64,000 nucleotides of DNA from Gluconobacter roseus NBRC 3990. GTDB taxonomy: Bacteria; Pseudomonadota; Alphaproteobacteria; Acetobacterales; Acetobacteraceae. The notes under the pieces were generated by a model that was given only the letters and a program-made list of their open reading frames with translations, had not been told where the DNA came from and did no database searches. Within the stretch, counting starts at the first letter, position 1. Every line of letters starts with the position of its first letter. Shown here piece after piece: positions 1 to 64,000 of the stretch. The DNA lies in NCBI RefSeq assembly GCF_006538885.1, contig NZ_BJLY01000004.1, positions 1 to 64,000 of the forward strand, written 5' to 3'. The position numbers and the translations under genes were made by a program.

Positions 1-15
1 ATAGCCATCAGTCTC

Positions 16-52
16 AAAAACCCCGCTAAGTCAACGGCTTAGCGGGGTTTTT
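16..52 (+). terminator. intrinsic terminator, probably bidirectional
   Basis: A perfect inverted repeat (AAAAACCCCGCTAAG paired with CTTAGCGGGGTTTTT, seven-base loop) with A-run on the left and T-run on the right. It can end a rightward transcript entering from outside the window and the leftward MocR-type gene, whose stop codon (39-41) lies inside the hairpin. Confidence 0.9.
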
Positions 53-1508
53 GTGCGTTATTCTGACTGGATGTGATCTCTGCAAGGCAGCGGAAAAGCT
101 TTGGCGAGTTCATCTGGCTTGTATTGAAACGGAGCCAGGAAGTCTGCCTCTGATTAGGGCTGAACAGGAAGCCGGGAGCGAGCATGATGGCCTGTTCGGC
201 GGCTTTCCGGGCAACAGGCACTGGGTCCAGGTCTGTGCAAAAGCGTGCCCACAGGAACATGCCGCCTTCGGGATATGAGAAAATTTCCAGACCGGCAGCT
301 TCCAGAGACGATATGGCCGTCTTTCGGGTGGTGGCCAGTTTTTCCCGCAATCTCTCCAGATGCAATCGGTGTCGCCCGTCTGCGAGAATGGTATGAACGA
401 TGGCCTCGTTCATGGAACTGCTTGTCAGACTGCTGGCCATCTTAAGATGCAGGATTCGTGCGGCGATCTTCGCCGGACAGGCCAGGAATCCGACCCGTAG
501 CCCTGGTGAAATCGTTTTGGAAAAACTGCTGATGAAGATGACCCGTTCCAACTGGTCCAGATGTGCCAGCGTGGGAGTGTTCTCGTCCGCAAGGCCACCA
601 AAAATGTCATCTTCGATAATCATGAAATCATGACGTTCGGCCAGGCTCAGGACATGATGCGTGACGGACGGACTGCAATTCGTACCAGTCGGGTTATGCA
701 ACCGGGTATTGAGAATAAAGGCTTTCGGCTGCTCCGTTCTGGCAATACGTTCCAGTGTTGCCAGACAGGGGCCATCGTGAAAGCGTGGAATGCCGATGGT
801 CCGAAGGCCAAGCGCTTCGAGGGTCGGGAAGAGGTTGCAGTAACCGGGATCTTCTACAAGTACAGTGTCTCCTGGTTGGGTCAGACATCTGATGCTCAGT
901 TCCAGAGCCTGACTGGCGCCATGCGTGAGGATGAGAGCCGGCAGGTCACATCTGATGCCCTGTCGCAGCAGGAGCAGGCGGATCAACTCCCGGAGGCCGG
1001 CATGACCATAAGGATTGCCATACCCTGACATCTCCGGATCGGGACGACGCCCCAGCGCTGTAAAGGCATGACGGATACCCTCGCGGAAAAGATAGCTGTC
1101 CGGCAGCCACCCACATCCTGCCTGAACGACGGACGCGTTGTTTTCATAAGCCCGCTGGAGCATCCATGAGGAATCGATGGATGGGGTAATGTCAGAATGT
1201 ATGACTGTATTGTCAGTTACATGCTCCCTGTGTCTGGCCACGAAAAAGCCGCTTGCCCTGCGAGCTTCCAAGATCCCATCGGCTACAAGACGATTATAGG
1301 CATTGGAGACAGTAAGGGGACTGACACTGCATTGTCGGGCGAGGTGGCGGATGGACGGTAGGCGGGTGCCGGGTGTCCAGTTCTGGCTGCGGACCAGGGT
1401 TGTGACCTGCTGGACGATCTGGGTGACTAGAGGGGTGGGGGAATGGGGGTCTGTCTGGATCATGGGTCTGACTGTACCGGTCGTTCTTGCAGTACAGACT
1501 AGGCTCAT
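39..1508 (-). CDS. MocR/GabR-type transcriptional regulator (GntR HTH fused to aminotransferase-like domain)
   Basis: 489 residues. The N-terminal third holds a GntR winged helix (GTRLPSIRHLARQ, then SVSPLTVSNAYNRL, residues about 45-95). The rest is a class I aminotransferase fold with the PLP-lysine region SSFSKTISPGLRVGF. Proteins of this MocR family use PLP and an amino compound as effector and often control a neighbouring aminotransferase. This one is transcribed away from the transaminase at 1631, so control of that gene, perhaps in response to beta-alanine, is a reasonable inference. The ATG at 1508 has a close AGGGA Shine-Dalgarno. An alternative ATG at 1463 would leave repeated CTGTA elements outside the coding region. 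Confidence 0.88.
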   Translation of the reverse strand: MSLVCTARTTGTVRPMIQTDPHSPTPLVTQIVQQVTTLVRSQNWTPGTRLPSIRHLARQCSVSPLTVSNAYNRLVADGILEARRASGFFVARHREHVTDNTVIHSDITPSIDSSWMLQRAYENNASVVQAGCGWLPDSYLFREGIRHAFTALGRRPDPEMSGYGNPYGHAGLRELIRLLLLRQGIRCDLPALILTHGASQALELSIRCLTQPGDTVLVEDPGYCNLFPTLEALGLRTIGIPRFHDGPCLATLERIARTEQPKAFILNTRLHNPTGTNCSPSVTHHVLSLAERHDFMIIEDDIFGGLADENTPTLAHLDQLERVIFISSFSKTISPGLRVGFLACPAKIAARILHLKMASSLTSSSMNEAIVHTILADGRHRLHLERLREKLATTRKTAISSLEAAGLEIFSYPEGGMFLWARFCTDLDPVPVARKAAEQAIMLAPGFLFSPNQRQTSWLRFNTSQMNSPKLFRCLAEITSSQNNAQKPR

Positions 1509-1533
1509 ATTTCCCTGACTGTATATATTCAGT
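1471..1533. promoter_or_regulatory. candidate MocR operator region (repeated CTGTA elements)
   Basis: CTGTAC at 1472-1477 and its inverse GTACAG at 1492-1497 are followed by the near-palindrome ACTGTATATATTCAGT at 1518-1533. They lie between or at the start of the divergent MocR and transaminase genes, where such regulators usually bind. Only the repeats are seen; their function is inferred. Confidence 0.35.
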
Positions 1534-1630
1534 TCGTTTCATATTCGGGATAGCCTTTTTTCTGATGTGACGGGGCTGGCGCACCAGGCCTGTTCATGTA
1601 TGCACCCATCATCAGTCTGCGAGGCGTATC

Positions 1631-2980
1631 GTGTCGAAACTGACCAACGGATTTGACTGTGTTGAGACTATCCGCAAGGGCACGTACTGGATGCCCTTTA
1701 CGGCCAATCGCAGGGTCCGGGCCGATCCGCAGGCACGGCTTCTGACGTCTGCGAAGGGGCCTTATTATTATACGCCGGATGGCACGGAGCTTTTCGATAC
1801 GCTTTCGGGGCTGTGGTGTTCCCCGCTGGGGCATGCGCATCCCCGGATTGTGGAGGCGCTGAAGACGCAGGCCGAGACACTGGATTATGCGCCGCCGTTC
1901 CAGCTCACGAATCCGCAGACAGTGCATCTGGCGGAGCGGATCGCCGGCCTTGCGCCGGACGGGATGGATCATGTCTTTTTTGCCAATTCCGGCTCCGAAG
2001 CGGTGGATACGGCGCTGAAGATCGCGCTTGGGTATCATCGGCTGCGGCAGGAGGGGCAGCGCTTTCGCATGATCGGGCGTGAGCGCGGGTATCATGGTGT
2101 TGGTTTTGGCGGCATGTCCGTTGGCGGGATTGTCCCGAACCGCAAGATGTTCGCTTCGGGCATGATGCCGGGCGTGGATCATCTGCGGCATACCTATAAC
2201 CCCGAACACATGGCGTTTTCACGGGGTCAGCCGGAATGGGGCGCGGATCATGCCGAGGATCTGGAGCGGCTGGTCGGGCTGCATGACGCCTCGACGATTG
2301 CGGCGCTGATTGTAGAACCGGTGCAGGGATCGACGGGGGTGATCGTGCCGCCTGTGGGGTATCTGCGCAGGTTGCGGGAGATCTGCACGAAACATGGCAT
2401 CCTGCTGATTTTTGATGAGGTTATTACGGGTTTCGGCCGTATGGGCGAAAACTTCGCGGCGCAGCGTTTTGACGTGACGCCGGACATGATCACGTTCGCG
2501 AAAGCCGTCACCAACGGCATTGTCCCGATGGGGGGCGTGATTGTGACTGATGAAATCTATAACACGTTCATGACCGGTCCGGAAAATGCCATCGAGTTCG
2601 CGCATGGCTATACCTATTCCGGCCATCCGATGGCGACGGCGGTGGCCCATGCGGTTCTGGATGTCATGGAGGAAGAATGCCTTTTCGCGCGTGTCCGTGC
2701 ACTGGAGCCGGTTCTGGAAGAGGCGGTACACGGGTTGCGCGATCTTCCTGCCGTCAGGGACATCCGTAACATGGGACTGACGGCGGGAGTGGATCTGGTC
2801 CCTGCGGAGGGTGCGCCCGGTGCGCGGGGGCTGGCCATTTTCGAGCGCGGTCTGCGCGAAGGTCTGCTTCTGCGCTGCACGGGCGACACGATTTCCTTCG
2901 GTCCTCCGTTTATTTCGACCCCGGAGCAGCTTCGCGGGATGATTGATGGTGTCCGCCGTCTGATCCAGTCCGTTTCCTGA
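1631..2980 (+). CDS. class III aminotransferase, probable beta-alanine:pyruvate transaminase
   Basis: 449 residues, GTG start preceded by GAGGCG. It belongs to the omega-amino acid:pyruvate transaminase group: NSGSEAVDTALKIAL near residue 110, the Asp motif LLIFDEVITGFGRMGE, and the PLP lysine in TFAKAVTNG about residue 290. The expected reaction is transfer of the amino group of beta-alanine (or 3-aminoisobutyrate from thymine) to pyruvate, giving malonate semialdehyde (or methylmalonate semialdehyde). It sits 24 bp before a malonate semialdehyde decarboxylase-like gene and next to the other reductive pyrimidine degradation genes, which supports that substrate. Other omega-amino acids remain possible. 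Confidence 0.88.
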   Translation: MSKLTNGFDCVETIRKGTYWMPFTANRRVRADPQARLLTSAKGPYYYTPDGTELFDTLSGLWCSPLGHAHPRIVEALKTQAETLDYAPPFQLTNPQTVHLAERIAGLAPDGMDHVFFANSGSEAVDTALKIALGYHRLRQEGQRFRMIGRERGYHGVGFGGMSVGGIVPNRKMFASGMMPGVDHLRHTYNPEHMAFSRGQPEWGADHAEDLERLVGLHDASTIAALIVEPVQGSTGVIVPPVGYLRRLREICTKHGILLIFDEVITGFGRMGENFAAQRFDVTPDMITFAKAVTNGIVPMGGVIVTDEIYNTFMTGPENAIEFAHGYTYSGHPMATAVAHAVLDVMEEECLFARVRALEPVLEEAVHGLRDLPAVRDIRNMGLTAGVDLVPAEGAPGARGLAIFERGLREGLLLRCTGDTISFGPPFISTPEQLRGMIDGVRRLIQSVS

Positions 2981-3004
2981 AAATACATCCTGTGAGGACA
3001 AGAC

Positions 3005-3412
3005 ATGCCACTTCTGCATTTTCACCTTGTTGAAGGCCGTTCCGACCGTGAAATCAGGGCGCTTCTCGATGCGGCCCATGAGGCCATGCTGGAGGCGTTC
3101 AGGGTTCCGCGCGGGGACCGTTATCAGATCGTCTCGGAGCACAAGCCCTCCCGCATGATCGTGGAGGATACCGGACTGGATATTCCGCGGACCGGAAATG
3201 TCGTGCTGTTGCAGGTGTTCAGCCGGCCGCGCGGGGAAGATGCCAATGCGCTGTTCTACCGGCTGCTGGTGGAGCGGCTGGAGGCGGATTGTGGGATTGC
3301 GCCTTCGGACGTGATGATCTCCGTTGTTGAGAACGAAGATGCTCACTGGTCCTTCGGCTATGGTCGTGCGCAGTTTCTGACGGGGGAGCTGGGTGGCAAA
3401 AAGCCGGAGTAA
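3005..3412 (+). CDS. tautomerase-superfamily protein, probable malonate semialdehyde decarboxylase
   Basis: 135 residues, ATG after GAGGAC. The Met is followed by Pro, which would be Pro-1 of a tautomerase-superfamily enzyme. Counting from that Pro, Asp-37, Arg-73 and Arg-75 are present, and so are Trp-114, Phe-116, Phe-123 and Leu-128, the residues I recall as the active site and hydrophobic wall of Pseudomonas pavonaceae malonate semialdehyde decarboxylase (about 129 residues). That enzyme converts malonate semialdehyde to acetaldehyde and CO2. Here the gene directly follows the transaminase expected to make malonate semialdehyde from beta-alanine, so substrate and context agree. Less specific automatic annotation would call it only tautomerase family protein. 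Confidence 0.82.
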   Translation: MPLLHFHLVEGRSDREIRALLDAAHEAMLEAFRVPRGDRYQIVSEHKPSRMIVEDTGLDIPRTGNVVLLQVFSRPRGEDANALFYRLLVERLEADCGIAPSDVMISVVENEDAHWSFGYGRAQFLTGELGGKKPE

Positions 3413-3432
3413 GTGCCGGGTGTTTGAACGGT

Positions 3433-3459
3433 CCCGGATCAGGAGAGCCCTGATCCGGG
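3433..3459. terminator. hairpin between convergent genes
   Basis: Perfect 11-bp stem CCCGGATCAGG / CCTGATCCGGG with a five-base loop, located between the ends of the decarboxylase-like gene (+) and the dihydropyrimidinase gene (-). There is no T-run, so termination strength is uncertain. Confidence 0.6.
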
Positions 3460-3471
3460 GCCAAAGTTACG

Positions 3472-4935
<1,464 letters not shown>

Positions 4936-4987
4936 TCAGGACATGTCTGGTCTTGTCAGCGGGGGGAAAGGGGAGAACGATGTCTGT

Positions 4988-5677
4988 ATGACCGAGACTC
5001 TTCCTCCTTCTTCTGTCGGCAGGGCCGTTCACAGGACCCGCCCGGGAACGCCCCGCCCGGGCATTCCCCGTCAGGCGGCTGAAGCGGCCATTCTTGCGGC
5101 AGCCGAGCGTGTGTTCGGACTGCATGGTTTCCGCGGGGCGAGCGTGAATGAAATTGCCCGCGAAGCGGGGGTTCCGAAGCCGAACATCCATTACTATTTC
5201 GGGACGAAAGAGGAGCTCTATTGCAGCGTCCTCGAAAACATCATGACGTTCTGGCTGCGGGATGCCGATGACTGGCTGGTGCCGGAGCGGCGGGCGCGGG
5301 AAGGATTTGAGGGATATATCCGGGCGAAAATGGCGTTTTCCCGCGAGCGGCCGGATGCATCGCGGATCTTTGCCTACGAGGTTTTGCAGGGCGCGGGAAA
5401 TATCCATCATTATCTGTCTACAACCCTGCGCGAACACGTTGCGAGACGGGCACGGACATTTGAGGTCTGGCACAGGGAGCGCCAGATGCCGGCCATTGAT
5501 CCGGTGCATCTGATGTTTGCGATCTGGTCAATGACGCAGGCCTATGCGGACATGAGTGCGCAGATAAGCGCGGTGACGGGTCATGCCGTGCTGCATGACT
5601 CCGATTTCGAGGCAGGTCTGCAGACGATCCTGCGTCTTGTTCTGGGGTTTTGCAACGATATTGAAGATCGGGCGTGA
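4988..5677 (+). CDS. rutR: RutR-like TetR-family regulator of pyrimidine catabolism
   Basis: 229 residues from the ATG at 4988; the frame stays open upstream, but GGGGAG precedes this ATG and homology begins here. The N-terminal TetR HTH (ILAAAERVFGLHGFRGAS, then EIAREAGVPKPNIHYYF) is followed by the C-terminal ligand domain of the RutR/YcdC type. Compared from memory with E. coli RutR, SRERPDASRIF and IDPVHLMFAIWSMTQAYAD align closely with SRDYPQASRLF and IDPQHLIFMIWASTQHYAD. RutR is a repressor released by uracil. Its location between hydA and preT and the RutR-type palindrome upstream of preT support control of this locus. Confidence 0.85.
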   Translation: MTETLPPSSVGRAVHRTRPGTPRPGIPRQAAEAAILAAAERVFGLHGFRGASVNEIAREAGVPKPNIHYYFGTKEELYCSVLENIMTFWLRDADDWLVPERRAREGFEGYIRAKMAFSRERPDASRIFAYEVLQGAGNIHHYLSTTLREHVARRARTFEVWHRERQMPAIDPVHLMFAIWSMTQAYADMSAQISAVTGHAVLHDSDFEAGLQTILRLVLGFCNDIEDRA

Positions 5678-5746
5678 TTTCGGCAAGGAAATGTCTCCCT
5701 GTCTGGCGGCCGGAAATGATTATTGTCTGAGAAGGATGTAATTTCC

Positions 5747-5760
5747 TGACCATGTGGTCA
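5747..5760. promoter_or_regulatory. RutR-type operator upstream of preT
   Basis: Perfect palindromic half-sites TGACC-N4-GGTCA. With the flanks this matches the E. coli RutR consensus TTGACCNNTNGGTCAA at all fixed positions but two. It lies about 75 bp upstream of the preT start, where a repressor could control preT-preA-amidohydrolase-transporter. Confidence 0.72.
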
Positions 5761-5833
5761 AGTTTACGTTGCGGAATCGGTCTGAACTCAGTCATGGTGT
5801 GTCACGAAACGCCCATGGTGGAGAGTTTTCTTC

Positions 5834-7177
5834 GTGGATCAGACTCCGAATATCACCGCAAACCGCCTGCCGCCGGACATGCTGGCACGGAATTTCTCAG
5901 ATGCTCATCCGCCTTTGACGGAGGGGCAGGCCACCATCGAGTCCGATCGGTGTTATTTCTGTTACGATGCCCCCTGTATCGAGGCGTGTCCGACCGGGAT
6001 TGATATTCCCGGCTTCATCAAGAAAATCTCGACAGGGAATATTCCGGGTTCGGCACGGACGATTCTGGAGTCGAACATTTTCGGTGGGTCCTGTGCGCGG
6101 GTCTGTCCGACGGAAATCCTCTGTGAAGGCAAATGTGTCCGTAACACGCAGGAAGACCGGCCCATCCAGATCGGGGCGCTTCAGCGTCATGCCACGGACT
6201 GGCAGATGCGGGCGGGCGCACAGCCGTTCAGCCGGGCGCCGCTGACGGGAAAGCGGATTGCCGTTGTGGGGGCGGGGCCTGCGGGTCTGGCCTGTGCGCA
6301 CCGGCTGGCCATGCAGGGGCATGATGTTGTCGTATTCGATGCGCGGCCCCGAGCGGGTGGCCTGAACGAGTACGGTGTTGCCGCTTACAAGCTGGCGGAT
6401 GAGTTCGCGCAGAAGGAAGTGGCGTTTGTCCTGTCCATTGGCGGGATCACAATCGAGAACGAGATGGTGCTTGGGCGGGACATCACGCTGGCATCTCTGA
6501 GGGCGGAGTATGACGCCGTATTCCTCGGGATCGGTCATGCCGGTGTCAGGGCGCTGGGGATTGCCGGGGAGTATTTTCCGGGTGTCCGCAATGCCGTGGA
6601 GTTCATTGAGGATCTGCGAGCCTCTCCAACGAAATCGGATGTAGCCGTCGGGCGGCGTGTGGTTGTGATCGGGGGTGGAAATACCGCCATTGATGCTGCT
6701 GTTCAGGCGAAGCGTCTGGGAGCGGAGGAGGTCACGCTGGTCTATCGCCGGGCGGCGGAAAACATGTCCGCAACGACGGTCGAGCAGGAATGGGCGCAGA
6801 CGAACGACGTTACGATCCGGTACTGGTCGGCTCCCATGCGGATCGACGGGACGGAGGATGGGGTTGCGTCCGTTACCTTTGCCCGTGGTGTCGTGAAGGA
6901 CGGGCGGGCGGTTTACGATCAGGGGGACTATACGCTTGAGGCGGATATGGTTCTCAAGGCGGTGGGACAGCTGTTCCTGCCGGACCCGCTGGCTGAAGAC
7001 GAAATCGTTATCGAGGGTGGCCGCATCAGGGTGGATGCCGAAGGGCGGACAACCATGACGGGCGTGTATGCCGGTGGAGACTGCACGGCGGGCGAGGATC
7101 TGACCGTGGCAGCTGTCCGTGACGGTCGCAATGCTGCTGAAGCCATCACGGCGGATCTGATGAAGGCGGGGAACTGA
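5834..7177 (+). CDS. preT: NAD-dependent dihydropyrimidine dehydrogenase subunit PreT
   Basis: 447 residues, GTG start preceded by GGAGAG. PreT is the flavin- and NAD-binding subunit that passes electrons to PreA for reduction of uracil and thymine to their dihydro forms. It has the Cys-rich N-terminal Fe-S domain (CYFCYDAPCIEACPTGID, residues about 38-55, and SCARVCPTEILCEGKC about 80-100), an FAD-binding GAGPAGLACAHRL near 145, an NAD(P)-binding GGGNTAIDAAVQAKRLG near 280, and the terminal flavin motif YAGGDCTAGEDLTV near 415, as in glutamate synthase small-subunit-like proteins. The preA start follows the stop by three bases, so the two are translated from one operon. Confidence 0.93.
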   Translation: MDQTPNITANRLPPDMLARNFSDAHPPLTEGQATIESDRCYFCYDAPCIEACPTGIDIPGFIKKISTGNIPGSARTILESNIFGGSCARVCPTEILCEGKCVRNTQEDRPIQIGALQRHATDWQMRAGAQPFSRAPLTGKRIAVVGAGPAGLACAHRLAMQGHDVVVFDARPRAGGLNEYGVAAYKLADEFAQKEVAFVLSIGGITIENEMVLGRDITLASLRAEYDAVFLGIGHAGVRALGIAGEYFPGVRNAVEFIEDLRASPTKSDVAVGRRVVVIGGGNTAIDAAVQAKRLGAEEVTLVYRRAAENMSATTVEQEWAQTNDVTIRYWSAPMRIDGTEDGVASVTFARGVVKDGRAVYDQGDYTLEADMVLKAVGQLFLPDPLAEDEIVIEGGRIRVDAEGRTTMTGVYAGGDCTAGEDLTVAAVRDGRNAAEAITADLMKAGN

Positions 7178-7180
7178 GAC

Positions 7181-8465
7181 ATGGCCGATCTGAGCACCAA
7201 TATCGCTGGTATCCGTTCTCCCAATCCGTTCTGGCTGGCGTCGGCGCCGCCGACCGACAAGGAATACAATGTCCGCCGGGCTCTGGAAGCCGGCTGGGGT
7301 GGGGTGGTGTGGAAGACGCTGGGCGAGGATCCGCCGGTTGTGAATGTCAGCAGCCGTTACGGGGCCACCCGCTATAACGGGCAGCGCATGGCCGGGCTTA
7401 ACAACATCGAGCTCATCACGGATCGTCCGCTGGCGGTCAATCTGGCGGAGATCAAGGCCGTCAAGAAGGATTATCCGGACCGTGCCATCATCGTCAGCAT
7501 CATGGTTCCGTGTGTGGAGGAAAGCTGGAAGCGCATCCTTCCGCTTGTCGAGGAGACGGGAGCGGATGGCATCGAGCTGAACTTTGGCTGTCCGCATGGC
7601 ATGTCCGAGCGGAACATGGGATCCGCGGTCGGGCAGGTTCCGGGATATGTGGAAATGGTGACGCGGTGGTGCAAGCAGTATACGCGGATGCCGGTGATCG
7701 TGAAGCTGACGCCGAATATCACGAATATCCTCAATCCGGCCCGGGCGGCCCTGCGCGGGGGGGGGGGCTGATGCGGTTTCGCTGATCAACACCATCCAGT
7801 CCGTGGTGGGGGTTGATCTGGATGCGATGGCGCCGATGCCGGTTGTGGACGGGCGGGGGACGCATGGCGGTTATTGCGGGCCTGCGGTGAAGCCGATTGC
7901 CCTGCGGATGCTGGGGGAGATTGCGCGGACGCCCGATACGTCCGTTCTGCCGATTTCGGGGATCGGGGGAATCTCGAACTGGCGGGATGCGGCCGAGTTC
8001 CTGGTCATGGGGGCGACGTCGCTTCAGGTGTGCACGGCGGCGATGCATTATGGATTCCGGATCGTGGAGGACATGATCGATGGCCTGTCCAACTGGATGG
8101 ACGAGAAGGGCTTCGAGACGATCGCGGATGTGACGGGGCGTGCTGTTCCGAATTTCGTCAACTGGAACCAGCTCAACCTGAAGTTCAAAACGCTTGCATC
8201 CATTGATCAGGAAGCCTGCATCAAATGTGGTCTTTGCCATATTGCGTGTGAGGATACGTCCCATCAGGCCATTTCGAAGACGCTGCTGAATGGCGAGCGT
8301 CATTATGAAGTCATTGATGAGGAATGTGTGGGCTGTAACCTCTGTGCGCATGTGTGCCCGGTGGATGACTGCATCACGATGGTGCCGCAGCCTGTCGAGG
8401 ATGTTCAGACATGGAACGAGCATCCCAACAATCCGATGAGCAAGATCCCTGCAAAAGCGGGCTGA
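7181..8465 (+). pseudogene. preA: dihydropyrimidine dehydrogenase subunit PreA, interrupted by a frameshift in a poly-G tract
   Basis: The reading frame runs from the ATG at 7181 into a run of 11 G (7757-7767), where it reaches TGA at 7769-7771. The rest of the protein resumes in another frame (GADAVSLINTIQSVVGVDLD) and ends at 8465. Removing one G restores a protein of about 427 residues. The N-terminal part is the FMN TIM barrel of dihydroorotate dehydrogenase type (SPNPFWLASAPPTD, GIELNFGCPHGMSERNMGSA). The C-terminus holds two ferredoxin clusters, CIKCGLCHIACED and CVGCNLCAHVCPVDDC. All catalytic parts are intact apart from the tract, and the operon is otherwise complete. A sequencing error, a slippage-generated OFF state, or a recent inactivating mutation are all possible. 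Confidence 0.88.
7757..7767 (+). repeat. 11-base poly-G tract inside preA
   Basis: Eleven consecutive G residues at the exact point where the preA frame is lost. Ten (or thirteen) G would restore the frame. Such mononucleotide runs are prone to slipped-strand mispairing and also to sequencing errors. Confidence 0.95.
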
Positions 8466-8503
8466 TCGCCCGGACACGAGAAACCCGAAAACGGAGAACG
8501 ACA

Positions 8504-9766
8504 ATGAGCACGCAGTCTGCATCTGGCGCGGTTGGCAATGTTACCGTGAATGGCGTGAAGCTCTGGGAGGATATTCTGGAGACGGCACGGTTTGGTGGGA
8601 CGCCGAAGGGTGGAATCCGGCGCCTTGCGCTGACGGAGGAGGACCGTCAGGTCCGGGACTGGTTTGTCCGGGCCTGTGAGGCGCTGGGATGTACGGTGTC
8701 CCATGATTCCATGGGGAACCAGTTCGCGCGGCGTCCCGGAACGGAGGAGACGCTGCCGCCCATTACGATGGGGAGTCATCTCGATACGCAGCCGACCGGT
8801 GGGAAATTCGACGGAATTGTCGGTGTTCTGGGTGGTCTGGCGGTTCTGCGGACGCTGCATGAAACGGGGCGGGAGACACGTCATCCGATCGAGTTGATCA
8901 ACTGGACGAACGAGGAAGGGTCGCGTTTTGCGCCCGCCATGCTGTCCTCTGGTGTGTTTGCGGGTGTTTTTACGGAGCAGGAGGCGCTTGATACGAAGGA
9001 TCGGGAAGGCGTGCGTTTCGGGGATGCGCTTGAGGGCATCGGGTATCGTGGTGTGGAGGTCTGTGGCGCACATCCTGTGGCGGCGTATTTCGAACTGCAT
9101 ATCGAGCAGGGGCCGATCCTTGAAGTCGAGCATAAGACGATCGGGATCGTGACGGGTGTGCAGGGTATGCGCTGGTACGAGGTTACGCTTACGGGACGGG
9201 ATTCCCATGCCGGGAGCACGCCCATGCGGATGCGGGCGGATGCTCTGGTGACGGCCGCGCGTCTGATTGATGCCGTGCAGACAATCGCGCTGGAGCATGG
9301 TCCGGATGCGGTGGGGACGGTCGGGTTGATCGAGAACAGGCCGAACAGTCGCAATGTCGTTCCGGGGGACGTGTTTTTTGCGGTCGATTTCCGTGATCCG
9401 GACGACAGCATTGTCCAGAAAATGGAAGAGGCGTTTTATGCACAGGCGTCGGAGCTGGCCGAAGCGGCCGGTCTGACGCTGGAGATTGCGCGGGTATGGG
9501 ATACGCCTGCGGTTCAGTTCGATCCGGAATGCATTGCATCCGTCGCGCGTGCGGCTGATGCGCTGGGTTATCCGGCCCGGCGGATCGTTTCGGGTGCGGG
9601 GCATGATGCGACCTATATGGCGCAGGTTGCTCCGACTGCGATGATTTTTGTGCCCTGTGCCGGAGGGCTCAGTCATAACGAGGAAGAAAGTGCCGAGCCT
9701 GACGATGTGACGGCCGGTGCCAATGTGCTTCTCCGGGCTGTGCTGGAGACGGATATGCGTCTCTGA
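8504..9766 (+). CDS. N-carbamoyl-beta-alanine amidohydrolase (M20-family Zn hydrolase)
   Basis: 420 residues from the ATG at 8504, 38 bp after preA, with GGAGAACG upstream. It is a member of the allantoate amidohydrolase/N-carbamoyl amino acid hydrolase group. Metal-binding and dimer motifs are visible: GSHLDTQPTGGKFDGIVGV near residue 87, NWTNEEGSRFAPAMLSSG near 130, the HIEQGPILE motif near 200, DSHAGSTPMRMR near 230 and SGAGHDATYMA near 367. It should cleave N-carbamoyl-beta-alanine to beta-alanine, ammonia and CO2, the step after dihydropyrimidinase. Allantoate as a substrate is less likely because no other purine genes are nearby. Confidence 0.9.
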   Translation: MSTQSASGAVGNVTVNGVKLWEDILETARFGGTPKGGIRRLALTEEDRQVRDWFVRACEALGCTVSHDSMGNQFARRPGTEETLPPITMGSHLDTQPTGGKFDGIVGVLGGLAVLRTLHETGRETRHPIELINWTNEEGSRFAPAMLSSGVFAGVFTEQEALDTKDREGVRFGDALEGIGYRGVEVCGAHPVAAYFELHIEQGPILEVEHKTIGIVTGVQGMRWYEVTLTGRDSHAGSTPMRMRADALVTAARLIDAVQTIALEHGPDAVGTVGLIENRPNSRNVVPGDVFFAVDFRDPDDSIVQKMEEAFYAQASELAEAAGLTLEIARVWDTPAVQFDPECIASVARAADALGYPARRIVSGAGHDATYMAQVAPTAMIFVPCAGGLSHNEEESAEPDDVTAGANVLLRAVLETDMRL

Positions 9767-9810
9767 CAGGCGCGGCTGGCCGGATTTTTTGAGACTGGGG
9801 AGGGGCGTTG

Positions 9811-11229
9811 ATGAAGCCGGGTTTTGCAGCGGATCTCTATAACGAGGAACTTGCCCCGGTTGCGCCGGAGAAGCGGAACTGGTCATGGCTGAACATGGCC
9901 ACGGTCTGGATGGGGATGGTCCATAATATCGTGGCCTATGAAGCGGCGGCCGGTCTTATGGCGCTTGGTCTTTCAGCGTGGGAATGTCTGGAAGTCGTGG
10001 CCGTTGCCTATGCGATCCTCTTCGTGACGATGTGGCTTAATGCGCGGCCCGGAACGCAGTATGGGATTCCGTTCTGTGTCCTGATCCGTTCTGCTTTCGG
10101 GCCGAAAGGGGCACAGATTCCGGTTGTCCTGCGGGGATTTTGTGCGGTTTTCTGGTTTTCCGTTCAGGCTTATGCCGCCACACAGGCGATGGATGCCATT
10201 CTGTCCACGCTGAGTGCGACATGGGCGTCTTTCACTACGCCTGTTCTGGGGATGCCCGAAAAGCGCTGGGCGTCGATGGCGATCATCTGGGCGCTTCATG
10301 CCTGGATTTCGAGCCATGGTGTCCATCGTATCAAGAACTTCGAGCTGGTTGCAGGGCCACTGGTCATTGTGGTGGGGCTTATCGCGACAGTCTGGGGACT
10401 GCGGGTGGGGCATGGTCTGGGGCCGCTGTTTTCCGTCCCGTCCCGGCTGCACGGGTTGGCCTTCGTGGCGACGTTTGCGCTGGGCGTGACGGGCATGATC
10501 GGGATGTGGGCGACATTCGCCGTGAATATCCCGGATCTCTCGCGGTTTGTCCGGTCCCAGCGGGATCAGGTCATCGGGCAGGCCATCGGTCTGCCACTGA
10601 CGGCGCTTGTTTTCACTCCGATGGCCATCATTACCACGTCGGCGACTGTTCTGCTGTTCGGGCGGCCGATCTGGAATCCGACAGCGCTTCTGCTCGCGCT
10701 CAATCAGCCTCTTGTTACGGTCATCGGCGGGGCCACGCTCATTCTGGCGACACTGTCCGTGAATGTGGTCGCCAATATTCTTCCCGCGTCCTACGATCTT
10801 ATCAATCTCTTTCCTCGCCACCTTGATTTCAATCGGGCCAGCCGGCTTGTTCTTGCGCTGGGCGTTTTCTTCGTACCCTGGCTCTGGTTCGATCATGCCG
10901 ATAACATTTATCGGATGCTTGATGTCATCGGTGGTACCCTGGGGCCTGTGACCGGTATTATGCTGGCTGATTATTATATTGTCCGGCGGCAAACACTTGA
11001 TGTGGGTGCGCTTTACCGGCACGGGGATGTCTATGACGGCCGGGGAGGCTGGCATCTGCCGGCGGTCATTACTTTGGTGGTGGGGGGCGCTGTCGCTTCG
11101 GCTGGGCAGGTGGTGCCAGCTCTGCATGCCCTGGGGAATGTGTCCTGGTTTGCTGGGATTTTCATCGGGTTTGGACTGTATCTGGGCCTGACCTGCGACT
11201 GGCAGAAACGGAGCGTACAGATCAGATGA
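9811..11229 (+). CDS. NCS1-family nucleobase:cation symporter
   Basis: 472 residues from the ATG at 9811 with GGGGAGGGG just upstream; last gene of the preT operon. The N-terminal signature DLYNEELAPVAPEKRNWSW is typical of NCS1 (Mhp1, allantoin, uracil and cytosine permeases) and is followed by about 12 hydrophobic segments, including GTQYGIPFCVLIRSAFG near residue 75, the conserved NCS1 stretch. By position it should import uracil, thymine or dihydropyrimidines across the inner membrane. Substrate cannot be told from the sequence. Confidence 0.9.
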   Translation: MKPGFAADLYNEELAPVAPEKRNWSWLNMATVWMGMVHNIVAYEAAAGLMALGLSAWECLEVVAVAYAILFVTMWLNARPGTQYGIPFCVLIRSAFGPKGAQIPVVLRGFCAVFWFSVQAYAATQAMDAILSTLSATWASFTTPVLGMPEKRWASMAIIWALHAWISSHGVHRIKNFELVAGPLVIVVGLIATVWGLRVGHGLGPLFSVPSRLHGLAFVATFALGVTGMIGMWATFAVNIPDLSRFVRSQRDQVIGQAIGLPLTALVFTPMAIITTSATVLLFGRPIWNPTALLLALNQPLVTVIGGATLILATLSVNVVANILPASYDLINLFPRHLDFNRASRLVLALGVFFVPWLWFDHADNIYRMLDVIGGTLGPVTGIMLADYYIVRRQTLDVGALYRHGDVYDGRGGWHLPAVITLVVGGAVASAGQVVPALHALGNVSWFAGIFIGFGLYLGLTCDWQKRSVQIR

Positions 11230-11313
11230 CCGGCGCTCCATGACAGTTCGGTGAAGAAATCATACGTTGCAGATTCGAATCATTGTGTCTTCCGTCCGGA
11301 CTTGATACTAATT

Positions 11314-11327
11314 TGACTGTTTAGTCA
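11314..11327. promoter_or_regulatory. second RutR-like palindrome, upstream of a TonB-dependent receptor
   Basis: TGACT-GTTT-AGTCA is a perfect inverted repeat with the same five-base arms and four-base spacer as the site upstream of preT, and it keeps the T of the RutR spacer consensus. Read on the + strand, TTGACT could also be a -35 element, so a repressor bound here would block transcription of the receptor gene starting at 11404. Confidence 0.5.
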
Positions 11328-11403
11328 GCTTCACAATGTTTCAGCCCCGTGCCTTTGCAGCAGAATGTTGCAGGATACGTCCTCTGAAGGAAAACGCGTT
11401 TCC

Positions 11404-13857
11404 ATGTCGCTTCCTTTTATCCGAACCTGTTATGTAACCCTTCTTGCGGGCACGGCACTGGCCAGTGTGGCTGCGCATGCGGCATCCCCGGACCAGACAT
11501 CCCATAAGCCTTCTTCTGCGACACCTTCCGGCAGCAGGTCGGCATCGGGTTCGGGTAAGGCTGCAGCTTCGGCTGCACCCGCGGTGAGAAAAACTCCGCA
11601 CGACATGACGGCGGCTGGCAAGGTCGAGGAAGTCAACGTTTCCGGGCGCAGCACGCGGACGCGTTCGCCGGGCGGTGGCCTGATGCGGGTCGAAACAGCG
11701 GCGAAGGCCGTCCAGACTGTCACGCGCGATTTTATCGCAAAGCAGATGCCCTCCGCGAACGTCCAGCAGCTTATTGCGATGCTGCCAAGTGTGAACGTTG
11801 CGCAGCAGGATCCGGCGGGGCTGTATTCCGGGCAGGTCAATGTCCGGGGATTTGACCAGAGCGAAGTGGGCTGGATGCTCGATGGCGCGCCGCTGAATGA
11901 TATTGGTGGCGGCCAGTTCTATGCGAACGAAGTTCTGGAATCCGAGGATCTGGAGAATGTCTCGCTTCAGCCCGGTTCGGTTGATATCAACAGTCCTGTG
12001 GTGAATGCGTCTGCCGGTCTGACCAGCATGACCATGACGAATCCGACGACGCGCGCAGGGGGACTGCTGGATGTTTCCTTCGGTTCGTTCGATACGTTCC
12101 GCGAGTTTCTGCGCCTGAACTCCGGCTATATCGGAAACAGCGGCATCAGGGCCATGTTTGCTTTCAGCCATACAAAGGCCAACCAGTATCGCGGCCCCGG
12201 GCAGGCGGAGAAGTTCCATTATGACTTCAAGGCTGTAAAGGATTTCAGCAATGGAAGTCATACCGGTCTGACAGTGTCGTATAACGACCAGGTCAATGAT
12301 TCCTATCTCAACCCGAGCCTGCCCAACTACCTGAAGTCCGGTTACAGCAACAACTACGTGGCGGATTATACGGGCGTGAGTTCAGGGGCCAATTATTACC
12401 GGCTCCATGTCAACCCGTTCCGGAACGTGGTTGCGGTGTTGCCCACCCATATCGTGGTTTCTCCGAACATTACGGTCGATGACTCTCTTTATTTCTGGCA
12501 TGGAATTGGAAACGGCACGGGGGCAGGGCTGGTGAATGCTTCGACCGGCCTTGGCAATCAGTCTGTGACACTGGATCTGAATGGTGCCAGCCGTGCGCTT
12601 GCACTGACGCCGTCCAACCAGGAACAGTTCCGTACCGGCAACACGCTTTCCCTGCATTACAGGCCGGACCGGCACCATGATCTTTCCATGGGGTGGTGGT
12701 ATGAATATTCCAACGAGCTTCAGTTCTCTCCCTATGGGAGTGTGAGTCAGACGACTGGAGAGCCGGCCAACATCTGGGGCACGAGCGGTATTCTTCAGAC
12801 GACGACGGGACAGGATTATAACGTCCGCAACTTCCTGACCCTGACGCAGGTGAACATGCTGTTCGTCGGCGATGAGATGAAATATTTCAATGACCGTCTG
12901 AAGATCGTTCTGGGCTTCAAGGAAGCCATGGTGACGCGCCGGACCTACAACTATACGCCCGGCACGACCTATAACCGGAACCTGCATAGTGCGGAGCCGC
13001 TGCCGCAGATCGGGTTATCCTGGAACTTTGATCGCAAGAACCAGATCTTTGTTTCCGGCAGCACCAATTTCAAAATGCCGTCCAATACGTCTCTTGTGGA
13101 TTATTACGGCACCGGGAAAACGAAGACACAGCTCGGTGGTCCCAGCAATCCCGAATATACGATCGAGGAAGAACTGGGCTACCGTTATAATGGCGATGTC
13201 ATTATCGGGTCAGTGTCCTTCTTCAACTACAATCTGTCCAACCGCCAGCAGTCTCTGAATTATTATCTGGGCGGGACGGCGAACGGGGCGTCCTACAGCC
13301 AGACCGTCAACGCCGGTGGGCAGACGACGCGGGGTGTTGATATCCAGCTCAGCACGCGTCCGATCTGGCATCATCTGCGTCCATACGTGACATTTGAATA
13401 TCTGCACTCGACCATCGACAATAATATCGCGGCGACCACGACCAGTGGGACCAGTGACTTTCTGCCGACCAAAGGCAAGACGGCCATTCGTTCTCCGCAT
13501 GAGATGGCGGGGATCGGCATAGATTACGACGATGGCAGTTTCTGGTTTTCCGGGCAGGTCAAGTATGTGGGCAAGCAGTACGCCACGTTCATGAACGATA
13601 ATGCCATTCCGCAGTACATCACGAACAATGTCGGCATGGGATACCGCTTCCACAATACGGGTTTCCTGAAATCGCCGCAGATCCAGCTGAACATGCAGAA
13701 CCTGACGGGGGCCAAGTTCCGTAGCGGCGTTTACGGTTTCACGACGAATGCGAATGCGACGAAGGGTGTTTTCGGCGGTACGATTGCAGGATCTGCCCCG
13801 AGCTATTACCTCCAGGTACCATTCAGCGCGATGGTCACGCTCTCGACCGGCTTCTAA
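11404..13857 (+). CDS. TonB-dependent outer-membrane receptor, possibly for pyrimidines
   Basis: 817 residues from the ATG at 11404. This start is chosen because it gives a clean signal peptide (MSLPFIRTCYVTLLAGTAL ending at AHA), whereas an in-frame ATG at 11365 does not. A basic Ala/Ser/Pro-rich linker precedes the plug domain (residues about 95-235: VETAAKAVQTVT, QQLIAMLPSVNV, QVNVRGFDQSEVGWMLDGAP). A beta-barrel follows and ends in an aromatic residue (TLSTGF), as needed for outer-membrane insertion. It follows the pyrimidine transporter by about 170 bp and has a RutR-like palindrome in its upstream region. The substrate is otherwise unknown. It is clearly paralogous to the receptor at 48097-50586. 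Confidence 0.88.
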   Translation: MSLPFIRTCYVTLLAGTALASVAAHAASPDQTSHKPSSATPSGSRSASGSGKAAASAAPAVRKTPHDMTAAGKVEEVNVSGRSTRTRSPGGGLMRVETAAKAVQTVTRDFIAKQMPSANVQQLIAMLPSVNVAQQDPAGLYSGQVNVRGFDQSEVGWMLDGAPLNDIGGGQFYANEVLESEDLENVSLQPGSVDINSPVVNASAGLTSMTMTNPTTRAGGLLDVSFGSFDTFREFLRLNSGYIGNSGIRAMFAFSHTKANQYRGPGQAEKFHYDFKAVKDFSNGSHTGLTVSYNDQVNDSYLNPSLPNYLKSGYSNNYVADYTGVSSGANYYRLHVNPFRNVVAVLPTHIVVSPNITVDDSLYFWHGIGNGTGAGLVNASTGLGNQSVTLDLNGASRALALTPSNQEQFRTGNTLSLHYRPDRHHDLSMGWWYEYSNELQFSPYGSVSQTTGEPANIWGTSGILQTTTGQDYNVRNFLTLTQVNMLFVGDEMKYFNDRLKIVLGFKEAMVTRRTYNYTPGTTYNRNLHSAEPLPQIGLSWNFDRKNQIFVSGSTNFKMPSNTSLVDYYGTGKTKTQLGGPSNPEYTIEEELGYRYNGDVIIGSVSFFNYNLSNRQQSLNYYLGGTANGASYSQTVNAGGQTTRGVDIQLSTRPIWHHLRPYVTFEYLHSTIDNNIAATTTSGTSDFLPTKGKTAIRSPHEMAGIGIDYDDGSFWFSGQVKYVGKQYATFMNDNAIPQYITNNVGMGYRFHNTGFLKSPQIQLNMQNLTGAKFRSGVYGFTTNANATKGVFGGTIAGSAPSYYLQVPFSAMVTLSTGF

Positions 13858-13874
13858 AACGCAAGGGGCCTCAC

Positions 13875-13900
13875 CAGGCACAATCGATAAATTGTGCCTG
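13875..13900. terminator. hairpin after the TonB receptor gene
   Basis: Perfect 10-bp stem CAGGCACAAT / ATTGTGCCTG with a six-base loop, nested inside a wider pair GCCTCAC (13868-13874) / GTGAGGC (13917-13923). No T-run follows. It may terminate transcription or be part of another palindromic element. Confidence 0.5.
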
Positions 13901-13996
13901 CCCGACTACGTGTATGTGAGGCGAGTGCTGTGAAGCTGTTGAGTATGGCGGAGCAGACATGAATTTCGCTGGTTCGGCGATTGAAATGCATGTCCA

Positions 13997-14020
13997 TTCA
14001 GGCGCTGCGAGGCGCCTGAA
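13997..14020. repeat. isolated inverted repeat in a gene-free stretch
   Basis: A 9-bp stem TTCAGGCGC / GCGCCTGAA with a six-base loop, within the 273-bp stretch 13858-14130. No convincing coding region is seen in this stretch: all frames on both strands are short or broken. It may be a remnant of a mobile element or a decayed gene, but I recognise nothing. Confidence 0.5.
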
Positions 14021-14130
14021 GATGAGTGATCTGTATTGACTGATACGAACAGACTAAGCGGCTGCGGCTGATTTCCAACGAAGCACAACAGCAGGCCCTG
14101 TGAGCAGTGACACGGGACTGCTGTTGCGGT

Positions 14131-15279
14131 TTATCGGATGTATTTCTGAAGTGTTCGACCGATCCTGTTGGCTGGCATTTCAATGAAATGAAAGCAGAAA
14201 GAGGCTGATATAAACGAAATGATCAGGACAGGAAGCAGCATGACTGAAATCTGCACGGACAGGGGCTCTGAAAGCAGGAGAGGGCTTACCAGACGTGCAA
14301 CAATGACAATCACCAGAAAATGGAAAAGGTATATTCCAAACGATATATCGCCAATTCGAGACAGCCAGCGGTGCGACAGAACTCTGGACATATGATTTTT
14401 TGTCGCTAGTCCATAAATAATGACTGCAGAAAAAAGGGCTTCAATCAGGCTGCATAAGGGATCGTGAAATGGGATTTCGCCCTGGTGGGGGAATAGCCCC
14501 AGTGTTCCTCGAACGCCAAACAGGCCAATTACAGCAAGATAGAAGAATACATCAGGGTAGTTTCCTTTATGCGATTCCAGAATTTTAAATGTTAGAATGC
14601 CAATAATGAAGTCTACAGCATAAAAAACTGGCAGAGTCTTTCCGCCGCCATCAGCTACAAGAAAAGACAGTCCTGCAAATATTGCAGTAGTGAGCGCTGC
14701 CATCCATACGCGCCCGGTGCAAGCCTTGATAAAAAAAGGCAATACAAATGCGACCATAATTTCGCAGGTAATCGTCCAGTTCTGAGGGACGAGAGCACTG
14801 TTCATGCCAATAAAGCATTTGATTATGGTAAAGCCGGATAAAGGCAGTCCATGAGGCAACAATCCCTGAAACCAGGTATTGAGGAATGGCACGTTTCTTT
14901 CCGAGAGACTCGACTTTACGTAAATCAGGGATAAGGCGGTGACGACCATCAGGAGAGGCAGTATTCGAAAGATGCGGCGTGTATAAAAACCCGCAATTTC
15001 TCTGATTTCGAGTGGTTTTCTGAAAAAGGAAGGTGACAGGACAAAGCCGCTCAGAACAAAAAATACAACGACTGCAGCATGGGAGTTGAGGACAACGTCC
15101 TCAAATGTAAGCCAGAAAGAACTGCTTACAGGAAAGCAAAGCACATAGTGTCGTAGTAATACGATCAGGGAAGCAATTCCCCGCAGTGACTGGAGGGATG
15201 GAATATGATGGTCAAAGGATTTTGTCGCTTTGAATGATTTTCCAATCGAATGAGACACCGTTACTTTTTTCTCCCGCAA
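14131..15279 (-). CDS. acyltransferase 3 family (OafA-type) membrane protein
   Basis: 382 residues, an integral inner-membrane protein with about ten hydrophobic segments. The N-terminal IPSLQSLRGIASLIVLLRHY carries the Arg and His of the acyltransferase-3 family, and FFVLSGFVLS near residue 80 is also typical. These proteins O-acylate (usually O-acetylate) polysaccharides or lipid-linked sugars. Its place at the edge of the exopolysaccharide region suggests decoration of that polymer, though it lies apart from the main operons. The gene is visibly AT-richer than the catabolic genes to its left. Confidence 0.86.
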   Translation of the reverse strand: MREKKVTVSHSIGKSFKATKSFDHHIPSLQSLRGIASLIVLLRHYVLCFPVSSSFWLTFEDVVLNSHAAVVVFFVLSGFVLSPSFFRKPLEIREIAGFYTRRIFRILPLLMVVTALSLIYVKSSLSERNVPFLNTWFQGLLPHGLPLSGFTIIKCFIGMNSALVPQNWTITCEIMVAFVLPFFIKACTGRVWMAALTTAIFAGLSFLVADGGGKTLPVFYAVDFIIGILTFKILESHKGNYPDVFFYLAVIGLFGVRGTLGLFPHQGEIPFHDPLCSLIEALFSAVIIYGLATKNHMSRVLSHRWLSRIGDISFGIYLFHFLVIVIVARLVSPLLLSEPLSVQISVMLLPVLIISFISASFCFHFIEMPANRIGRTLQKYIR

Positions 15280-15309
15280 AATTTAGTTCGTTATAAAGCA
15301 GCTGAAATA

Positions 15310-15346
15310 AAAAAAGGAAGCACCCGGATACGGGTGCTCCCTTTTC
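15310..15346 (-). terminator. strong intrinsic terminator of the Cys/His-rich protein gene
   Basis: GGAAGCACCCG / CGGGTGCTCCC stem flanked by a run of A on the left, read as a T-run on the minus strand, just downstream of the stop at 15377. A T-stretch on the right may let it work in both directions. Confidence 0.85.
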
Positions 15347-15376
15347 TATGTAGAAACAGGCTAAGTGCCGAAACGA

Positions 15377-16672
15377 TCAGCAGCCCCAGTGCGATGTGTT
15401 GTGCAGCACGGGAACCTGCGAATGCGAAGCCGACTGTGTGGTCGACGAGAAGCAACCCTGTGAACCAGCGTGGCTCGTCGATGCGGTGGAGCAGCCCCAT
15501 GCGTTGCCCGACTTGCCGAAGCTGCCGCCGAAGCAGTTGCTGCTACCGCTACCGCTTGACTGCCATCCACTGCAGGACGAGAAAGCTCCGTTCATTGCAG
15601 AAATGATCTTGTGAATGGAGGAGGCAAGATCGCTTCCGCTGCAGCCGCCAGAGCCCCAGCCCCAGCTTCCGCTATGGCTACCGCAGGCAGTGCTGCTGCC
15701 ATTGTCATTGTGCGTTGAGCTTCCGTTGTGGCCATTCCAGCCGGAATGTCCGTCCTTACCGGAATGTCCTTCACAGCCGGAATGGCTGTTATGGTCCCAG
15801 TGGCCACAATGACTATTGTCCGAGCTGCCTTTGTCAGCCGAGGCATCAGAGATCAGATAGTTTCCGCTCTTGTCCTGCGTAATCTGAAGCGTACCGGGGG
15901 TATAGCCTGAAGCCATCGAGACATTGCTCAGGGTTAGCGTATGATTGTCGCTTTCCTGAACAACGAGGCTGTAGCTGCCGTCGGTGTTCTTGACATAGGA
16001 AGCTGAAAGCGGAGTTTCACCCGTGTTGGCGGTAATGCCGAATTCCGTCTTGCCAGAAACATTGCTGAAGCTGGTATCAACGGTTGTGTCCTGGCCGTTG
16101 AGGAAGAACTGCTCGCTCGACTTGGGGTCAAAGGAGACCGAAACGCCGGTTGCCAGGAAGCCCGTGTAAACGGAGCTGTCACCAGACAGGGTGATATGCA
16201 TCGAATTGGCGATGTTGACGCCGTCCGTCTGGCTTCCGAATGTCGAATTGACAAGGTTCAGCGTACCGCTGCCGTTCAGTCGCTCGCCATCGCCCATAAA
16301 GACGTTACTGCGGTTGTTCTCAATGGTCATGGTACCGTCCATGACGTTGATGTCGCCAAGCTGAACAGCCGAACCCGTATCGATTACAATCGAGCCGTAC
16401 TGGAACACCTGAAAAGAACTCGTCGAGAAAACAGGCGAGCTTTCACTGGACGTGCAGGAAGACGCCGTGATGTCGAGTGTGCCGTAATCACCGATTGTCA
16501 GGCTGGGAACAGCCGTCGAATTTGCCGTTCCGGCGACAGCTTCAGCTGTGGCGGTTGAGCTCGTTCCGGTAATATTGACATCGTGATAGGTCGTCGGGGA
16601 AGCGCCCGTGGACCAGTTCTTGACATTATAGAAATCGCCGTTCGTGCCGCCGGTCCAGTAAGTAGAAGCCAT
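15377..16672 (-). CDS. beta-strand repeat surface protein with Cys/His/Gly/Ser-rich tail
   Basis: 431 residues in two unlike parts; I recognise no named family. Residues 1-280 look like a beta-helix or autotransporter-passenger fold: a TYWTGGTNGDFYNVKNWSTG opening, many Ser/Thr/Gly/Asn and short strands, one Cys. Residues about 281-431 are low-complexity and contain 9 Cys and 14 His with Gly and Ser, in short units such as GHSG, GHNG and SHSG, ending in HWGC. Trp is also frequent. There is no N-terminal signal peptide, so secretion would need a type I-like or unknown route. The AGGA ribosome site lies 10 bases before the ATG. It is monocistronic and next to the polysaccharide genes, so a cell-surface or biofilm role is possible. 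Metal or disulfide binding by the tail is inference. Confidence 0.75.
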   Translation of the reverse strand: MASTYWTGGTNGDFYNVKNWSTGASPTTYHDVNITGTSSTATAEAVAGTANSTAVPSLTIGDYGTLDITASSCTSSESSPVFSTSSFQVFQYGSIVIDTGSAVQLGDINVMDGTMTIENNRSNVFMGDGERLNGSGTLNLVNSTFGSQTDGVNIANSMHITLSGDSSVYTGFLATGVSVSFDPKSSEQFFLNGQDTTVDTSFSNVSGKTEFGITANTGETPLSASYVKNTDGSYSLVVQESDNHTLTLSNVSMASGYTPGTLQITQDKSGNYLISDASADKGSSDNSHCGHWDHNSHSGCEGHSGKDGHSGWNGHNGSSTHNDNGSSTACGSHSGSWGWGSGGCSGSDLASSIHKIISAMNGAFSSCSGWQSSGSGSSNCFGGSFGKSGNAWGCSTASTSHAGSQGCFSSTTQSASHSQVPVLHNTSHWGC

Positions 16673-17180
16673 TAGACAAGTATCCTATATTCCAGGGAAA
16701 CCCGGATATTCTTATGTTCAAAGCTCGAGTGCAGAATTATTCAACCCGCGCACTCTCATCCGGGATCAATGCTGGCTTAATTTGCACATCTCAAAAATAT
16801 TTTCTCATTAATAAGACGTTAAATGCTTTTTTTCTATAAATTGCAGATAGCCAGAAATTCCCGGAATCTCGGGTATCAGCGCGGTTTTTTCCAATTTCCG
16901 AATGTATGCTGGCGATCTGTTTTCGTGGGCTCGTCAGGAAAGATCGGGTTTTTCTGACCACGATTCGTCCGGTCTGGAGAATTGCACAGACAGGCAAATA
17001 GCGATTATGACAGCCGCGACATATCTGGAAACGCACAAGCAGGATGATCAGGATATTCGCGTTCCGATATTCCCCTGTGCTGTGACAGTCGGGTCATCGA
17101 ACGGGCATAGTTTTTGGGGAGGGCAAGCTGCGTAGACCAATCTGACAGACTTCTCTACGTTTCCAAAAAACAGTATCATA
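16673..17180. other. intergenic region between divergent genes, no gene seen
   Basis: 508 bp separating two divergently transcribed genes. The part around 16780-16860 is AT-rich and probably holds promoters. A short open frame on the + strand (16902-17135) has no ribosome site and no recognisable features, so I do not call it. Confidence 0.5.
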
Positions 17181-18302
17181 GTGAGACCCCCATTGAGCGC
17201 CGAAGTAAGAAAAATTGCATTTTATTTGCCGCAATTTCATCGCATTCCCGAAAACGACAAATGGTGGGGTGAGGGCTTTACGGAGTGGACTAACGTCCGC
17301 AAGGCGAAACCACTCTTCAAGGGGCATGTTCAACCTATCGTTCCAGGAGAGCTGGGATACTACAATCTGTTAGACGAGCAGGTTTATGCTGCTCAGGCGC
17401 AGATGGCCCAAAGTCATGGAATTGAGGGGTTTTGCTACTGGCATTACTGGTTTGGAAACGGAAAGCGGATTCTTGAGAAACCCTTCAACAAGGTTCTGGA
17501 GACAGGAAAGCCTGATTTTCCGTTTTGTCTGTGCTGGGCCAACCAGTCCTGGACAGGTGTGTGGCATGGGGCCCCAAAGCAGGTGCTCATGGAGCAGACC
17601 TATAATGGTGAGGAGGATATGCGGGCCCATTTTGCATTTCTCGCAAAGGCTTTCCGGGATCCTCGCTACATTACCTTCAATGGTCGGCCTGTTTTTCCGA
17701 TCTATGGCGTTCGTGAACTTCCTGACCCACCGGCTTATATTAGGGCGCTGCGAAATCTGGCGGTTGAACACGGATTTCCGGGTCTGCATGTTATTGGTAT
17801 GGCCAATAGGGATGCCGATAAACTTCTGACCTGTTGTGATCAGGTTATGCCTTTTGGGCCTGGAGATTATCTGGACAACAACCCATTAGGATTAGGATTG
17901 GTAAGACGCGTATTGCGTCGTTTTCTCTGCACATCAAAGGCGGACTGGCTGCCTGATGCCCTGCGAAAAGCAATGAATGCACCGATTCATCATCCATTTC
18001 GGGATGTGGTCGATCAGGCTTTCAAAGACCTTCCTGCGTCTGCGGATTATATCCCCTGCGTCACGACTGGCTGGGACAATACCCCACGTTCGAAACGTAG
18101 AGGGGTTGTCTTTGAAGGATATTCTCCTGAACTGCTGGGCGAATATGTGCGCAAGGCAGTACTGCGGAACAGGCAGATCGGCAGTGATAATTTCATTTTC
18201 TTCAAAGCCTGGAATGAATGGGCGGAAGGCAATATTCTGGAACCTGAAACGCGTTTCGGGATGAAACCGCTTGAAGCCGTAGCGGCAGCGCTAAAGGATT
18301 GA
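17181..18302 (+). CDS. WbsX-like / GH99-type polysaccharide biosynthesis protein
   Basis: 373 residues, GTG start at 17181. It has the hallmark motifs of the WbsX (glycosyltransferase WbsX / GH99-like) family found in O-antigen and capsule loci: AFYLPQFHRIPENDKWWGEG and FTEWTNVRKAKPLF near the start, GFCYWHYWFGNGKRILE near 80, FCLCWANQSWTG near 115 and KAWNEWAEGNILEP near 335. Members are predicted to act on glycans, either as transferases or as endo-acting hydrolases. The exact reaction is not established. It is followed 9 bp later by the flippase gene, so they form an operon. Confidence 0.85.
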   Translation: MRPPLSAEVRKIAFYLPQFHRIPENDKWWGEGFTEWTNVRKAKPLFKGHVQPIVPGELGYYNLLDEQVYAAQAQMAQSHGIEGFCYWHYWFGNGKRILEKPFNKVLETGKPDFPFCLCWANQSWTGVWHGAPKQVLMEQTYNGEEDMRAHFAFLAKAFRDPRYITFNGRPVFPIYGVRELPDPPAYIRALRNLAVEHGFPGLHVIGMANRDADKLLTCCDQVMPFGPGDYLDNNPLGLGLVRRVLRRFLCTSKADWLPDALRKAMNAPIHHPFRDVVDQAFKDLPASADYIPCVTTGWDNTPRSKRRGVVFEGYSPELLGEYVRKAVLRNRQIGSDNFIFFKAWNEWAEGNILEPETRFGMKPLEAVAAALKD

Positions 18303-18311
18303 TCTGAAATC

Positions 18312-19847
18312 GTGACCGACAGATCTCAGCCAGAAACTCTCCTGAATCCGGAACATGAAGTCATGACGGATACAGGTGCAAAAACAGCGCGGGGAGCGGC
18401 CTTTCTGCTTGGTACCAAGCTCTCAGGCCGCGTTCTGGATTTTATTTCTCTTGTCGTTCTGACACATCTTCTGCGACCAGCCGATTTCGGTCTGGTTTCG
18501 TTGGCCATGTCCGTAATCTATCTGGCAGAGGCAGTTTTCGAACTACCTCTGTATCAGGCACTGATTGTTCTGGATCTGATAGACAAAGATCATCTCGATA
18601 CTGCATTTACACTGAGCTTCCTGCGTGGGTTCGCAATCTGTATCGTTATTCTCGTTATTTCCGCGCCGTTCTCGATTTTCTATCACGATTTCAGACTGTT
18701 TCCGCTTCTTATGGCACTCAGTCTGGCGCCTGCATTTCGCGGACTGCACAGTCCGGGCATCGCAATTTATGCCAAGCAGCTCGATTTTGCGCGCGAATGT
18801 GCCATTGAACTGCTGGGGAAAGGCTGCGCGGTAGTTGTTGCCGTTCTGGTCGCTTTTACAATGCGATCATATTGGGCCATTGCGGCCGCAACGATTACCA
18901 ATGCTGTTGCTTCCATGGCCGTCTCGTATGTTGTATCCGCGTATAGACCACGTTTTACACTGTCTCGATGGAATGATTTCAAGAGCTTCCTTGGCTGGAG
19001 CAGCGGTGCCCAGATTCTCAGCGCCATTAACTGGCAATACGATCGCCTCATTCTGGGCCGTCTTGTCTCTGCGCCGACCCTTGGTGCTTTTTCGATAGCA
19101 AGCGATCTCGTTGGCATTCCTTCTCAGGCCATTGCCGTTCCTCTGGGTCGTCCTCTTCTTTCTGCTCTCGTCGCGAGCCGTAATAATCTGGATCGTCTGA
19201 GAAATCTTTATCGCCTGTCGAACACGACCATTTTTATGGTCATTCTTCCCGTTTTTATTGAGATGTCTTGTCTTTCCAATGAAATCGTTCACACGATTCT
19301 GGGACCAAAATGGGAGAAATCCGTTACTTATATTTCTCTCCTTGCCATTCCTCCAATGATTGCAGGTCTGGCTGAGGGTATTGGGGCTCTGGTGACGGCT
19401 TTCAAGAAAAACCACCTCTATATGCGCCTTAATGCTCTGGAATTCTTTCTCAAGATACCCATTATTACGGGCGTTTCATTTCTCTTCGGAGCGATCGGGG
19501 TGTGCTGGGCTCGTATAGGTATAGCATCCATTATGATGGTTGTTTGCCTCACGATGACCAGATCTCTGATCAAGACATCCTATACCGAAATATTTTTTCA
19601 GAACTGGCGTACCGCTCTGGCTGGAATCATTTCCTGCCTCGTCATGGAAGGTCTGAAATACAATATTCTGCCTTCAACGTGGCCGGGGCTTGCGAGGCTG
19701 TTCATTCTGGGATGGGCCGGAATAGGGGCCTATGTCCTTGCTCTGCTTGGGCTCTGGTATCTGACCGGGAAAAAAGCTGATGATATTGAAGCCAAAATCG
19801 TCGGGAAACTCCTGTCGAGATTCAGGAAGCCCCAGCCGCAGTCCTGA
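18312..19847 (+). CDS. wzx: Wzx-type oligosaccharide flippase
   Basis: 511 residues (GTG start; an in-frame ATG at 18363 is an alternative). It is a polytopic membrane protein of the MOP/Wzx group with about 12-14 hydrophobic segments. The opening TARGAAFLLGTKLSGRVLDF and HLLRPADFGLVSLAMSV near residue 55 are characteristic of the lipopolysaccharide/exopolysaccharide translocases. It should move undecaprenyl-diphosphate-linked repeat units from the cytoplasmic to the periplasmic face. Together with the Wzy-like, Wzc-like and Wza-like genes nearby it completes a Wzx/Wzy-dependent polymer pathway. Confidence 0.88.
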   Translation: MTDRSQPETLLNPEHEVMTDTGAKTARGAAFLLGTKLSGRVLDFISLVVLTHLLRPADFGLVSLAMSVIYLAEAVFELPLYQALIVLDLIDKDHLDTAFTLSFLRGFAICIVILVISAPFSIFYHDFRLFPLLMALSLAPAFRGLHSPGIAIYAKQLDFARECAIELLGKGCAVVVAVLVAFTMRSYWAIAAATITNAVASMAVSYVVSAYRPRFTLSRWNDFKSFLGWSSGAQILSAINWQYDRLILGRLVSAPTLGAFSIASDLVGIPSQAIAVPLGRPLLSALVASRNNLDRLRNLYRLSNTTIFMVILPVFIEMSCLSNEIVHTILGPKWEKSVTYISLLAIPPMIAGLAEGIGALVTAFKKNHLYMRLNALEFFLKIPIITGVSFLFGAIGVCWARIGIASIMMVVCLTMTRSLIKTSYTEIFFQNWRTALAGIISCLVMEGLKYNILPSTWPGLARLFILGWAGIGAYVLALLGLWYLTGKKADDIEAKIVGKLLSRFRKPQPQS

Positions 19848-19915
19848 GACGCGGTTTCCTGGTGACTTCAAGCGTTAGTAGCTCTCTTCAGCGCTTCGAT
19901 TTGTAATATGCGGCG

Positions 19916-21049
19916 CTAGTTCCTCCCGACGCCACTGTTCTGAGAACTGGATTGAGCGGATTGGGCTTCGAGGAGCTGGCGCAGTTTAATGGCCTGTTCA
20001 CTTCCGCGATCTGCGGCAAAATCCAGAAGCTGCTTCGCTTCTGCAGGATCGGGCTCGCACCCCATTCCATTGTAGACGAGCTGGGCAAGCGTTACGGCCG
20101 CTCCGATATGCCCGGCTTCGACGGCCCGGCGATACCATGAATGGGCTTCAAGGAAATTGGGATCAATGCCATCGCCCTGAAGGTTTATATCACCGACCAG
20201 TGCGAACGCTTCAACCTCGCCGCCCTGTGCGGCTTTTCGCAGCCACGTCTCGGCTTTCGATACATCCCGTTCGACACCGCGGCCCTGATAATAGGCAACT
20301 CCGACTTTCATCTGCGCTGCCGGATGGTTCTGTGTTGCGGCCTTCATGAAATGGCTCAAAGCCTGAGCGTCTTTGCCGCCTTCATATTCCAGAATTGTAC
20401 CAAGCATCAGTTCGGCGTCTGGCAGGCCGCCATGAGCTGCCTGCTGAATGAATGCCGCTGCCCTGCTGCGTTCTTCGGGCGTCCGCGCCGCGCCAAGCAG
20501 AGTGATCCCATGACCGTACAGTCCCTGAACATTTCCTCCTTCAGCCGCACGCTGGTAGAACTTGCGGCCTCTTGGGATGTCGCGAAGCGTTTCCGGGCCC
20601 TGTGTCAAGAGATAGGCTGCCAGCGCCATGCCTTCCAGATCGCCGCCTTCTGCTGCCCGCTCAGCCCAAGACAGTGCTTCTGCATGATCAGGTTCTCCCT
20701 GTTTCAGCGCCATATCGAACACTTTGACCTGATCTCCGGCAGGTGCGCTGAAGCCCATATGGCTCAGTACGCCCAGTCTGTGACAGGCTTTGGCATGATG
20801 TTGTTCTGCGGCTTGCCGGAACCAGCGAAGGGCCTCGTTTCCGTTCATCGGAACATCCCGGTCGGCCAGATACAGTTCTCCGAGCACAAACTGGGCTTCT
20901 GCATTCCCTGCAGTCGCCAGCGTGTGAAGCTGTTTTATTCCCTGTCTGGTTTTTCCGTTTTTCAGAAGATTCTGTGCGTGCTTCAGTTTTTCTTCAGGGG
21001 TGCCAAATAACGGGACACGAAAATTCTTCATGTTATTTTCCCAAATCAT
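19916..21049 (-). CDS. Sel1-like repeat protein
   Basis: 377 residues, ATG with a short leader and no clear signal peptide. From residue about 45 to the end it consists of tandem Sel1/TPR-like alpha-alpha units of about 36 residues (A-Q-x-x-L-G-x-x-Y and A-x-x-W-x-x-x-A-A patterns, for example NEALRWFRQAAEQHHAKACH, DVSKAETWLRKAAQGGEVEA). These act as protein-binding scaffolds. It is the last gene of the leftward polysaccharide operon and overlaps the upstream phosphatase gene by 17 bp, so it may organise or regulate the polysaccharide machinery, similar to alginate AlgK-type proteins. That role is inference. Confidence 0.85.
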   Translation of the reverse strand: MIWENNMKNFRVPLFGTPEEKLKHAQNLLKNGKTRQGIKQLHTLATAGNAEAQFVLGELYLADRDVPMNGNEALRWFRQAAEQHHAKACHRLGVLSHMGFSAPAGDQVKVFDMALKQGEPDHAEALSWAERAAEGGDLEGMALAAYLLTQGPETLRDIPRGRKFYQRAAEGGNVQGLYGHGITLLGAARTPEERSRAAAFIQQAAHGGLPDAELMLGTILEYEGGKDAQALSHFMKAATQNHPAAQMKVGVAYYQGRGVERDVSKAETWLRKAAQGGEVEAFALVGDINLQGDGIDPNFLEAHSWYRRAVEAGHIGAAVTLAQLVYNGMGCEPDPAEAKQLLDFAADRGSEQAIKLRQLLEAQSAQSSSQNSGVGRN

Positions 21050-21689
21050 TAGGAGATGGTTTTTGGAATGCAGAAGGGGTTACAGGACAGCGCATGAGGG
21101 GTGCAACAAACCGGTGTGAAAAATACTCAAGCCACATCTCCACTGGGGAGCGCAGGCCATGCAATACCATCGTCAGAACCAGACCACCGGTTATCAGGAA
21201 GACGGTGGGCCGGTTCAGCCATGCCTTTCCCGAAAACGCACGCAATTCGTTCTTTCTCGCTAGTGTCAGAAACAGGACGCCCAGCAAACCGACGCTCGCA
21301 CCGACAAGAACTTCTGCACGGGAATGAACATGCAGGGCGATCCGTGCACAGCCTGCGAACAGCGCCACTCCAACTGCCGCGACAAAGCACATGCGCGGAT
21401 ATCTGCTGAAAAGCACTGCAGCCCCGCCATAGACAAAAGTCGTCCCTGCCGTATGTCCGCTGGGACTGTACAGGCTTTGTCCCGGAAGCCGCCCGCAGGC
21501 CTCAAAATAGAGTTTGAGGACCAGTGTTCCCCCGAAGACCAGAAGCACCAGGGCAGAGTAGTACAGAAATATCCTGTATCGTCGTTGCAGGATGAGGGTC
21601 AGGCTAATCAGCGCCATCAGGGGCCACAGAATATTCTCGTCCCCGAAATCGCTCAGAAAGCCGATAAGCATCATGGGGCTGTCAGGCAT
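21033..21689 (-). CDS. PAP2-family membrane phosphatase
   Basis: 218 residues with about six hydrophobic segments. The PAP2 core is recognisable: SLYSPSGHTAGT (catalytic His) near residue 105 and ARIALHVHSRAEVLVG near 160, with the Arg and His of the third motif. The first motif is KLYFEACGRLPG rather than the usual Lys-six residues-Arg-Pro, and Glu replaces the usual Asp in the third. It probably acts on undecaprenyl diphosphate or a related lipid phosphate, recycling the carrier used by the polysaccharide pathway. It overlaps the polymerase gene upstream by 8 bp and the Sel1 gene downstream by 17 bp, so they are translationally coupled. Confidence 0.78.
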   Translation of the reverse strand: MPDSPMMLIGFLSDFGDENILWPLMALISLTLILQRRYRIFLYYSALVLLVFGGTLVLKLYFEACGRLPGQSLYSPSGHTAGTTFVYGGAAVLFSRYPRMCFVAAVGVALFAGCARIALHVHSRAEVLVGASVGLLGVLFLTLARKNELRAFSGKAWLNRPTVFLITGGLVLTMVLHGLRSPVEMWLEYFSHRFVAPLMRCPVTPSAFQKPSPNDLGK

Positions 21690-23085
21690 GCCCCGTTTTT
21701 CCCTTTCCGGCCTGAACTCTCATCAGCGATGAGACCAGCACGGCCAAAAGCACATAAAAATCCATCGTTCCCAGAACGGGACCGGAAATCAGTGTCGCCA
21801 CCGTCCGACCAAGCAATGCCGTAAATGTTGCTTCGATCATCCAGGCATCCAGCGATTGTTCATTCGCTACTGCCCTCAGCGTACGGAATATTGTTACAAA
21901 CAGTCGGCCGTTCCAGAAAACGAGCCCCAGAACGCCTACAATGCCAATGGTAGACAGAAAACCCGGAAGCAGGCTGGAGGAACGGTTGCTTCCCCACCCG
22001 GTTCCCAGGCCATAGGTTTCCAGAGCAAGCTGATATGAATCGTTGTCTTTCTGAGTGCGCTCTTCGTATGAAACCGACTGTTTCTTGTCCTGAGTTTCCA
22101 GCATCACGACCGAAGCTGCCTTGATCACATCAGGCGCGAAAGCGGCAAGGGCTAATGTCGTTAAGCCCATGCACAGGACGCCGGCTCCGATGAACATCAT
22201 CAGCCGCCGGAACAACTGCCGTTTCCGGGTGACAATGGCATAGATGACCAGCAGCATCAGCCCGACCAGCATGGCAACATAACCAGTGGTTGAGGTTGTC
22301 ATCAGCAGGCAAATTACGCTCATCACCAGCATGAGCCGCGTCAGCCATCCGCCATAACCTCTCAGTGTCGACCACACTGTCGAATAGAGTGTACCGATCA
22401 GGAAGGTCGCGCAGGCCGAAGGTTCCGCAAATGTGGCATTGATGCGCGGGACTGGCCCGCTCATTTGCGTATCGAGGACAGCCCAGCCGGGATTGGAATA
22501 TAAAAGGGTCTTTGGGAACGGAATACTGCCTATAAGCCTGTGTGCCATTTCCCAGAACCCGATGAGACATGCAAGCATCGCACCTATGAGATAGGCCAGA
22601 TATAGCCGGCGCGGGTCGGCCTCGCGTCTTGTCAGGAACAAGAGCGTCATGATGAACATGACGAGATCGAGTATGAGGTAGGTGTCCTGCGTTATGTTTC
22701 CGCGTTGCGGGGAAAGCGGCATACGCGTTGCGAGCTCATCCAGCTTCTGAGGCCAGACAAGAACTTTGCCTTCAAACAGACGCGGAAGCAGAATGGAGCC
22801 CAGGATTGCCCAGGAAAAAGCGAGAAGCAGCGGCAAACAGAATTTTATCTGGCGGCTCGCTCCAGGAAAGGTGATGCCCAGTGCAAGCTGAAGCCCCATG
22901 AATGCAATAAACATCATTCCCGGAGCCATGGAGGGCTGTAGGCCCAGCCCCCCCAGCACCAGAACAGCGGCAGCCTGGAAGACACCCCCAATAACAGTCA
23001 GTTCCAGAAGGCGCTGCGGATCTTTTCTGAAAAAGAAGATAAGGCTGAGGGGCCAGAAGATCAGCCCCATCGCAGTCAGACCCAT
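21682..23085 (-). CDS. wzy: Wzy-like polysaccharide polymerase / O-antigen ligase-type membrane protein
   Basis: About 467 residues from the ATG at 23085, chosen because it lies one base after the stop of the upstream glycosyltransferase. The frame stays open to 23142 but that would overlap the neighbour. It has about 11-12 hydrophobic segments and a large periplasmic loop around residues 330-370 (DKKQSVSYEERTQKDND), the layout of Wzy/WaaL proteins. A WaaL-type ligase cannot be excluded, but as the only such protein in a locus with Wzx, Wzc and Wza homologues, the repeat-unit polymerase is the natural assignment. Confidence 0.75.
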   Translation of the reverse strand: MGLTAMGLIFWPLSLIFFFRKDPQRLLELTVIGGVFQAAAVLVLGGLGLQPSMAPGMMFIAFMGLQLALGITFPGASRQIKFCLPLLLAFSWAILGSILLPRLFEGKVLVWPQKLDELATRMPLSPQRGNITQDTYLILDLVMFIMTLLFLTRREADPRRLYLAYLIGAMLACLIGFWEMAHRLIGSIPFPKTLLYSNPGWAVLDTQMSGPVPRINATFAEPSACATFLIGTLYSTVWSTLRGYGGWLTRLMLVMSVICLLMTTSTTGYVAMLVGLMLLVIYAIVTRKRQLFRRLMMFIGAGVLCMGLTTLALAAFAPDVIKAASVVMLETQDKKQSVSYEERTQKDNDSYQLALETYGLGTGWGSNRSSSLLPGFLSTIGIVGVLGLVFWNGRLFVTIFRTLRAVANEQSLDAWMIEATFTALLGRTVATLISGPVLGTMDFYVLLAVLVSSLMRVQAGKGKTGHA

Positions 23086-23086
23086 G

Positions 23087-24235
23087 TCAGACCTTGTCGG
23101 CTGGTTGAGACGGCATAAAGGCCTGCCATTGCTGTTCAACAAATGTCGTGAAACGCGATCGAAACAGTTCTTCCGAAAACCGGAGTGCGTTCTGATGACA
23201 GAGTTCGGACGTCATGTCCTTTTCATGTTCCTCAAATGTCCGCACCGCATCGATAATGCTTTCCGCGCTCTGGCTGTCGAACAGGAGACCTGTTGTTCCA
23301 GACTGGACAATGTCGCAGGCCCCTCCGCGTCCGTAAGCGATTACGGGAGTTCCTGCGGCCTGTGCCTCGACAAGGGAAATACCGAAATCTTCTTCCCCGG
23401 CGTACACAAAGGCCCGGGCCTTACTCAGCGTCATCTGCAATTCGGCATCCGGGATATGCCCCCGAAGGCTGATATTTGAAGCTCCGGCCGCTTTCTGACG
23501 GACCAGTTCCGCGTCAGGTCCGCCTCCAATGACGATCAGCTTCCTGTCGGGCATGTGGCGGAATGCTTCAACCACCAGGTCAATCCGCTTGTAGGGCACC
23601 AGTCGTGAAACAACGACATAGTAGTCTTCCTTGGTGCCATTCACAGAAAAACGGTCCAGATTGACGGGGGGCGGAATGACATGGGCTTCCCGTCGCCATG
23701 TCTTGCGGATCCGGCGGGCGATATAACCTGAATTTGCTACGAATGCGTCCACACCGGCCGCCGCTCTGACGTCCCAGTTTCGCAGGCGATGGAAGAGCCA
23801 GCGGATATAAAGGCCACGCAGCCCTGTATTCAGTCCGCTCTGACGAAGATAGGTGTTCTGGAAATCCCATGCGTACCGCATTGGGGAATGGACATAGGAC
23901 ACATGGAGTTGATCCGGTCCTGTGATGATACCCTTTGCCACGGCATGATGGCTGGAAATAACAATATCAAATCCACTGAAATCCCACTGCTCGACCGCCA
24001 GAGGCATCAGGCCGAGATAGTGCCTGAAAAACCTACGTGCAAATGGCAGCTTTTGAATGAACGATGTTTGAATTTTTCGATTTCCCAGACGCGCACGGTC
24101 TTTTGGGGAAAGAAAATCCACAACAGAGAAAATTTTTGCGTCCGGGTAACATTTAATTAATTGCTCAATGACAAGCTCAGAACCGGCCCAGTTTTCCAGC
24201 CACTCGTGTACAATCGCAACCTGGATAGATTTCAT
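23087..24235 (-). CDS. glycosyltransferase family 4
   Basis: 382 residues, GT-B fold. The N-terminal half (VAIVHEWLENWAGSELVIEQL; DIVISSHHAVAKGI; HVSYVHSPMRYAWDF) matches the mannosyltransferase-like GT4 proteins of capsule and O-antigen loci. The C-terminal nucleotide-sugar domain has VSRLVPYKRIDLVVEAF near residue 205 and GEEDFGISLVEAQAAGTPVI near 290, including the retaining GT4 acidic motif. It should add one sugar to the lipid-linked repeat unit on the cytoplasmic side; GDP-mannose as donor is a guess. First gene of the four-gene leftward operon 24235-19916. Confidence 0.88.
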   Translation of the reverse strand: MKSIQVAIVHEWLENWAGSELVIEQLIKCYPDAKIFSVVDFLSPKDRARLGNRKIQTSFIQKLPFARRFFRHYLGLMPLAVEQWDFSGFDIVISSHHAVAKGIITGPDQLHVSYVHSPMRYAWDFQNTYLRQSGLNTGLRGLYIRWLFHRLRNWDVRAAAGVDAFVANSGYIARRIRKTWRREAHVIPPPVNLDRFSVNGTKEDYYVVVSRLVPYKRIDLVVEAFRHMPDRKLIVIGGGPDAELVRQKAAGASNISLRGHIPDAELQMTLSKARAFVYAGEEDFGISLVEAQAAGTPVIAYGRGGACDIVQSGTTGLLFDSQSAESIIDAVRTFEEHEKDMTSELCHQNALRFSEELFRSRFTTFVEQQWQAFMPSQPADKV

Positions 24236-24413
24236 GTCTATTTTTTCTCATTCTGCGGTTTTCAAAGTTCCGCTGCCCGCAGGGACTTACGCTCTCTTTG
24301 TAACACCGTCGTCGAAGCAGTCTTCCACGCCGGTTGCGGGAAGTGGCATTGGTCTGGCAGCATTCCTCGGCACATGCATGTGGATTGCCGGAGGCTACTG
24401 GCTTTTCTCCTGA
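24234..24413 (+). CDS. possible small membrane protein (59 residues)
   Basis: A short frame starting at an ATG that overlaps the divergent glycosyltransferase start codon. Its C-terminal half is a plausible single transmembrane segment (GIGLAAFLGTCMWIAGGYWL). The ribosome site is weak and I recognise no family. It fills an otherwise empty gap of about 230 bp between 24236 and 24464, so it could equally be a chance frame in a promoter region. Confidence 0.3.
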   Translation: MSIFSHSAVFKVPLPAGTYALFVTPSSKQSSTPVAGSGIGLAAFLGTCMWIAGGYWLFS

Positions 24414-24464
24414 TCAATCTCAAGGACCGGCGGCTTGCTCATCTTCGGAGAAGGGGGAGCAACA

Positions 24465-25037
24465 TCAGAAATGCCGCTCATATACCTTGATGACATCTCC
24501 AGGTTTGACAAAATTCTGAGGATAGAGAAGGCCGGTGACTGTGCTTCCTCCCTCCTGCCGGATCGCATACGCATAGTGTTCCCATGACCGGTATGTGAAT
24601 CCTCCCGCCGCTGCGACGGCTGAAAGCAGTGTCATACCCGGCTGGTATGCATACTGACCCGGATGTTCGACCTCTCCGATGACCGAGATGAGGCGGTAGG
24701 CTGTAACCTGCACCGCGATTTTTGCGTCCCGAAGAATGGCTTTTCGCCGAAGCTCAGCCGTAACATTTTCTCCTAATTCCCGGGTCGTCAATCCGGATGC
24801 ATGTACATTTCCCAGCAATGGCACATCAATATTGCCTGCACTGTCGATGCGGAAATCAGAAGTTAATTGATCCTGACCATACGTCATCAGACGCACTTCA
24901 TCATCGGTCCCAAGTTTATACTGCATCGGATCGTATGCTGGTACCGCTGTCAGCCCCCGGCCCGGACTACAGGCCGCCAGACAGCAGCCTGACACGCATA
25001 GAAGAATATATTTTCGCAGGCTCTGCAAAAGGCTCAT
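24465..25037 (-). CDS. Wza/GumB-like polysaccharide export lipoprotein
   Basis: 190 residues, shorter than Wza (about 380) but the size of GumB. A lipoprotein signal ends in the lipobox LAAC near residue 23. A Poly_export domain follows (YKLGTDDEVRLMTYGQ; DFRIDSAGNIDVPLLGNVHA), then one SLBB domain (ISVIGEVEHPGQYAYQPGMT; LLSAVAAAGGFT). It forms, with the inner-membrane Wzc/GumC protein at 28155, the export channel across periplasm and outer membrane. Like GumB it lacks the C-terminal outer-membrane helix of Wza, so another barrel protein, possibly the adjacent one, may supply the exit pore. Confidence 0.9.
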   Translation of the reverse strand: MSLLQSLRKYILLCVSGCCLAACSPGRGLTAVPAYDPMQYKLGTDDEVRLMTYGQDQLTSDFRIDSAGNIDVPLLGNVHASGLTTRELGENVTAELRRKAILRDAKIAVQVTAYRLISVIGEVEHPGQYAYQPGMTLLSAVAAAGGFTYRSWEHYAYAIRQEGGSTVTGLLYPQNFVKPGDVIKVYERHF

Positions 25038-25067
25038 CCCAAAAAATCCGTCATGATGAGAATTCTA

Positions 25068-26408
25068 TCACAATTGATACTTTATGCTTATCACAGCCGT
25101 ATCGATACTGTATCGCTCAGTTCCGACAGCATTGGCATTTCTGTAGATATTCGATGCTTCCAGAGAGAAGTTCCGGTCTAGCGCCCAGTCGAAGCCGACG
25201 TTGAAGTCAGCATTCAGCTGGGATGTCATAACCTGATACAGTGGAGTATGTTCGAAAATAGCCGGTGTTCCTCCTCCTCGACCCTGCTGAATCTGAGCCC
25301 CGGCATGTAGTACGAGGTTGCGGGAGTAGGCATGGCGGATATCGAGTGCAGCGCTGGTATAAACAAAGCCGACCACACTTTCGAAAGCACTGTCTGCAAT
25401 TCCACGCGATACGGTCAGAGAAACCCGTGTAAGATGCGTGGGCGTCCATGTTCCCCGTAGCTCAACATAGAAGGTGTTAAGGGCTTTATAGGCCGATGCA
25501 GCGTAGATGCGGCCTTGATATCCCCCTAATACCCGAACGCTGAACGGGCCAGGCATTTTGTAATCATATCCCGCCAGAGCAGAAAAACCATTGGAGTTTC
25601 TGGAAGGAAGATTGAAACGATTATTCGAATACCGGATCTCGACACCCTGGGCGATCATCAGAAGGTCGCTACCTTCGGCCATGGAATACCGCAACCCGAC
25701 CCCCTCAGAGAACAGCACCCGGTTACGGTAGGACTGCTGCAGGTAAATATCGTTTCCCCCCAGATCTGCGAACTGAAAGCGTTTCAGATCAAAGTTTGGA
25801 ATTATCGAGAGCTTTCCGTGCGTTTCGATCCGATCATCCAAAGCCAAATCCTGTATGAAATAGGGAATGGGTCGATTTGCGGCCAATGCGCCCAGGTCAA
25901 ATGGCATCTGGGTCATTTTTTCATGGCTCAGATGATACTCGAGCCGATCATGGCCCAGACTTTCATCTCCTGACAAAAATGCAGACCAGTTAGTCTGATC
26001 CTGTAATTCGCGCTCGGGATAGTAAAGCTGATCAACGGATGCCCCAGCCCTGATGTGCCTCCGGCTCTGAATGAGTAATCCTTCCAGATTTGCCTTGGTC
26101 TGGCTGGCTGCGCTGGGAACGCCGCCCATAATCTGGTCGGCGTTATTGGTGTAACCCCATCCTTCGGAGGCCTTCCCATTGATAGTCCAAGGGCCGAATC
26201 TGAGGCCCTGAGCCCCGTATCGATAATCTGTATCCGACTGGAAAGCATCTGCGGTTGCACTGCTTTCAGGACTACCCAGAGCCGAAAGGTTCTGTGTAAC
26301 GACCTGTGCATATGCTGCGTTGCCCAGAAATAGCGGCGACTGGAAAGACGCCCCGATTCCCAAAGCGAACAATACGCTCAGACCAGATTTTTCCCGATAC
26401 AAAAACAT
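25068..26408 (-). CDS. outer-membrane beta-barrel protein of the polysaccharide locus
   Basis: About 446 residues from the ATG at 26408, chosen because it gives a signal peptide (MFLYREKSGLSVLFALGIG, cleavage after NAAYA); the frame is open to 26564 but without signal character. The mature part is rich in alternating aromatic/polar strands and ends in YQL, as outer-membrane barrels do. This kind of barrel, annotated as outer membrane beta-barrel protein, accompanies gum/acetan-type loci in alphaproteobacteria and probably assists polymer export. It is 30 bp upstream of the Wza-like gene and in the same direction, so they form an operon. Confidence 0.75.
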   Translation of the reverse strand: MFLYREKSGLSVLFALGIGASFQSPLFLGNAAYAQVVTQNLSALGSPESSATADAFQSDTDYRYGAQGLRFGPWTINGKASEGWGYTNNADQIMGGVPSAASQTKANLEGLLIQSRRHIRAGASVDQLYYPERELQDQTNWSAFLSGDESLGHDRLEYHLSHEKMTQMPFDLGALAANRPIPYFIQDLALDDRIETHGKLSIIPNFDLKRFQFADLGGNDIYLQQSYRNRVLFSEGVGLRYSMAEGSDLLMIAQGVEIRYSNNRFNLPSRNSNGFSALAGYDYKMPGPFSVRVLGGYQGRIYAASAYKALNTFYVELRGTWTPTHLTRVSLTVSRGIADSAFESVVGFVYTSAALDIRHAYSRNLVLHAGAQIQQGRGGGTPAIFEHTPLYQVMTSQLNADFNVGFDWALDRNFSLEASNIYRNANAVGTERYSIDTAVISIKYQL

Positions 26409-26653
26409 GCGACAATTTCTTATCAGAAAAACACTTCTCAAGAAATCCTTCCCGTGGAAACAGTCGAAAATCATAACGTGAATGCTGCTATAACGTTTTA
26501 TTAACTCAAGTTGATGTAGACCTTTGTTAATTTTTATGTAAATAGATATCGTCGTCAACGACACAAGTTGCTATTGTTATATATCGTTCGGAAAGTGGCC
26601 GTGAATAACACTGCTATCGCCTTCGATAATGAGTGTCATTCTACGGGGAACCG
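26409..26653. promoter_or_regulatory. divergent promoter region of the two polysaccharide operons
   Basis: About 245 bp of AT-rich DNA between the leftward barrel/Wza genes and the rightward priming transferase operon. It must hold promoters for both; I cannot place individual boxes with confidence. Confidence 0.5.
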
Positions 26654-28138
26654 ATGAGATTATCCTTCTCCTTTGATCGGGCTGCTTCCAAACCCTCAGC
26701 AGACAAGACGATGATTTCTGCGGTTGGCAATGTTCGCCCCCGGTTTGTTGTGGAGCTTGCTCGTCGGATACCGCTCGTCTTTTTTTTCAGTGATCTCGTG
26801 GCTGTATTTCTGTCGGGGGTGGCTGGAAGCTGGATTGCTTCGGCTGTTCACAATTCGTCAGTCGGTGCGCCGCTGTTTCTTGATGCAAGCCTGAATGCAT
26901 CCCGTGCAGCAGGCCATCTCATGCCGATCTGTATCGGTGTTCTGCTCTACATGTTTGTCAGCGGTGAATACCGTAACAGATTCCCGTTCTGGAGCGAGTT
27001 CGGGCGTCTGATCGCAGCGTCGTTCTGTGCCCTGCTGGCATCGGGCTTCTGGGCATTTGCGTTCCAGATTTCCGATCTGCGGATGGCAATCCTGCTGCCT
27101 TGGGTCATTTTTCCGTTCTGCAGCGAACTGCTTCGGCAGTTCTGTCGTCGCGGACTGCACGCAGTCCGCTTATGGCAAATCCCTACACTGCTGGTTGGGG
27201 GTGAGGCAGAAACGGACCAGGCAAGGCGTATCCTGAATAGTGAATCCCTTCCCAGCTACGAAATCACCAGGCGTCTCAGTCCGGAGGAAGCGATAAACTT
27301 CCTTGCGGCATCTGAGGAAACGAATTTTTCCCGCGGGTTCGAGTTTCTGTTATGCCTTGATCCAACCGATACGCGTTCTCGGGACCTTATCGAGCGACTG
27401 ACCCGGAGGCGCATTCCCTTTGCCCTGATCCCTCAGGTCTCCGGAATGCCTACTCACGGTCTGACGCAATCATCCTATTTCAGTCATGATACTATTATTC
27501 TGTCCTATCGGAGCAATCTGGAAGAACCTGTTCATCGTTTTTTTAAATTCACGTTTGACTTTCTGCTGGCCGTAATCCTGTTTGCGCTCGTTTTTCCTGT
27601 CTACGTGATCCTCTATGTGCTCATTGCTCTGGAGGGTGGGCAGCCAATTTATGGCCATCGCCGGATCGGTCAGAATGGGCGTGAATTCAAGTGCCTGAAA
27701 TTTCGCACAATGGCGAAAAATTCTGATGAAATCCTGAAGCATCTTCTTGAAACCGATGCTGAGGCAGCCGCAGAATGGCAGGAGACACAGAAACTGCGTC
27801 GTGACCCCCGGATCACCCGTATTGGACATCTGCTCCGGAAAACGAGCCTGGATGAACTGCCGCAGCTTCTTAACGTTATCCGAGGGGAAATGAGCCTGGT
27901 GGGGCCGCGTCCTATCGTGCAGGCGGAAGTCCATCACTATGGTGAGAATTTCGAGTATTACGAAGCGATCCGTCCGGGAATTACCGGGTTGTGGCAAGTT
28001 AGTGGTAGAAGTGATACAGGTTATGCTGAACGTGTTCAGCTTGATCGGTGGTATGTTCGTAACTGGACTCTCTGGCACGATGTCGCCATCCTGGCGAAAA
28101 CCCTTCCGGCAGTTTTTCTGAGACGCGGTGCTCGGTAA
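26654..28138 (+). CDS. undecaprenyl-phosphate sugar-1-phosphate transferase (GumD/AceA type)
   Basis: 494 residues from the ATG at 26654, which has GGGGAA close upstream; a GTG at 26633 is possible but lacks a ribosome site. Four or five N-terminal transmembrane segments are followed by a CoA-binding-like domain and the bacterial sugar transferase domain (residues about 300-494). The latter has HRRIGQNGREFKCLKFRTM, KTSLDELPQLLNVIRGEMSL, VGPRPIV and PGITGLWQVSGRS. The enzyme starts repeat-unit synthesis by placing a hexose-1-phosphate, glucose in xanthan and acetan, on undecaprenyl phosphate. First gene of the rightward operon. Confidence 0.92.
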   Translation: MRLSFSFDRAASKPSADKTMISAVGNVRPRFVVELARRIPLVFFFSDLVAVFLSGVAGSWIASAVHNSSVGAPLFLDASLNASRAAGHLMPICIGVLLYMFVSGEYRNRFPFWSEFGRLIAASFCALLASGFWAFAFQISDLRMAILLPWVIFPFCSELLRQFCRRGLHAVRLWQIPTLLVGGEAETDQARRILNSESLPSYEITRRLSPEEAINFLAASEETNFSRGFEFLLCLDPTDTRSRDLIERLTRRRIPFALIPQVSGMPTHGLTQSSYFSHDTIILSYRSNLEEPVHRFFKFTFDFLLAVILFALVFPVYVILYVLIALEGGQPIYGHRRIGQNGREFKCLKFRTMAKNSDEILKHLLETDAEAAAEWQETQKLRRDPRITRIGHLLRKTSLDELPQLLNVIRGEMSLVGPRPIVQAEVHHYGENFEYYEAIRPGITGLWQVSGRSDTGYAERVQLDRWYVRNWTLWHDVAILAKTLPAVFLRRGAR

Positions 28139-28154
28139 GCGGAAATTAATATTT

Positions 28155-30332
28155 ATGAGTCAGATTTCTGCTACGATGAATCCGAAACCCTCTTATCCAA
28201 TTGAGATTACTCCTGCCCACGAGCAGGAATTCGCTGGTTTCAGCCAGTTGTTTTCAAGTCTCAAAAGGCACAGGCTTCTGATGTGTTCCGTCACAGGCGG
28301 CACATTCCTTCTAGGGGTCCTCGCCATTGCGAGCCTCAAACCTTACTATCAGTCTGTTGCTGAAGTCGCGGTAGGGGCCCGCGGCATGATATCGCCGTCA
28401 CAACTCAGCCCCTATGCCGATCATGCTTTGGATCTGGTCGCGCTCAATACCCAGCTCCGCATCATCAAAAGTCCGGCAATCGCCCTGATGGTGACGCAAA
28501 GACTGCATCTTACGGATACCCCGGAATATGAGCAGGCGCTGCGTCCCTCGCTTCTGTCAAAGCTCAAGAGAAGCCTCGGTCTTCAGAAAGCCCCGGCTCC
28601 CCTGACACCTGAACAGCATGAAGAGCTGGTTTCCGACCTGCTCATGCAGAAGGTGGTCATCAGCAATGACGGTCGTTCGGCGATCCTCGGGATAACCGCG
28701 CGGTCTGCCACGCCCGACCTCGCGCCCGCTATCGCCAATGCCTATGTGCGCGCGTATCTCGACTTCGAACAGCAGGCCAAGATTCAGGCGGCCCGCAATG
28801 CAAGCGTTCTTCTCGAGGAGCAGATTGCCCCGCTGCGCGAAAGAGCGATTCAGGCAGAGCAGGCTGTTTCCCGCTACAGGCAGGAACACAATCTGCATCT
28901 GCTTGGAGACGATACGGGTAATGATGCAGATCGTAAGGGGCGTATTGCGCTTCCCGCGACAGAGAATGATGTGCGTCTTACACAGATGAATCGTGAACTT
29001 GGTGAGGCGGAAGCAGATCTGGCGCGAAAGCAGGCGATATACAGTCAGGCTGAGTCAGGCGGAAACATCGAGACCATTACCGCAATCACGGCGTCACCGC
29101 TGATCCAGAGTCTTCTCCTTCAGCAGGCGCGGATCAATGCACGTATCTCGACGCTGTCCGCCACCGCTCTCGATCAGAATCCGGAACTGATCTCTGCCCG
29201 GGCCGAAGAGGCGCGAATTGAAGCCCAGATTGCCACGGAAAGCCGCAAGCTTCTGCAGAACCTCCGTTACGAGGCTGAAGCTGCTCAACAGCGGGTCAAC
29301 GCTCTGAAAGAGCGTACAAACATCCTGCAAGCAAATGCGACGGAAGAAGAGCACGCTGACATCCGCCTGCGACAGCTTGTGGGCGAGGCAACAGCCGCAC
29401 AGACCCTGTATCGGGATTACCTTTCCCGCGTTGGTCAGATTTCTGCCGAGACGGCCATACAGCAGGCAGAAGCACGCCTTATCACGCCTGCTGATCAGCC
29501 TCTCGGACCAGCAGGGCCACCAAAAAAACAGTATGGCGTGCTACTACTCCTGATTTCCCTAGGACTTGGAGCTTGCGCTGCTCTGCTGAGAGACCGTTCC
29601 CGCAGCACTCTTCGGACCCTCAGCGAGCTTGAACAGCAGACCCATCTGTTCGGCCTTGGGGCCCTTCCGCGCTTTGAAGGTCCCCTGCGGCAGCAACTGG
29701 GCTATAGCAATTCCCTGTACGGCCGGATGCTTAATTCCATGCGGGCCATCCTGACCTTCGGTAATCCTTCCATCCGCACGAAAACCACGGTTATTACCTC
29801 GGCTGTAGGCAGCGAAGGCAAAACCACACTTGCCATTTCGCTTGCCAGCAGTGTGGGGGCGCTCGGCAAACGGGCCCTTCTGATCGATTGTGATGCCCAT
29901 CGTCCAGGCGTCCTCCTGTCGCTGGGGCTGAATGAAACCGCTGACGGTTTCATTCGCGAAGCGTTGCCAGGAATGGATATTTTCGTGGCCAGCCAGAGCA
30001 GCGAACGCGGGGTAATGAATTTTGAAGCCCTGGCGCAGTTTCTGGAAACGCATCGCGATGATTACGATCAGATCATCATCGACACGCCACCAGTTCTGAG
30101 CTTCCCCGAGGCGGGTGTTCTGGCCTCTTTCGCTGAAGGAGTAATCCTCGCCGTCAAATGGCATCATACGTCTGCGAGTGCCGTTCTTGAAGCACAGAGA
30201 ATTCTGCGCACCCATCATGCAAACTGCCTGGGTGCCGTTCTGACATTTGTCGACATTGAAAATCTGCACCCCGAAGAGAGTGTCCGGATCGGAGAATATT
30301 CCTACTATCGCAAGCTTGTTTCCGCACCATAA
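28155..30332 (+). CDS. GumC/Wzc-like chain-length determinant fused to BY-kinase domain
   Basis: 725 residues from the ATG at 28155; the frame is open from 28128 but that would overlap the previous gene. An N-terminal Wzz segment with transmembrane helix near residue 50 is followed by a long periplasmic coiled coil (about 190-430), then a second helix near 455. A cytoplasmic tyrosine kinase domain holds Walker A SAVGSEGKTTLAISLASS near 555, LLIDCDAHRPG (Walker A') near 585 and YDQIIIDTPPVL (Walker B) near 645. The C-terminus has a small Tyr cluster, EYSYYRK, for autophosphorylation. GumC lacks the kinase part, so this is nearer to Wzc. It governs polymer length and export with the Wza-like lipoprotein. 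Confidence 0.92.
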   Translation: MSQISATMNPKPSYPIEITPAHEQEFAGFSQLFSSLKRHRLLMCSVTGGTFLLGVLAIASLKPYYQSVAEVAVGARGMISPSQLSPYADHALDLVALNTQLRIIKSPAIALMVTQRLHLTDTPEYEQALRPSLLSKLKRSLGLQKAPAPLTPEQHEELVSDLLMQKVVISNDGRSAILGITARSATPDLAPAIANAYVRAYLDFEQQAKIQAARNASVLLEEQIAPLRERAIQAEQAVSRYRQEHNLHLLGDDTGNDADRKGRIALPATENDVRLTQMNRELGEAEADLARKQAIYSQAESGGNIETITAITASPLIQSLLLQQARINARISTLSATALDQNPELISARAEEARIEAQIATESRKLLQNLRYEAEAAQQRVNALKERTNILQANATEEEHADIRLRQLVGEATAAQTLYRDYLSRVGQISAETAIQQAEARLITPADQPLGPAGPPKKQYGVLLLLISLGLGACAALLRDRSRSTLRTLSELEQQTHLFGLGALPRFEGPLRQQLGYSNSLYGRMLNSMRAILTFGNPSIRTKTTVITSAVGSEGKTTLAISLASSVGALGKRALLIDCDAHRPGVLLSLGLNETADGFIREALPGMDIFVASQSSERGVMNFEALAQFLETHRDDYDQIIIDTPPVLSFPEAGVLASFAEGVILAVKWHHTSASAVLEAQRILRTHHANCLGAVLTFVDIENLHPEESVRIGEYSYYRKLVSAP

Positions 30333-31435
30333 TGTCTGTTTCTTCCATGCCCCGGATCTCTCTGAATGGACGTTTTTCCGTTCAGTCCCTCAGTGGAGTG
30401 CAGCGTTTTGCGACGGAGATTACACGCGCACTTTCGGAAATCTGGCCAGTTGACCTGCCGCGCCCCGAACTGTTGACACCACAGGTCCCTTCTTCTGCGT
30501 CGCCCCCTGTTGATATGGGTTTTCCGGTACGACCTTGTGGCCGTTTTCAAGGCCAGCTCTGGGAGCAGATTGATCTGCCCAGAGCCGCAGGCCTGGGATT
30601 GCTTGTGAATCTGGGAAATACTGGCCCTCTTATTCTGCCAGCACGGAACAGTCGTCAGATCGTCGTCATCCATGATGCCGGCGTCTTTTCCACTCCCCAA
30701 TCCTATTCGCAGCAGTTTCGTGTCTACTACAAAACCCTGCACCGGTTACTGGCGTCAGGCAGAACCCGTATTGTCACGGTATCAAACTTCGCTCGCAATG
30801 ACATTGCCCGCCATCTCCGGATTGATCCGGCCAGGATCAGTGTCATTACCGAAGGTGCGGAACATGCTACGCGTCTTCCAGCAGACAGAACCATTCTGGA
30901 ACGCAGTGGACTGGAAGCAGGGAAGTATGTGTTGGCTGTGGGCAATATGGCTCCGCACAAAGATTTTGCAGCACTTGATCATCTGGCAGCGACATTACCC
31001 CAACGCGGACTGAAGCTGGTCATCAGCGGCGGAATGAATAAACGGGTTTTTGACACTGACATGCCTGATCTGCAGCATGCCACTTATGTCGGTCGCGTGA
31101 CAGACGAAGAACTTCACGCCCTTTACAGGGATGCAGGCTGCTTTGTTTTTCCTTCCATTTACGAAGGTTTTGGTCTTCCGCCGGTCGAGGCCATGGAAGC
31201 GGGTTGCCCCGTTGTTGCGCGCGACATCCCTGTGTTGCGTGAAGTTTGCGGCCAGGCTGCTCTCTACGGTTTCACGCCAGCCGATCTGACGTCCCGGGTT
31301 TTGGAAATTTTTGATAATCCCGATGTTGCCAGAACGCTTCGCCATGCGGGCCGGGAACAGGTGAACCGATACCGCTGGTCAATCGCAGCCGGTAAACTTC
31401 TGGATATCATGCGCGAGGAATTCTCCAAGTGCTGA
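30332..31435 (+). CDS. glycosyltransferase family 4
   Basis: 367 residues; the start overlaps the preceding stop (TAATG), so translation is coupled. GT-B fold: RFSVQSLSGVQRFATEITRAL at the N-terminus, VSNFARNDIARHL near residue 150, GNMAPHKDFAALDHL near 205, and FPSIYEGFGLPPVEAMEAG near 275, the retaining GT4 signature. It resembles mannosyl/rhamnosyltransferases of exopolysaccharide loci. It should extend the lipid-linked oligosaccharide made by the priming enzyme two genes upstream. Donor and linkage cannot be read from the sequence. Confidence 0.88.
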   Translation: MSVSSMPRISLNGRFSVQSLSGVQRFATEITRALSEIWPVDLPRPELLTPQVPSSASPPVDMGFPVRPCGRFQGQLWEQIDLPRAAGLGLLVNLGNTGPLILPARNSRQIVVIHDAGVFSTPQSYSQQFRVYYKTLHRLLASGRTRIVTVSNFARNDIARHLRIDPARISVITEGAEHATRLPADRTILERSGLEAGKYVLAVGNMAPHKDFAALDHLAATLPQRGLKLVISGGMNKRVFDTDMPDLQHATYVGRVTDEELHALYRDAGCFVFPSIYEGFGLPPVEAMEAGCPVVARDIPVLREVCGQAALYGFTPADLTSRVLEIFDNPDVARTLRHAGREQVNRYRWSIAAGKLLDIMREEFSKC

Positions 31436-31827
31436 AGATTCTCCGCATCGTTCACATACTGGCTATGCTGGCCTCAATTGGCACTGTGATGCCAGTCAGG
31501 GCACAAGAATTTACCACGAACGAAGACACTTCCTCCGCTCCTCTTCCCACAAGGATGCAGTTGTGGTGTTCAATCGCGGATTTGGCTTCAAATCGCCTGT
31601 TCGTTTCCAATCCAATACCTACATCCGCTCTTAGCCATATGGTATTATGGAACGTGAGTAGCCGTTTTGTAACAATTGTAAATAGCCGCTACAACCTGAC
31701 ATTTCGTAATAGTGATCATGCATGTGTCATATCACACGATATGACACATGCCACGAAAGCAAGGAGTACCTTGATATCCTTGGCGCAACATCGTGGCAGC
31801 CGCATTATTATTGTCGGTTTGAACTAG
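31429..31827 (+). CDS. unrecognised small secreted protein in the polysaccharide operon
   Basis: 132 residues, GTG start overlapping the end of the glycosyltransferase gene by 7 bp. A convincing signal peptide (MLKILRIVHILAMLASIGTV, cleavage after VRA) is followed by about 105 residues with two Cys (MQLWCSIAD and DHACVISHD) that could form a disulfide. I recognise no family. The DNA is clearly AT-richer than its neighbours, especially 31600-31760. Being inside the operon with tight spacing on both sides (3 bp to the next gene), it is probably a periplasmic accessory of polymer assembly or export. Confidence 0.65.
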   Translation: MLKILRIVHILAMLASIGTVMPVRAQEFTTNEDTSSAPLPTRMQLWCSIADLASNRLFVSNPIPTSALSHMVLWNVSSRFVTIVNSRYNLTFRNSDHACVISHDMTHATKARSTLISLAQHRGSRIIIVGLN

Positions 31828-31830
31828 AGC

Positions 31831-32847
31831 ATGACATCCGTGATTACCTCGACCGACCTGGAAGCAAAGGATATTTTGCATAAAACCAGCATATTTTTAT
31901 CAGAGAGACTTACAGAGACTGGAGAAAGAGTGTCCCTGCCAGAACCATCGCGGGTTATTGTCGGCATAGCAACCAGCGGTCGGCCTACCGTTCTTGCCGA
32001 GCTCGTGCGTCAGTTGGCGAACCAGTCGGTTCAACCGCACAGATTCATCATCAGCTATGCCAAGCCAGATGATATTTCTGCTATTCCCCAAACACTGCGT
32101 GACAGCCTGAAAATTGAATTTGTTACTGGTCATATGGGGCTGACGACACAGCGTAATGTTATCCTCGATCATATGTCAGATGAGGATATTCTCCTTTTTT
32201 TCGATGATGATTTCTTTCCACACCCGACGTATATTGCCAAGATCATCGAATGTTTTTGGAATAACCCAGATGTGCTGGGCGCTACGGGATCTCTGCTGGC
32301 AGATGGTGCCAAAGGACCCGGCTTGGAAATCGAAGACGCCAATCGACTTAATGAGACTGCCCATATAATGGCAATTTCCCCAGTCGAGGATGTTTTTAAT
32401 ACCTATGGTTGCAATATGGCTTTCCGCTGTGATGCCATAAAGCGTCTGGGCGCCCGCTTTGACGAAAATCTGCCTCTTTATTCCTGGTATGAGGATATGG
32501 ATTTTTCACGATCTCTCCTTCCATATGGCAGAATTGTTCAGGTCAATGGTGCCAGAGGCGTGCATCTTGGTAACAAGACCGGCAAAGGATCAGGTATCCG
32601 CCTCGGTTATTCCCAGATCATCAACTGCATTTATCTCGCTCGCAAAGGGACCTATCCCTGGTCGCACGCGCTGAAAAGCGCAGGACGGCATTTCCTCATC
32701 AATGCCGTCAAATCCCTCAAACCAGAGCCTTACGTTGATCGTAGGGGACGTTTGCGGGGAAATCTGATCGGTATAGGCGATTTGCTCCGAAACCGTATTA
32801 CCCCTGAACGTGCCGCCACAATCACCATTTCAAAAGTAGCATCCTGA
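31831..32847 (+). CDS. glycosyltransferase family 2
   Basis: 338 residues, GT-A fold. After an N-terminal extension of about 40 residues, the domain begins at RVIVGIATSGRPTVLAELV. The nucleotide-sugar metal motif is DEDILLFFDDDFFPHP near residue 125, and SWYEDMDFSRSLLPYG near 215 carries the acidic catalytic-base region. It is a soluble or peripheral cytoplasmic enzyme expected to add a sugar to the lipid-linked repeat unit. It is followed after one base by another family 2 gene. Several codons are AT-rich, as in the preceding gene. Confidence 0.87.
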   Translation: MTSVITSTDLEAKDILHKTSIFLSERLTETGERVSLPEPSRVIVGIATSGRPTVLAELVRQLANQSVQPHRFIISYAKPDDISAIPQTLRDSLKIEFVTGHMGLTTQRNVILDHMSDEDILLFFDDDFFPHPTYIAKIIECFWNNPDVLGATGSLLADGAKGPGLEIEDANRLNETAHIMAISPVEDVFNTYGCNMAFRCDAIKRLGARFDENLPLYSWYEDMDFSRSLLPYGRIVQVNGARGVHLGNKTGKGSGIRLGYSQIINCIYLARKGTYPWSHALKSAGRHFLINAVKSLKPEPYVDRRGRLRGNLIGIGDLLRNRITPERAATITISKVAS

Positions 32848-32848
32848 C

Positions 32849-33724
32849 ATGCGGTTCTCACTTATCGTCCCCACACTCGACCGCCCGGCTGAAGTTGAAG
32901 CTTTCATGCAGGGTCTCGACCGCCAGATTTTCCGTGATTTCGAGGTCATCCTTGTCGATCAGAGCGGAACAGATCTTTATGAGGATATTGTTGCACGATA
33001 CAGCCGTAAATGGCCCGTGAAGCATGTCCGATCTGATGTCCGCAAGCCCCGACACGCGTGTAATCTGGGCGCCCGTCAGGCTGTGGGGGAAATTATTGCT
33101 TTCCCCGATGATGACTGCATTTACGAACCAGACACGCTCGAACGTGTAAATGCCTATTTTCGTAAAACAGGTGATCAGGGATTTATAACCGGTGCGGTAC
33201 TGAACCTCGATGGGACACCAACAGCAATGGGGCGATGGCTGAAAGAAAGCCAGCCTCTTAACCGTCACTCCATCTGGACGGGCCTGATCGAATTCAATTT
33301 CTTCATGCCTCGCGACCTGTTCGAACAGGTCGGCGGTTTTGATGAAAATCTGGGGCCGTGTACGTCATTTGGCTCCTGCGAAGGGCCAGATCTTGCGCTG
33401 CGTCTGATGTCGGTCGGAGCGCATGGATACCATGATCGTAGTCTGCTGGTCCGTCACATGGACAAGTCTTCCACGCTCAGTGGTTCCCGCGCCTATGATT
33501 ACGGGACAGGAATGGGATATGTCCTTCGCAAAAACCACGCTTCCGTGCGAACAGTCCTGACATTCTTCATTCGCCCACTGGGAGGAACGCTCCTCAGTCT
33601 TCTGCGACGGAAACGTGACCGGGCGACATATTATTTCAGGACACTTCAGGGCAGGCTGGCAGGGTATTTCTCCAGACAGACCTGCCAGATTGCACGGCAT
33701 ACTCTACGGGAAAATATTTCCTGA
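32849..33724 (+). CDS. glycosyltransferase family 2
   Basis: 291 residues. Typical start FSLIVPTLDRPAEVEAFMQG, the metal-binding DDD in IIAFPDDDCIYEPDTL near residue 90, and EGPDLALRLMSVGAHGYHD near 185 in place of the usual ED motif. No transmembrane helices except a weak C-terminal hydrophobic stretch. It should add another residue of the repeat unit. With the priming enzyme, two GT4 and two GT2 enzymes, the locus could build a repeat of at least five sugars, like acetan-type polymers. Confidence 0.87.
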   Translation: MRFSLIVPTLDRPAEVEAFMQGLDRQIFRDFEVILVDQSGTDLYEDIVARYSRKWPVKHVRSDVRKPRHACNLGARQAVGEIIAFPDDDCIYEPDTLERVNAYFRKTGDQGFITGAVLNLDGTPTAMGRWLKESQPLNRHSIWTGLIEFNFFMPRDLFEQVGGFDENLGPCTSFGSCEGPDLALRLMSVGAHGYHDRSLLVRHMDKSSTLSGSRAYDYGTGMGYVLRKNHASVRTVLTFFIRPLGGTLLSLLRRKRDRATYYFRTLQGRLAGYFSRQTCQIARHTLRENIS

Positions 33725-33765
33725 TAGTCCGGAAGGTATTCCGGAACGACTGTAAAGGCGGGTTC

Positions 33766-34731
33766 ATGACAGGAAATTTTCTCAAGGTTTTTGGCATCTT
33801 GAGTGCAATCCCAGCGGTGTTTTGCATTCTCACTGCACATGCTGATGCAGCAGATCCTGCCCGAATGATCGCAGCCTGTCCGGCATGGCCTGCCCATTGC
33901 AAAATTGATCTCAAGGGGCAGGTCTACAAGATCCAGCACACACTGCATCTCAATCCACTGACCATGAGACTGACCAATGGCGTACTGGATGCCTCGGGGC
34001 TGCCGGATGGTGAGCCTGCAATTCTTGTCTCGTCAGATGGTCCGGGCCAGCCCGAAAGTTACGATACCGCGGCAGACAGCATCGATCATATTGTTCTGAC
34101 AGGCCAGCCGAAAGCAGATGGGATCGTTCTCGATAACAGGAATGATGATAATATCCGTATGGCTGCCATTACGATGGAAAATGTCTCCATTTCCGGATTT
34201 CGCCGTGGGCTGACTTTTGGCAGTCATGCCTATGTTTTTGGACTTTCCCACGTCCAGATCCATAATAACGCAACGGGCCTGTATACGGTCCCGAACGCAG
34301 TGGATGCGGGAGAGCGCATTACCCTGGAGGATGTCAACGTTTTCAATAATACCTTGGGCGTTGATGACGAAGGAGGCATGGAACTCGACTGGCTCGGATC
34401 ACGTCTGGATTACAACGCGATGACGGCGGTGATCTCAGGTCTGTGGAATTTTGACGGTCATATTGAGATTGCTCCTCCGCACGTTCCTCCGATCCGGCTT
34501 CATGCCCTCGTCGGTCAGCCGGCAGGTTCACTTTTCATAACGCCCGGGTCTTTCGTGATCGTCAGTCAGTCCGGCGGGCAGGCAAGCAGCGACTACTGGG
34601 TCCAGAGCGACAGCCCGTACAGTGCGATCCAGTTTCCTGCCCACACTTATGGTGTTCGAGGAAAGATCGCTGTTATGAACGGTCCTGCTCCCGTTTATGG
34701 GCCTGCCTTGCCGCCCTACAATCCGTACTGA
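33766..34731 (+). CDS. secreted right-handed parallel beta-helix-like protein
   Basis: 321 residues with a signal peptide (cleaved after AHADA, about residue 27). The mature part has short repeating strands of the pectate-lyase/parallel beta-helix kind (IVLTGQPKADGIVLDNRNDD, MENVSISGFRRGLTFG, LSHVQIHNNATGLYTV, LEDVNVFNNTLGVDDEG), as in alginate epimerases and polysaccharide lyases. I see no catalytic residues I can assign. It ends the rightward operon and is followed by a terminator. A periplasmic role in trimming or modifying the polymer, as AlgG and AlgL do for alginate, is inference. Confidence 0.7.
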   Translation: MTGNFLKVFGILSAIPAVFCILTAHADAADPARMIAACPAWPAHCKIDLKGQVYKIQHTLHLNPLTMRLTNGVLDASGLPDGEPAILVSSDGPGQPESYDTAADSIDHIVLTGQPKADGIVLDNRNDDNIRMAAITMENVSISGFRRGLTFGSHAYVFGLSHVQIHNNATGLYTVPNAVDAGERITLEDVNVFNNTLGVDDEGGMELDWLGSRLDYNAMTAVISGLWNFDGHIEIAPPHVPPIRLHALVGQPAGSLFITPGSFVIVSQSGGQASSDYWVQSDSPYSAIQFPAHTYGVRGKIAVMNGPAPVYGPALPPYNPY

Positions 34732-34741
34732 TCCTGACAAG

Positions 34742-34761
34742 CCCCTGCCTGGAGGCAGGGG
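34742..34761. terminator. terminator between convergent polysaccharide genes
   Basis: CCCCTGCC / GGCAGGGG stem with a four-base loop, 10 bp after the beta-helix gene and before the end of the convergent phosphohexomutase gene. It has no T-run. Confidence 0.65.
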
Positions 34762-34779
34762 GCCCGCAATAGAGTTGTG

Positions 34780-36249
34780 TTACGCCATCCAGCGGCCTAC
34801 TGCCGCCATACCCAGCGTCAGAAGTTCTTCGGCCCGCTGAGGCGTGGATGCCTCAACATATACCCGTAGTTCCGGAGCATTTCCTGACGGGCGCAGATGG
34901 ATAATGTCATCCTGATGGAAAGTGATGCGGATACCATCCGTTTCATCGACCTTTGCAACGGGACCACAGGCATCAACGAAACCCAGCATTTCGCTGACAC
35001 CCGCAACGTCCTCGCGTAACATGGTCAGGCGTGCTTCACTCTGCGTTCTGGGGATGTTTTGCAAACGGTCGCTCTGTGTGAAACGCGGCGGAAGTGTTTC
35101 AAGAAGTTCCGCAACACCGCGCTGCCCGTCCTGAACCGAGGTCAGGACACAGATCATTGGTAAGACGGCGTCCCGGGTTGGCAGGGCAGCGAGAAATTTT
35201 CCCTGATGGTTGATATCACTGGCCAGCAGGAACCCGCCATTGGCTTCGTAACCAACGGACGGAACATTGCCCGCCTCAACGGCATCCATCATTCCCGTCA
35301 CGACGTAAGGTGAGCCAATCCGGGTGCGACGTATGGACGGAACAATTCCCGAAGCTTCGAGGGCCGTATTGCTGCTGACAGGTGTGGTCACCGAAGCGGC
35401 GCCGAGGCTCTGTGCCGCCAGAATTCCAAGGACGTCTCCCCGCAGCCAGCGCCCATGCTGATCCGTGAGAAGAGGGCGGTCTGAGTCCCCGTCCGTTGTC
35501 AGGATGGCGTCATACTCGCCGTTCTGTGCCCAGTCGCGCGCAAGAACGATATCTTCCGGACGCACTGCCTCCGTATCGACGGAAACGAAAACATCCGAAC
35601 GTCCCAGAGCAACGGCTTTTCCGCCCAATGCTTCGATAATGGATACCAGCACGTCTCGTCCTACGGCCGAATGCTGGTACACACCAAGTGTCTTTCCGGA
35701 GAGCGCCGTGGGACCAAAAAAATCCACGTAGCGTGAAATATATTCCGGCAGAACATCTGTGACGGCAGGAAGCGTGATATCGGCCGTCAGGGTACCCTGA
35801 TCATCGAACCATCCGTGCGGGAGGCTGACGTCCTGTTCGCGCATGCCGGTTTCGTCGCTTTTGAGGAACTCTCCCTTTGCACGGTTGAACTTGATGCCGT
35901 TTCGATCGCTGGGGATATGGCTTCCTGTCACCATAAGTGACGGCATATTCCGTGAAAATGCATACAAGCTTAACGCGGGTGTAGGAACCAGACCGCAATT
36001 GACCGGCTTGCCTTTCATCCACACGATGGCGGCAGCGCATGCCCGCAGAATGCGAGGGGTGCTCGGACGCAGGTCTCCTGCAATAGCCACGGGTTTTCCG
36101 GGACTGAACTCCCCGATTGTCTCCAGATATTTCAGATAGCCAACAGTATAAGCAAAGCAGACGGCGTCCGTCATGGACGTGACAAGTCCGCGTGCGCCAC
36201 TTGTTCCGAATGCTACTTCTGATTGTACCATCCAGTCAGAAATCTTCAT
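34780..36249 (-). CDS. phosphohexomutase (phosphomannomutase/phosphoglucomutase)
   Basis: 489 residues. Four-domain alpha-D-phosphohexomutase: GTSGARGLV near residue 16, the phosphoserine loop LMVTGSHIPSDRNGIKFN near 105, the Mg-binding LTTDGDSDRPLLTDQHG near 245, the sugar-specificity loop VGYEANGGFLLASD near 330, and the phosphate-binding RPSGNAPELRVYVEA near the end. It interconverts mannose-6-P/mannose-1-P or glucose-6-P/glucose-1-P, supplying precursors for GDP-mannose or UDP-glucose used by the adjacent glycosyltransferases. The GEANGG version of the loop cannot fix the preferred sugar here. Confidence 0.9.
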   Translation of the reverse strand: MKISDWMVQSEVAFGTSGARGLVTSMTDAVCFAYTVGYLKYLETIGEFSPGKPVAIAGDLRPSTPRILRACAAAIVWMKGKPVNCGLVPTPALSLYAFSRNMPSLMVTGSHIPSDRNGIKFNRAKGEFLKSDETGMREQDVSLPHGWFDDQGTLTADITLPAVTDVLPEYISRYVDFFGPTALSGKTLGVYQHSAVGRDVLVSIIEALGGKAVALGRSDVFVSVDTEAVRPEDIVLARDWAQNGEYDAILTTDGDSDRPLLTDQHGRWLRGDVLGILAAQSLGAASVTTPVSSNTALEASGIVPSIRRTRIGSPYVVTGMMDAVEAGNVPSVGYEANGGFLLASDINHQGKFLAALPTRDAVLPMICVLTSVQDGQRGVAELLETLPPRFTQSDRLQNIPRTQSEARLTMLREDVAGVSEMLGFVDACGPVAKVDETDGIRITFHQDDIIHLRPSGNAPELRVYVEASTPQRAEELLTLGMAAVGRWMA

Positions 36250-36635
36250 GTATCTTCAGCCTCATGTCATCGGGGAAATAGTTCATGCGTATCTCTTCCC
36301 GAACATACATCCGCGCTATTGGACCTGATAGGGCTTCCCGGGAAAATCATGGATGAGCATGGCTTCGCATGCGTAAAAGTCTCTTCCGGGGTGTGGCGAC
36401 GGGGACACAGCATCATTATTACACAATATTGCTAATGAGAATCATTTGCATTAACAACTGGAGTGAGGGAAACAGGGCTCAGTCAGAACGTCGCGACGGT
36501 TTCTTTTCCGATGGCGGATCATGGGTGTGCAGGCTGAAACCAGAAGCGTTTCGGTCGCAGGGAGCGGCACCTGGTCCGATCGGATGAAAAGCTGTCGGAA
36601 GGTCTGTGGCGTAGTTTCCAGAGTTCAGGTGTTGC
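36250..36635. promoter_or_regulatory. 386-bp promoter region with Fur box (36436-36450)
   Basis: Between the phosphohexomutase gene and the siderophore receptor. It contains TGAGAAT-C-ATTTGCA, matching 12 of 14 bases of the 7-1-7 Fur motif (TGATAAT-N-ATTATCA). In the 19-bp form, GCTAATGAGAATCATTTGC, it matches 15 of 19. Iron-dependent repression of the receptor operon is expected. No gene is seen in the remainder. Confidence 0.8.
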
Positions 36636-38960
36636 ATGCCGCAAGAAAACGATTTTTCGCTCTCCTCCCTGTCGGGTCCGTCTTTCCGGTCCTCCCGTGA
36701 AGGTTCAGGCCAGAAATGGTCTGCCCTTGTCATGCTCGCACTCGGTGCAGGGCTGGGTGTGGCCGAAGCCGGTGAGGCCGAGGCGCAGGATGGAACGGAC
36801 ACGGCAGGAACAACCGCGACCGACAGCACGATCAATCTCTCCGCCGTGCGGGTGCATGGTCAGGCCGACGTTGAGGGGAGCAATACGAACAACACGTCTC
36901 TCGATATCGGGCGCATGCCGGGCACGGTCCGTGACACGCCGCAGACCATCAGCGTCGTGCCGAAAGACCTGATCATCCAGCAGCGTCTGTTCACGCTGGA
37001 TCAGGCGCTTGCCAATGTTCCGGGCATCACGATGTCCACGGGCGAGGGCAATGGTGGCCTGAACGGCGACCAGTTCCGTATCCGTGGCCAGCAGGCACGT
37101 GGCGACATCTATGAAGATGGCCTGCGGGATTTTGGAACCTATGTGCGGGACACCTTCAACACCGAGAGCGTCGAAGTCATCAAGGGGCCGAGCGGCGAGT
37201 ATTTCGGCGCGGGCAATGTGGGTGGCGTGATCAACCAGACGCTCAAAAAGGCGCATCTGGGCAACCATTACGATCTGGACCAGACCTTCGCCAGCGGCAT
37301 GCAGTATCGCGGCACGGCGGATGTGAACTACCAGCTTGGCAAGCATACCGCCCTGCGCGTGAACGGCATGTATAACAAGCAGGACGTGGCCGACCGCGAC
37401 AACATCCGCACGGACCGTTACGGCGTGGCGGCGGACCTCGGTTTCGGGATCGGGACGAAGACGACCTATCACCTGAATTACCAGTGGCTCGGCAGCCGTG
37501 GCACGCCGGATTACGGTGTTCCGATGATCCAGATCGGCGGCATCTATTCCCCGATCACGAGCCATGGACTGGCCCGCGATACGAGTTATGCGCGCAGTTT
37601 CAACATGGATAATTCGAACATCCACATGGTGACGTCGAAGTTCTCGTCACAGATCGCAAACTGGCTGACATTCAATAACGATACGCGCTTTACGCATTAT
37701 CATCGTGATTATTCCGCATCGAACCCGAATGCCTGTACCGGGTCATGTGCCACATCCTTTCTGGCGGGTGGCAATCCGGCGCTGGCTTATGGTGCGGGCG
37801 GTGGCGCGGCCTATAATCAGGATGGCTGGGGTATCCAGAACGTCATGATGGCGCGGGCGAAGTTCAATACGGGCTTCCTGCGGCATGACATCAGCGCGGG
37901 TGTGGACATCAACTACACCAAAGATGACCGGATCATGGGCACTTATGTGAACCGCATGAACGACCAGACGATCCGCAATCCCTACTACTCGGCACCGAAT
38001 ACCTACATTACCTGGCCGTCTTCGGGGCATCGTACGGCGGATTTCCGGGATCTGGGCCTGTTCCTGGCGGACAAGATCCATATTACGAAGCGCCTTTCCC
38101 TGTTCGGGACGTTCCGCTGGGATAATTACGAGAGCACCTACTGGAGTGCTGCCGCCTCTGCTGCAGGAACACAGTCCCAGTCGTCCAGCAAGTTCAGCCC
38201 GTCTGCGAGCCTGATGTATGACGTGGACGACAACAAGAGCGTCTATTTCACGTTCTCACGCTCCTACAAGCCAGTTGGGACGGATGTGGCGTCCGAGGTG
38301 ACGACGCAGTCCAGCATCGGGGACGTTCCGGTCAACGGCCGGAACCTCAAGCCGCAGCGCAGCGACCTGTTTGAAGTTGGCACCAAGATGGACTTCCTCA
38401 ACAAGCATCTGGGCATGACGGCGGCGCTATATCAGATCGAGCAGAATAACTCGTATACCTATGACGAGAGCGGCAATGTCATCACCGGCTTCCAGGATGC
38501 GGGAACCGGGCGTGAGATCCGCGGGGCCGAGCTGAGCCTGACGGGCAAGATTACGAAGGACTGGGAAATCTACGGCGCCTATTCCTACATGGGCGGCAAG
38601 GTGACCAATTCCTCCACCACGGCCGGCAAACAGGCGCCGCAGCTCCCGCACAACAATTTCTCGGTCTGGACGTCCTATAATCTGTCTCCGCTGCTGCTGA
38701 AGCCAGGTCAGGGCAAGCTGAGTGTCGGTGGTGGCGCGCAGTACAGCTCCGGTTACTGGGCGAACGAGGCGAACACGGCCCGCATGCCGTACAATTTCTC
38801 GCTGAATACCATGATTTCCTACCAGTACGGCCGGTATCATGTGCAGTTCAACGCCAACAACCTGTCCGATCATCTGAACTATGCCTCGGCCTTCAATACG
38901 GGCCGTGCCGTGCCACAGTCCGGCCGGACGTTCATGGGCAATTTCGGCGTCGGGTTCTGA
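36636..38960 (+). CDS. TonB-dependent siderophore receptor (Fiu/FhuE-like)
   Basis: 774 residues. A long signal region with hydrophobic core (SALVMLALGAGLGVAEAG, cleavage near EAEAQD), a TonB-box-like INLSAVRVHG near residue 68, a plug domain of the siderophore receptor class (GTVRDTPQTISVVP, LDQALANVPGITMSTGEGNG, RIRGQQARGDIYEDGLRDFG, ESVEVIKGPSGEYFG) and a barrel ending FGVGF. The plug is closest to catecholate/hydroxamate siderophore receptors. A Fur box lies 186-200 bp upstream. It heads a run of genes that ends near the exbB-exbD-tonB operon, which would energise it. Confidence 0.92.
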   Translation: MPQENDFSLSSLSGPSFRSSREGSGQKWSALVMLALGAGLGVAEAGEAEAQDGTDTAGTTATDSTINLSAVRVHGQADVEGSNTNNTSLDIGRMPGTVRDTPQTISVVPKDLIIQQRLFTLDQALANVPGITMSTGEGNGGLNGDQFRIRGQQARGDIYEDGLRDFGTYVRDTFNTESVEVIKGPSGEYFGAGNVGGVINQTLKKAHLGNHYDLDQTFASGMQYRGTADVNYQLGKHTALRVNGMYNKQDVADRDNIRTDRYGVAADLGFGIGTKTTYHLNYQWLGSRGTPDYGVPMIQIGGIYSPITSHGLARDTSYARSFNMDNSNIHMVTSKFSSQIANWLTFNNDTRFTHYHRDYSASNPNACTGSCATSFLAGGNPALAYGAGGGAAYNQDGWGIQNVMMARAKFNTGFLRHDISAGVDINYTKDDRIMGTYVNRMNDQTIRNPYYSAPNTYITWPSSGHRTADFRDLGLFLADKIHITKRLSLFGTFRWDNYESTYWSAAASAAGTQSQSSSKFSPSASLMYDVDDNKSVYFTFSRSYKPVGTDVASEVTTQSSIGDVPVNGRNLKPQRSDLFEVGTKMDFLNKHLGMTAALYQIEQNNSYTYDESGNVITGFQDAGTGREIRGAELSLTGKITKDWEIYGAYSYMGGKVTNSSTTAGKQAPQLPHNNFSVWTSYNLSPLLLKPGQGKLSVGGGAQYSSGYWANEANTARMPYNFSLNTMISYQYGRYHVQFNANNLSDHLNYASAFNTGRAVPQSGRTFMGNFGVGF

Positions 38961-39000
38961 ACCGACCTGTCATGAATGACCGGGCTTCATGAGGAACGCG

Positions 39001-39729
39001 ATGTCATCAGGTCTACAGGACTGTCAGGATAACGGGATATTGCATCTCGTTGTGCCTTTGCCTGTTCCGCAGCAGGTGAAGGCACAGCTGATCCTGGCAC
39101 AGACCCATCTTGATGCGGGCTGTGCCGAGGACGCCTTTTCCTGTTTCGCAATTGCCGCACGGAGTGGTCATCCCGTTGCGCTGAACATGCTGGGTCGTGC
39201 CTATGAGCGTGGGTGGGGTGTGACGCGCAATCCGGCACTGGCGGCATGCTGCTTCGAGGCAGCCCTGCGTGGCGGAGACGGGTGGGCCATGTTCAATCTG
39301 GCCGATCTCTTTTTTACGGGAGAGGGCGTGCCGAAGAATCACCGTCGGGCTTACCGGCTTTATGTCGATGCGGCCCGCTCCGGGAACGCGAAGGCGCTGA
39401 ACATGCTGGGGCTCATGCATGAAGAGGGGAGCGCACCGGGAGAGAGTCCTGATCCGGAAGGCGCGCGGCAGTTCTATCTGGCCGCCGCCGAGGGCGGGGA
39501 CTGCTGGGCATGGCTCAATCTGGGTCGGCTTTCACTGGAGGACGGTGAATGGCCCGATGCGGCGGAGGCGTTCACTAAGGCGCTGGATGCGGCAGTCGAT
39601 GGTGTGCCCGAGGCCGTACTTGGTCTGATCCGGCCATATGTGCAGAAGCCTGTTTTTCAGGCTGTTCTGCGCCGGTGTCTGGCGAAGCATGGCGTGTCTT
39701 CAGACAAGAAGGTGTGCCATGCAGCCTGA
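39001..39729 (+). CDS. Sel1-like repeat protein next to siderophore receptor
   Basis: 242 residues from the ATG at 39001, preceded by GAGGAACGC; an ATG at 38989 is in frame but has no ribosome site. There is no signal peptide. Residues about 35-200 form four or five Sel1 units (AEDAFSCFAIAARSGHPVAL, NPALAACCFEAALRGGDGWA, HRRAYRLYVDAARSGNAKAL, GARQFYLAAAEGGDCWAW). It lies 40 bp after the receptor and probably shares its Fur-controlled transcript. Sel1 proteins next to TonB receptors are seen in acetic acid bacteria, but I know of no defined function. Confidence 0.83.
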   Translation: MSSGLQDCQDNGILHLVVPLPVPQQVKAQLILAQTHLDAGCAEDAFSCFAIAARSGHPVALNMLGRAYERGWGVTRNPALAACCFEAALRGGDGWAMFNLADLFFTGEGVPKNHRRAYRLYVDAARSGNAKALNMLGLMHEEGSAPGESPDPEGARQFYLAAAEGGDCWAWLNLGRLSLEDGEWPDAAEAFTKALDAAVDGVPEAVLGLIRPYVQKPVFQAVLRRCLAKHGVSSDKKVCHAA

Positions 39730-39833
39730 CCTGAAACAGCTCCTTACAAACGGTTTTTCTTTCATACAGAATGGTGACGTGACAGCGTCTGAAACCGTGA
39801 CAGGATGGGTATCTGGAGAAAGGAAACACTCTC

Positions 39834-40439
39834 ATGGATGATCGTGTCACACAGGTTCTCGAACTCTATCACGAGCGGCTTGAAGCCGAACGGCAGGAGC
39901 GGATTGCCGGGGTTCAGCGGCCAAACTCGGAGCGGTTTCTGGCGGTAGGGCGCCGGACCGGACAGCTCATCAGCATCCTGGCGCGGTCTCTGGACAAGCC
40001 GACCATTCTCGAACTGGGAACATCCTACGGCTATTCCAGCATTTGGCTGGCCGAGGCTGCGCGTAGTGCGGGCGGACGGCTGGTGACGATGGAGCTTGAG
40101 ACTCACAAGATCGCCTATGCCCGCGAGATGGCTGAACGCGCCGGGCTCTCGGACTACGTTGATTTTCGCAACGGCGATGCGCTGGAGCTGATCGGACAGA
40201 TGGACGACGGCATCGACTTCGTCCTGATGGACCTATGGAAGGACCTGTACGTGCCCTGTCTTGAGGCCGTTCTGCCGAAACTCAGTCCGGGCGCCATTAT
40301 CGTTGCGGACAACATGCGTATTCCTGGTGGCGAGGATGCACAGAAATATCGGGAGGCCGTCCGTGCAATCCCCCACATGCTGAGCGTGCCCCTGCCTGTG
40401 GGGACGGGGCTCGAAGTCAGCCGCTATTGTCCTGAGTAA
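39834..40439 (+). CDS. class I SAM-dependent O-methyltransferase
   Basis: 201 residues, ATG after GGAGAAAGGA. It has the SAM-binding motif ILELGTSYGYSSIWLAEAA near residue 60, the acidic LVTMELETHKIAYA near 85, FVLMDLWKDLYVPCLEAVLPKL near 135 and IIVADNM near 160, the caffeoyl-CoA/catechol O-methyltransferase group (methyltransferase_24/3). The metal-binding Asp residues of that group appear present (MDLWKD, ADN). Its position in an iron-responsive block suggests action on a catechol, perhaps a siderophore. This is inference; no siderophore synthesis genes are visible. Confidence 0.82.
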   Translation: MDDRVTQVLELYHERLEAERQERIAGVQRPNSERFLAVGRRTGQLISILARSLDKPTILELGTSYGYSSIWLAEAARSAGGRLVTMELETHKIAYAREMAERAGLSDYVDFRNGDALELIGQMDDGIDFVLMDLWKDLYVPCLEAVLPKLSPGAIIVADNMRIPGGEDAQKYREAVRAIPHMLSVPLPVGTGLEVSRYCPE

Positions 40440-40491
40440 TTCCCTTTCAAATCAACCTGCGTCTGGGCATGTCCCGGCACAAGAAAGCAAC

Positions 40492-41040
40492 ATGTTCAAG
40501 ACATTCATGAACCGATATGGGACCCCACTGACGACCGGGTTCTTCATTGTCTCCGGCGTCACAGGCGTGGCGCTGTTCTTTCACTGGGGGCCAACAGCGT
40601 TTCATCCCATCCATGAATGGCTGAGCATGGTGCTTCTCGCACCCTTCATCCTGCATCTGGTGAAGAACTGGACATCGCTGGTCAATTACGCCCGTCGCAA
40701 GACGCTGTATGTGCCGCTGATCATCGCGTTTGCAGCCTGCATTCCGTTCTTCTTCCAGGCGCCCAGCGGACATGCGGGTAACCGGCAGACGGCTTTCATG
40801 GCACTGCCGGTTCTGGAACACGCGCCGCTCACACAGCTTGCGCCGCTGGTCCATATGGATGCGGACGGACTGGTCCATCGCCTCCAGTCGCAGGGTTATA
40901 CGGTCGGCTCAGGGGACCAGACGCTTGAGGATATTGCAAAAGCCTCAGGGCATCCGGTTAATGACGCCGTGGTCGCAGCGCTGCAAAATCCACATGGTGG
41001 CGGCCCGGGCCATGGCGGCCATCATCCGCATCAGGAATAA
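40492..41040 (+). CDS. DUF4405-like membrane protein with His-rich tail
   Basis: 182 residues. Three hydrophobic helices (about 13-30, 42-60 and 78-95) contain His residues facing the membrane (FHWGPTAFHPIHEWLS, FILHLVKNW), the arrangement of the DUF4405/cytochrome b561-like group that may bind haem. A periplasmic part with a small helix-hairpin-like segment (TLEDIAKASGHPVNDAVVAAL) follows. The last 20 residues are Gly/His-rich (GPGHGGHHPHQE) and could bind metal. It is followed by a strong terminator and lies in the iron region, so a ferric reductase or metal-handling role is plausible but unproven. Confidence 0.75.
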   Translation: MFKTFMNRYGTPLTTGFFIVSGVTGVALFFHWGPTAFHPIHEWLSMVLLAPFILHLVKNWTSLVNYARRKTLYVPLIIAFAACIPFFFQAPSGHAGNRQTAFMALPVLEHAPLTQLAPLVHMDADGLVHRLQSQGYTVGSGDQTLEDIAKASGHPVNDAVVAALQNPHGGGPGHGGHHPHQE

Positions 41041-41046
41041 GACAGA

Positions 41047-41076
41047 AAGCCTCGGTCAGACCGGGGCTTTTTTTTA
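41047..41076 (+). terminator. intrinsic terminator after the DUF4405 gene
   Basis: AGCCTCGGT / ACCGGGGCT stem with a three-base loop (one G-T pair), followed by eight T. It ends the receptor transcript before the exbB operon. Confidence 0.88.
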
Positions 41077-41141
41077 TGAGGGCCCTCTCAGGACTGCGGA
41101 CACGATACGACACGGAAGAGCCGCCGAATCATTCTTGATAG

Positions 41142-41156
41142 TGAGAATGACTCTCA
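41142..41156. promoter_or_regulatory. Fur box upstream of exbB-exbD-tonB
   Basis: TGAGAAT-G-ACTCTCA matches 12 of 14 fixed bases of the 7-1-7 Fur motif, flanked by GATAG and TTATC that extend the match. It ends 42 bp before the exbB start, a promoter position. Confidence 0.82.
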
Positions 41157-41198
41157 TTATCGTCGGATTAATATCCCCGCAGTCCAACAGGTGCCGTG

Positions 41199-41924
41199 AT
41201 GTCCCTTAGCTTTTCCCCCTGGCAGATGTTTCTCGACGCCGGCCCGGTCGTGCGGGGCGTCATGACAATCCTTGCGATGGCCTCGCTGGTGACCTGGACG
41301 ATCTTCATTGCCAAAACCATTGAACTGCAGCGCCTTCGCTCGCGTCTGAAGAAATCGGAAATCACGCTCGAAGACGCCGAGACGCTGGATATCGGCGAGG
41401 AGTGGACGCGCACCGGATCGGGCTCCGGCATCGCCCATGCCATGGTCATGGCTGCCGAAGTGGAGCGTCAGCGCTCGCAGGACATTCCGGGGGACCGTGA
41501 GGGCATCAAGGAGCGCATTGTCCTGCATCTGGAAAGGCTGGAAGCCGCTGAAGGCCGCCGCCTGATGCGGGGGACGGGCGTTCTCGCGACTATCGGTGCG
41601 ACGTCTCCGTTCGTCGGGCTGTTCGGCACGGTCTGGGGCATCATGTCGTCCTTCACGGGCATTGCGGCCGCCCATGCCACCAGCCTCGCAGTCGTGGCAC
41701 CGGGCATTGCCGAAGCACTTCTGGCCACGGCACTTGGTCTCGTCTCCGCCATTCCGGCCGTGGTCATTTACAACCATCTCGCCCGCCAGACGGCAGCCTG
41801 CCGCGCCTGCGTTGCGGATCTGACGTCACTCGTAATGCGTCTCGTCTCGCGGGATCTGGCGCGCGGGATCAGCGGCGGCAAGGTGCTCCGCTTCGGGCGC
41901 GATACGCTGGCTGCGGCAGAGTAA
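41199..41924 (+). CDS. exbB: TonB-system energiser ExbB
   Basis: 241 residues from the ATG at 41199; the preceding GTG is in frame but less likely. Inner-membrane MotA/TolQ/ExbB proton channel protein: one N-terminal helix (GVMTILAMASLVTWTIFIAK), a cytoplasmic region, then GTGVLATIGATSPFVGLFGTVWGIMSSF (family signature, residues about 127-155) and a third helix with the conserved Thr region (EALLATALGLVSAIPAVVIYN). With ExbD and TonB it drives the outer-membrane receptors in this window. First gene of a three-gene operon under a Fur box. Confidence 0.94.
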   Translation: MSLSFSPWQMFLDAGPVVRGVMTILAMASLVTWTIFIAKTIELQRLRSRLKKSEITLEDAETLDIGEEWTRTGSGSGIAHAMVMAAEVERQRSQDIPGDREGIKERIVLHLERLEAAEGRRLMRGTGVLATIGATSPFVGLFGTVWGIMSSFTGIAAAHATSLAVVAPGIAEALLATALGLVSAIPAVVIYNHLARQTAACRACVADLTSLVMRLVSRDLARGISGGKVLRFGRDTLAAAE

Positions 41925-41930
41925 ATTTCC

Positions 41931-42365
41931 ATGGCCATCCGGATCCGCCATGCGGACGAAAGTGTGCTCGAAGCGCATGAAATCAACGTCACGCCGTTTA
42001 TCGATGTCATGCTGGTGCTGCTCGTGATCTTCATGGTCACGGCGCCGCTCACCACCGTCAACGTCCCCGTCGATCTTCCGTCCTCCACGCAGCAGACGGC
42101 ACCCCGGCCGGACGAGCCCGTCTTCCTGACCGTCAAGGCAGACCACAATCTGGCCCTCGGCGAAAACGATGTGCCCGCCGCGCAACTGACGGAAGCGCTC
42201 GCCGCCGCGACCAAGGGCAACCGCGACGAACGCATCTTCCTGCGTGCCGACAAGACGGTGGATTACGGCACGCTCATGGACGTCATGGATCATCTGCGAA
42301 GCGCGGGTTATCTCAAGGTGGCCCTCGTGACGTTGCAGGGCCAGACGACCGGAACAACGCCCTGA
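41931..42365 (+). CDS. exbD: TonB-system protein ExbD
   Basis: 144 residues, six bases after exbB. A short cytoplasmic N-terminus with HEINVTPFIDVMLVLLVIF places the proton-carrying Asp in the single transmembrane helix (about residue 24). The periplasmic domain ends with DYGTLMDVMDHLRSAGYLKV, conserved in ExbD/TolR. Its last base overlaps the first base of tonB (TGATG), so translation is coupled. Confidence 0.94.
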   Translation: MAIRIRHADESVLEAHEINVTPFIDVMLVLLVIFMVTAPLTTVNVPVDLPSSTQQTAPRPDEPVFLTVKADHNLALGENDVPAAQLTEALAAATKGNRDERIFLRADKTVDYGTLMDVMDHLRSAGYLKVALVTLQGQTTGTTP

Positions 42366-43198
42366 TGTCGGACGGGCTGATCTCCGAGCAACCGACGCTG
42401 CCGAGTTTCCGGGAATGGTACGCCGCGACCTGTCGTGTGGAAGACCGCTGGAGTGCAAGGCTCTGGGGTGGCTCGGCGTTGAGCGTTGTCATCCTCACGG
42501 GGGCTGTCCTGTTCTGGGCAGTGACGTCCGCCCATCCCCAGCCCATTCTGGCGGCGGAACCGCCCCCGGCTGCGATCAGCATCGATCTCGCTCCTGTCCC
42601 CGCGCCGGTTCCGGCTCCGCAGCAGGATGTCGATCCCGGCCCGCAGCAGGCAGTGGCCTCGACGGAGCCACAGCCGGAAGATCCGCCCAAGGTCGAAGCC
42701 CCACCAAGCCCCGCGCCCAATCCTCCGGTCCCGGTGCCCAAGCTGGAAAAGATCAGGTCGCACAAACCAACTGTGCACAAGCCGCTCCCGCCCGTTCCGG
42801 TCAAAGCGCCGCCTGCGGAAAAGACAACGGCCCCGCGCACTGTGGAAGCCCCGCCCACGACCAGCCCGAGCGCCGCTTCGGCCACTACGTCCAGCCATGC
42901 ATCGCATGATCCCGTCACCTGGCAGGGTGAGCTTCTGGCGCGTCTGGAACGGTTCAAACGCTATCCGCAGGAAGCCCAGTCCACGCATCAGGAAGGAACG
43001 TCCCTGCTGCATTTCGTCATGGACCGCAAAGGCCATGTTCTGAGCGCCAGCCTCAAGCGCAGCGCGGGGCATGACCTGCTGGACGCGGAGACGCTGGCCC
43101 TGATCCACCGTGCCGAACCGCTGCCCATTCCGCCCGACAGCGTGCAGGGCGATCCGCTGTCCCTGACGGTTCCCATCGAGTTCTATCTGGAACACTGA
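42365..43198 (+). CDS. tonB: TonB energy-transducing protein
   Basis: 277 residues. One N-terminal anchor helix (LWGGSALSVVILTGAVLFW, about residues 34-53), a Pro-rich periplasmic spacer from about 60 to 170 with many Pro-Val, Pro-Ala and Pro-Lys pairs, and a C-terminal TonB domain (LLARLERFKRYPQEAQ; GTSLLHFVMDRKGHVLSASL; LLDAETLALIHRAEPLPIPP). It couples the proton motive force to outer-membrane receptors. The cytoplasmic leader of about 30 residues is somewhat longer than in E. coli TonB. Confidence 0.93.
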   Translation: MSDGLISEQPTLPSFREWYAATCRVEDRWSARLWGGSALSVVILTGAVLFWAVTSAHPQPILAAEPPPAAISIDLAPVPAPVPAPQQDVDPGPQQAVASTEPQPEDPPKVEAPPSPAPNPPVPVPKLEKIRSHKPTVHKPLPPVPVKAPPAEKTTAPRTVEAPPTTSPSAASATTSSHASHDPVTWQGELLARLERFKRYPQEAQSTHQEGTSLLHFVMDRKGHVLSASLKRSAGHDLLDAETLALIHRAEPLPIPPDSVQGDPLSLTVPIEFYLEH

Positions 43199-43236
43199 TC
43201 CGTTTTCCCCGTAAACATCGCGCAGGGAGAGACGAC

Positions 43237-44103
43237 ATGGATCTTGTTCTCGGGGCCTCAGGGCATGTGGGCGGCACGGTCGCCAGAATTCTGCTGGAGC
43301 AGGAGCGGGCGGTTACGGTTGTTTTGCACCGTCCGGAACAGGCTGCTGCATGGTCTGCCCGTGGGGCCAGCGTGGCCGTGCTCGATGTTCACGACACGGC
43401 GGCCCTGACGGCAGCTTTTTGCAAAGCCCGGCGCGCATTTCTGCTGAACCCGCCCGCCAGCCCAACGCTGGATGTGGACCATGAAGAGCGCCGCACGGTT
43501 CATTCCATCCTTGAAGCCGTCCGGGGCGCCTCGTTGGAAAAGATCGTCGTGCAGTCAACCTATGGCGCGCAGGACAAGCCGCATTGCGGAGACCTTGGGA
43601 GCCTGTACGCCTTCGAGCAGGGCGCACGGGAAACGGGAGTGCCGCTCTGTATCGTGCGAGCGGCGTATTTCATGAGCAACTGGTTCGGTGCCCTGTCCAC
43701 TGCGCGGCAGTCAGGGGTATTTCCCAGCCTGCTTCCCAAGGGGCTCAAAGCCCCGATGGTCGCGCCGCAGGATGTGGGCGAACTGGCGGCCCGTCTTCTG
43801 GTCGCGCCTCTTGAAGAGACGGGCACTTACAGCATCGAAGGCCCCGAAACCTACACGCCGGAAGACGTTGCCACAGCGCTCAGCGCCGTGCTGGAGCAGA
43901 CTGTGACGATGGATGAAATCCCGCGTCCGCAATGGCTGGAGTTCTATCGCAGTCACGGCTTCTGCCCCGAAGCCGCGCAGTCCTATGCCACAATGACGGG
44001 GATTTTTGTGGACGGCCGGTATGACCGTCCGCGCACGCCCTTGCGGGGTGCGACGGACCTTCAGACCTGCCTGCGCGATCAGGCGTCGAGATCGTCCAGA
44101 TAA
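43237..44103 (+). CDS. NmrA-type NAD(P)-binding oxidoreductase or regulator
   Basis: 288 residues. Rossmann start LVLGASGHVGGTVARILLEQ, then AVTVVLHRPEQAAAW, the usual NmrA/QOR2-like layout (atypical SDR without the YxxxK pair). FLLNPPASPTLDVDHEERRT and VVQSTYGAQDKPH are typical of the NmrA-like group that senses or uses NAD(P)H. No partner gene indicates a substrate. Its end overlaps the end of the convergent peroxidase gene by 25 bp. Confidence 0.8.
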   Translation: MDLVLGASGHVGGTVARILLEQERAVTVVLHRPEQAAAWSARGASVAVLDVHDTAALTAAFCKARRAFLLNPPASPTLDVDHEERRTVHSILEAVRGASLEKIVVQSTYGAQDKPHCGDLGSLYAFEQGARETGVPLCIVRAAYFMSNWFGALSTARQSGVFPSLLPKGLKAPMVAPQDVGELAARLLVAPLEETGTYSIEGPETYTPEDVATALSAVLEQTVTMDEIPRPQWLEFYRSHGFCPEAAQSYATMTGIFVDGRYDRPRTPLRGATDLQTCLRDQASRSSR

Positions 44104-45008
44104 TCGGCTGACGGAACAAAGAACAGCGTGCCCGTGACGGGGCGGCTGTAATCCAGCAGGCGGTCGTAATTCCCTTCCGGCTTGCCGACGAACATGTTGT
44201 GCAGCATTTCCTCGGTCACGGACGGGGAGCGGGCATAGCCGATGAAATAGGTGCCGAACTCGCCCTTGCCGGCTTCACCGAACGGCATGTTGTCCCGCAG
44301 GATATCGACCTGTTTGCCGTTGCGCGTCACGACATTCAGGGCGTTATGGGCGTAAGCGGGCTTTGTTTTGTCATCAAGCTCGACATTGGAAAGCTTTTTG
44401 CGGCCGATGATCTTTTCCTGCATCTCGATCGGCAGGGTGTTCCAGGCGTCGAGATCGTGGAAGTATTTCTGGGTGATGACGTAGCTGCCGCCTTTGAAAG
44501 CCGGGTCTTCATCGCCGATGATCGCGGCTTCGCACGCAGCGGCGTTTTCCGGGTTTTCCGTGCCGTCCACAAAGCCGATCAGGTCCCGGTCATCGAAATA
44601 CTTGAAGCCATGCACTTCATCGACAACCGTGCACACGCTGCGCAGGCGGTCCATGACCAGCTTGGCCATCTCGAAACACATGTCCATACGCGTGGCGCGG
44701 ATGTGAAAGAGCATGTCGCCGGGCGTGGAAACGGCGTGATGGACGCCTTTGATTTCCTGAAACGGATGCAGTTCCTTCGGGCGCGGACCGGGAAAAAGAC
44801 GGTCCCAGGCGGCAGACCCAAAACCCAGAACACAGGACATCTGTCCGTTCAGGTCCCGGAAACCGACCGTACGACGCAGCCCCGAGAGGTCCGCGCACAG
44901 GCTGCGGATGGTCTTTTCCGCATCCGTGCCGGGATGGATGTTCAGGATCAGAAAAATGGCCGCCCGGGTGAGGGAGGCGGCAACGGGCTGTGGCGTGGGG
45001 TCGGGCAT
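44079..45008 (-). CDS. Dyp-type haem peroxidase (YfeX-like)
   Basis: 309 residues, without Tat signal, as in cytoplasmic YfeX-type Dyp peroxidases. The family GxxDG motif is present in DLIGFVDGTENPENAAA near residue 145, with the catalytic Asp. ARSPSVTEEMLHNMFVG near 270 and the haem-region His residues in FKGGSYVITQKYFHDLDAW fit too. It oxidises porphyrinogens, dyes or other reductants with peroxide. No encapsulin gene is adjacent. Confidence 0.9.
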   Translation of the reverse strand: MPDPTPQPVAASLTRAAIFLILNIHPGTDAEKTIRSLCADLSGLRRTVGFRDLNGQMSCVLGFGSAAWDRLFPGPRPKELHPFQEIKGVHHAVSTPGDMLFHIRATRMDMCFEMAKLVMDRLRSVCTVVDEVHGFKYFDDRDLIGFVDGTENPENAAACEAAIIGDEDPAFKGGSYVITQKYFHDLDAWNTLPIEMQEKIIGRKKLSNVELDDKTKPAYAHNALNVVTRNGKQVDILRDNMPFGEAGKGEFGTYFIGYARSPSVTEEMLHNMFVGKPEGNYDRLLDYSRPVTGTLFFVPSADYLDDLDA

Positions 45009-45161
45009 GGGAACGGTCTTTCCGTCAGCATTGCGTGATGTGTCAGGCGCCGTTGATAGCGCGCTGTGCGCTGAAGGAACAGATTACGAAAACGGGCGAG
45101 CCCCGTTTTGAAATGTGCTGCGCGTGCAGTAGGGTCCGGCCACAAACGAGAAAGGCCGATC

Positions 45162-45512
45162 ATGGACAGCAATCTGAAATGCCCCGTCTGCGGGTGCGAA
45201 CATGTTTATCCGGATGGTGCGCTGTGGATGTGCCCGGAATGCGCGCATGAGTGGAACCCGGCCGACACGGCAGCGGAAAACGGCGAGGCTTCTGCCGAGA
45301 TCCGCGATGCCAATGGCAATGTCCTGGCCGATGGCGACAGCGTGACGGTCATCAAGGATCTGAAGATCAAGGGCTCGTCCATGGTCGTCAAGGGTGGCAC
45401 CAAGGTGAAGAACATCCGCCTTTCGGACGGTGGCGACGGGCATGACATCGCCTGCAAGATCCCCGGGATCGGCGCGATGAACCTCAAATCCGAGTTCGTC
45501 AGGAAGGCCTGA
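45162..45512 (+). CDS. PhnA/YjdM-like zinc-ribbon protein
   Basis: 116 residues from the ATG at 45162 after GAGAAAGG. An N-terminal zinc ribbon with four Cys ([20 protein letters not shown], next Cys pair at CPEC) and the C-terminal PhnA domain ([29 protein letters not shown]). Despite the name, this family is not needed for phosphonate use and its role is unsettled. The end overlaps the convergent SulP gene by 14 bp. Confidence 0.88.
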
Positions 45513-47187
45513 CGGGCGACGGGGATGCAGCCGTATCCCCAAGGATCTGGTGGGCGGCTTTCAGCGCCGTATGCAGTTCGGCGTAGATATTGCCGTCCCC
45601 AAGGGCCGGGGTGATGTGGTGCCGGTCCATATCGGCGCGCAGATAGACACTCACCCGCCCAAAGAGCAGCGCAATGCCGCGCTGGTGCAGTTGCGCGATC
45701 AGGTCCCGCAGGTCGGCAGCGGCGGAATAGTCAATGTCGGTGACGGGGCTTGCATCCAGCACGACGCAGCGGACGGGATGGGGCGCATGCTCCACCAGAT
45801 CCAGCAAATCCTGCCGAAAGCGCGTCGAATTGGCGTAGAACAGATCCGCGCAGAAGCGGAAGACGATCAGCCCGGGCGCGCTTTCCAGCCCGTCTTTTGC
45901 AGGCAGGGCTTCCAGAACCCCGGCCGTCGAGGACTGTTGCAGCACCATCGTATGCGGCTCGTAGCTGTGCCGGACATGGCGGAACAGCGAGAGCGCGATG
46001 GCAAGGAAAATGCCTTCCTCGACGCCGACACCGACCACGACAGCCGCTGTCGTAACGGCCAGCCAGAACTCACCCGGGCTTTCCTGCCGGATCGCACGCA
46101 GGCTTTTCAGATCGACCATGCCGACCGCAACGGTAAAGACGATCCCCGCCAGAACGCAGCGGGGCAGGGCTTCCAGCGGGCGCGTAAGAAACAGCAGCAC
46201 CATGAGCGTCACGCAGGCGAACGTGACCTGCGCCAACTGCGTGCGGGCACCGGAACGCACGGCCATGGCCGTCTGGGTCGGGCTGCCATTGACGGTGAAA
46301 GTCCCGCTCAGTCCCGCTGCGACATTGGCCGCCGACAGCCCCAGCAAATCGCGGTTCTCATCAACGGTTTCATGAAACCGCTCCCCGAACACGCGGGACG
46401 TGGCCGCACTCTGCGCGATGATGACGAACACGCAGGACGCCGCGACGGGCAGGAGGGCGAGAAGCTCGTTCCAGGAAACATCTGGCAGACCGAAATGCGG
46501 CAACCCGCCCGCGACATGCCCCAGTGTCGGGACACCGTGATGGGACAGGTTCAGCCCCATGCTCAGTGCGATACTGCCGATCACGACGCAGAGCCCGGCC
46601 GGCAGATGCGGCGCAAGGCGCTGCCCGGTCATGAGAATGCCGACCGTCACCGCCGAAAGACCCGCGACCATGAGGCTCCCATGCGTGATCTGGCGAAGGG
46701 TCTCGTAGGCCTGCACCAGCGGATTATGCGCGCTGACCGATACGCCCAGCATGTCATGCAGCATGGCGATGCAGACCTGCACGCCCACCCCGGCCAGAAA
46801 TCCCGTCAGCACGGTGCGTGACAGGAAATCCGCCAGAAACCCCAGCCGGAAAACCCGCGCCACCAGCAGAAGTGCCGCGCAGAGGAGTGCGGTCATGCTG
46901 ACGAGCGCGATGTAATGCGCGCTTTCGGGCGGTGCCATCTTGCCGATGGCACTTGAGAAAATGGCAGCCGTCGCGGAATCGGCAGCCACGACCAGATGCC
47001 GGGACGAACCGAACGCTGCAAAGGCCACAAGTGGCAGCAGGACCGTATAAAGCCCCGTGACTGCTGGCATGGCCGCGATGCGCGTATAGCCCAGAACCTG
47101 CGGAATATTCACCGAGGCAAGGGAAAGACCTGCGACAATATCCGTCCAGCTTCGGCGGGTGTCTGTGGGCTTTTGCTGTTCCGACAT
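45499..47187 (-). CDS. SulP-family anion transporter with STAS domain
   Basis: 562 residues from the ATG at 47187 (MSEQQKP); the frame is open to 47283 but the extra residues look non-coding. The SulP core has about 12-14 helices, opening [29 protein letters not shown] in short pieces ([20 protein letters not shown]) and [17 protein letters not shown] near residue 290. The C-terminal STAS domain (about 440-540) has [20 protein letters not shown]. The family carries sulfate, bicarbonate or dicarboxylates; the substrate here is unknown. Transcribed divergently from the SDR gene. Confidence 0.88.
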
Positions 47188-47322
47188 AAGGTGCGTTCTA
47201 GGCCTGTGGTGGGGATCTGTCTTCACAATGTTCTGTGGGTGGTTGGGTCTGATCCGGAAATGCCTCATGATCCGACCGCTCAAGACGGATTTTTCGTCAA
47301 TGCAGTCAGAAGGAACTGGATT

Positions 47323-48054
47323 ATGACCCAGAGAGTAGCGCTCATTACCGGTGGATCACGCGGTATCGGTGCAGCGATCGCGCTGAAGCTGGCGCAGGAT
47401 GGCTTTGATATCGCCATCACCTATGCCCGCAACGAAAAAGCTGCGCAGAAGGTCGTGTCAGAAGTCGAGGCACTGGGCCGCAAGGCCGTCGCCGTTCAGG
47501 CCGATGGCGGCAGCACGGACGGCAATATCGCAGCTATTACGAAGACGCATGAGGCGTTCGGACGTTTGGACGCACTCGTGTGTAACGCGGGCATCTATCC
47601 CTATGGCCCGATCGCCCAGATGACCGTCACGCAGATCGAGGATGTTCTGAACCTCAACCTGCGCGCTGCAATGGTTGAGACGGTCGAAGCGCTGAAATAC
47701 ATGAAGACGGGTGGCCGCCTGATCTATATCGGCTCGGCTTTCGGTGAGCGCGCGCCGTTCCCGGGCATCTCGCTCTATTCGGCAACGAAGGCCGGTCTGA
47801 TCGGCTTTACGAAGGGTGTGGCGCGGGATCTCGGTCCGCAGGGTATTACGGCAAATGTCGTCGAGCCCGGCCCGATTGCAACGGATCTCAACCCCGAGGA
47901 CGGCGCGGCCGCTGCTGTCATTCGCAAATTCACGGCCACGGAATCCTACGGCAAGGTCAATGATATTGCCCGCACCGTGTCGTTCCTCGCCAGCCCGGAT
48001 GCGTCCTACATCACGGGTGCATCCATTCTGGTGGATGGCGGTCTCGTCGCCTGA
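47323..48054 (+). CDS. short-chain dehydrogenase/reductase (3-oxoacyl-ACP reductase-like)
   Basis: 243 residues from the ATG at 47323 with AAGGAA upstream. Classical SDR: ALITGGSRGIGAAIAL (cofactor), NAG in LVCNAGIYPYGP near residue 88, catalytic Ser in IYIGSAFGERA near 140, YSATKAG (Tyr/Lys) near 155, and the terminal ITGASILVDGGLV. The residue after the second beta strand is Arg in YARNEKAA, suggesting NADP(H). Monocistronic, with a hairpin terminator behind it. Substrate unknown. Confidence 0.88.
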   Translation: MTQRVALITGGSRGIGAAIALKLAQDGFDIAITYARNEKAAQKVVSEVEALGRKAVAVQADGGSTDGNIAAITKTHEAFGRLDALVCNAGIYPYGPIAQMTVTQIEDVLNLNLRAAMVETVEALKYMKTGGRLIYIGSAFGERAPFPGISLYSATKAGLIGFTKGVARDLGPQGITANVVEPGPIATDLNPEDGAAAAVIRKFTATESYGKVNDIARTVSFLASPDASYITGASILVDGGLVA

Positions 48055-48062
48055 GACCGAAA

Positions 48063-48089
48063 ACGGCTCCCTCGATATGAGGGAGCCGT
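48063..48089. terminator. bidirectional hairpin terminator
   Basis: Perfect 11-bp stem ACGGCTCCCTC / GAGGGAGCCGT with a five-base loop, between the ends of the SDR gene (+) and the TonB receptor gene (-). The T-run is short. Confidence 0.78.
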
Positions 48090-48096
48090 CGTTGCT

Positions 48097-50586
48097 TCAG
48101 AAGCTGGTGGAGAGCGAGCCCATCATCGAGAAGGGCGGCTGGATGTAATAGGACGGCGCGGAATCAGCCGAGATCTTGTTGCCGTACACACCCGTCGTGG
48201 CCTTCGCATTTTCCGAGAAGTTATAGACGCCCCCCAGCTTGTACTGGCCGGTCAGGTTGGTGAAGTTCAGCTTGAAGACCGGCGACTGCGCGATGAAGAA
48301 CTTCGGCAGGTGGTAGCCCAGGGACAGCGAGTCCGAGAAGTAGGACGGCATGGCCTGGTCGTTCATGAACGAGGAATACTGCTTGTCCGTGTAGCGGATG
48401 CTGGCATTCAGGAAGAACGGACCTTCCGTATAGGTCAGGCCGATGCTGCCCATGAACTTTGGCGTCATGATCGGCGTCTTGCCCTTGGTCTTCAGATAGT
48501 CGATCGAACCGTTATCCGCAGCAACCGGCAGGTTGTTGTCCATTGTGGCGTGCAGGTATTCGAACGACAGATATGGGCGGAAGCGGTGGAACAGCGGCTT
48601 GGTGGACAGCATCAGGTCCACGCCGCGGATCGTCTCGCCACCCGTATTGAGCGTCGTGCTGACAGGCACGTCATTGCTGTAGGTGTTGAGTGACAGCAGG
48701 CGGTTGGTGACGTTGAAATTGTAAACGCTGATATCCGCCAGGAACACGTTACCCGTATAACGATAGCCCAACTCTTCCTTGATGGAATACTGCGGCTTTA
48801 CATTGGCCCCCGAGGTGGTCATCGCACCCGTGGAGGTGCTGTAGCGTGTGATGAGGTTGACGGGGGATGGCGCGCGGAAATCACCCTCGGCATTGATGTA
48901 GATCTGGTGATGGGGCGCGAAGTCCCAGGACCAGGACATGCGGGGCATCGGTGAGACGAAGGTGTGGTTCGAGCGGCTGGCCGTGCTGGTCAGGAAGTCC
49001 TGTCCACGCAGCGTTTCGGAGACAACCTTGATCCCGCCGGTCAGCGACATCGTGCGGTTCAGGAAGTGCTGCGTGTCTTCCATAAAGCCGGAATTGAGGC
49101 TGTAGGAGCCGAGATAGTTCGTTGAGTAATAGATGTTGCCGCTGGTGGTGCGGTAATAGGCGGCCGTATCCGTGTCCGAAGGCTGGGCACCCGTGACCTG
49201 GTTCATGCGCGAGAGAGGCGTCTTGAGGGAATAGGAATTCTCCTCGTGCCAGTAGCCGATCTGGCCGTCGTTGTTCTCGCCATGCCAGTGCAGGCTGGCG
49301 ACGACGCCGCCCTGCTGGTTGAGGGACATGGCATTGCTCGAGACGGCCGCGCGTGTGGCCGTGCTGATCTTGCCGTCACCATTCAGGTCAACCTTCTGCA
49401 GGGCTGTTCCCGCATAGGTATGGCCTTCCTGCAGGCGCGAGGCGCTGTTCAGTGTGATGGCGCCGCGCTGGTAATAGGGCGTGATGGTGACGCTGAAGAG
49501 ATGGTTCAGCGCGAAATGCATCGGCAGGGACGCATAGAACTGGTCCTTGTCCGAGCCATGCGTGCCGTAATAGCTGCTGGGGGACGTCGCACTGAAGGTC
49601 GCGGTGTAGCTGATGGGGGTTGTGACCGGCAGGCCGTTCTTGTCCGCGTAGAAGTTCGCCATCGTCGGATAGCGGTTCTGGTAATAGAACGAGTGGTTGT
49701 AGCCCACGAACAGATCAATGGCGCTGCGCTCACCGATCTTTTTGGTCATCCGGAAATCCATGTGCTTGCGCTCGCTGGTACCCGAGCCGCGCCAGGCGTC
49801 TGAATGCATGTTCGAGAACGAGGCATAGCTCGTGATACCGGAATGACCGATCTCGCCGCTGTCCAGGCGGATGAATTCGCGCGACGTGTTGAAGGAGCCG
49901 TAGCTGCCGGAAACGAAACCGCCAAACTTCTGCGAAGGCGCGCGGGTGGTGATGCTCAGCGCACCAGCCGCGGCGGAGGTCAGCGGATCTTCGACCGAGA
50001 TCGAACCCGGCGTCATGGATTCCGAGGCGATGTTGTTGCTGTCGATGTAGTTCTGGATGAAATTCGACGCAGACGTTGAAGACCCGTTGGCGATCGGCAT
50101 GCCGTTGAGCAGGAAGCCGATGTCGTTGTCATACAGGCCACGGCTGCTGATGGAGCCGCCTTCGTTGCCGGAAGGATCTGGCGTCGAAATATTGACGCTG
50201 GGCAGGTTCTTGATCAGGTCGAGCGGGGAACTGGTCGGGCTCTGCATCTCGATATAGGCCTGCGTGACCGACTGGACCGAACGCGCCGCCGTTTCTGCCC
50301 GCATCATGCCGCCGCCAGGGGCCTGACCGCGCTGTCCGAGAACGCTGATGGATTCCTGACCGCCCTTGGGTTCTGCCACGGTGCGTGGTGCGTGCTGGGC
50401 GGTCTTGCGGCTGTGCTTCGGCTTCGTAGCGTCTTCGGCATAGGCCGCATTTGCGGCCAGAACGGTTGCGCCGCTGAGGATCGTGGCAGTTGCCAGAAAT
50501 TTTTTCCCTCTTCCCATCAGAAAGGAGAACGCGGGCAGTCGGCTGGGACGCACGGGGCCTGACGGAGAGGGGATTCTGAAAGACAT
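48097..50586 (-). CDS. TonB-dependent outer-membrane receptor, paralogue of the one at 11404
   Basis: 829 residues; an internal Met at residue 24 (50517) would give a more usual signal peptide (KFLATATILSGATVLAANAA, cleavage AYA-E). A basic linker, then the plug (MMRAETAARSVQSVTQAYIE; DLIKNLPSVNISTPDPSGN; SRGLYDNDIGFLLNGMPIAN) and a barrel ending SLSTSF. The segment GGGMMRAETAARSVQSVT parallels GGGLMRVETAAKAVQTVT of the receptor at 11404, and the C-terminal strands are alike, so both belong to one subfamily. There is no Fur box or RutR-like site in the 176 bp upstream, where I see only the palindrome ACGGTACCGT (50617-50626). Substrate unknown. Confidence 0.88.
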   Translation of the reverse strand: MSFRIPSPSGPVRPSRLPAFSFLMGRGKKFLATATILSGATVLAANAAYAEDATKPKHSRKTAQHAPRTVAEPKGGQESISVLGQRGQAPGGGMMRAETAARSVQSVTQAYIEMQSPTSSPLDLIKNLPSVNISTPDPSGNEGGSISSRGLYDNDIGFLLNGMPIANGSSTSASNFIQNYIDSNNIASESMTPGSISVEDPLTSAAAGALSITTRAPSQKFGGFVSGSYGSFNTSREFIRLDSGEIGHSGITSYASFSNMHSDAWRGSGTSERKHMDFRMTKKIGERSAIDLFVGYNHSFYYQNRYPTMANFYADKNGLPVTTPISYTATFSATSPSSYYGTHGSDKDQFYASLPMHFALNHLFSVTITPYYQRGAITLNSASRLQEGHTYAGTALQKVDLNGDGKISTATRAAVSSNAMSLNQQGGVVASLHWHGENNDGQIGYWHEENSYSLKTPLSRMNQVTGAQPSDTDTAAYYRTTSGNIYYSTNYLGSYSLNSGFMEDTQHFLNRTMSLTGGIKVVSETLRGQDFLTSTASRSNHTFVSPMPRMSWSWDFAPHHQIYINAEGDFRAPSPVNLITRYSTSTGAMTTSGANVKPQYSIKEELGYRYTGNVFLADISVYNFNVTNRLLSLNTYSNDVPVSTTLNTGGETIRGVDLMLSTKPLFHRFRPYLSFEYLHATMDNNLPVAADNGSIDYLKTKGKTPIMTPKFMGSIGLTYTEGPFFLNASIRYTDKQYSSFMNDQAMPSYFSDSLSLGYHLPKFFIAQSPVFKLNFTNLTGQYKLGGVYNFSENAKATTGVYGNKISADSAPSYYIQPPFSMMGSLSTSF

Positions 50587-50762
50587 TTCTGGCGGGATCC
50601 TGAAAAAACTAACGCTACGGTACCGTTATGAATCTGTGGCTTGAGATAAAGGAGGCGTTCATAAGAACATTCCCAAGGAAAAATTGGTAGTTTCATAGTC
50701 TGTCATGAAGCAGGGGTTTCCATTGCGTCACAGCAACATGGAAACTCCGGAACGTTCGCCTG

Positions 50763-52025
50763 TCAGATCAGGCGTCGTGACAGGAATATCGCCGTTGCGG
50801 AGATCAGTGCGGTCAGACCCAGGTAGAAGGCTGGGGCCTGCTCCGTACCGCTCCAGGACATGAGAGCCGCGTTTGTCAGCGGAGCCAGACCGCCGAACAG
50901 GACCACCCCGAAGGAATAGCCGATTGTCAGGCCGCGTCCGCGCAGACGGTCAGGGAACAGCATGCCGATGAAGCCGTCGAGGGCTGCGAAATAGAGCAGT
51001 CCTGCGACATTGAAGAGCAGCGGCATCAGCAGAATGCTCTCGGGCCAGAATGCGACCAGCCGGAACATCGGCCAGGGCAGGCAGAGCAGGACTGCGCAGG
51101 ACAGGAGCATGGGCCGGATGCTGTGGGTCCTGTCGAAATGGTCGGCCAGTTTCCAGCGCAGGGGTGTGAACAGAAGCTGTCCGCCATAGGTCAGCAGCGC
51201 TGAGGCATAGGCGTGGGACGCGGCAACATGAAAGTGCAGCCGGGCATAATGCGGCATGTAGATGCCGAGATAGGTGATGCCACTGCCCAGAGCGACAGCA
51301 CCCATGACGGCGACCGTGCGGAACAGGTTCTCACGACGCAGGAAAGGGGAAGAGAAGGGCGATGTGACCGGCAGGGCAGGCGGCTGGTTCCGGACAAGCC
51401 TGAAGCGCAGGATCAGGGCCGCCAGCCCTGCAAGCGCGCCAAGCCCGGCGGCGATGCGGAAACCGTAGCTGTCAAAGGCCTGTATCGGCAGCAGGAGCGT
51501 CAGGCCAAGCGTGACGATGGCTGCGGTCAGCGAAGCGACGATCTGCCCGATGGCCTGCCAGCTTGCGGCCCGCGCCTCATGGCCCGGCGCCTGTTCGATG
51601 AGGAAAGAGGTGGCGCTTCCAAATTCTCCACCAAGGGAAAAACCGTGCAGCAGGCGCGCGGTGACGATCAGCGCAGGTGCGGCGATTCCAATGGTCTGGT
51701 AGCCGGGCGTGATCGTGATCAGTAGGCTGCCCAAAGCCATGAGCAGGATGCACAGGATCATCGTGAAGGTGCGACCTTTGCGGTCCGTGCAGATCCCCAG
51801 AACGATGGCGCCGACGGGGCGGGCGAGCAGGGTGAAGCCGAAAGTGGCGAGGGTCAGGGCGACCTGCGACAGCGCCAGTCCGGACGGGAAGAATGTCCGG
51901 CCGATGGAGGCCGAGAAGGACGCGTATATTACGAAATCATAATATTCAATGATGTTGCCGAGAATGGAGGCGATGACAGGCAGCGTCATCCCGGGTCGTG
52001 GGAGAAGCCTGTCGCCGGTGGTCAT
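50763..52025 (-). CDS. MFS transporter of the metabolite:H+ symporter type
   Basis: 420 residues from the ATG at 52025, whose first bases overlap the LysR stop (ATGA). Twelve predicted helices. It carries the MHS-family marks IEYYDFVIYASFSASIGRTF near residue 27, RPVGAIVLGICTDRKGR near 75 (the MFS loop 2-3 motif) and RLLHGFSLGGEFGSATSFL near 130. Relatives import citrate, alpha-ketoglutarate, shikimate or proline-type solutes. It forms a two-gene operon with the LysR regulator, which probably controls it. Confidence 0.87.
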   Translation of the reverse strand: MTTGDRLLPRPGMTLPVIASILGNIIEYYDFVIYASFSASIGRTFFPSGLALSQVALTLATFGFTLLARPVGAIVLGICTDRKGRTFTMILCILLMALGSLLITITPGYQTIGIAAPALIVTARLLHGFSLGGEFGSATSFLIEQAPGHEARAASWQAIGQIVASLTAAIVTLGLTLLLPIQAFDSYGFRIAAGLGALAGLAALILRFRLVRNQPPALPVTSPFSSPFLRRENLFRTVAVMGAVALGSGITYLGIYMPHYARLHFHVAASHAYASALLTYGGQLLFTPLRWKLADHFDRTHSIRPMLLSCAVLLCLPWPMFRLVAFWPESILLMPLLFNVAGLLYFAALDGFIGMLFPDRLRGRGLTIGYSFGVVLFGGLAPLTNAALMSWSGTEQAPAFYLGLTALISATAIFLSRRLI

Positions 52026-52963
52026 GATGCGCCGGGCCCGATCTGCCCTGACCCGGTCTGGCGGTCGCCAAGATTGCGCATCATGAACTGGATGAAGGAA
52101 TGCAGCGTTGGCGCGCTGTAGCGTTCCTTGTGATACAGCAGATAGATCGGCCGTGAGGGTAGGGTATAATCGGGCAGGAGCGACTGAAGGGTTCCGGCTT
52201 TCAGATCTTCCTGCACCAGATCCGTCGGGAGCATCGCGACACCAAGACCTCCCAGAGCGGCGCGGCGCATGGCCTGCGTGCTGTTGAACAGGCCGCGCCG
52301 GCGCATTTCCACCGTCACGCGCCCCTTGGGGCTCTCGAAATGCCATTCATGCCGCGCCCAGTGCCAGGGCGACGACGGCGTATAGGCAAAGGCCAGCGCA
52401 TCATGCGTCGCAAGCTGTTGCGGAACCAGAAGTTCATCCCGGCGGGCGAGATAGTCCGGGGAGGCGCAGAGCGTCATACGGTAATCCGTCAGGCGGCGAC
52501 ACATGAGCGAGGAAGGCTCCGGCACGCCAAGGCGGATCGCGATGTCGAACTTCTCATGCGTCAGATCCACGCTGCGTTCCGTCAGCACCAGATCGACATC
52601 CACGGACGGATTTTCAGCCAGATAGCGGGCCAGGCAGGGGGTAACGCTCTGGGTGCCGTAAGTGACCGGCGCCGTGACCCGCAATGTGCCGGAGGGCAGG
52701 GTCTGCGCCGCCTGTGCCAGATGTTCGGTCTCATCCAGCAGGTTGAGAATGGACTGGCATTTCTCGAAATAGACAGCCCCGAAAGCCGTAAGGCTCTGCC
52801 GGCGCGTCGTGCGGCGCAGGAGGCTCGTGCCCAGTCGTTCTTCCAGAAGGCGCACGTAATTGCCCACCATTGTGGGGGAAATGCCGCAGCGTTCTGCAGC
52901 GGCGGTCATGCTTCCTGTCTCGACGACCGCCATGAAGGTGGTCATGGCCTGAAAAACGTTCAT
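52022..52963 (-). CDS. LysR-family transcriptional regulator
   Basis: 313 residues. The N-terminal HTH (residues 1-60: FQAMTTFMAVVETGSMTAAA, then CGISPTMVGNYVRLLEERLG) and the effector-binding domain (LRVTAPVTYGTQSVTPCLAR; YLAENPSVDVDLVL) are those of the DsdC/AaeR-like LysR subgroup commonly next to transporters and reductases. It is cotranscribed with the MFS gene by a four-base overlap and divergent from the gamma-glutamyltransferase gene, so either may be its target. Confidence 0.92.
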   Translation of the reverse strand: MNVFQAMTTFMAVVETGSMTAAAERCGISPTMVGNYVRLLEERLGTSLLRRTTRRQSLTAFGAVYFEKCQSILNLLDETEHLAQAAQTLPSGTLRVTAPVTYGTQSVTPCLARYLAENPSVDVDLVLTERSVDLTHEKFDIAIRLGVPEPSSLMCRRLTDYRMTLCASPDYLARRDELLVPQQLATHDALAFAYTPSSPWHWARHEWHFESPKGRVTVEMRRRGLFNSTQAMRRAALGGLGVAMLPTDLVQEDLKAGTLQSLLPDYTLPSRPIYLLYHKERYSAPTLHSFIQFMMRNLGDRQTGSGQIGPGAS

Positions 52964-53023
52964 TGCAAACCGTTGGTTGATAATGTTTCCATCATAGCAG
53001 CATTTATCGGGGCGATTGAAGGC

Positions 53024-53041
53024 CGTAACGATCCTGTTACG
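53024..53041. promoter_or_regulatory. inverted repeat between LysR and gamma-glutamyltransferase genes
   Basis: CGTAAC-GATCCT-GTTACG, six-base perfect arms, in the divergent promoter region. It is a candidate operator for the LysR protein; position only, no consensus known to me. Confidence 0.4.
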
Positions 53042-53067
53042 ATGTTTTCCGTTCCGACCATGAAAGT

Positions 53068-54873
53068 ATGTGCTGCATCATGCATTCCAGAGCATTTCCT
53101 GCATCCCGTCCATTGGCGCGCAACCATCTTTTCAGCCGGAGCCGGGCCAGTCTGTGCGGAGTGTTCGGCATAATGGGACTGGTGCAGACACTGGCGCTGG
53201 GCGGATGTGCGCAGACGGAGCATGCGGCTGTCAGTCCGGCTCCGGTTGCCCAGCCCAGCACGGCCACGACATCCATGGCTGCCACCGCCAATCCGCTGGC
53301 CTCGCAGGCCGCGATGGATGTGATCCGCCGCGGTGGCAGTGCGGTTGATGCCGCTATTGCGGGGCAGATGATGCTGGCGGTGGTCGAGCCGCAGGCCTCC
53401 GGTCTGGGGGGCGGGTCCACGATCCTGTACTGGGACAAAGGCGCCGGAAAGCTCTCGTTTTATGACGGTCTGGCCGCCGCTCCTGCCATCGTGCCGCAGG
53501 ATTACGCGCATGATTCGGACGGGCACGCCATTCCTCACGCTCTGCTGGAACGCAGCGGGCGCGTCGTCGCCGTCCCGGGCACGCTGCGGACGCTGGAGTT
53601 TCTGCACAAACGTTACGGCAAGCTCCCCTGGGCCGATCTGTTTCAGGCGGCCATTGCTACGGCCCGCAATGGCTATGCGATGCCCGGCTACCTGCATCTC
53701 GTCCTGACGGAACGTCCGGAACTCGCGCGGAAAGCCAGTTTCAAAGCCTATTTCGATGCGGACGGTCATCCGCTGCCCAAAGGCACGATCCTGCACAATC
53801 CTGCTCTGGCCGAGACGCTGACGCAGGTGGCGGCAAAGGGTGCGGACTATTTTTATGGCCCCGCTTTCGCCCGGAAGATTTCCGCTGCCGTGACGACAGG
53901 GCCGTATCCGGGGCACATCACGCCGAAGGATCTGGCAGCCTACAAGGTCCGTGAGCGCGCGCCGCTCTGCGTCGAGGCGTTTGGCCGCCGCATCTGCTCT
54001 GCAGCGCCTCCGGTTGCGGGTGGACTGTCCGTGCTCCAGCAGCTTGCGATTCTTGATCGTCTGAAGATCGGCCAGTACCACCCCGGCAGCGTCGAGGCTG
54101 CGCATCTTCTGCTCGAAGCCTCGCGTCTGGCAGAGGCCGACCGCCGCAAATATGCCGCCGACCCCGACTACACGCCCGTTGCAACGGATGAACTGCTGAG
54201 CTCGGCCTATCTGGACGCGCGTGCGGCTCTCGTCTCGAAAGGGGAGGCGGCAGGGCAGGTGCGTCCGGGCGTGCTGAAGAGCCGTCTGGCCAGTCTGCCA
54301 GCGTCCGATGCCATGACCGTGCCCGCCACGACGCATCTGGCCATTCGGGATGCTGCCGGAGATGCGCTGTCCTTCACCACGACCATCAATCTCAACTTCG
54401 GGGCGGATATTGTCGTGGATGGGGTGGTGCTCAACAACGCGATCACCAATTTCGCAACGCATCCTGTCGTGGACGGACAGCCGGTCGCCAATATCGCGGC
54501 CCCCGGCAAGCGGCCCATCACAACGATGGCGCCGACCATCGTATTCGGCGCGGATGGCCAGCCTGAAGTGATCGTGGGCGCTGGCGGTGGCGCGCGGATC
54601 ATTGATTCCGTGGTGCAGACGCTGGTCGGCCATCTTGCCTGGGGCCAGAACATTCGCACGGCCATCGAACAGCCGCGCATCGGCGCGCAGAACCGCGCGG
54701 AAGAACTGGAACACGGCACGTCAGCCGCCGAACTGAAATCCGCGCTTGAGAGCATGGGCCATCACCCGCATCCTGCCGTGATGAATGCCGCCGTGCAGGC
54801 CATCACCATTGGTCCGGACGGGCTCACCGGCTGGGGCGATCCGCATCGCGACGGTGTTGCCCTCGGCCAGTAA
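53068..54873 (+). CDS. ggt: gamma-glutamyltransferase
   Basis: 601 residues; an ATG at 53080 is an equally good start. The N-terminus ends in a lipobox-like LALGGC near residue 47, so it may be a lipoprotein or periplasmic. Large-subunit marks: ATANPLASQAAMDVIRRGGS, VDAAIAGQMMLAVVEPQASG, GGGSTILYWD. Autoprocessing Thr lies in PATTHLAIRDAAGDALSFTT near residue 421, giving a small subunit of about 180 residues with GVVLNNAITNF and PTIVFGADGQPEVIVGAGGG. It transfers or hydrolyses the gamma-glutamyl group of glutathione. Confidence 0.92.
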   Translation: MCCIMHSRAFPASRPLARNHLFSRSRASLCGVFGIMGLVQTLALGGCAQTEHAAVSPAPVAQPSTATTSMAATANPLASQAAMDVIRRGGSAVDAAIAGQMMLAVVEPQASGLGGGSTILYWDKGAGKLSFYDGLAAAPAIVPQDYAHDSDGHAIPHALLERSGRVVAVPGTLRTLEFLHKRYGKLPWADLFQAAIATARNGYAMPGYLHLVLTERPELARKASFKAYFDADGHPLPKGTILHNPALAETLTQVAAKGADYFYGPAFARKISAAVTTGPYPGHITPKDLAAYKVRERAPLCVEAFGRRICSAAPPVAGGLSVLQQLAILDRLKIGQYHPGSVEAAHLLLEASRLAEADRRKYAADPDYTPVATDELLSSAYLDARAALVSKGEAAGQVRPGVLKSRLASLPASDAMTVPATTHLAIRDAAGDALSFTTTINLNFGADIVVDGVVLNNAITNFATHPVVDGQPVANIAAPGKRPITTMAPTIVFGADGQPEVIVGAGGGARIIDSVVQTLVGHLAWGQNIRTAIEQPRIGAQNRAEELEHGTSAAELKSALESMGHHPHPAVMNAAVQAITIGPDGLTGWGDPHRDGVALGQ

Positions 54874-54918
54874 GCCTTTGACCCTCAACGACATCCTTCC
54901 CATCCGCTGGAGAGCCTT

Positions 54919-56229
54919 ATGAAGTTTCCTGCCCGTCTTTTCCTGTGTGCCAGCGCACTGGGAACGCTCGCCGCCTGCGCCACGCCGCAGCCCGCACCGA
55001 AACAGCAGGTCGCAGTAGTCGAGCCGGACCGCCCGCACGGCGATGGTGGCGTCAGCGCCTTCTATCAGCCGCCGGCACAGCTTCCGTCCGGGCCGGGCAA
55101 CATGATCCGCACCGAGGAAATTCAGGGCAAGCACCTGCCGGACAATGCCGGTCTGGCCGTCCGCACGCTTTACACATCCGTCAGCGGTGTCGGAGAGCCC
55201 GCGCCGGTGGCCGTCTCCGGGCAGATCATCTTCCCGAAGGGCACACCGCCCAAAGGTGGCTGGCCGATTGTGGCCTGGGAACATGGCACGACCGGGATTG
55301 CCGACATCTGTGCCCCCTCATGGCGCGGCTATTTCTCGCGGGACCGGGCCTATCTGGACCGCTGGCTGGCCGCAGGCTTTGCCGTGGTTGCCAGTGACTA
55401 TCAGGGGCTGGGAACGCCGGGGCCGCATCCGTATCTGATGTATCGCCCCGAAGGCTACAGTGTCCTGAACGGGCTGCGCGCCTCGCTTCAGCAGTACAAG
55501 GGCACGCTGCGCAACCAGATTGTCCTTGTCGGGCAGTCACAGGGCGGTGGTGCGGCGCTTGGAACCGGCTGGCTCGCTCCGCAATATGCGCCGGACCTGC
55601 ATGTTCTGGGTACGGTGGCGACGGGCGTCGTGATCGCGTTCCACGTCCCGGCGAACACGGCTCATCCGCAGATCACGCGGGACAATCCGGAATCCCCGCA
55701 CATGTCGGCGTCCTACGGCATCCTGACGGTCGAAGGCTCCATGACCAGCCTGCATCCGGAGGCGGATGTGCGGCAGTTCATGACGGAGAAGGGAAAAGAG
55801 CTCTCCCATCAGGCGCGTCAGTCCTGCCTGGGCGATTTGTTCAAATACACCAACGCTCATGACATGACGGAAGAGAACGTCTTCACTGGCGACCGCTCGC
55901 CGCTGGAACAGGGCTTTGATACCGCTTTCACTATCCCGGACGCGCATCTGAAAATGCCGGTCTTCGTGGGAACGGGACTTGCGGATGACGAGGCCGGCGT
56001 GTCCCAGCAGTACGATGCGGTCGCGGCGATGTGCGACGCCGGAACGCCCGTGACCTGGAAGCAGTATCCGGGCCTGACCCATAACGGCGCGGTCAATGTT
56101 TCGGCTGATGATTCCGTACCCTTCGCGCTCAGCCTGCTCAAGGGCGTCAAGCCGCGCGGCAACTGCCGGACCATCAAGCCGATCTCCAAGCTGGAGAAGC
56201 CGCTCGCCGGTGTCCGCTGGAACAACTGA
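54919..56229 (+). CDS. secretory lipase-like alpha/beta hydrolase lipoprotein
   Basis: 436 residues with a lipoprotein signal (MKFPARLFLCASALGTLAAC, lipobox LAAC). Alpha/beta hydrolase of the LIP (secretory lipase) type: PIVAWEHGTTGIADICAPSW near residue 117 (oxyanion region), nucleophile elbow VGQSQGGGAALG near 197, Asp in FVGTGLADDEAG near 355 and His in YPGLTHNGAVN near 390, so the catalytic triad is visible. It should hydrolyse esters at the cell envelope. It starts 45 bp after the gamma-glutamyltransferase gene in the same direction and may be cotranscribed. Confidence 0.88.
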   Translation: MKFPARLFLCASALGTLAACATPQPAPKQQVAVVEPDRPHGDGGVSAFYQPPAQLPSGPGNMIRTEEIQGKHLPDNAGLAVRTLYTSVSGVGEPAPVAVSGQIIFPKGTPPKGGWPIVAWEHGTTGIADICAPSWRGYFSRDRAYLDRWLAAGFAVVASDYQGLGTPGPHPYLMYRPEGYSVLNGLRASLQQYKGTLRNQIVLVGQSQGGGAALGTGWLAPQYAPDLHVLGTVATGVVIAFHVPANTAHPQITRDNPESPHMSASYGILTVEGSMTSLHPEADVRQFMTEKGKELSHQARQSCLGDLFKYTNAHDMTEENVFTGDRSPLEQGFDTAFTIPDAHLKMPVFVGTGLADDEAGVSQQYDAVAAMCDAGTPVTWKQYPGLTHNGAVNVSADDSVPFALSLLKGVKPRGNCRTIKPISKLEKPLAGVRWNN

Positions 56230-56253
56230 TCGGGCGCTACTTCGTCAGGCATG

Positions 56254-56291
56254 AAAAAACCCGGGAAAGGCGAGGCCTCTCCCGGGTTTTT
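56254..56291. terminator. bidirectional intrinsic terminator
   Basis: AAAACCCGGGA / TCCCGGGTTTT stem (inner loop region AAGGCGAGGCCTC) with A-run left and T-run right, between the convergent lipase gene and the Hint-domain gene. Confidence 0.88.
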
Positions 56292-56336
56292 CTGTCCCGT
56301 GGCGTTCCGTGAAGGAACGCCGCGGAGCCTGAAGGA

Positions 56337-59300
56337 TCAGGCGAACTGGGCAGCAGTCTCGACTGTGCTGTCTGCGAGATACGGGCCCGCGGCGCGGATC
56401 TCGATGGAGAGCAGGGCCAGGCTGTCCTGATCACGCTCACCGAGCGTCAGCAGGCCGTTGCCAGCCGTCCAGCGGCAGGCTGCGTTATCAGCAATCCGCC
56501 AGCCTTCGAGATCGGCCTGCGTCAGATGCGACGTGATGGAGCGCGTGGCGCGGGAGTCGTACAGGACGACATCGCCGACCAGAATGCCCAGTTCACGACG
56601 GTCATCAACGAACGGTCCAACCGTCTCGGACGGACGGGCCGTGCGGGAGACGATGCGGACTGCCGTCACATCGGCAGGGATCATGAAGATCGCGCGGCCA
56701 GCGGCCTCACGGCTCTGACGGATGACCGTACCGTTATCAGCCACAAGGTGCAGATCCGCATCCTGGGTCAGTTCGGCAGCAGCCTCATGGTTTTCCAGAC
56801 CGGCAGCGATGGCGCGGTCCGCGATCTGGCGGAACATCGGCTCCACCGTTGCGCGGTCCACGGTCAGGGCTGCGGCAGCGTCCTGTTCCCAGCTCTTCTG
56901 ACGGCCACCGAGGCTTGCGACTTCACCGTGCTGGGTGAAGGTGCGACGGTTGCCGGTATCGAGATAGCTCTCGGTCAGCATGCCGTCCGCCATGATGACG
57001 AAGTGGTTTTCCGTCTCGATGTGGAAGTAGTCATAGACGCTGATGGAGCGGTCGTAGAACACCGAGCGGCCGTTGACGAGCATGCGGGTCGGCACGAAAC
57101 GGCCATCGATGAAGAGGCAGTGTTCCGGCGTGACCAGCAGGTCCTTGTTCGGCACGTTCGTAGCAATCGCATCCTTGAGGATACGAACCGGATGACCGGA
57201 GAGGTCAGCCGAGGCGCCACCCTGTGCACGAACGCGCTTGCTGCCGACCCAGGTGATCTTGCGGCTGACGGGGCTGCCATCGACCCAGGCCGTAACCTCG
57301 TCACCGATGCGCAGGACTTCGACGGCCGTGGTGCCGGAAGGCGTCGTGATCATCGTGCCCGGCAGGAAGCAGATCTCGCTGCCCTTGGCGAGCGTGACAA
57401 CCGTGCTGCCATCGCGGTCTTCGGTCAGATCGGCATGGTAGCCGGAATAGTCGCCTTCGAGGTCGATCGTGTAGCTCGTGCCGCCTTCGGTAACGACGAG
57501 GGTGTCGCCGTTGATGGCGGCCTTGGCCACGCCGGCATACTGCAGGCTGTCGATATCGATATGGCCACCGACTGCAAGGATCGTCTCGTCGATCTCGCCA
57601 CCGGCATCAACCGTCAGCCAGGCACCGGAAGCAACGCTGGTTTCGTCAGCAACGCCGCCGGAGAGGACCGTCTCGAACGCATTCTTCTGCAGGACGGTGT
57701 GATCGGTGCGACCGCCGTCATACTGGACGGATCCGCTGCCAACCGTCGTCTCGCTGGCCGTGCCGCCTGCGCTGATGAACTGCTGGCTGCCGCCTTCGAC
57801 CGTGGCACTGATGGAGGCGCCATACACATAGTCCATGCCCTGCTGGTCGAGGACCGTGCCAACGGCCGTGCCGCCTGCGCTGATCGTCTCGTGAGCGTGG
57901 CGCGTGATGGTGCTGCCGCTGGTGTAACCGCCGGAGAGGACGTCGATCTTGCCGAGTGTTGTGGCGCTGTCACCGAAGGCCGAACCTGCAATCCATTCAT
58001 GGCCGCGAATGACGGTTGCACCGTTCTCGACGCCACCAGCCTGAACCGTCTCGAAAGCCTGACCACCGCTGAGGAGCGTGCCAACCGTTGAGCCGCCGGA
58101 CTGGACGGTGATGTTGCCCTGGGTTTCGGTTGTGGCGTTGGCAAAGCCGCCGCTTGCGACCGTCATGGAGCCACCCGTGATGATGGTACCGTCGGCAAGG
58201 CCGGAGTCCACAAGCGTGCCGCCGCTGACAGCGGTCTGGATGGCCTGGCCGCTGGAGCTGACAACTTCGCTGCCGCTGATCAGGTTCGTACTGACGGTGC
58301 GTCCGCCGGCTTCGACCTTTTCCACACCACCGGTCACATTGGTGTTGTAAGTCCGACCATTGGACAGAACGTCTTCAACACCACCCTTGTTGACGGTTTC
58401 GCTGACACCTGTGCCGTAAGCATTGACCTTCTCGATGCCGCCGTTGTTGATGACGGTTCCGAAGGAGAGGCCATCCTGCCCCACGATTTCGGTGCCGCCG
58501 GAGTTCAGGACGGTTTCGTTGGAGGTGCCGTTGTCGTACTGGACAGCGCCGGTGGACAGCGTTGCAGTGCTTGCGACACCGCCTGCGCTGACGATCTGGA
58601 TGCTGTTGGTGGTCAGCGTGGCCTCCACGGAGGAACCGGCCACAAACTCCATGCCCTGATAGGACAGGGTCGAGCCCGAAGCGATGCCGCCCGCGCTGAC
58701 ATATTCATGTCCGTGGGTGCTGACGGCCGTGTTGGACGCGACGGCACCGGATGCGATGTGCAGTTCGCCAATGCCGGAAAGCACGTCATTGACGGCAGTG
58801 CCCGACAGCCATTCCTTGGCGCCGTTGATGATGGAGGATGCGGAGTCCACGGCACCCGATGCGACGCTCTGGAAAGCAGTACGGCCGTTGATGACGGCAC
58901 CGCTCGTGACGCCGCCGCTTTCGACGACGGACCAGCCGCTGGTGTTCTGGGTGCCCGTGGCGCTGCCACCGGCCTCGACGATCAGGGTGCCGCCGCTGAT
59001 CGTGGTGCCGAGAGTCGAGCCTGCGTCATAGAGATTGCCGCCGGACAGGGTCGTGTTGCTGGCCACGCCATGGGCGTAGAGCTGTTCGTACGCGCCGGTA
59101 TTGACGGTCTCATTGACGGACTTGCCGCTGAGTACGACGTCAAAGCCGCCGCTGTTGACAACCGTATTGTAGGACGAGCCGCCCTTGCCGGTGTGGTCAG
59201 CAGCATCGCTGTACTCGACCATGCCGCCGCCATTGTTGATGACGGTGTTGGTCATCGTACCGCCATCGACATAGACCGCATAGTTGCCCTGCGAATTGAC

Positions 59301-59663
59301 GGTGACGTCTGTTGCAGAGCCATTGCCCTGCACGGTCATGCCACCATCGTTCAGGACGACGCCCGAGGCCGTCGCACCGTTCAAAACGATGAACTGGTCA
59401 TGGAACACGGTCGTGTTCACGGCGGAGCCGCCGCTTGAGACGATCACGGATTGGTGCTGGTCCTCGGTATCGGTAGCGCCCGAAATCGCGGTGTCGGAAA
59501 TGACCCCTCCGCTGAGGACGGCCATTGCGCCGCCATCGAGAACAGTGGTCGAAACAGCGCTTCCACCTGCGGAAATGATCAGGCCATCGCCGGAGGAAAG
59601 CGTGGTTCCGCTGACGGTCTGGCCGGATGTAACGGTTTTTTCGCTCATCGGAGTCTGGTCCAC
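56337..59663 (-). CDS. large repeat protein with C-terminal Hint domain (putative surface adhesin)
   Basis: 1108 residues from GTG; an ATG five codons on is equally possible. Residues about 10-745 are tandem beta-strand units of roughly 16-20 residues with the pattern GGxAxxTxVxxGGxxxV (AIDA-type/autotransporter-like repeats). A Hint (hedgehog/intein) domain follows: GSEICFLPGTMITTPSG starts with the nucleophile Cys at 765, then TAVEVLRIGDEVTAW, NKDLLVTPEHCLFIDG (TPxH box) and HIETENHFVIMADGM near 900. About 200 C-terminal residues after it look like the domain common to Acetobacteraceae Hint proteins. There is no signal peptide and no autotransporter barrel, so type I or an unknown secretion route is needed. 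Hint may cleave or cross-link the protein. Partner and target are unknown. Confidence 0.85.
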   Translation of the reverse strand: MDQTPMSEKTVTSGQTVSGTTLSSGDGLIISAGGSAVSTTVLDGGAMAVLSGGVISDTAISGATDTEDQHQSVIVSSGGSAVNTTVFHDQFIVLNGATASGVVLNDGGMTVQGNGSATDVTVNSQGNYAVYVDGGTMTNTVINNGGGMVEYSDAADHTGKGGSSYNTVVNSGGFDVVLSGKSVNETVNTGAYEQLYAHGVASNTTLSGGNLYDAGSTLGTTISGGTLIVEAGGSATGTQNTSGWSVVESGGVTSGAVINGRTAFQSVASGAVDSASSIINGAKEWLSGTAVNDVLSGIGELHIASGAVASNTAVSTHGHEYVSAGGIASGSTLSYQGMEFVAGSSVEATLTTNSIQIVSAGGVASTATLSTGAVQYDNGTSNETVLNSGGTEIVGQDGLSFGTVINNGGIEKVNAYGTGVSETVNKGGVEDVLSNGRTYNTNVTGGVEKVEAGGRTVSTNLISGSEVVSSSGQAIQTAVSGGTLVDSGLADGTIITGGSMTVASGGFANATTETQGNITVQSGGSTVGTLLSGGQAFETVQAGGVENGATVIRGHEWIAGSAFGDSATTLGKIDVLSGGYTSGSTITRHAHETISAGGTAVGTVLDQQGMDYVYGASISATVEGGSQQFISAGGTASETTVGSGSVQYDGGRTDHTVLQKNAFETVLSGGVADETSVASGAWLTVDAGGEIDETILAVGGHIDIDSLQYAGVAKAAINGDTLVVTEGGTSYTIDLEGDYSGYHADLTEDRDGSTVVTLAKGSEICFLPGTMITTPSGTTAVEVLRIGDEVTAWVDGSPVSRKITWVGSKRVRAQGGASADLSGHPVRILKDAIATNVPNKDLLVTPEHCLFIDGRFVPTRMLVNGRSVFYDRSISVYDYFHIETENHFVIMADGMLTESYLDTGNRRTFTQHGEVASLGGRQKSWEQDAAAALTVDRATVEPMFRQIADRAIAAGLENHEAAAELTQDADLHLVADNGTVIRQSREAAGRAIFMIPADVTAVRIVSRTARPSETVGPFVDDRRELGILVGDVVLYDSRATRSITSHLTQADLEGWRIADNAACRWTAGNGLLTLGERDQDSLALLSIEIRAAGPYLADSTVETAAQFA

Positions 59664-59842
59664 ATCTAGTGGTTAATAGTTTCTTAACTATGCACTTCAG
59701 GAAAAAATTAACAATTTGTTTTTGGCTTTCCCAACAAAACGTGACTGACGGGGAAACAGGGACGATCGCGTTGTGAGGCAGGTTCTGACGTGTTTTCATG
59801 GGGATGCCATCCGCACCCATCGCCAGATCGGGAACACACTGC

Positions 59843-60214
59843 ATGACCGCGACTCTTACGATTTATGGAATCGCCAGCTGCGACACGATGCGCAAGGCGC
59901 GAAAATGGCTTGCGGATCACGCGGTTGCCGTCACGTTTCACGACTATCGCAAGAGTGGTCTGGACCGGGCGAAGCTTGAGAGCTGGACGGATCAACTGGG
60001 CTGGGAAAAGCTGCTGAACCGTTCAGGGACAACGTTTCGCAGGCTGGCACCGGAACTGCGGGAGAACCTCGATACAGAACGGGCCATTGCGCTCATGCTG
60101 GAGCATCCGGCAATGATCCGGCGGCCTGTTCTTGAAGGTCCGGGTATTCTGCTGGTCGGATTCCGCCCGGACGACTATGCCGCCGCGTTCAGTGATCCAG
60201 GCCAAGCATCCTGA
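59843..60214 (+). CDS. ArsC/Spx-family (YffB-like) reductase
   Basis: 123 residues from the ATG at 59843 with GGGAA upstream. Thioredoxin-like ArsC fold: TIYGIASCDTMRKARKWL with a single Cys (CDTMRKA), HDYRKSGLDRAKLESW, and FRRLAPELRENL. The CDTxxKA version with FRRP-like segment RRPVLEGPGILLVGF is that of YffB rather than arsenate reductase proper, and no ars genes are near. A glutathione- or thiol-linked role is usual for YffB. It overlaps the end of the convergent regulator gene by 26 bp. Confidence 0.85.
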   Translation: MTATLTIYGIASCDTMRKARKWLADHAVAVTFHDYRKSGLDRAKLESWTDQLGWEKLLNRSGTTFRRLAPELRENLDTERAIALMLEHPAMIRRPVLEGPGILLVGFRPDDYAAAFSDPGQAS

Positions 60215-61106
60215 TTTTGCGGTGAAGCGTGGAGCGGCTCACGCCGAGGAGGCGGGCGGCCGCGCTGACATTGCCATGCACTGTCACGAGGGCAGAGCGG
60301 ATGACCTGAGCCTCCGCCTTGCGGAAGCTGGGTTCTTCCTGTGTGTCGAGCAAAGGCAGCAGGGCCGGGAGGTTGGACAGCTCACCATCCGGCCAGTTCA
60401 TGTGCTGGCGGCTGGCATGGGTTGCGCCCCGGATGTGACCGTCCCGGTCCAGGGCGACGAGCATTGCTGACGAGGACGCTGACGGTCCAAGTGTGACGAT
60501 CATGTCCTGTCGGAAGCGGTCATGAAAAAGCTTCTCTTCCACGCGCCGCGCCGTGGTTAGCAGGGCGTCCATCAGGAGCGGTGCGACGGGTAGGACGGTC
60601 TCGGCTGTGAATGAACTGATGTCGATCGCGCCTGCCAGTTCCCCGATGGAATTGTAGACCGGTACTGCCATGCCCGTCAGTTTGCGGAAACACAGGCGCC
60701 AGTGCTGGTCATGGACGACCATGACCGGGCGTTCTTCCCGCAGGCAGGTACCAATGGCGTTCGTGCCCGCATTCTGTTCGTTCCAGACCGCGCCCGCCTG
60801 AAAGCGCCAGCGCCGGCAGCCACTGAGCTTGCTGCGCTGGGTGTGGCGGGAGAGGACGATGCCTGTGGGGTCAGCCAGCAGAACGGTGAAATCCAGCGGG
60901 TCAACCAGTGTGTGCAGGCGCTGCATTTCCGGTACTGCGCTCTGGATCAGGCGCTGGGTGCGGCCGCTGACAAAGCGCAGCTCGGGCTGGCTGAGAACAT
61001 GGGTTTCCCAGCGTTCGGACGGATCAAGATTGTAGCTTGTGGAGCACCGGGCCCATGAGTCTGATAGGCATGTGCGGGAAGCGGCAGCCGTCATGAGGCC
61101 TCGCAT
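60189..61106 (-). CDS. GAF-Fis transcriptional regulator lacking the AAA+ domain (AcoR-like)
   Basis: 305 residues. It matches the two ends of AcoR-type activators: an N-terminal sensor part with the opening SDSWARCSTSYNLDPS and a GAF domain (about 75-190; WNEQNAGTNAIGTCLREERP, AVPVYNSIGELAGAIDIS), and a C-terminal Fis-type HTH_8 (about 265-303; ALVTVHGNVSAAARLLGVSR). The sigma-54 AAA+ module that normally sits between them, of about 230 residues, is absent, so it should act on sigma-70 promoters. It is divergent from the PQQ dehydrogenase, with a palindrome between them that it may bind. Confidence 0.85.
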   Translation of the reverse strand: MRGLMTAAASRTCLSDSWARCSTSYNLDPSERWETHVLSQPELRFVSGRTQRLIQSAVPEMQRLHTLVDPLDFTVLLADPTGIVLSRHTQRSKLSGCRRWRFQAGAVWNEQNAGTNAIGTCLREERPVMVVHDQHWRLCFRKLTGMAVPVYNSIGELAGAIDISSFTAETVLPVAPLLMDALLTTARRVEEKLFHDRFRQDMIVTLGPSASSSAMLVALDRDGHIRGATHASRQHMNWPDGELSNLPALLPLLDTQEEPSFRKAEAQVIRSALVTVHGNVSAAARLLGVSRSTLHRKIRMLGLDH

Positions 61107-61523
61107 TCGGCATTATTCGGCACCGGGTGCCAAAAAACTGTCGCAGAACTGCGACAGGTGCGACGCAGACGGTCACAATCGGGTGAGCGCTCAACGATGC
61201 GGGATAGCCCGTAGCTGACACATTCGGGAATGACGATTTCTGGAAAAGGCGAAGCGTTGCGTGCCGTGTGTGTGTTCTTGCAGGCCATTGGTAACGCAAC
61301 ACTCCTCTCTTTTTCGGTTCAGTGCTGTGGGTCGGATGGGAAACAGGCATGAAAGCCGGCGCTTTTGCAAGCGCCGCCCAGTGCCACTCCTGACGCACGA
61401 ACAGGACTGTCCCGTCCGTCACAGCCATGACGGAGCGCCAACGGTATCGCGTTCCGCCGATGATCAGGAAAGACAAATCATTTCAGAAGGAATGGTTTTC
61501 GTTTTTCACAAGAACGAGGTGTC
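61107..61523. promoter_or_regulatory. 417-bp divergent regulatory region with 20-bp palindrome
   Basis: The region between the GAF-Fis regulator and the PQQ dehydrogenase genes. CTGTCGCAGAACTGCGACAG at 61138-61157 has 9-bp arms around a two-base centre. A partial repeat GTGCGAC follows immediately. It lies 32 bp upstream of the regulator start. I see no convincing gene in the rest. Confidence 0.7.
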
Positions 61524-63995
61524 ATGTCTGCTTCACTTCAGAGGGTAATGTCTCCATTAACCTCTATCCTGCTCGCGCTTGTCGGGCTTTTCCTGCTGGG
61601 AGGAGGGGGATATCTCCTCATTCTTGGCGGTTCGTGGTTCTACGCCTTTCTGGGCCTCGTGATGCTTGCGGCAGCTGGTCTCAGCTTCCGGAACCCGCTG
61701 CTGGGTGCGCGCCTGTATGCGGCTCTTCTGCTGGTGGCGACCGTCTGGTCCGTCTTTGAAGTCGGGTTCGACATCTGGGGTCTAGAAGTCCGTCTGTTCA
61801 CGCTCGTCGGCATTGCAGCCTGGATGCTGCTGCCGTGGGTGTGGCGTACCGGTCATAACTGGGTTTCGGACAAGCGCGAGCTTCTCGGCTCAGCTGCGAT
61901 TGCGATGGTTGCAATCATCGCAAGCTGCTTCACGTCCTACTCCATCGACGGCACGCTTCCCGCAGACCGCATGGCGGCGACGGGTCAGTCCGATCTAACG
62001 GCCAAGGACACCCCGGAAGCCGACTGGCCGGCCTATGGTCGCACGGTGGGTGGTGATCGCTACAGCCCGCTGGCGCAGATCACGCCCGCAAATGTCAGCC
62101 ACCTCAAGCGCGCCTGGGTCACCCGTACGGGGGACGTTCAGAAGGCCGATGAAGGTGTGGTTGCCGGACCGGATCAGGGCCATGAGTTCAATCTTGAGGT
62201 CACCCCGATCAAGATCGATGACACGCTCTATCTGTGCACGCCGCATAACTGGGTCATGGCGCTCGATGCCAAGACCGGTAAGGTGAAGTGGAAGTTCGAT
62301 CCCAAGCCGGCTGCTGCCGATCTGGCCGCGAACGTCTATCTGGCCTGCCGTGGTGTGTCCTATTACAAGGCGCCGGACAACTATCAGGCTCCGGACGGGT
62401 CCAAGGCCTGTCAGAAGCGCATCTTCTCCCCGGTTGGTGACGTGCGTCTGCTGGCTGTCGATGCCGAAACCGGCAAGCCCTGTGAAGACTTCGGCGAGCA
62501 CGGCTTCATCTCCCTGCGCCAGTATCTCGGTCATGTTCCGCATGGCTTCCACTTCGTGACGTCGCCGCCGCTGGTGGTGAAGGATCGTGTGGTTCTGGGC
62601 GGCTGGATCTTCGACAATCAGGCGAATTTCGAGCCCTCCGGCGCGATCCGTGCGTTCAACCCGATCAACGGCGAAATCGAATGGGCCTGGGATGCCGGTC
62701 ATAACCCGGAAAACTGGAAGCCCGGCCCGAACGACGTGCTGACACGTGACACGCCGAATGCCTGGGGCGTTTACACGGCCGATCCGGATCTGGGTCTGCT
62801 CTATCTGCCGATGGGTAACTCCCCGCCGGACAACTGGGGTGGCTCGCGCCGTCCGTTCGACGATGCAACCTCCAGTGCCACGATTGCTCTCGATATCGAG
62901 ACGGGTGAGCGTCGCTGGACCTTCCAGACCGTGCATCACGATCTGTGGGACATGGATCTGGCCATCGGACCGTCCATGGTTGATCTGCCGGGCCCGAATG
63001 GCGAGAACATTCCTGCTCTGATCCAGAGCACGAAGCGCGGTGAGTTCTTCGTTCTGGACCGTCGCACCGGCAAGCCGGTTCCGGGTTACCCGGTTGAGGA
63101 ACGTCCGGTTCCGACCGCGGGTGTTGCAGCGGATGACCATGTCTCCCCGACGCAGCCTTTCGCTGTCGGTCTGCCGTCCCTGACGCCGCCGGACCTCAAG
63201 GAAAGCGACATGTGGGGCGCGACGCTGCTGGATCAGATGATCTGCCGCATCCAGTTCCGCCAGTCCGCTTACGAAGGTCAGTTCACCCCGCCGCATGTTG
63301 GCAAAACGACGATCGTCTATCCGGCATTCTATGGTGTGGTTGACTGGCAGGGCGCTTCCATTGATCCGCAGCGCAAACTGCTGATCGCCAATGCGAGCTA
63401 CCTGCCGTTCCGGATCCGTCTAGAGCACCGTCAGAAGGCCGAGAACGCCGGCATCCTGCCGAAGTGGAACGGTCAGGGCGACAAGCCGGAAGCCAAGGGC
63501 GATGCGCTGAGCGTCTCCCCGGATTACGGCACACCGTACATCGCCTACACTAGCCCGTGGCTGAACCCGCTTCAGATCCCCTGCAAGGGACCGGTCTGGG
63601 GCAAGATCACGGCCATCGATCTGGTGACGAAGAAGATCGTCTGGCAGCACCCCGTCGGCACCACGCGCGATACGGGTCCTTTCCGGACACACAACAACCT
63701 TCCGCTTCCGACCGGTATGTACAACATCGGCGGCAGCGTCCTGACCAAGGGCGGCGTCTCCTTCATGGGGGCCACGGCCGACGATTACCTGCGCGGTTTC
63801 GACATGTCGAACGGCAAGGTGATCTGGCGTGACCGTCTGCCCGCAGGCGGACAGGCTACTCCGATGTCCTATCAAATTGATGGGAAGCAGTATGTTGTGA
63901 TCGCCGCAGGCGGTCATGGGGGCCTTGGCACCCGCAGCGGTGATTATATCATCGCTTACAGCCTGGATGGGGATCAGGGCGCACAGGCGCACTGA
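61524..63995 (+). CDS. membrane-bound PQQ-dependent dehydrogenase (glucose/quinate/shikimate/inositol group)
   Basis: 823 residues, complete within the window; ATG with GAGG upstream. An N-terminal anchor of five helices (residues about 10-140) is followed by an eight-bladed quinoprotein propeller: DWPAYGRTVGGDRYSPLAQI near 170, WKFDPKPAAADLAANVYLAC and RGVSYYK near 255, FDDATSSATIALDIETGERR with VHHDLWDMDLAIGPSMVD near 470, and GGSVLTKGGVSFMGATADDY near 735. The enzyme oxidises a polyol, sugar or alicyclic substrate in the periplasm and passes electrons to ubiquinone, a hallmark of acetic acid bacteria. Which substrate is not settled; the adjacent GAF-Fis regulator suggests substrate-responsive expression. 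Confidence 0.92.
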   Translation: MSASLQRVMSPLTSILLALVGLFLLGGGGYLLILGGSWFYAFLGLVMLAAAGLSFRNPLLGARLYAALLLVATVWSVFEVGFDIWGLEVRLFTLVGIAAWMLLPWVWRTGHNWVSDKRELLGSAAIAMVAIIASCFTSYSIDGTLPADRMAATGQSDLTAKDTPEADWPAYGRTVGGDRYSPLAQITPANVSHLKRAWVTRTGDVQKADEGVVAGPDQGHEFNLEVTPIKIDDTLYLCTPHNWVMALDAKTGKVKWKFDPKPAAADLAANVYLACRGVSYYKAPDNYQAPDGSKACQKRIFSPVGDVRLLAVDAETGKPCEDFGEHGFISLRQYLGHVPHGFHFVTSPPLVVKDRVVLGGWIFDNQANFEPSGAIRAFNPINGEIEWAWDAGHNPENWKPGPNDVLTRDTPNAWGVYTADPDLGLLYLPMGNSPPDNWGGSRRPFDDATSSATIALDIETGERRWTFQTVHHDLWDMDLAIGPSMVDLPGPNGENIPALIQSTKRGEFFVLDRRTGKPVPGYPVEERPVPTAGVAADDHVSPTQPFAVGLPSLTPPDLKESDMWGATLLDQMICRIQFRQSAYEGQFTPPHVGKTTIVYPAFYGVVDWQGASIDPQRKLLIANASYLPFRIRLEHRQKAENAGILPKWNGQGDKPEAKGDALSVSPDYGTPYIAYTSPWLNPLQIPCKGPVWGKITAIDLVTKKIVWQHPVGTTRDTGPFRTHNNLPLPTGMYNIGGSVLTKGGVSFMGATADDYLRGFDMSNGKVIWRDRLPAGGQATPMSYQIDGKQYVVIAAGGHGGLGTRSGDYIIAYSLDGDQGAQAH

Positions 63996-64000
63996 TCATC

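Follow-up and report, generated by a model that had tools for sequence, protein, structure and literature searches.

A malonate semialdehyde decarboxylase behind a beta-alanine transaminase in Gluconobacter roseus, and its probable role at the end of pyrimidine and myo-inositol breakdown in acetic acid bacteria

The stretch of Gluconobacter roseus NBRC 3990 DNA analyzed here (64,000 nucleotides, referred to as the window) encodes near its start a protein of 135 residues that, judged by its sequence, its active-site residues and its predicted fold, is a genuine full-length malonate semialdehyde decarboxylase (MSAD) of the Pseudomonas pavonaceae 170 type (PpMSAD). The best explanation for its gene context, with a probability of roughly 0.85, is that MSAD ends a route running through pyrimidine genes and the beta-alanine transaminase AptA, and that in acetic acid bacteria the same exit has also been joined to the myo-inositol route, where other bacteria have the dehydrogenase MmsA/IolA. 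Because uracil and inositol breakdown have malonate semialdehyde in common, it is very probable that MSAD provides a natural exit for this intermediate.

PpMSAD is known from the degradation of 1,3-dichloropropene (PMC10606566). In the accessible parts of the literature, MSAD is described in terms of its chlorinated substrates or of evolution in mycobacteria, or else as a mostly uncharacterized subgroup (PMC5818174, PMC10606566, PMC11641302). The MSAD family and both pathways are already known, and it is their combination, read from gene content, that appears to be new. Within the portions of the open-access literature that were covered, no paper was found that assigns MSAD to the breakdown of uracil or inositol, and priority is not claimed.

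The aptA-msad pair and the pyrimidine cluster of the window

The msad gene starts with ATG and follows aptA, which starts with GTG and encodes 449 residues, after a spacing of 24 bp (Table 1). Both the length of the tautomerase-family protein and this distance behind the transaminase are as given in the initial annotation. The aptA product had there been called a probable beta-alanine transaminase; it passes the NCBIfam equivalog model for AptA, and the solved structures closest to it (4b98, 4uhm and 3a8u) are of beta-alanine/omega-amino acid:pyruvate transaminases. The MocR/PdxR-like gene that diverges from aptA probably encodes the regulator of the pair. A divergent MocR homologue is present less than 600 bp from aptA in 23 of the 37 aptA-msad pairs found in a sample of 299 genomes of the order.

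Table 1. Features at the start of the window
Feature	Position	Strand	Basis
MocR/PdxR-like regulator, divergent from aptA	39..1508	-	NF052282 236 bits, below cut-off 320
aptA, omega-amino acid (beta-alanine):pyruvate aminotransferase	1631..2980	+	NF052567 636.5 bits, cut-off 500; nearest solved structures
msad, malonate semialdehyde decarboxylase, tautomerase superfamily (PpMSAD type)	3005..3412	+	sequence and structure model
hydA, dihydropyrimidinase	3472..4890	-	TIGR02033 584.4 bits, cut-off 393.25
TetR-family regulator, RutR-like, not called RutR	4988..5677	+	TIGR03613 155.1 bits, below cut-off 368
preT-like subunit, NAD-dependent dihydropyrimidine dehydrogenase (GltD-like flavoprotein)	5834..7177	+	GltD-like families, none shown over cut-off
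preA N-terminal fragment, frame ending just behind the G run	7181..7771	+	NF006183 positions 1-194
11-G homopolymer at the preA frame break	7757..7767	+	sole homopolymer of at least 9 in the window
preA C-terminal fragment, another frame	7803..8465	+	NF006183 positions 184-419; family match from 7737
hydantoinase/carbamoylase-family amidase	8504..9766	+	NF006769 620.9 bits, cut-off 452; TIGR01879 450.6, cut-off 204
NCS1-family nucleobase/allantoin-type transporter	9808..11229	+	TIGR00800 308 bits, below cut-off 353.1

When the 135-residue protein was compared with the Protein Data Bank by phmmer, the MSAD of P. pavonaceae was the top match (2aag/2aal, E 1.9e-47; 2aaj, 1.8e-46), followed by FG41 MSAD (8.8e-27), and the next match reached only 6.9e-05. 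The alignment with PpMSAD is full length, with 78 of 131 positions identical. Pro-1 directly follows the start methionine, and Asp-37 and the Arg-73/Arg-75 pair are present in the alignment, as are the wall residues Trp-114, Phe-116, Phe-123 and Leu-128, the structure model being poor at residues 125–135. All eight had been reported in the initial annotation as being in register with PpMSAD, and the alignment agrees at 8/8. The accessible text of two papers names the first four as MSAD active-site residues with roles (PMC11641302, PMC10606566), and that of one names the other four as a hydrophobic wall (PMC10606566).

The AlphaFold model of the protein has a mean pLDDT of 85, with values below 50 for residues 125–135, which include Leu-128. 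It contains the two beta-alpha-beta units of the MSAD fold, and its best match in the Protein Data Bank is 2aag_A (TM 0.87, 59% identity, E 1.4e-19). A chance tautomerase homologue was ruled out, because the match is full length, the eight residues are all present and the solved MSADs come first by sequence as well as by fold. The difference from PpMSAD lies in the setting: the window gene stands behind a beta-alanine transaminase among pyrimidine genes, whereas PpMSAD comes from dichloropropene degradation. FG41 MSAD (3mjz, 3mlc, 4lho and 4lhp) has the fold, Pro-1, Asp-37, Trp-114 and Phe-116 in common with the window protein, but only 53 of 129 positions are identical, and by the alignment and the accessible part of one description it has Gln in place of Arg-73 and Tyr in place of Phe-123 (PMC10606566). 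A second MSAD is encoded on another contig of the window genome; it is 57% identical, has all eight residues and lies beside a glycosyltransferase gene.

Compared with the PreTA-HydA-HyuC reductive pyrimidine cluster, the window has what appears to be the same gene set leading to beta-alanine, but its version is extended by AptA and MSAD, and its preA is frameshifted. Both preT and preA are present, the former being named preT because it sits directly before preA. The amidase is, from its context, the probable beta-ureidopropionase; the family models do not fix its substrate. The nearest clusters found are those of Gluconobacter cadivus (95% MSAD identity) and G. wancherniae (87%); in the strains LMG 1744 and NBRC 103581, respectively, the cluster is complete and preA is an open frame.

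The preA gene is split at the 11-G run. Homopolymers of this kind typically give rise to errors in sequencing or assembly, or to reversible slippage, and the break may have one of these origins or be a real loss. The 14 relatives compared at this site have mixed codons and an open frame, and preA in the other 73 of the 74 genomes with the gene gives one match without inner stops. Since preA is frameshifted in the assembly, this particular strain may be unable to start the pathway at uracil. The proposal of the initial annotation that pyrimidine degradation ends with MSAD is supported by the sequence, the structure model and the gene context in related genomes, with the reservation that the preA of this assembly is broken.

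Recurrence of MSAD with AptA, pyrimidine and inositol genes in Acetobacterales

The sample of the window's order (Acetobacterales) comprised 299 genomes, 97 of which have an MSAD match at E 1e-10 or better. Out of 113 MSAD places, 90 in 77 genomes were used; the rows dropped were 21 whose identity did not exceed 40% and two fragments at contig edges (G015 and G141:C3:9-137). Up to 20 kb was inspected around each place, with some stretches cut by contig ends. Locus L042, which is the same place as L248, was excluded from the context counts, and L245, which has its AptA homologue at a distance of 6.8 kb, was for this reason moved from the AptA class to the remaining contexts; the tree described below keeps its old label.

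The transaminase-tautomerase pair, whose recurrence across genomes had been suggested as a check in the initial annotation, is found at 37 of the 90 MSAD places, with AptA located 25–79 bp upstream on the same strand. Genes for PreTA are near MSAD at 12 places, 9 of them also with AptA and 3 without. The gene order varies: it is AptA-MSAD-PreT-PreA-HyuC in L061, PreT-PreA-HyuC-AptA-MSAD in L071 and PreT-PreA-HyuC-MSAD-RutR-HydA in L060. Across genomes, preA occurs in 25 of the 37 that have the pair versus 49 of the 262 others (odds 9.1, uncorrected for phylogeny). For genomes with MSAD in other contexts only, the figures are 6/24 versus 68/275 (odds 1.0, likewise uncorrected). Two counts speak against the link: preA and MSAD are not within 15 kb of each other in 28 of the 40 genomes that have both, and 8 of the 74 preA genomes have neither MSAD nor the methylmalonate/malonate-semialdehyde dehydrogenase MMSDH. 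Within 15 kb of the preA loci, 12 have MSAD, 4 have MMSDH, none has both and 58 have neither (p 1.0), so that local exclusion is uninformative here.

It could also be that the uracil part of the cluster is decaying in this strain and that AptA and MSAD serve beta-alanine from elsewhere, which is compatible with the best explanation. The frameshift at the G run, in a gene that is unbroken in the other 73 preA genomes, points in this direction, as does the lack of preA in 12 of the 37 genomes with the pair. We nevertheless regard decay as rather unlikely, given that the remaining genes of the window cluster are open frames and that a run of 11 G is prone to error and slippage.

Another 16 of the 90 MSAD places are inside myo-inositol (iol) loci. 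These operons of relatives, which the initial annotation did not mention, give the strongest hint at the substrate of MSAD. The myo-inositol pathway yields malonic semialdehyde and dihydroxyacetone phosphate, and IolA could convert the former to acetyl-CoA, according to the accessible part of one report (PMC6856214). In the locus L079, the genes beside MSAD encode IolD, a fusion of IolC with DKGP aldolase, IolB and IolE, all over their cut-offs, and an IolG-like protein just below it (518 bits versus 540); MMSDH was not found within 15 kb of this MSAD.

IolB was found at 38 places in 37 genomes, after two rows below the cut-off (G228 and G276) had been dropped. Within 15 kb, 16 of these places have MSAD, 11 have MMSDH/IolA, 11 have neither and none has both, a local exclusion with a Fisher p of 0.0007 that is uncorrected for phylogeny. 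MSAD (of the 90 places) and IolB occur together in 16 genomes, and in 16/16 they are less than 10 kb apart. Three genomes (G031, G092 and G137) have two MSAD copies each, one behind AptA and one in an iol locus, as expected if both copies act on malonate semialdehyde. G137 is a member of the window's genus. The window genome itself has no match to IolB (TIGR04378) at E 1e-20.

The remaining contexts, neither pyrimidine/AptA nor iol, account for 34 of the 90 MSAD places, including the second copy of the window genome, and these places count against the proposed role. Pfam and NCBIfam scans of selected neighbors revealed no common partner at these 34 places, some of which are cut by contig ends. 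The neighbors include genes for a glycosyltransferase, an aldehyde dehydrogenase, a GMC oxidoreductase, IlvD/HpcH, an allophanate hydrolase, an Fe-alcohol dehydrogenase and others.

Proposed route and other exits for malonate semialdehyde

We infer the substrate, the reaction, its direction and the fate of the acetaldehyde from this combination of genes. HydA and the HyuC-like amidase would convert dihydrouracil to beta-alanine, and AptA would then turn beta-alanine and pyruvate into alanine and malonate semialdehyde. MSAD would split the latter into acetaldehyde and CO2 without the use of CoA, with Pro-1 as the general acid and Asp-37, Arg-73 and Arg-75 assisting in the active site. The acetaldehyde could be oxidized by the cell to acetate, perhaps at the membrane as the initial annotation suggested. 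Such an oxidation, followed by activation of the acetate, is conceivable because the window genome has an acetyl-CoA synthetase over the cut-off as well as several MoCoBD_2 matches.

The known exits differ in their products. IolA/MmsA is of the aldehyde dehydrogenase family and depends on NAD and CoA; it likewise takes malonate semialdehyde, as the last step of inositol breakdown, but belongs to a different family from MSAD. RutE-type malonic semialdehyde reductase disposes of malonate semialdehyde from pyrimidines and yields 3-hydroxypropionate. The initial annotation had placed the window MSAD as an exit in place of both.

For the dehydrogenase (MMSDH), matches to TIGR01722 were counted only over the model's cut-off. 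A malonate semialdehyde dehydrogenase elsewhere in the window genome was set aside, as none is over the cut-off: the best match has 311.7 bits versus 448.5, with 5 of the 14 first-look candidates scored, and the matches over the cut-off in the same search score 636.5 or more. The same holds for every one of the 24 sampled genomes of the genus, the window genome included, and no MMSDH over the cut-off lies within 15 kb of any of the 90 MSAD places. A genome-wide anticorrelation of MSAD and MMSDH was not found, since 29 of the 77 MSAD genomes have both (Fisher p 0.33). The exclusion holds only locally, at the IolB places.

As for the reductase, a RutE-like protein over the cut-off is encoded in 293 of the 299 genomes, the window genome among them, and reduction to 3-hydroxypropionate could take place there because of it. 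As a discriminating marker the reductase is useless; its genes are near-universal whatever the pathway and therefore say little.

The tautomerase might then be an MSAD-family protein whose main activity is a different one, namely the hydration or tautomerization of a related acid, with the RutE-like reductase making 3-hydroxypropionate. To our knowledge, no other fitting intermediate is common to the AptA/pyrimidine and the iol contexts, which have malonate semialdehyde in common. Moreover, at none of the 38 IolB places are MSAD and MMSDH both present within 15 kb, each place having one of them or neither, and 57 of the 60 homologous loci aligned retain the eight MSAD residues, the 3 exceptions being homologues with 36–39% identity. 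A different main activity is therefore improbable, even though a promiscuous hydratase activity of MSAD is described in the accessible part of one paper (PMC11641302), and another, seen likewise in part, cautions that in each tautomerase subgroup an unknown proportion of the proteins may fail to catalyze the founder reaction (PMC5818174).

A further question is what a decarboxylase at the end of these pathways would be used for. The step might serve to salvage nitrogen and to dispose of a reactive aldehyde more than to assimilate carbon, with the carbon of beta-alanine being lost as CO2 and acetaldehyde or acetate; this would be compatible with the best explanation. The MSAD reaction is independent of CoA and gives no acetyl-CoA directly, the sampled genomes of the genus are without MMSDH over the cut-off, and acetic acid bacteria excrete oxidized products. 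Against this, carbon assimilation is also feasible because acetyl-CoA synthetase is encoded, and in the iol operons MSAD would end a pathway for a carbon source. We hold the salvage function to be a tentative suggestion, with the odds slightly against it.

Having malonate semialdehyde in common, the two unrelated types of operon would give MSAD a natural role, and this role is testable in the culturable Gluconobacter cadivus, Acetobacter pasteurianus and Asaia bogorensis, the last of which has an iol-linked copy. If MSAD does end both routes, the products of inositol and pyrimidines in acetic acid bacteria would be acetaldehyde and acetate and not acetyl-CoA, and a step that otherwise seems to be missing from metabolic models of these bacteria would be filled. 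It would also provide a natural source from which the pollutant pathway could have taken MSAD.

Context labels on the tree and loci outside the order

INDEPENDENCE and its limits are the subject of the tree of context labels and of the loci outside the order. The maximum-likelihood tree of 91 rows requires 19 changes of context label. From its starred branches alone, the iol label must have changed at least twice and the pyrimidine-plus-AptA label at least 4 times, by gain or by loss. The protein is short, with 134 columns in the tree, and many of the forks are weak; the partial row L247 was left out.

Outside the order, among the matches listed, AptA is directly before MSAD in L123, in two Methylobacterium loci (L183 and L184) and in a Beijerinckiaceae MAG (L187). 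These loci bear on whether the AptA-MSAD neighborhood was inherited once, by chance or hitch-hiking, and has no functional meaning. Most of the genomes found with the pair are indeed of one family. However, the pair keeps its short spacing, in varied surroundings, even where genomes have diverged to an MSAD identity of about 61%, and it recurs in Methylobacterium and the Beijerinckiaceae MAG, which makes a neighborhood without function very improbable.

The sample of the phylum outside the order contains 13 genomes with MSAD, and AptA is adjacent to it in 1 of the 13. IolB is encoded in 7, and it is near MSAD in only 1 of the 7 (G415); the other 6 genomes with IolB and MSAD have MMSDH. G415 is a genome of 1.1 Mb from another class, in which the genes for IolB, C, D, G and E are at most about 13 kb from a 43%-identical MSAD and a search for MMSDH at E 1e-100 gave no match. 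In two genomes of the same family (G463 and G670), MMSDH is directly beside IolB and MSAD is elsewhere. The link between MSAD and the pathways is thus weak outside the order. G415 is an exception among the genomes outside the order, and the context pattern is well established for the window's family and only hinted at elsewhere.

A broader reading, toward which we lean slightly, is that MSAD may be a general exit that has replaced IolA/MmsA more than once. It would form acetaldehyde without CoA and would end the pyrimidine/beta-alanine and myo-inositol pathways in acetic acid bacteria, the latter also in at least one reduced genome of another class. The oxidation of 3-hydroxypropionate could possibly be added, from the arrangement GMC oxidoreductase-MSAD-aldehyde dehydrogenase, and the enzyme of dichloropropene degradation would have been borrowed late from these routes. 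Among the best 80 of 584 relatives, 23 have AptA directly upstream of MSAD, 6 are in iol operons and 51 are in neither context.

The MocR-type regulator and the preA reading frame

A gene for a MocR-type regulator runs divergently from aptA, and a homologue of it was found at 23 of the 37 aptA-msad pairs. This regulator is a candidate sensor of beta-alanine. Farther along the window, preA carries a frameshift at a run of 11 G, the only homopolymer of at least 9 bases in the 64 kb. On the evidence of one assembly, the frameshift may equally be an error, slippage or loss.

Positions of the features discussed
Feature	Position	Context
MocR-type regulator	window 39-1508	divergent from aptA
11-G run	window 7757-7767	preA frameshift
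Second MSAD of the window genome (G000)	L033:9597-9998 = G000:C5:37097-37498	adjoins glycosyltransferase
MSAD with flanking genes	L090:8149-11927	GMC oxidoreductase, aldehyde dehydrogenase

Further copies and contexts of MSAD

The second MSAD of the Gluconobacter roseus genome has an identity of 57% and keeps all eight active-site residues. In the tree it clusters with copies from six other genomes of the genus.

At the MSAD loci L044, L046, L049 and L248, the gene adjoins a sugar transporter and IolG-like genes lie close by; some of these loci also have IolD-like genes (about 50-56%). IolB had no match in the genomes of this group, and the arrangement is possibly a variant cyclitol pathway. 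L167 and L169, both named as Komagataeibacter, belong to the same set of loci. A 1.1-Mb genome of another class (G415; L135, L256) retains homologues of IolB, C, D, E and G alongside MSAD, and no MMSDH was detected in it at E 1e-100.

At L091, as at L090, MSAD is flanked by a GMC oxidoreductase and an aldehyde dehydrogenase, and the three enzymes could possibly form a route from 3-hydroxypropionate through malonate semialdehyde and acetaldehyde to acetate. At L087 and L151, genes for a dehydratase of the IlvD/EDD type and for an aldolase of the HpcH type lie upstream of MSAD, a set that perhaps belongs to a sugar-acid pathway yielding malonate semialdehyde. In Exiguobacterium undae (L237), an aldehyde dehydrogenase gene is immediately 5' of MSAD.
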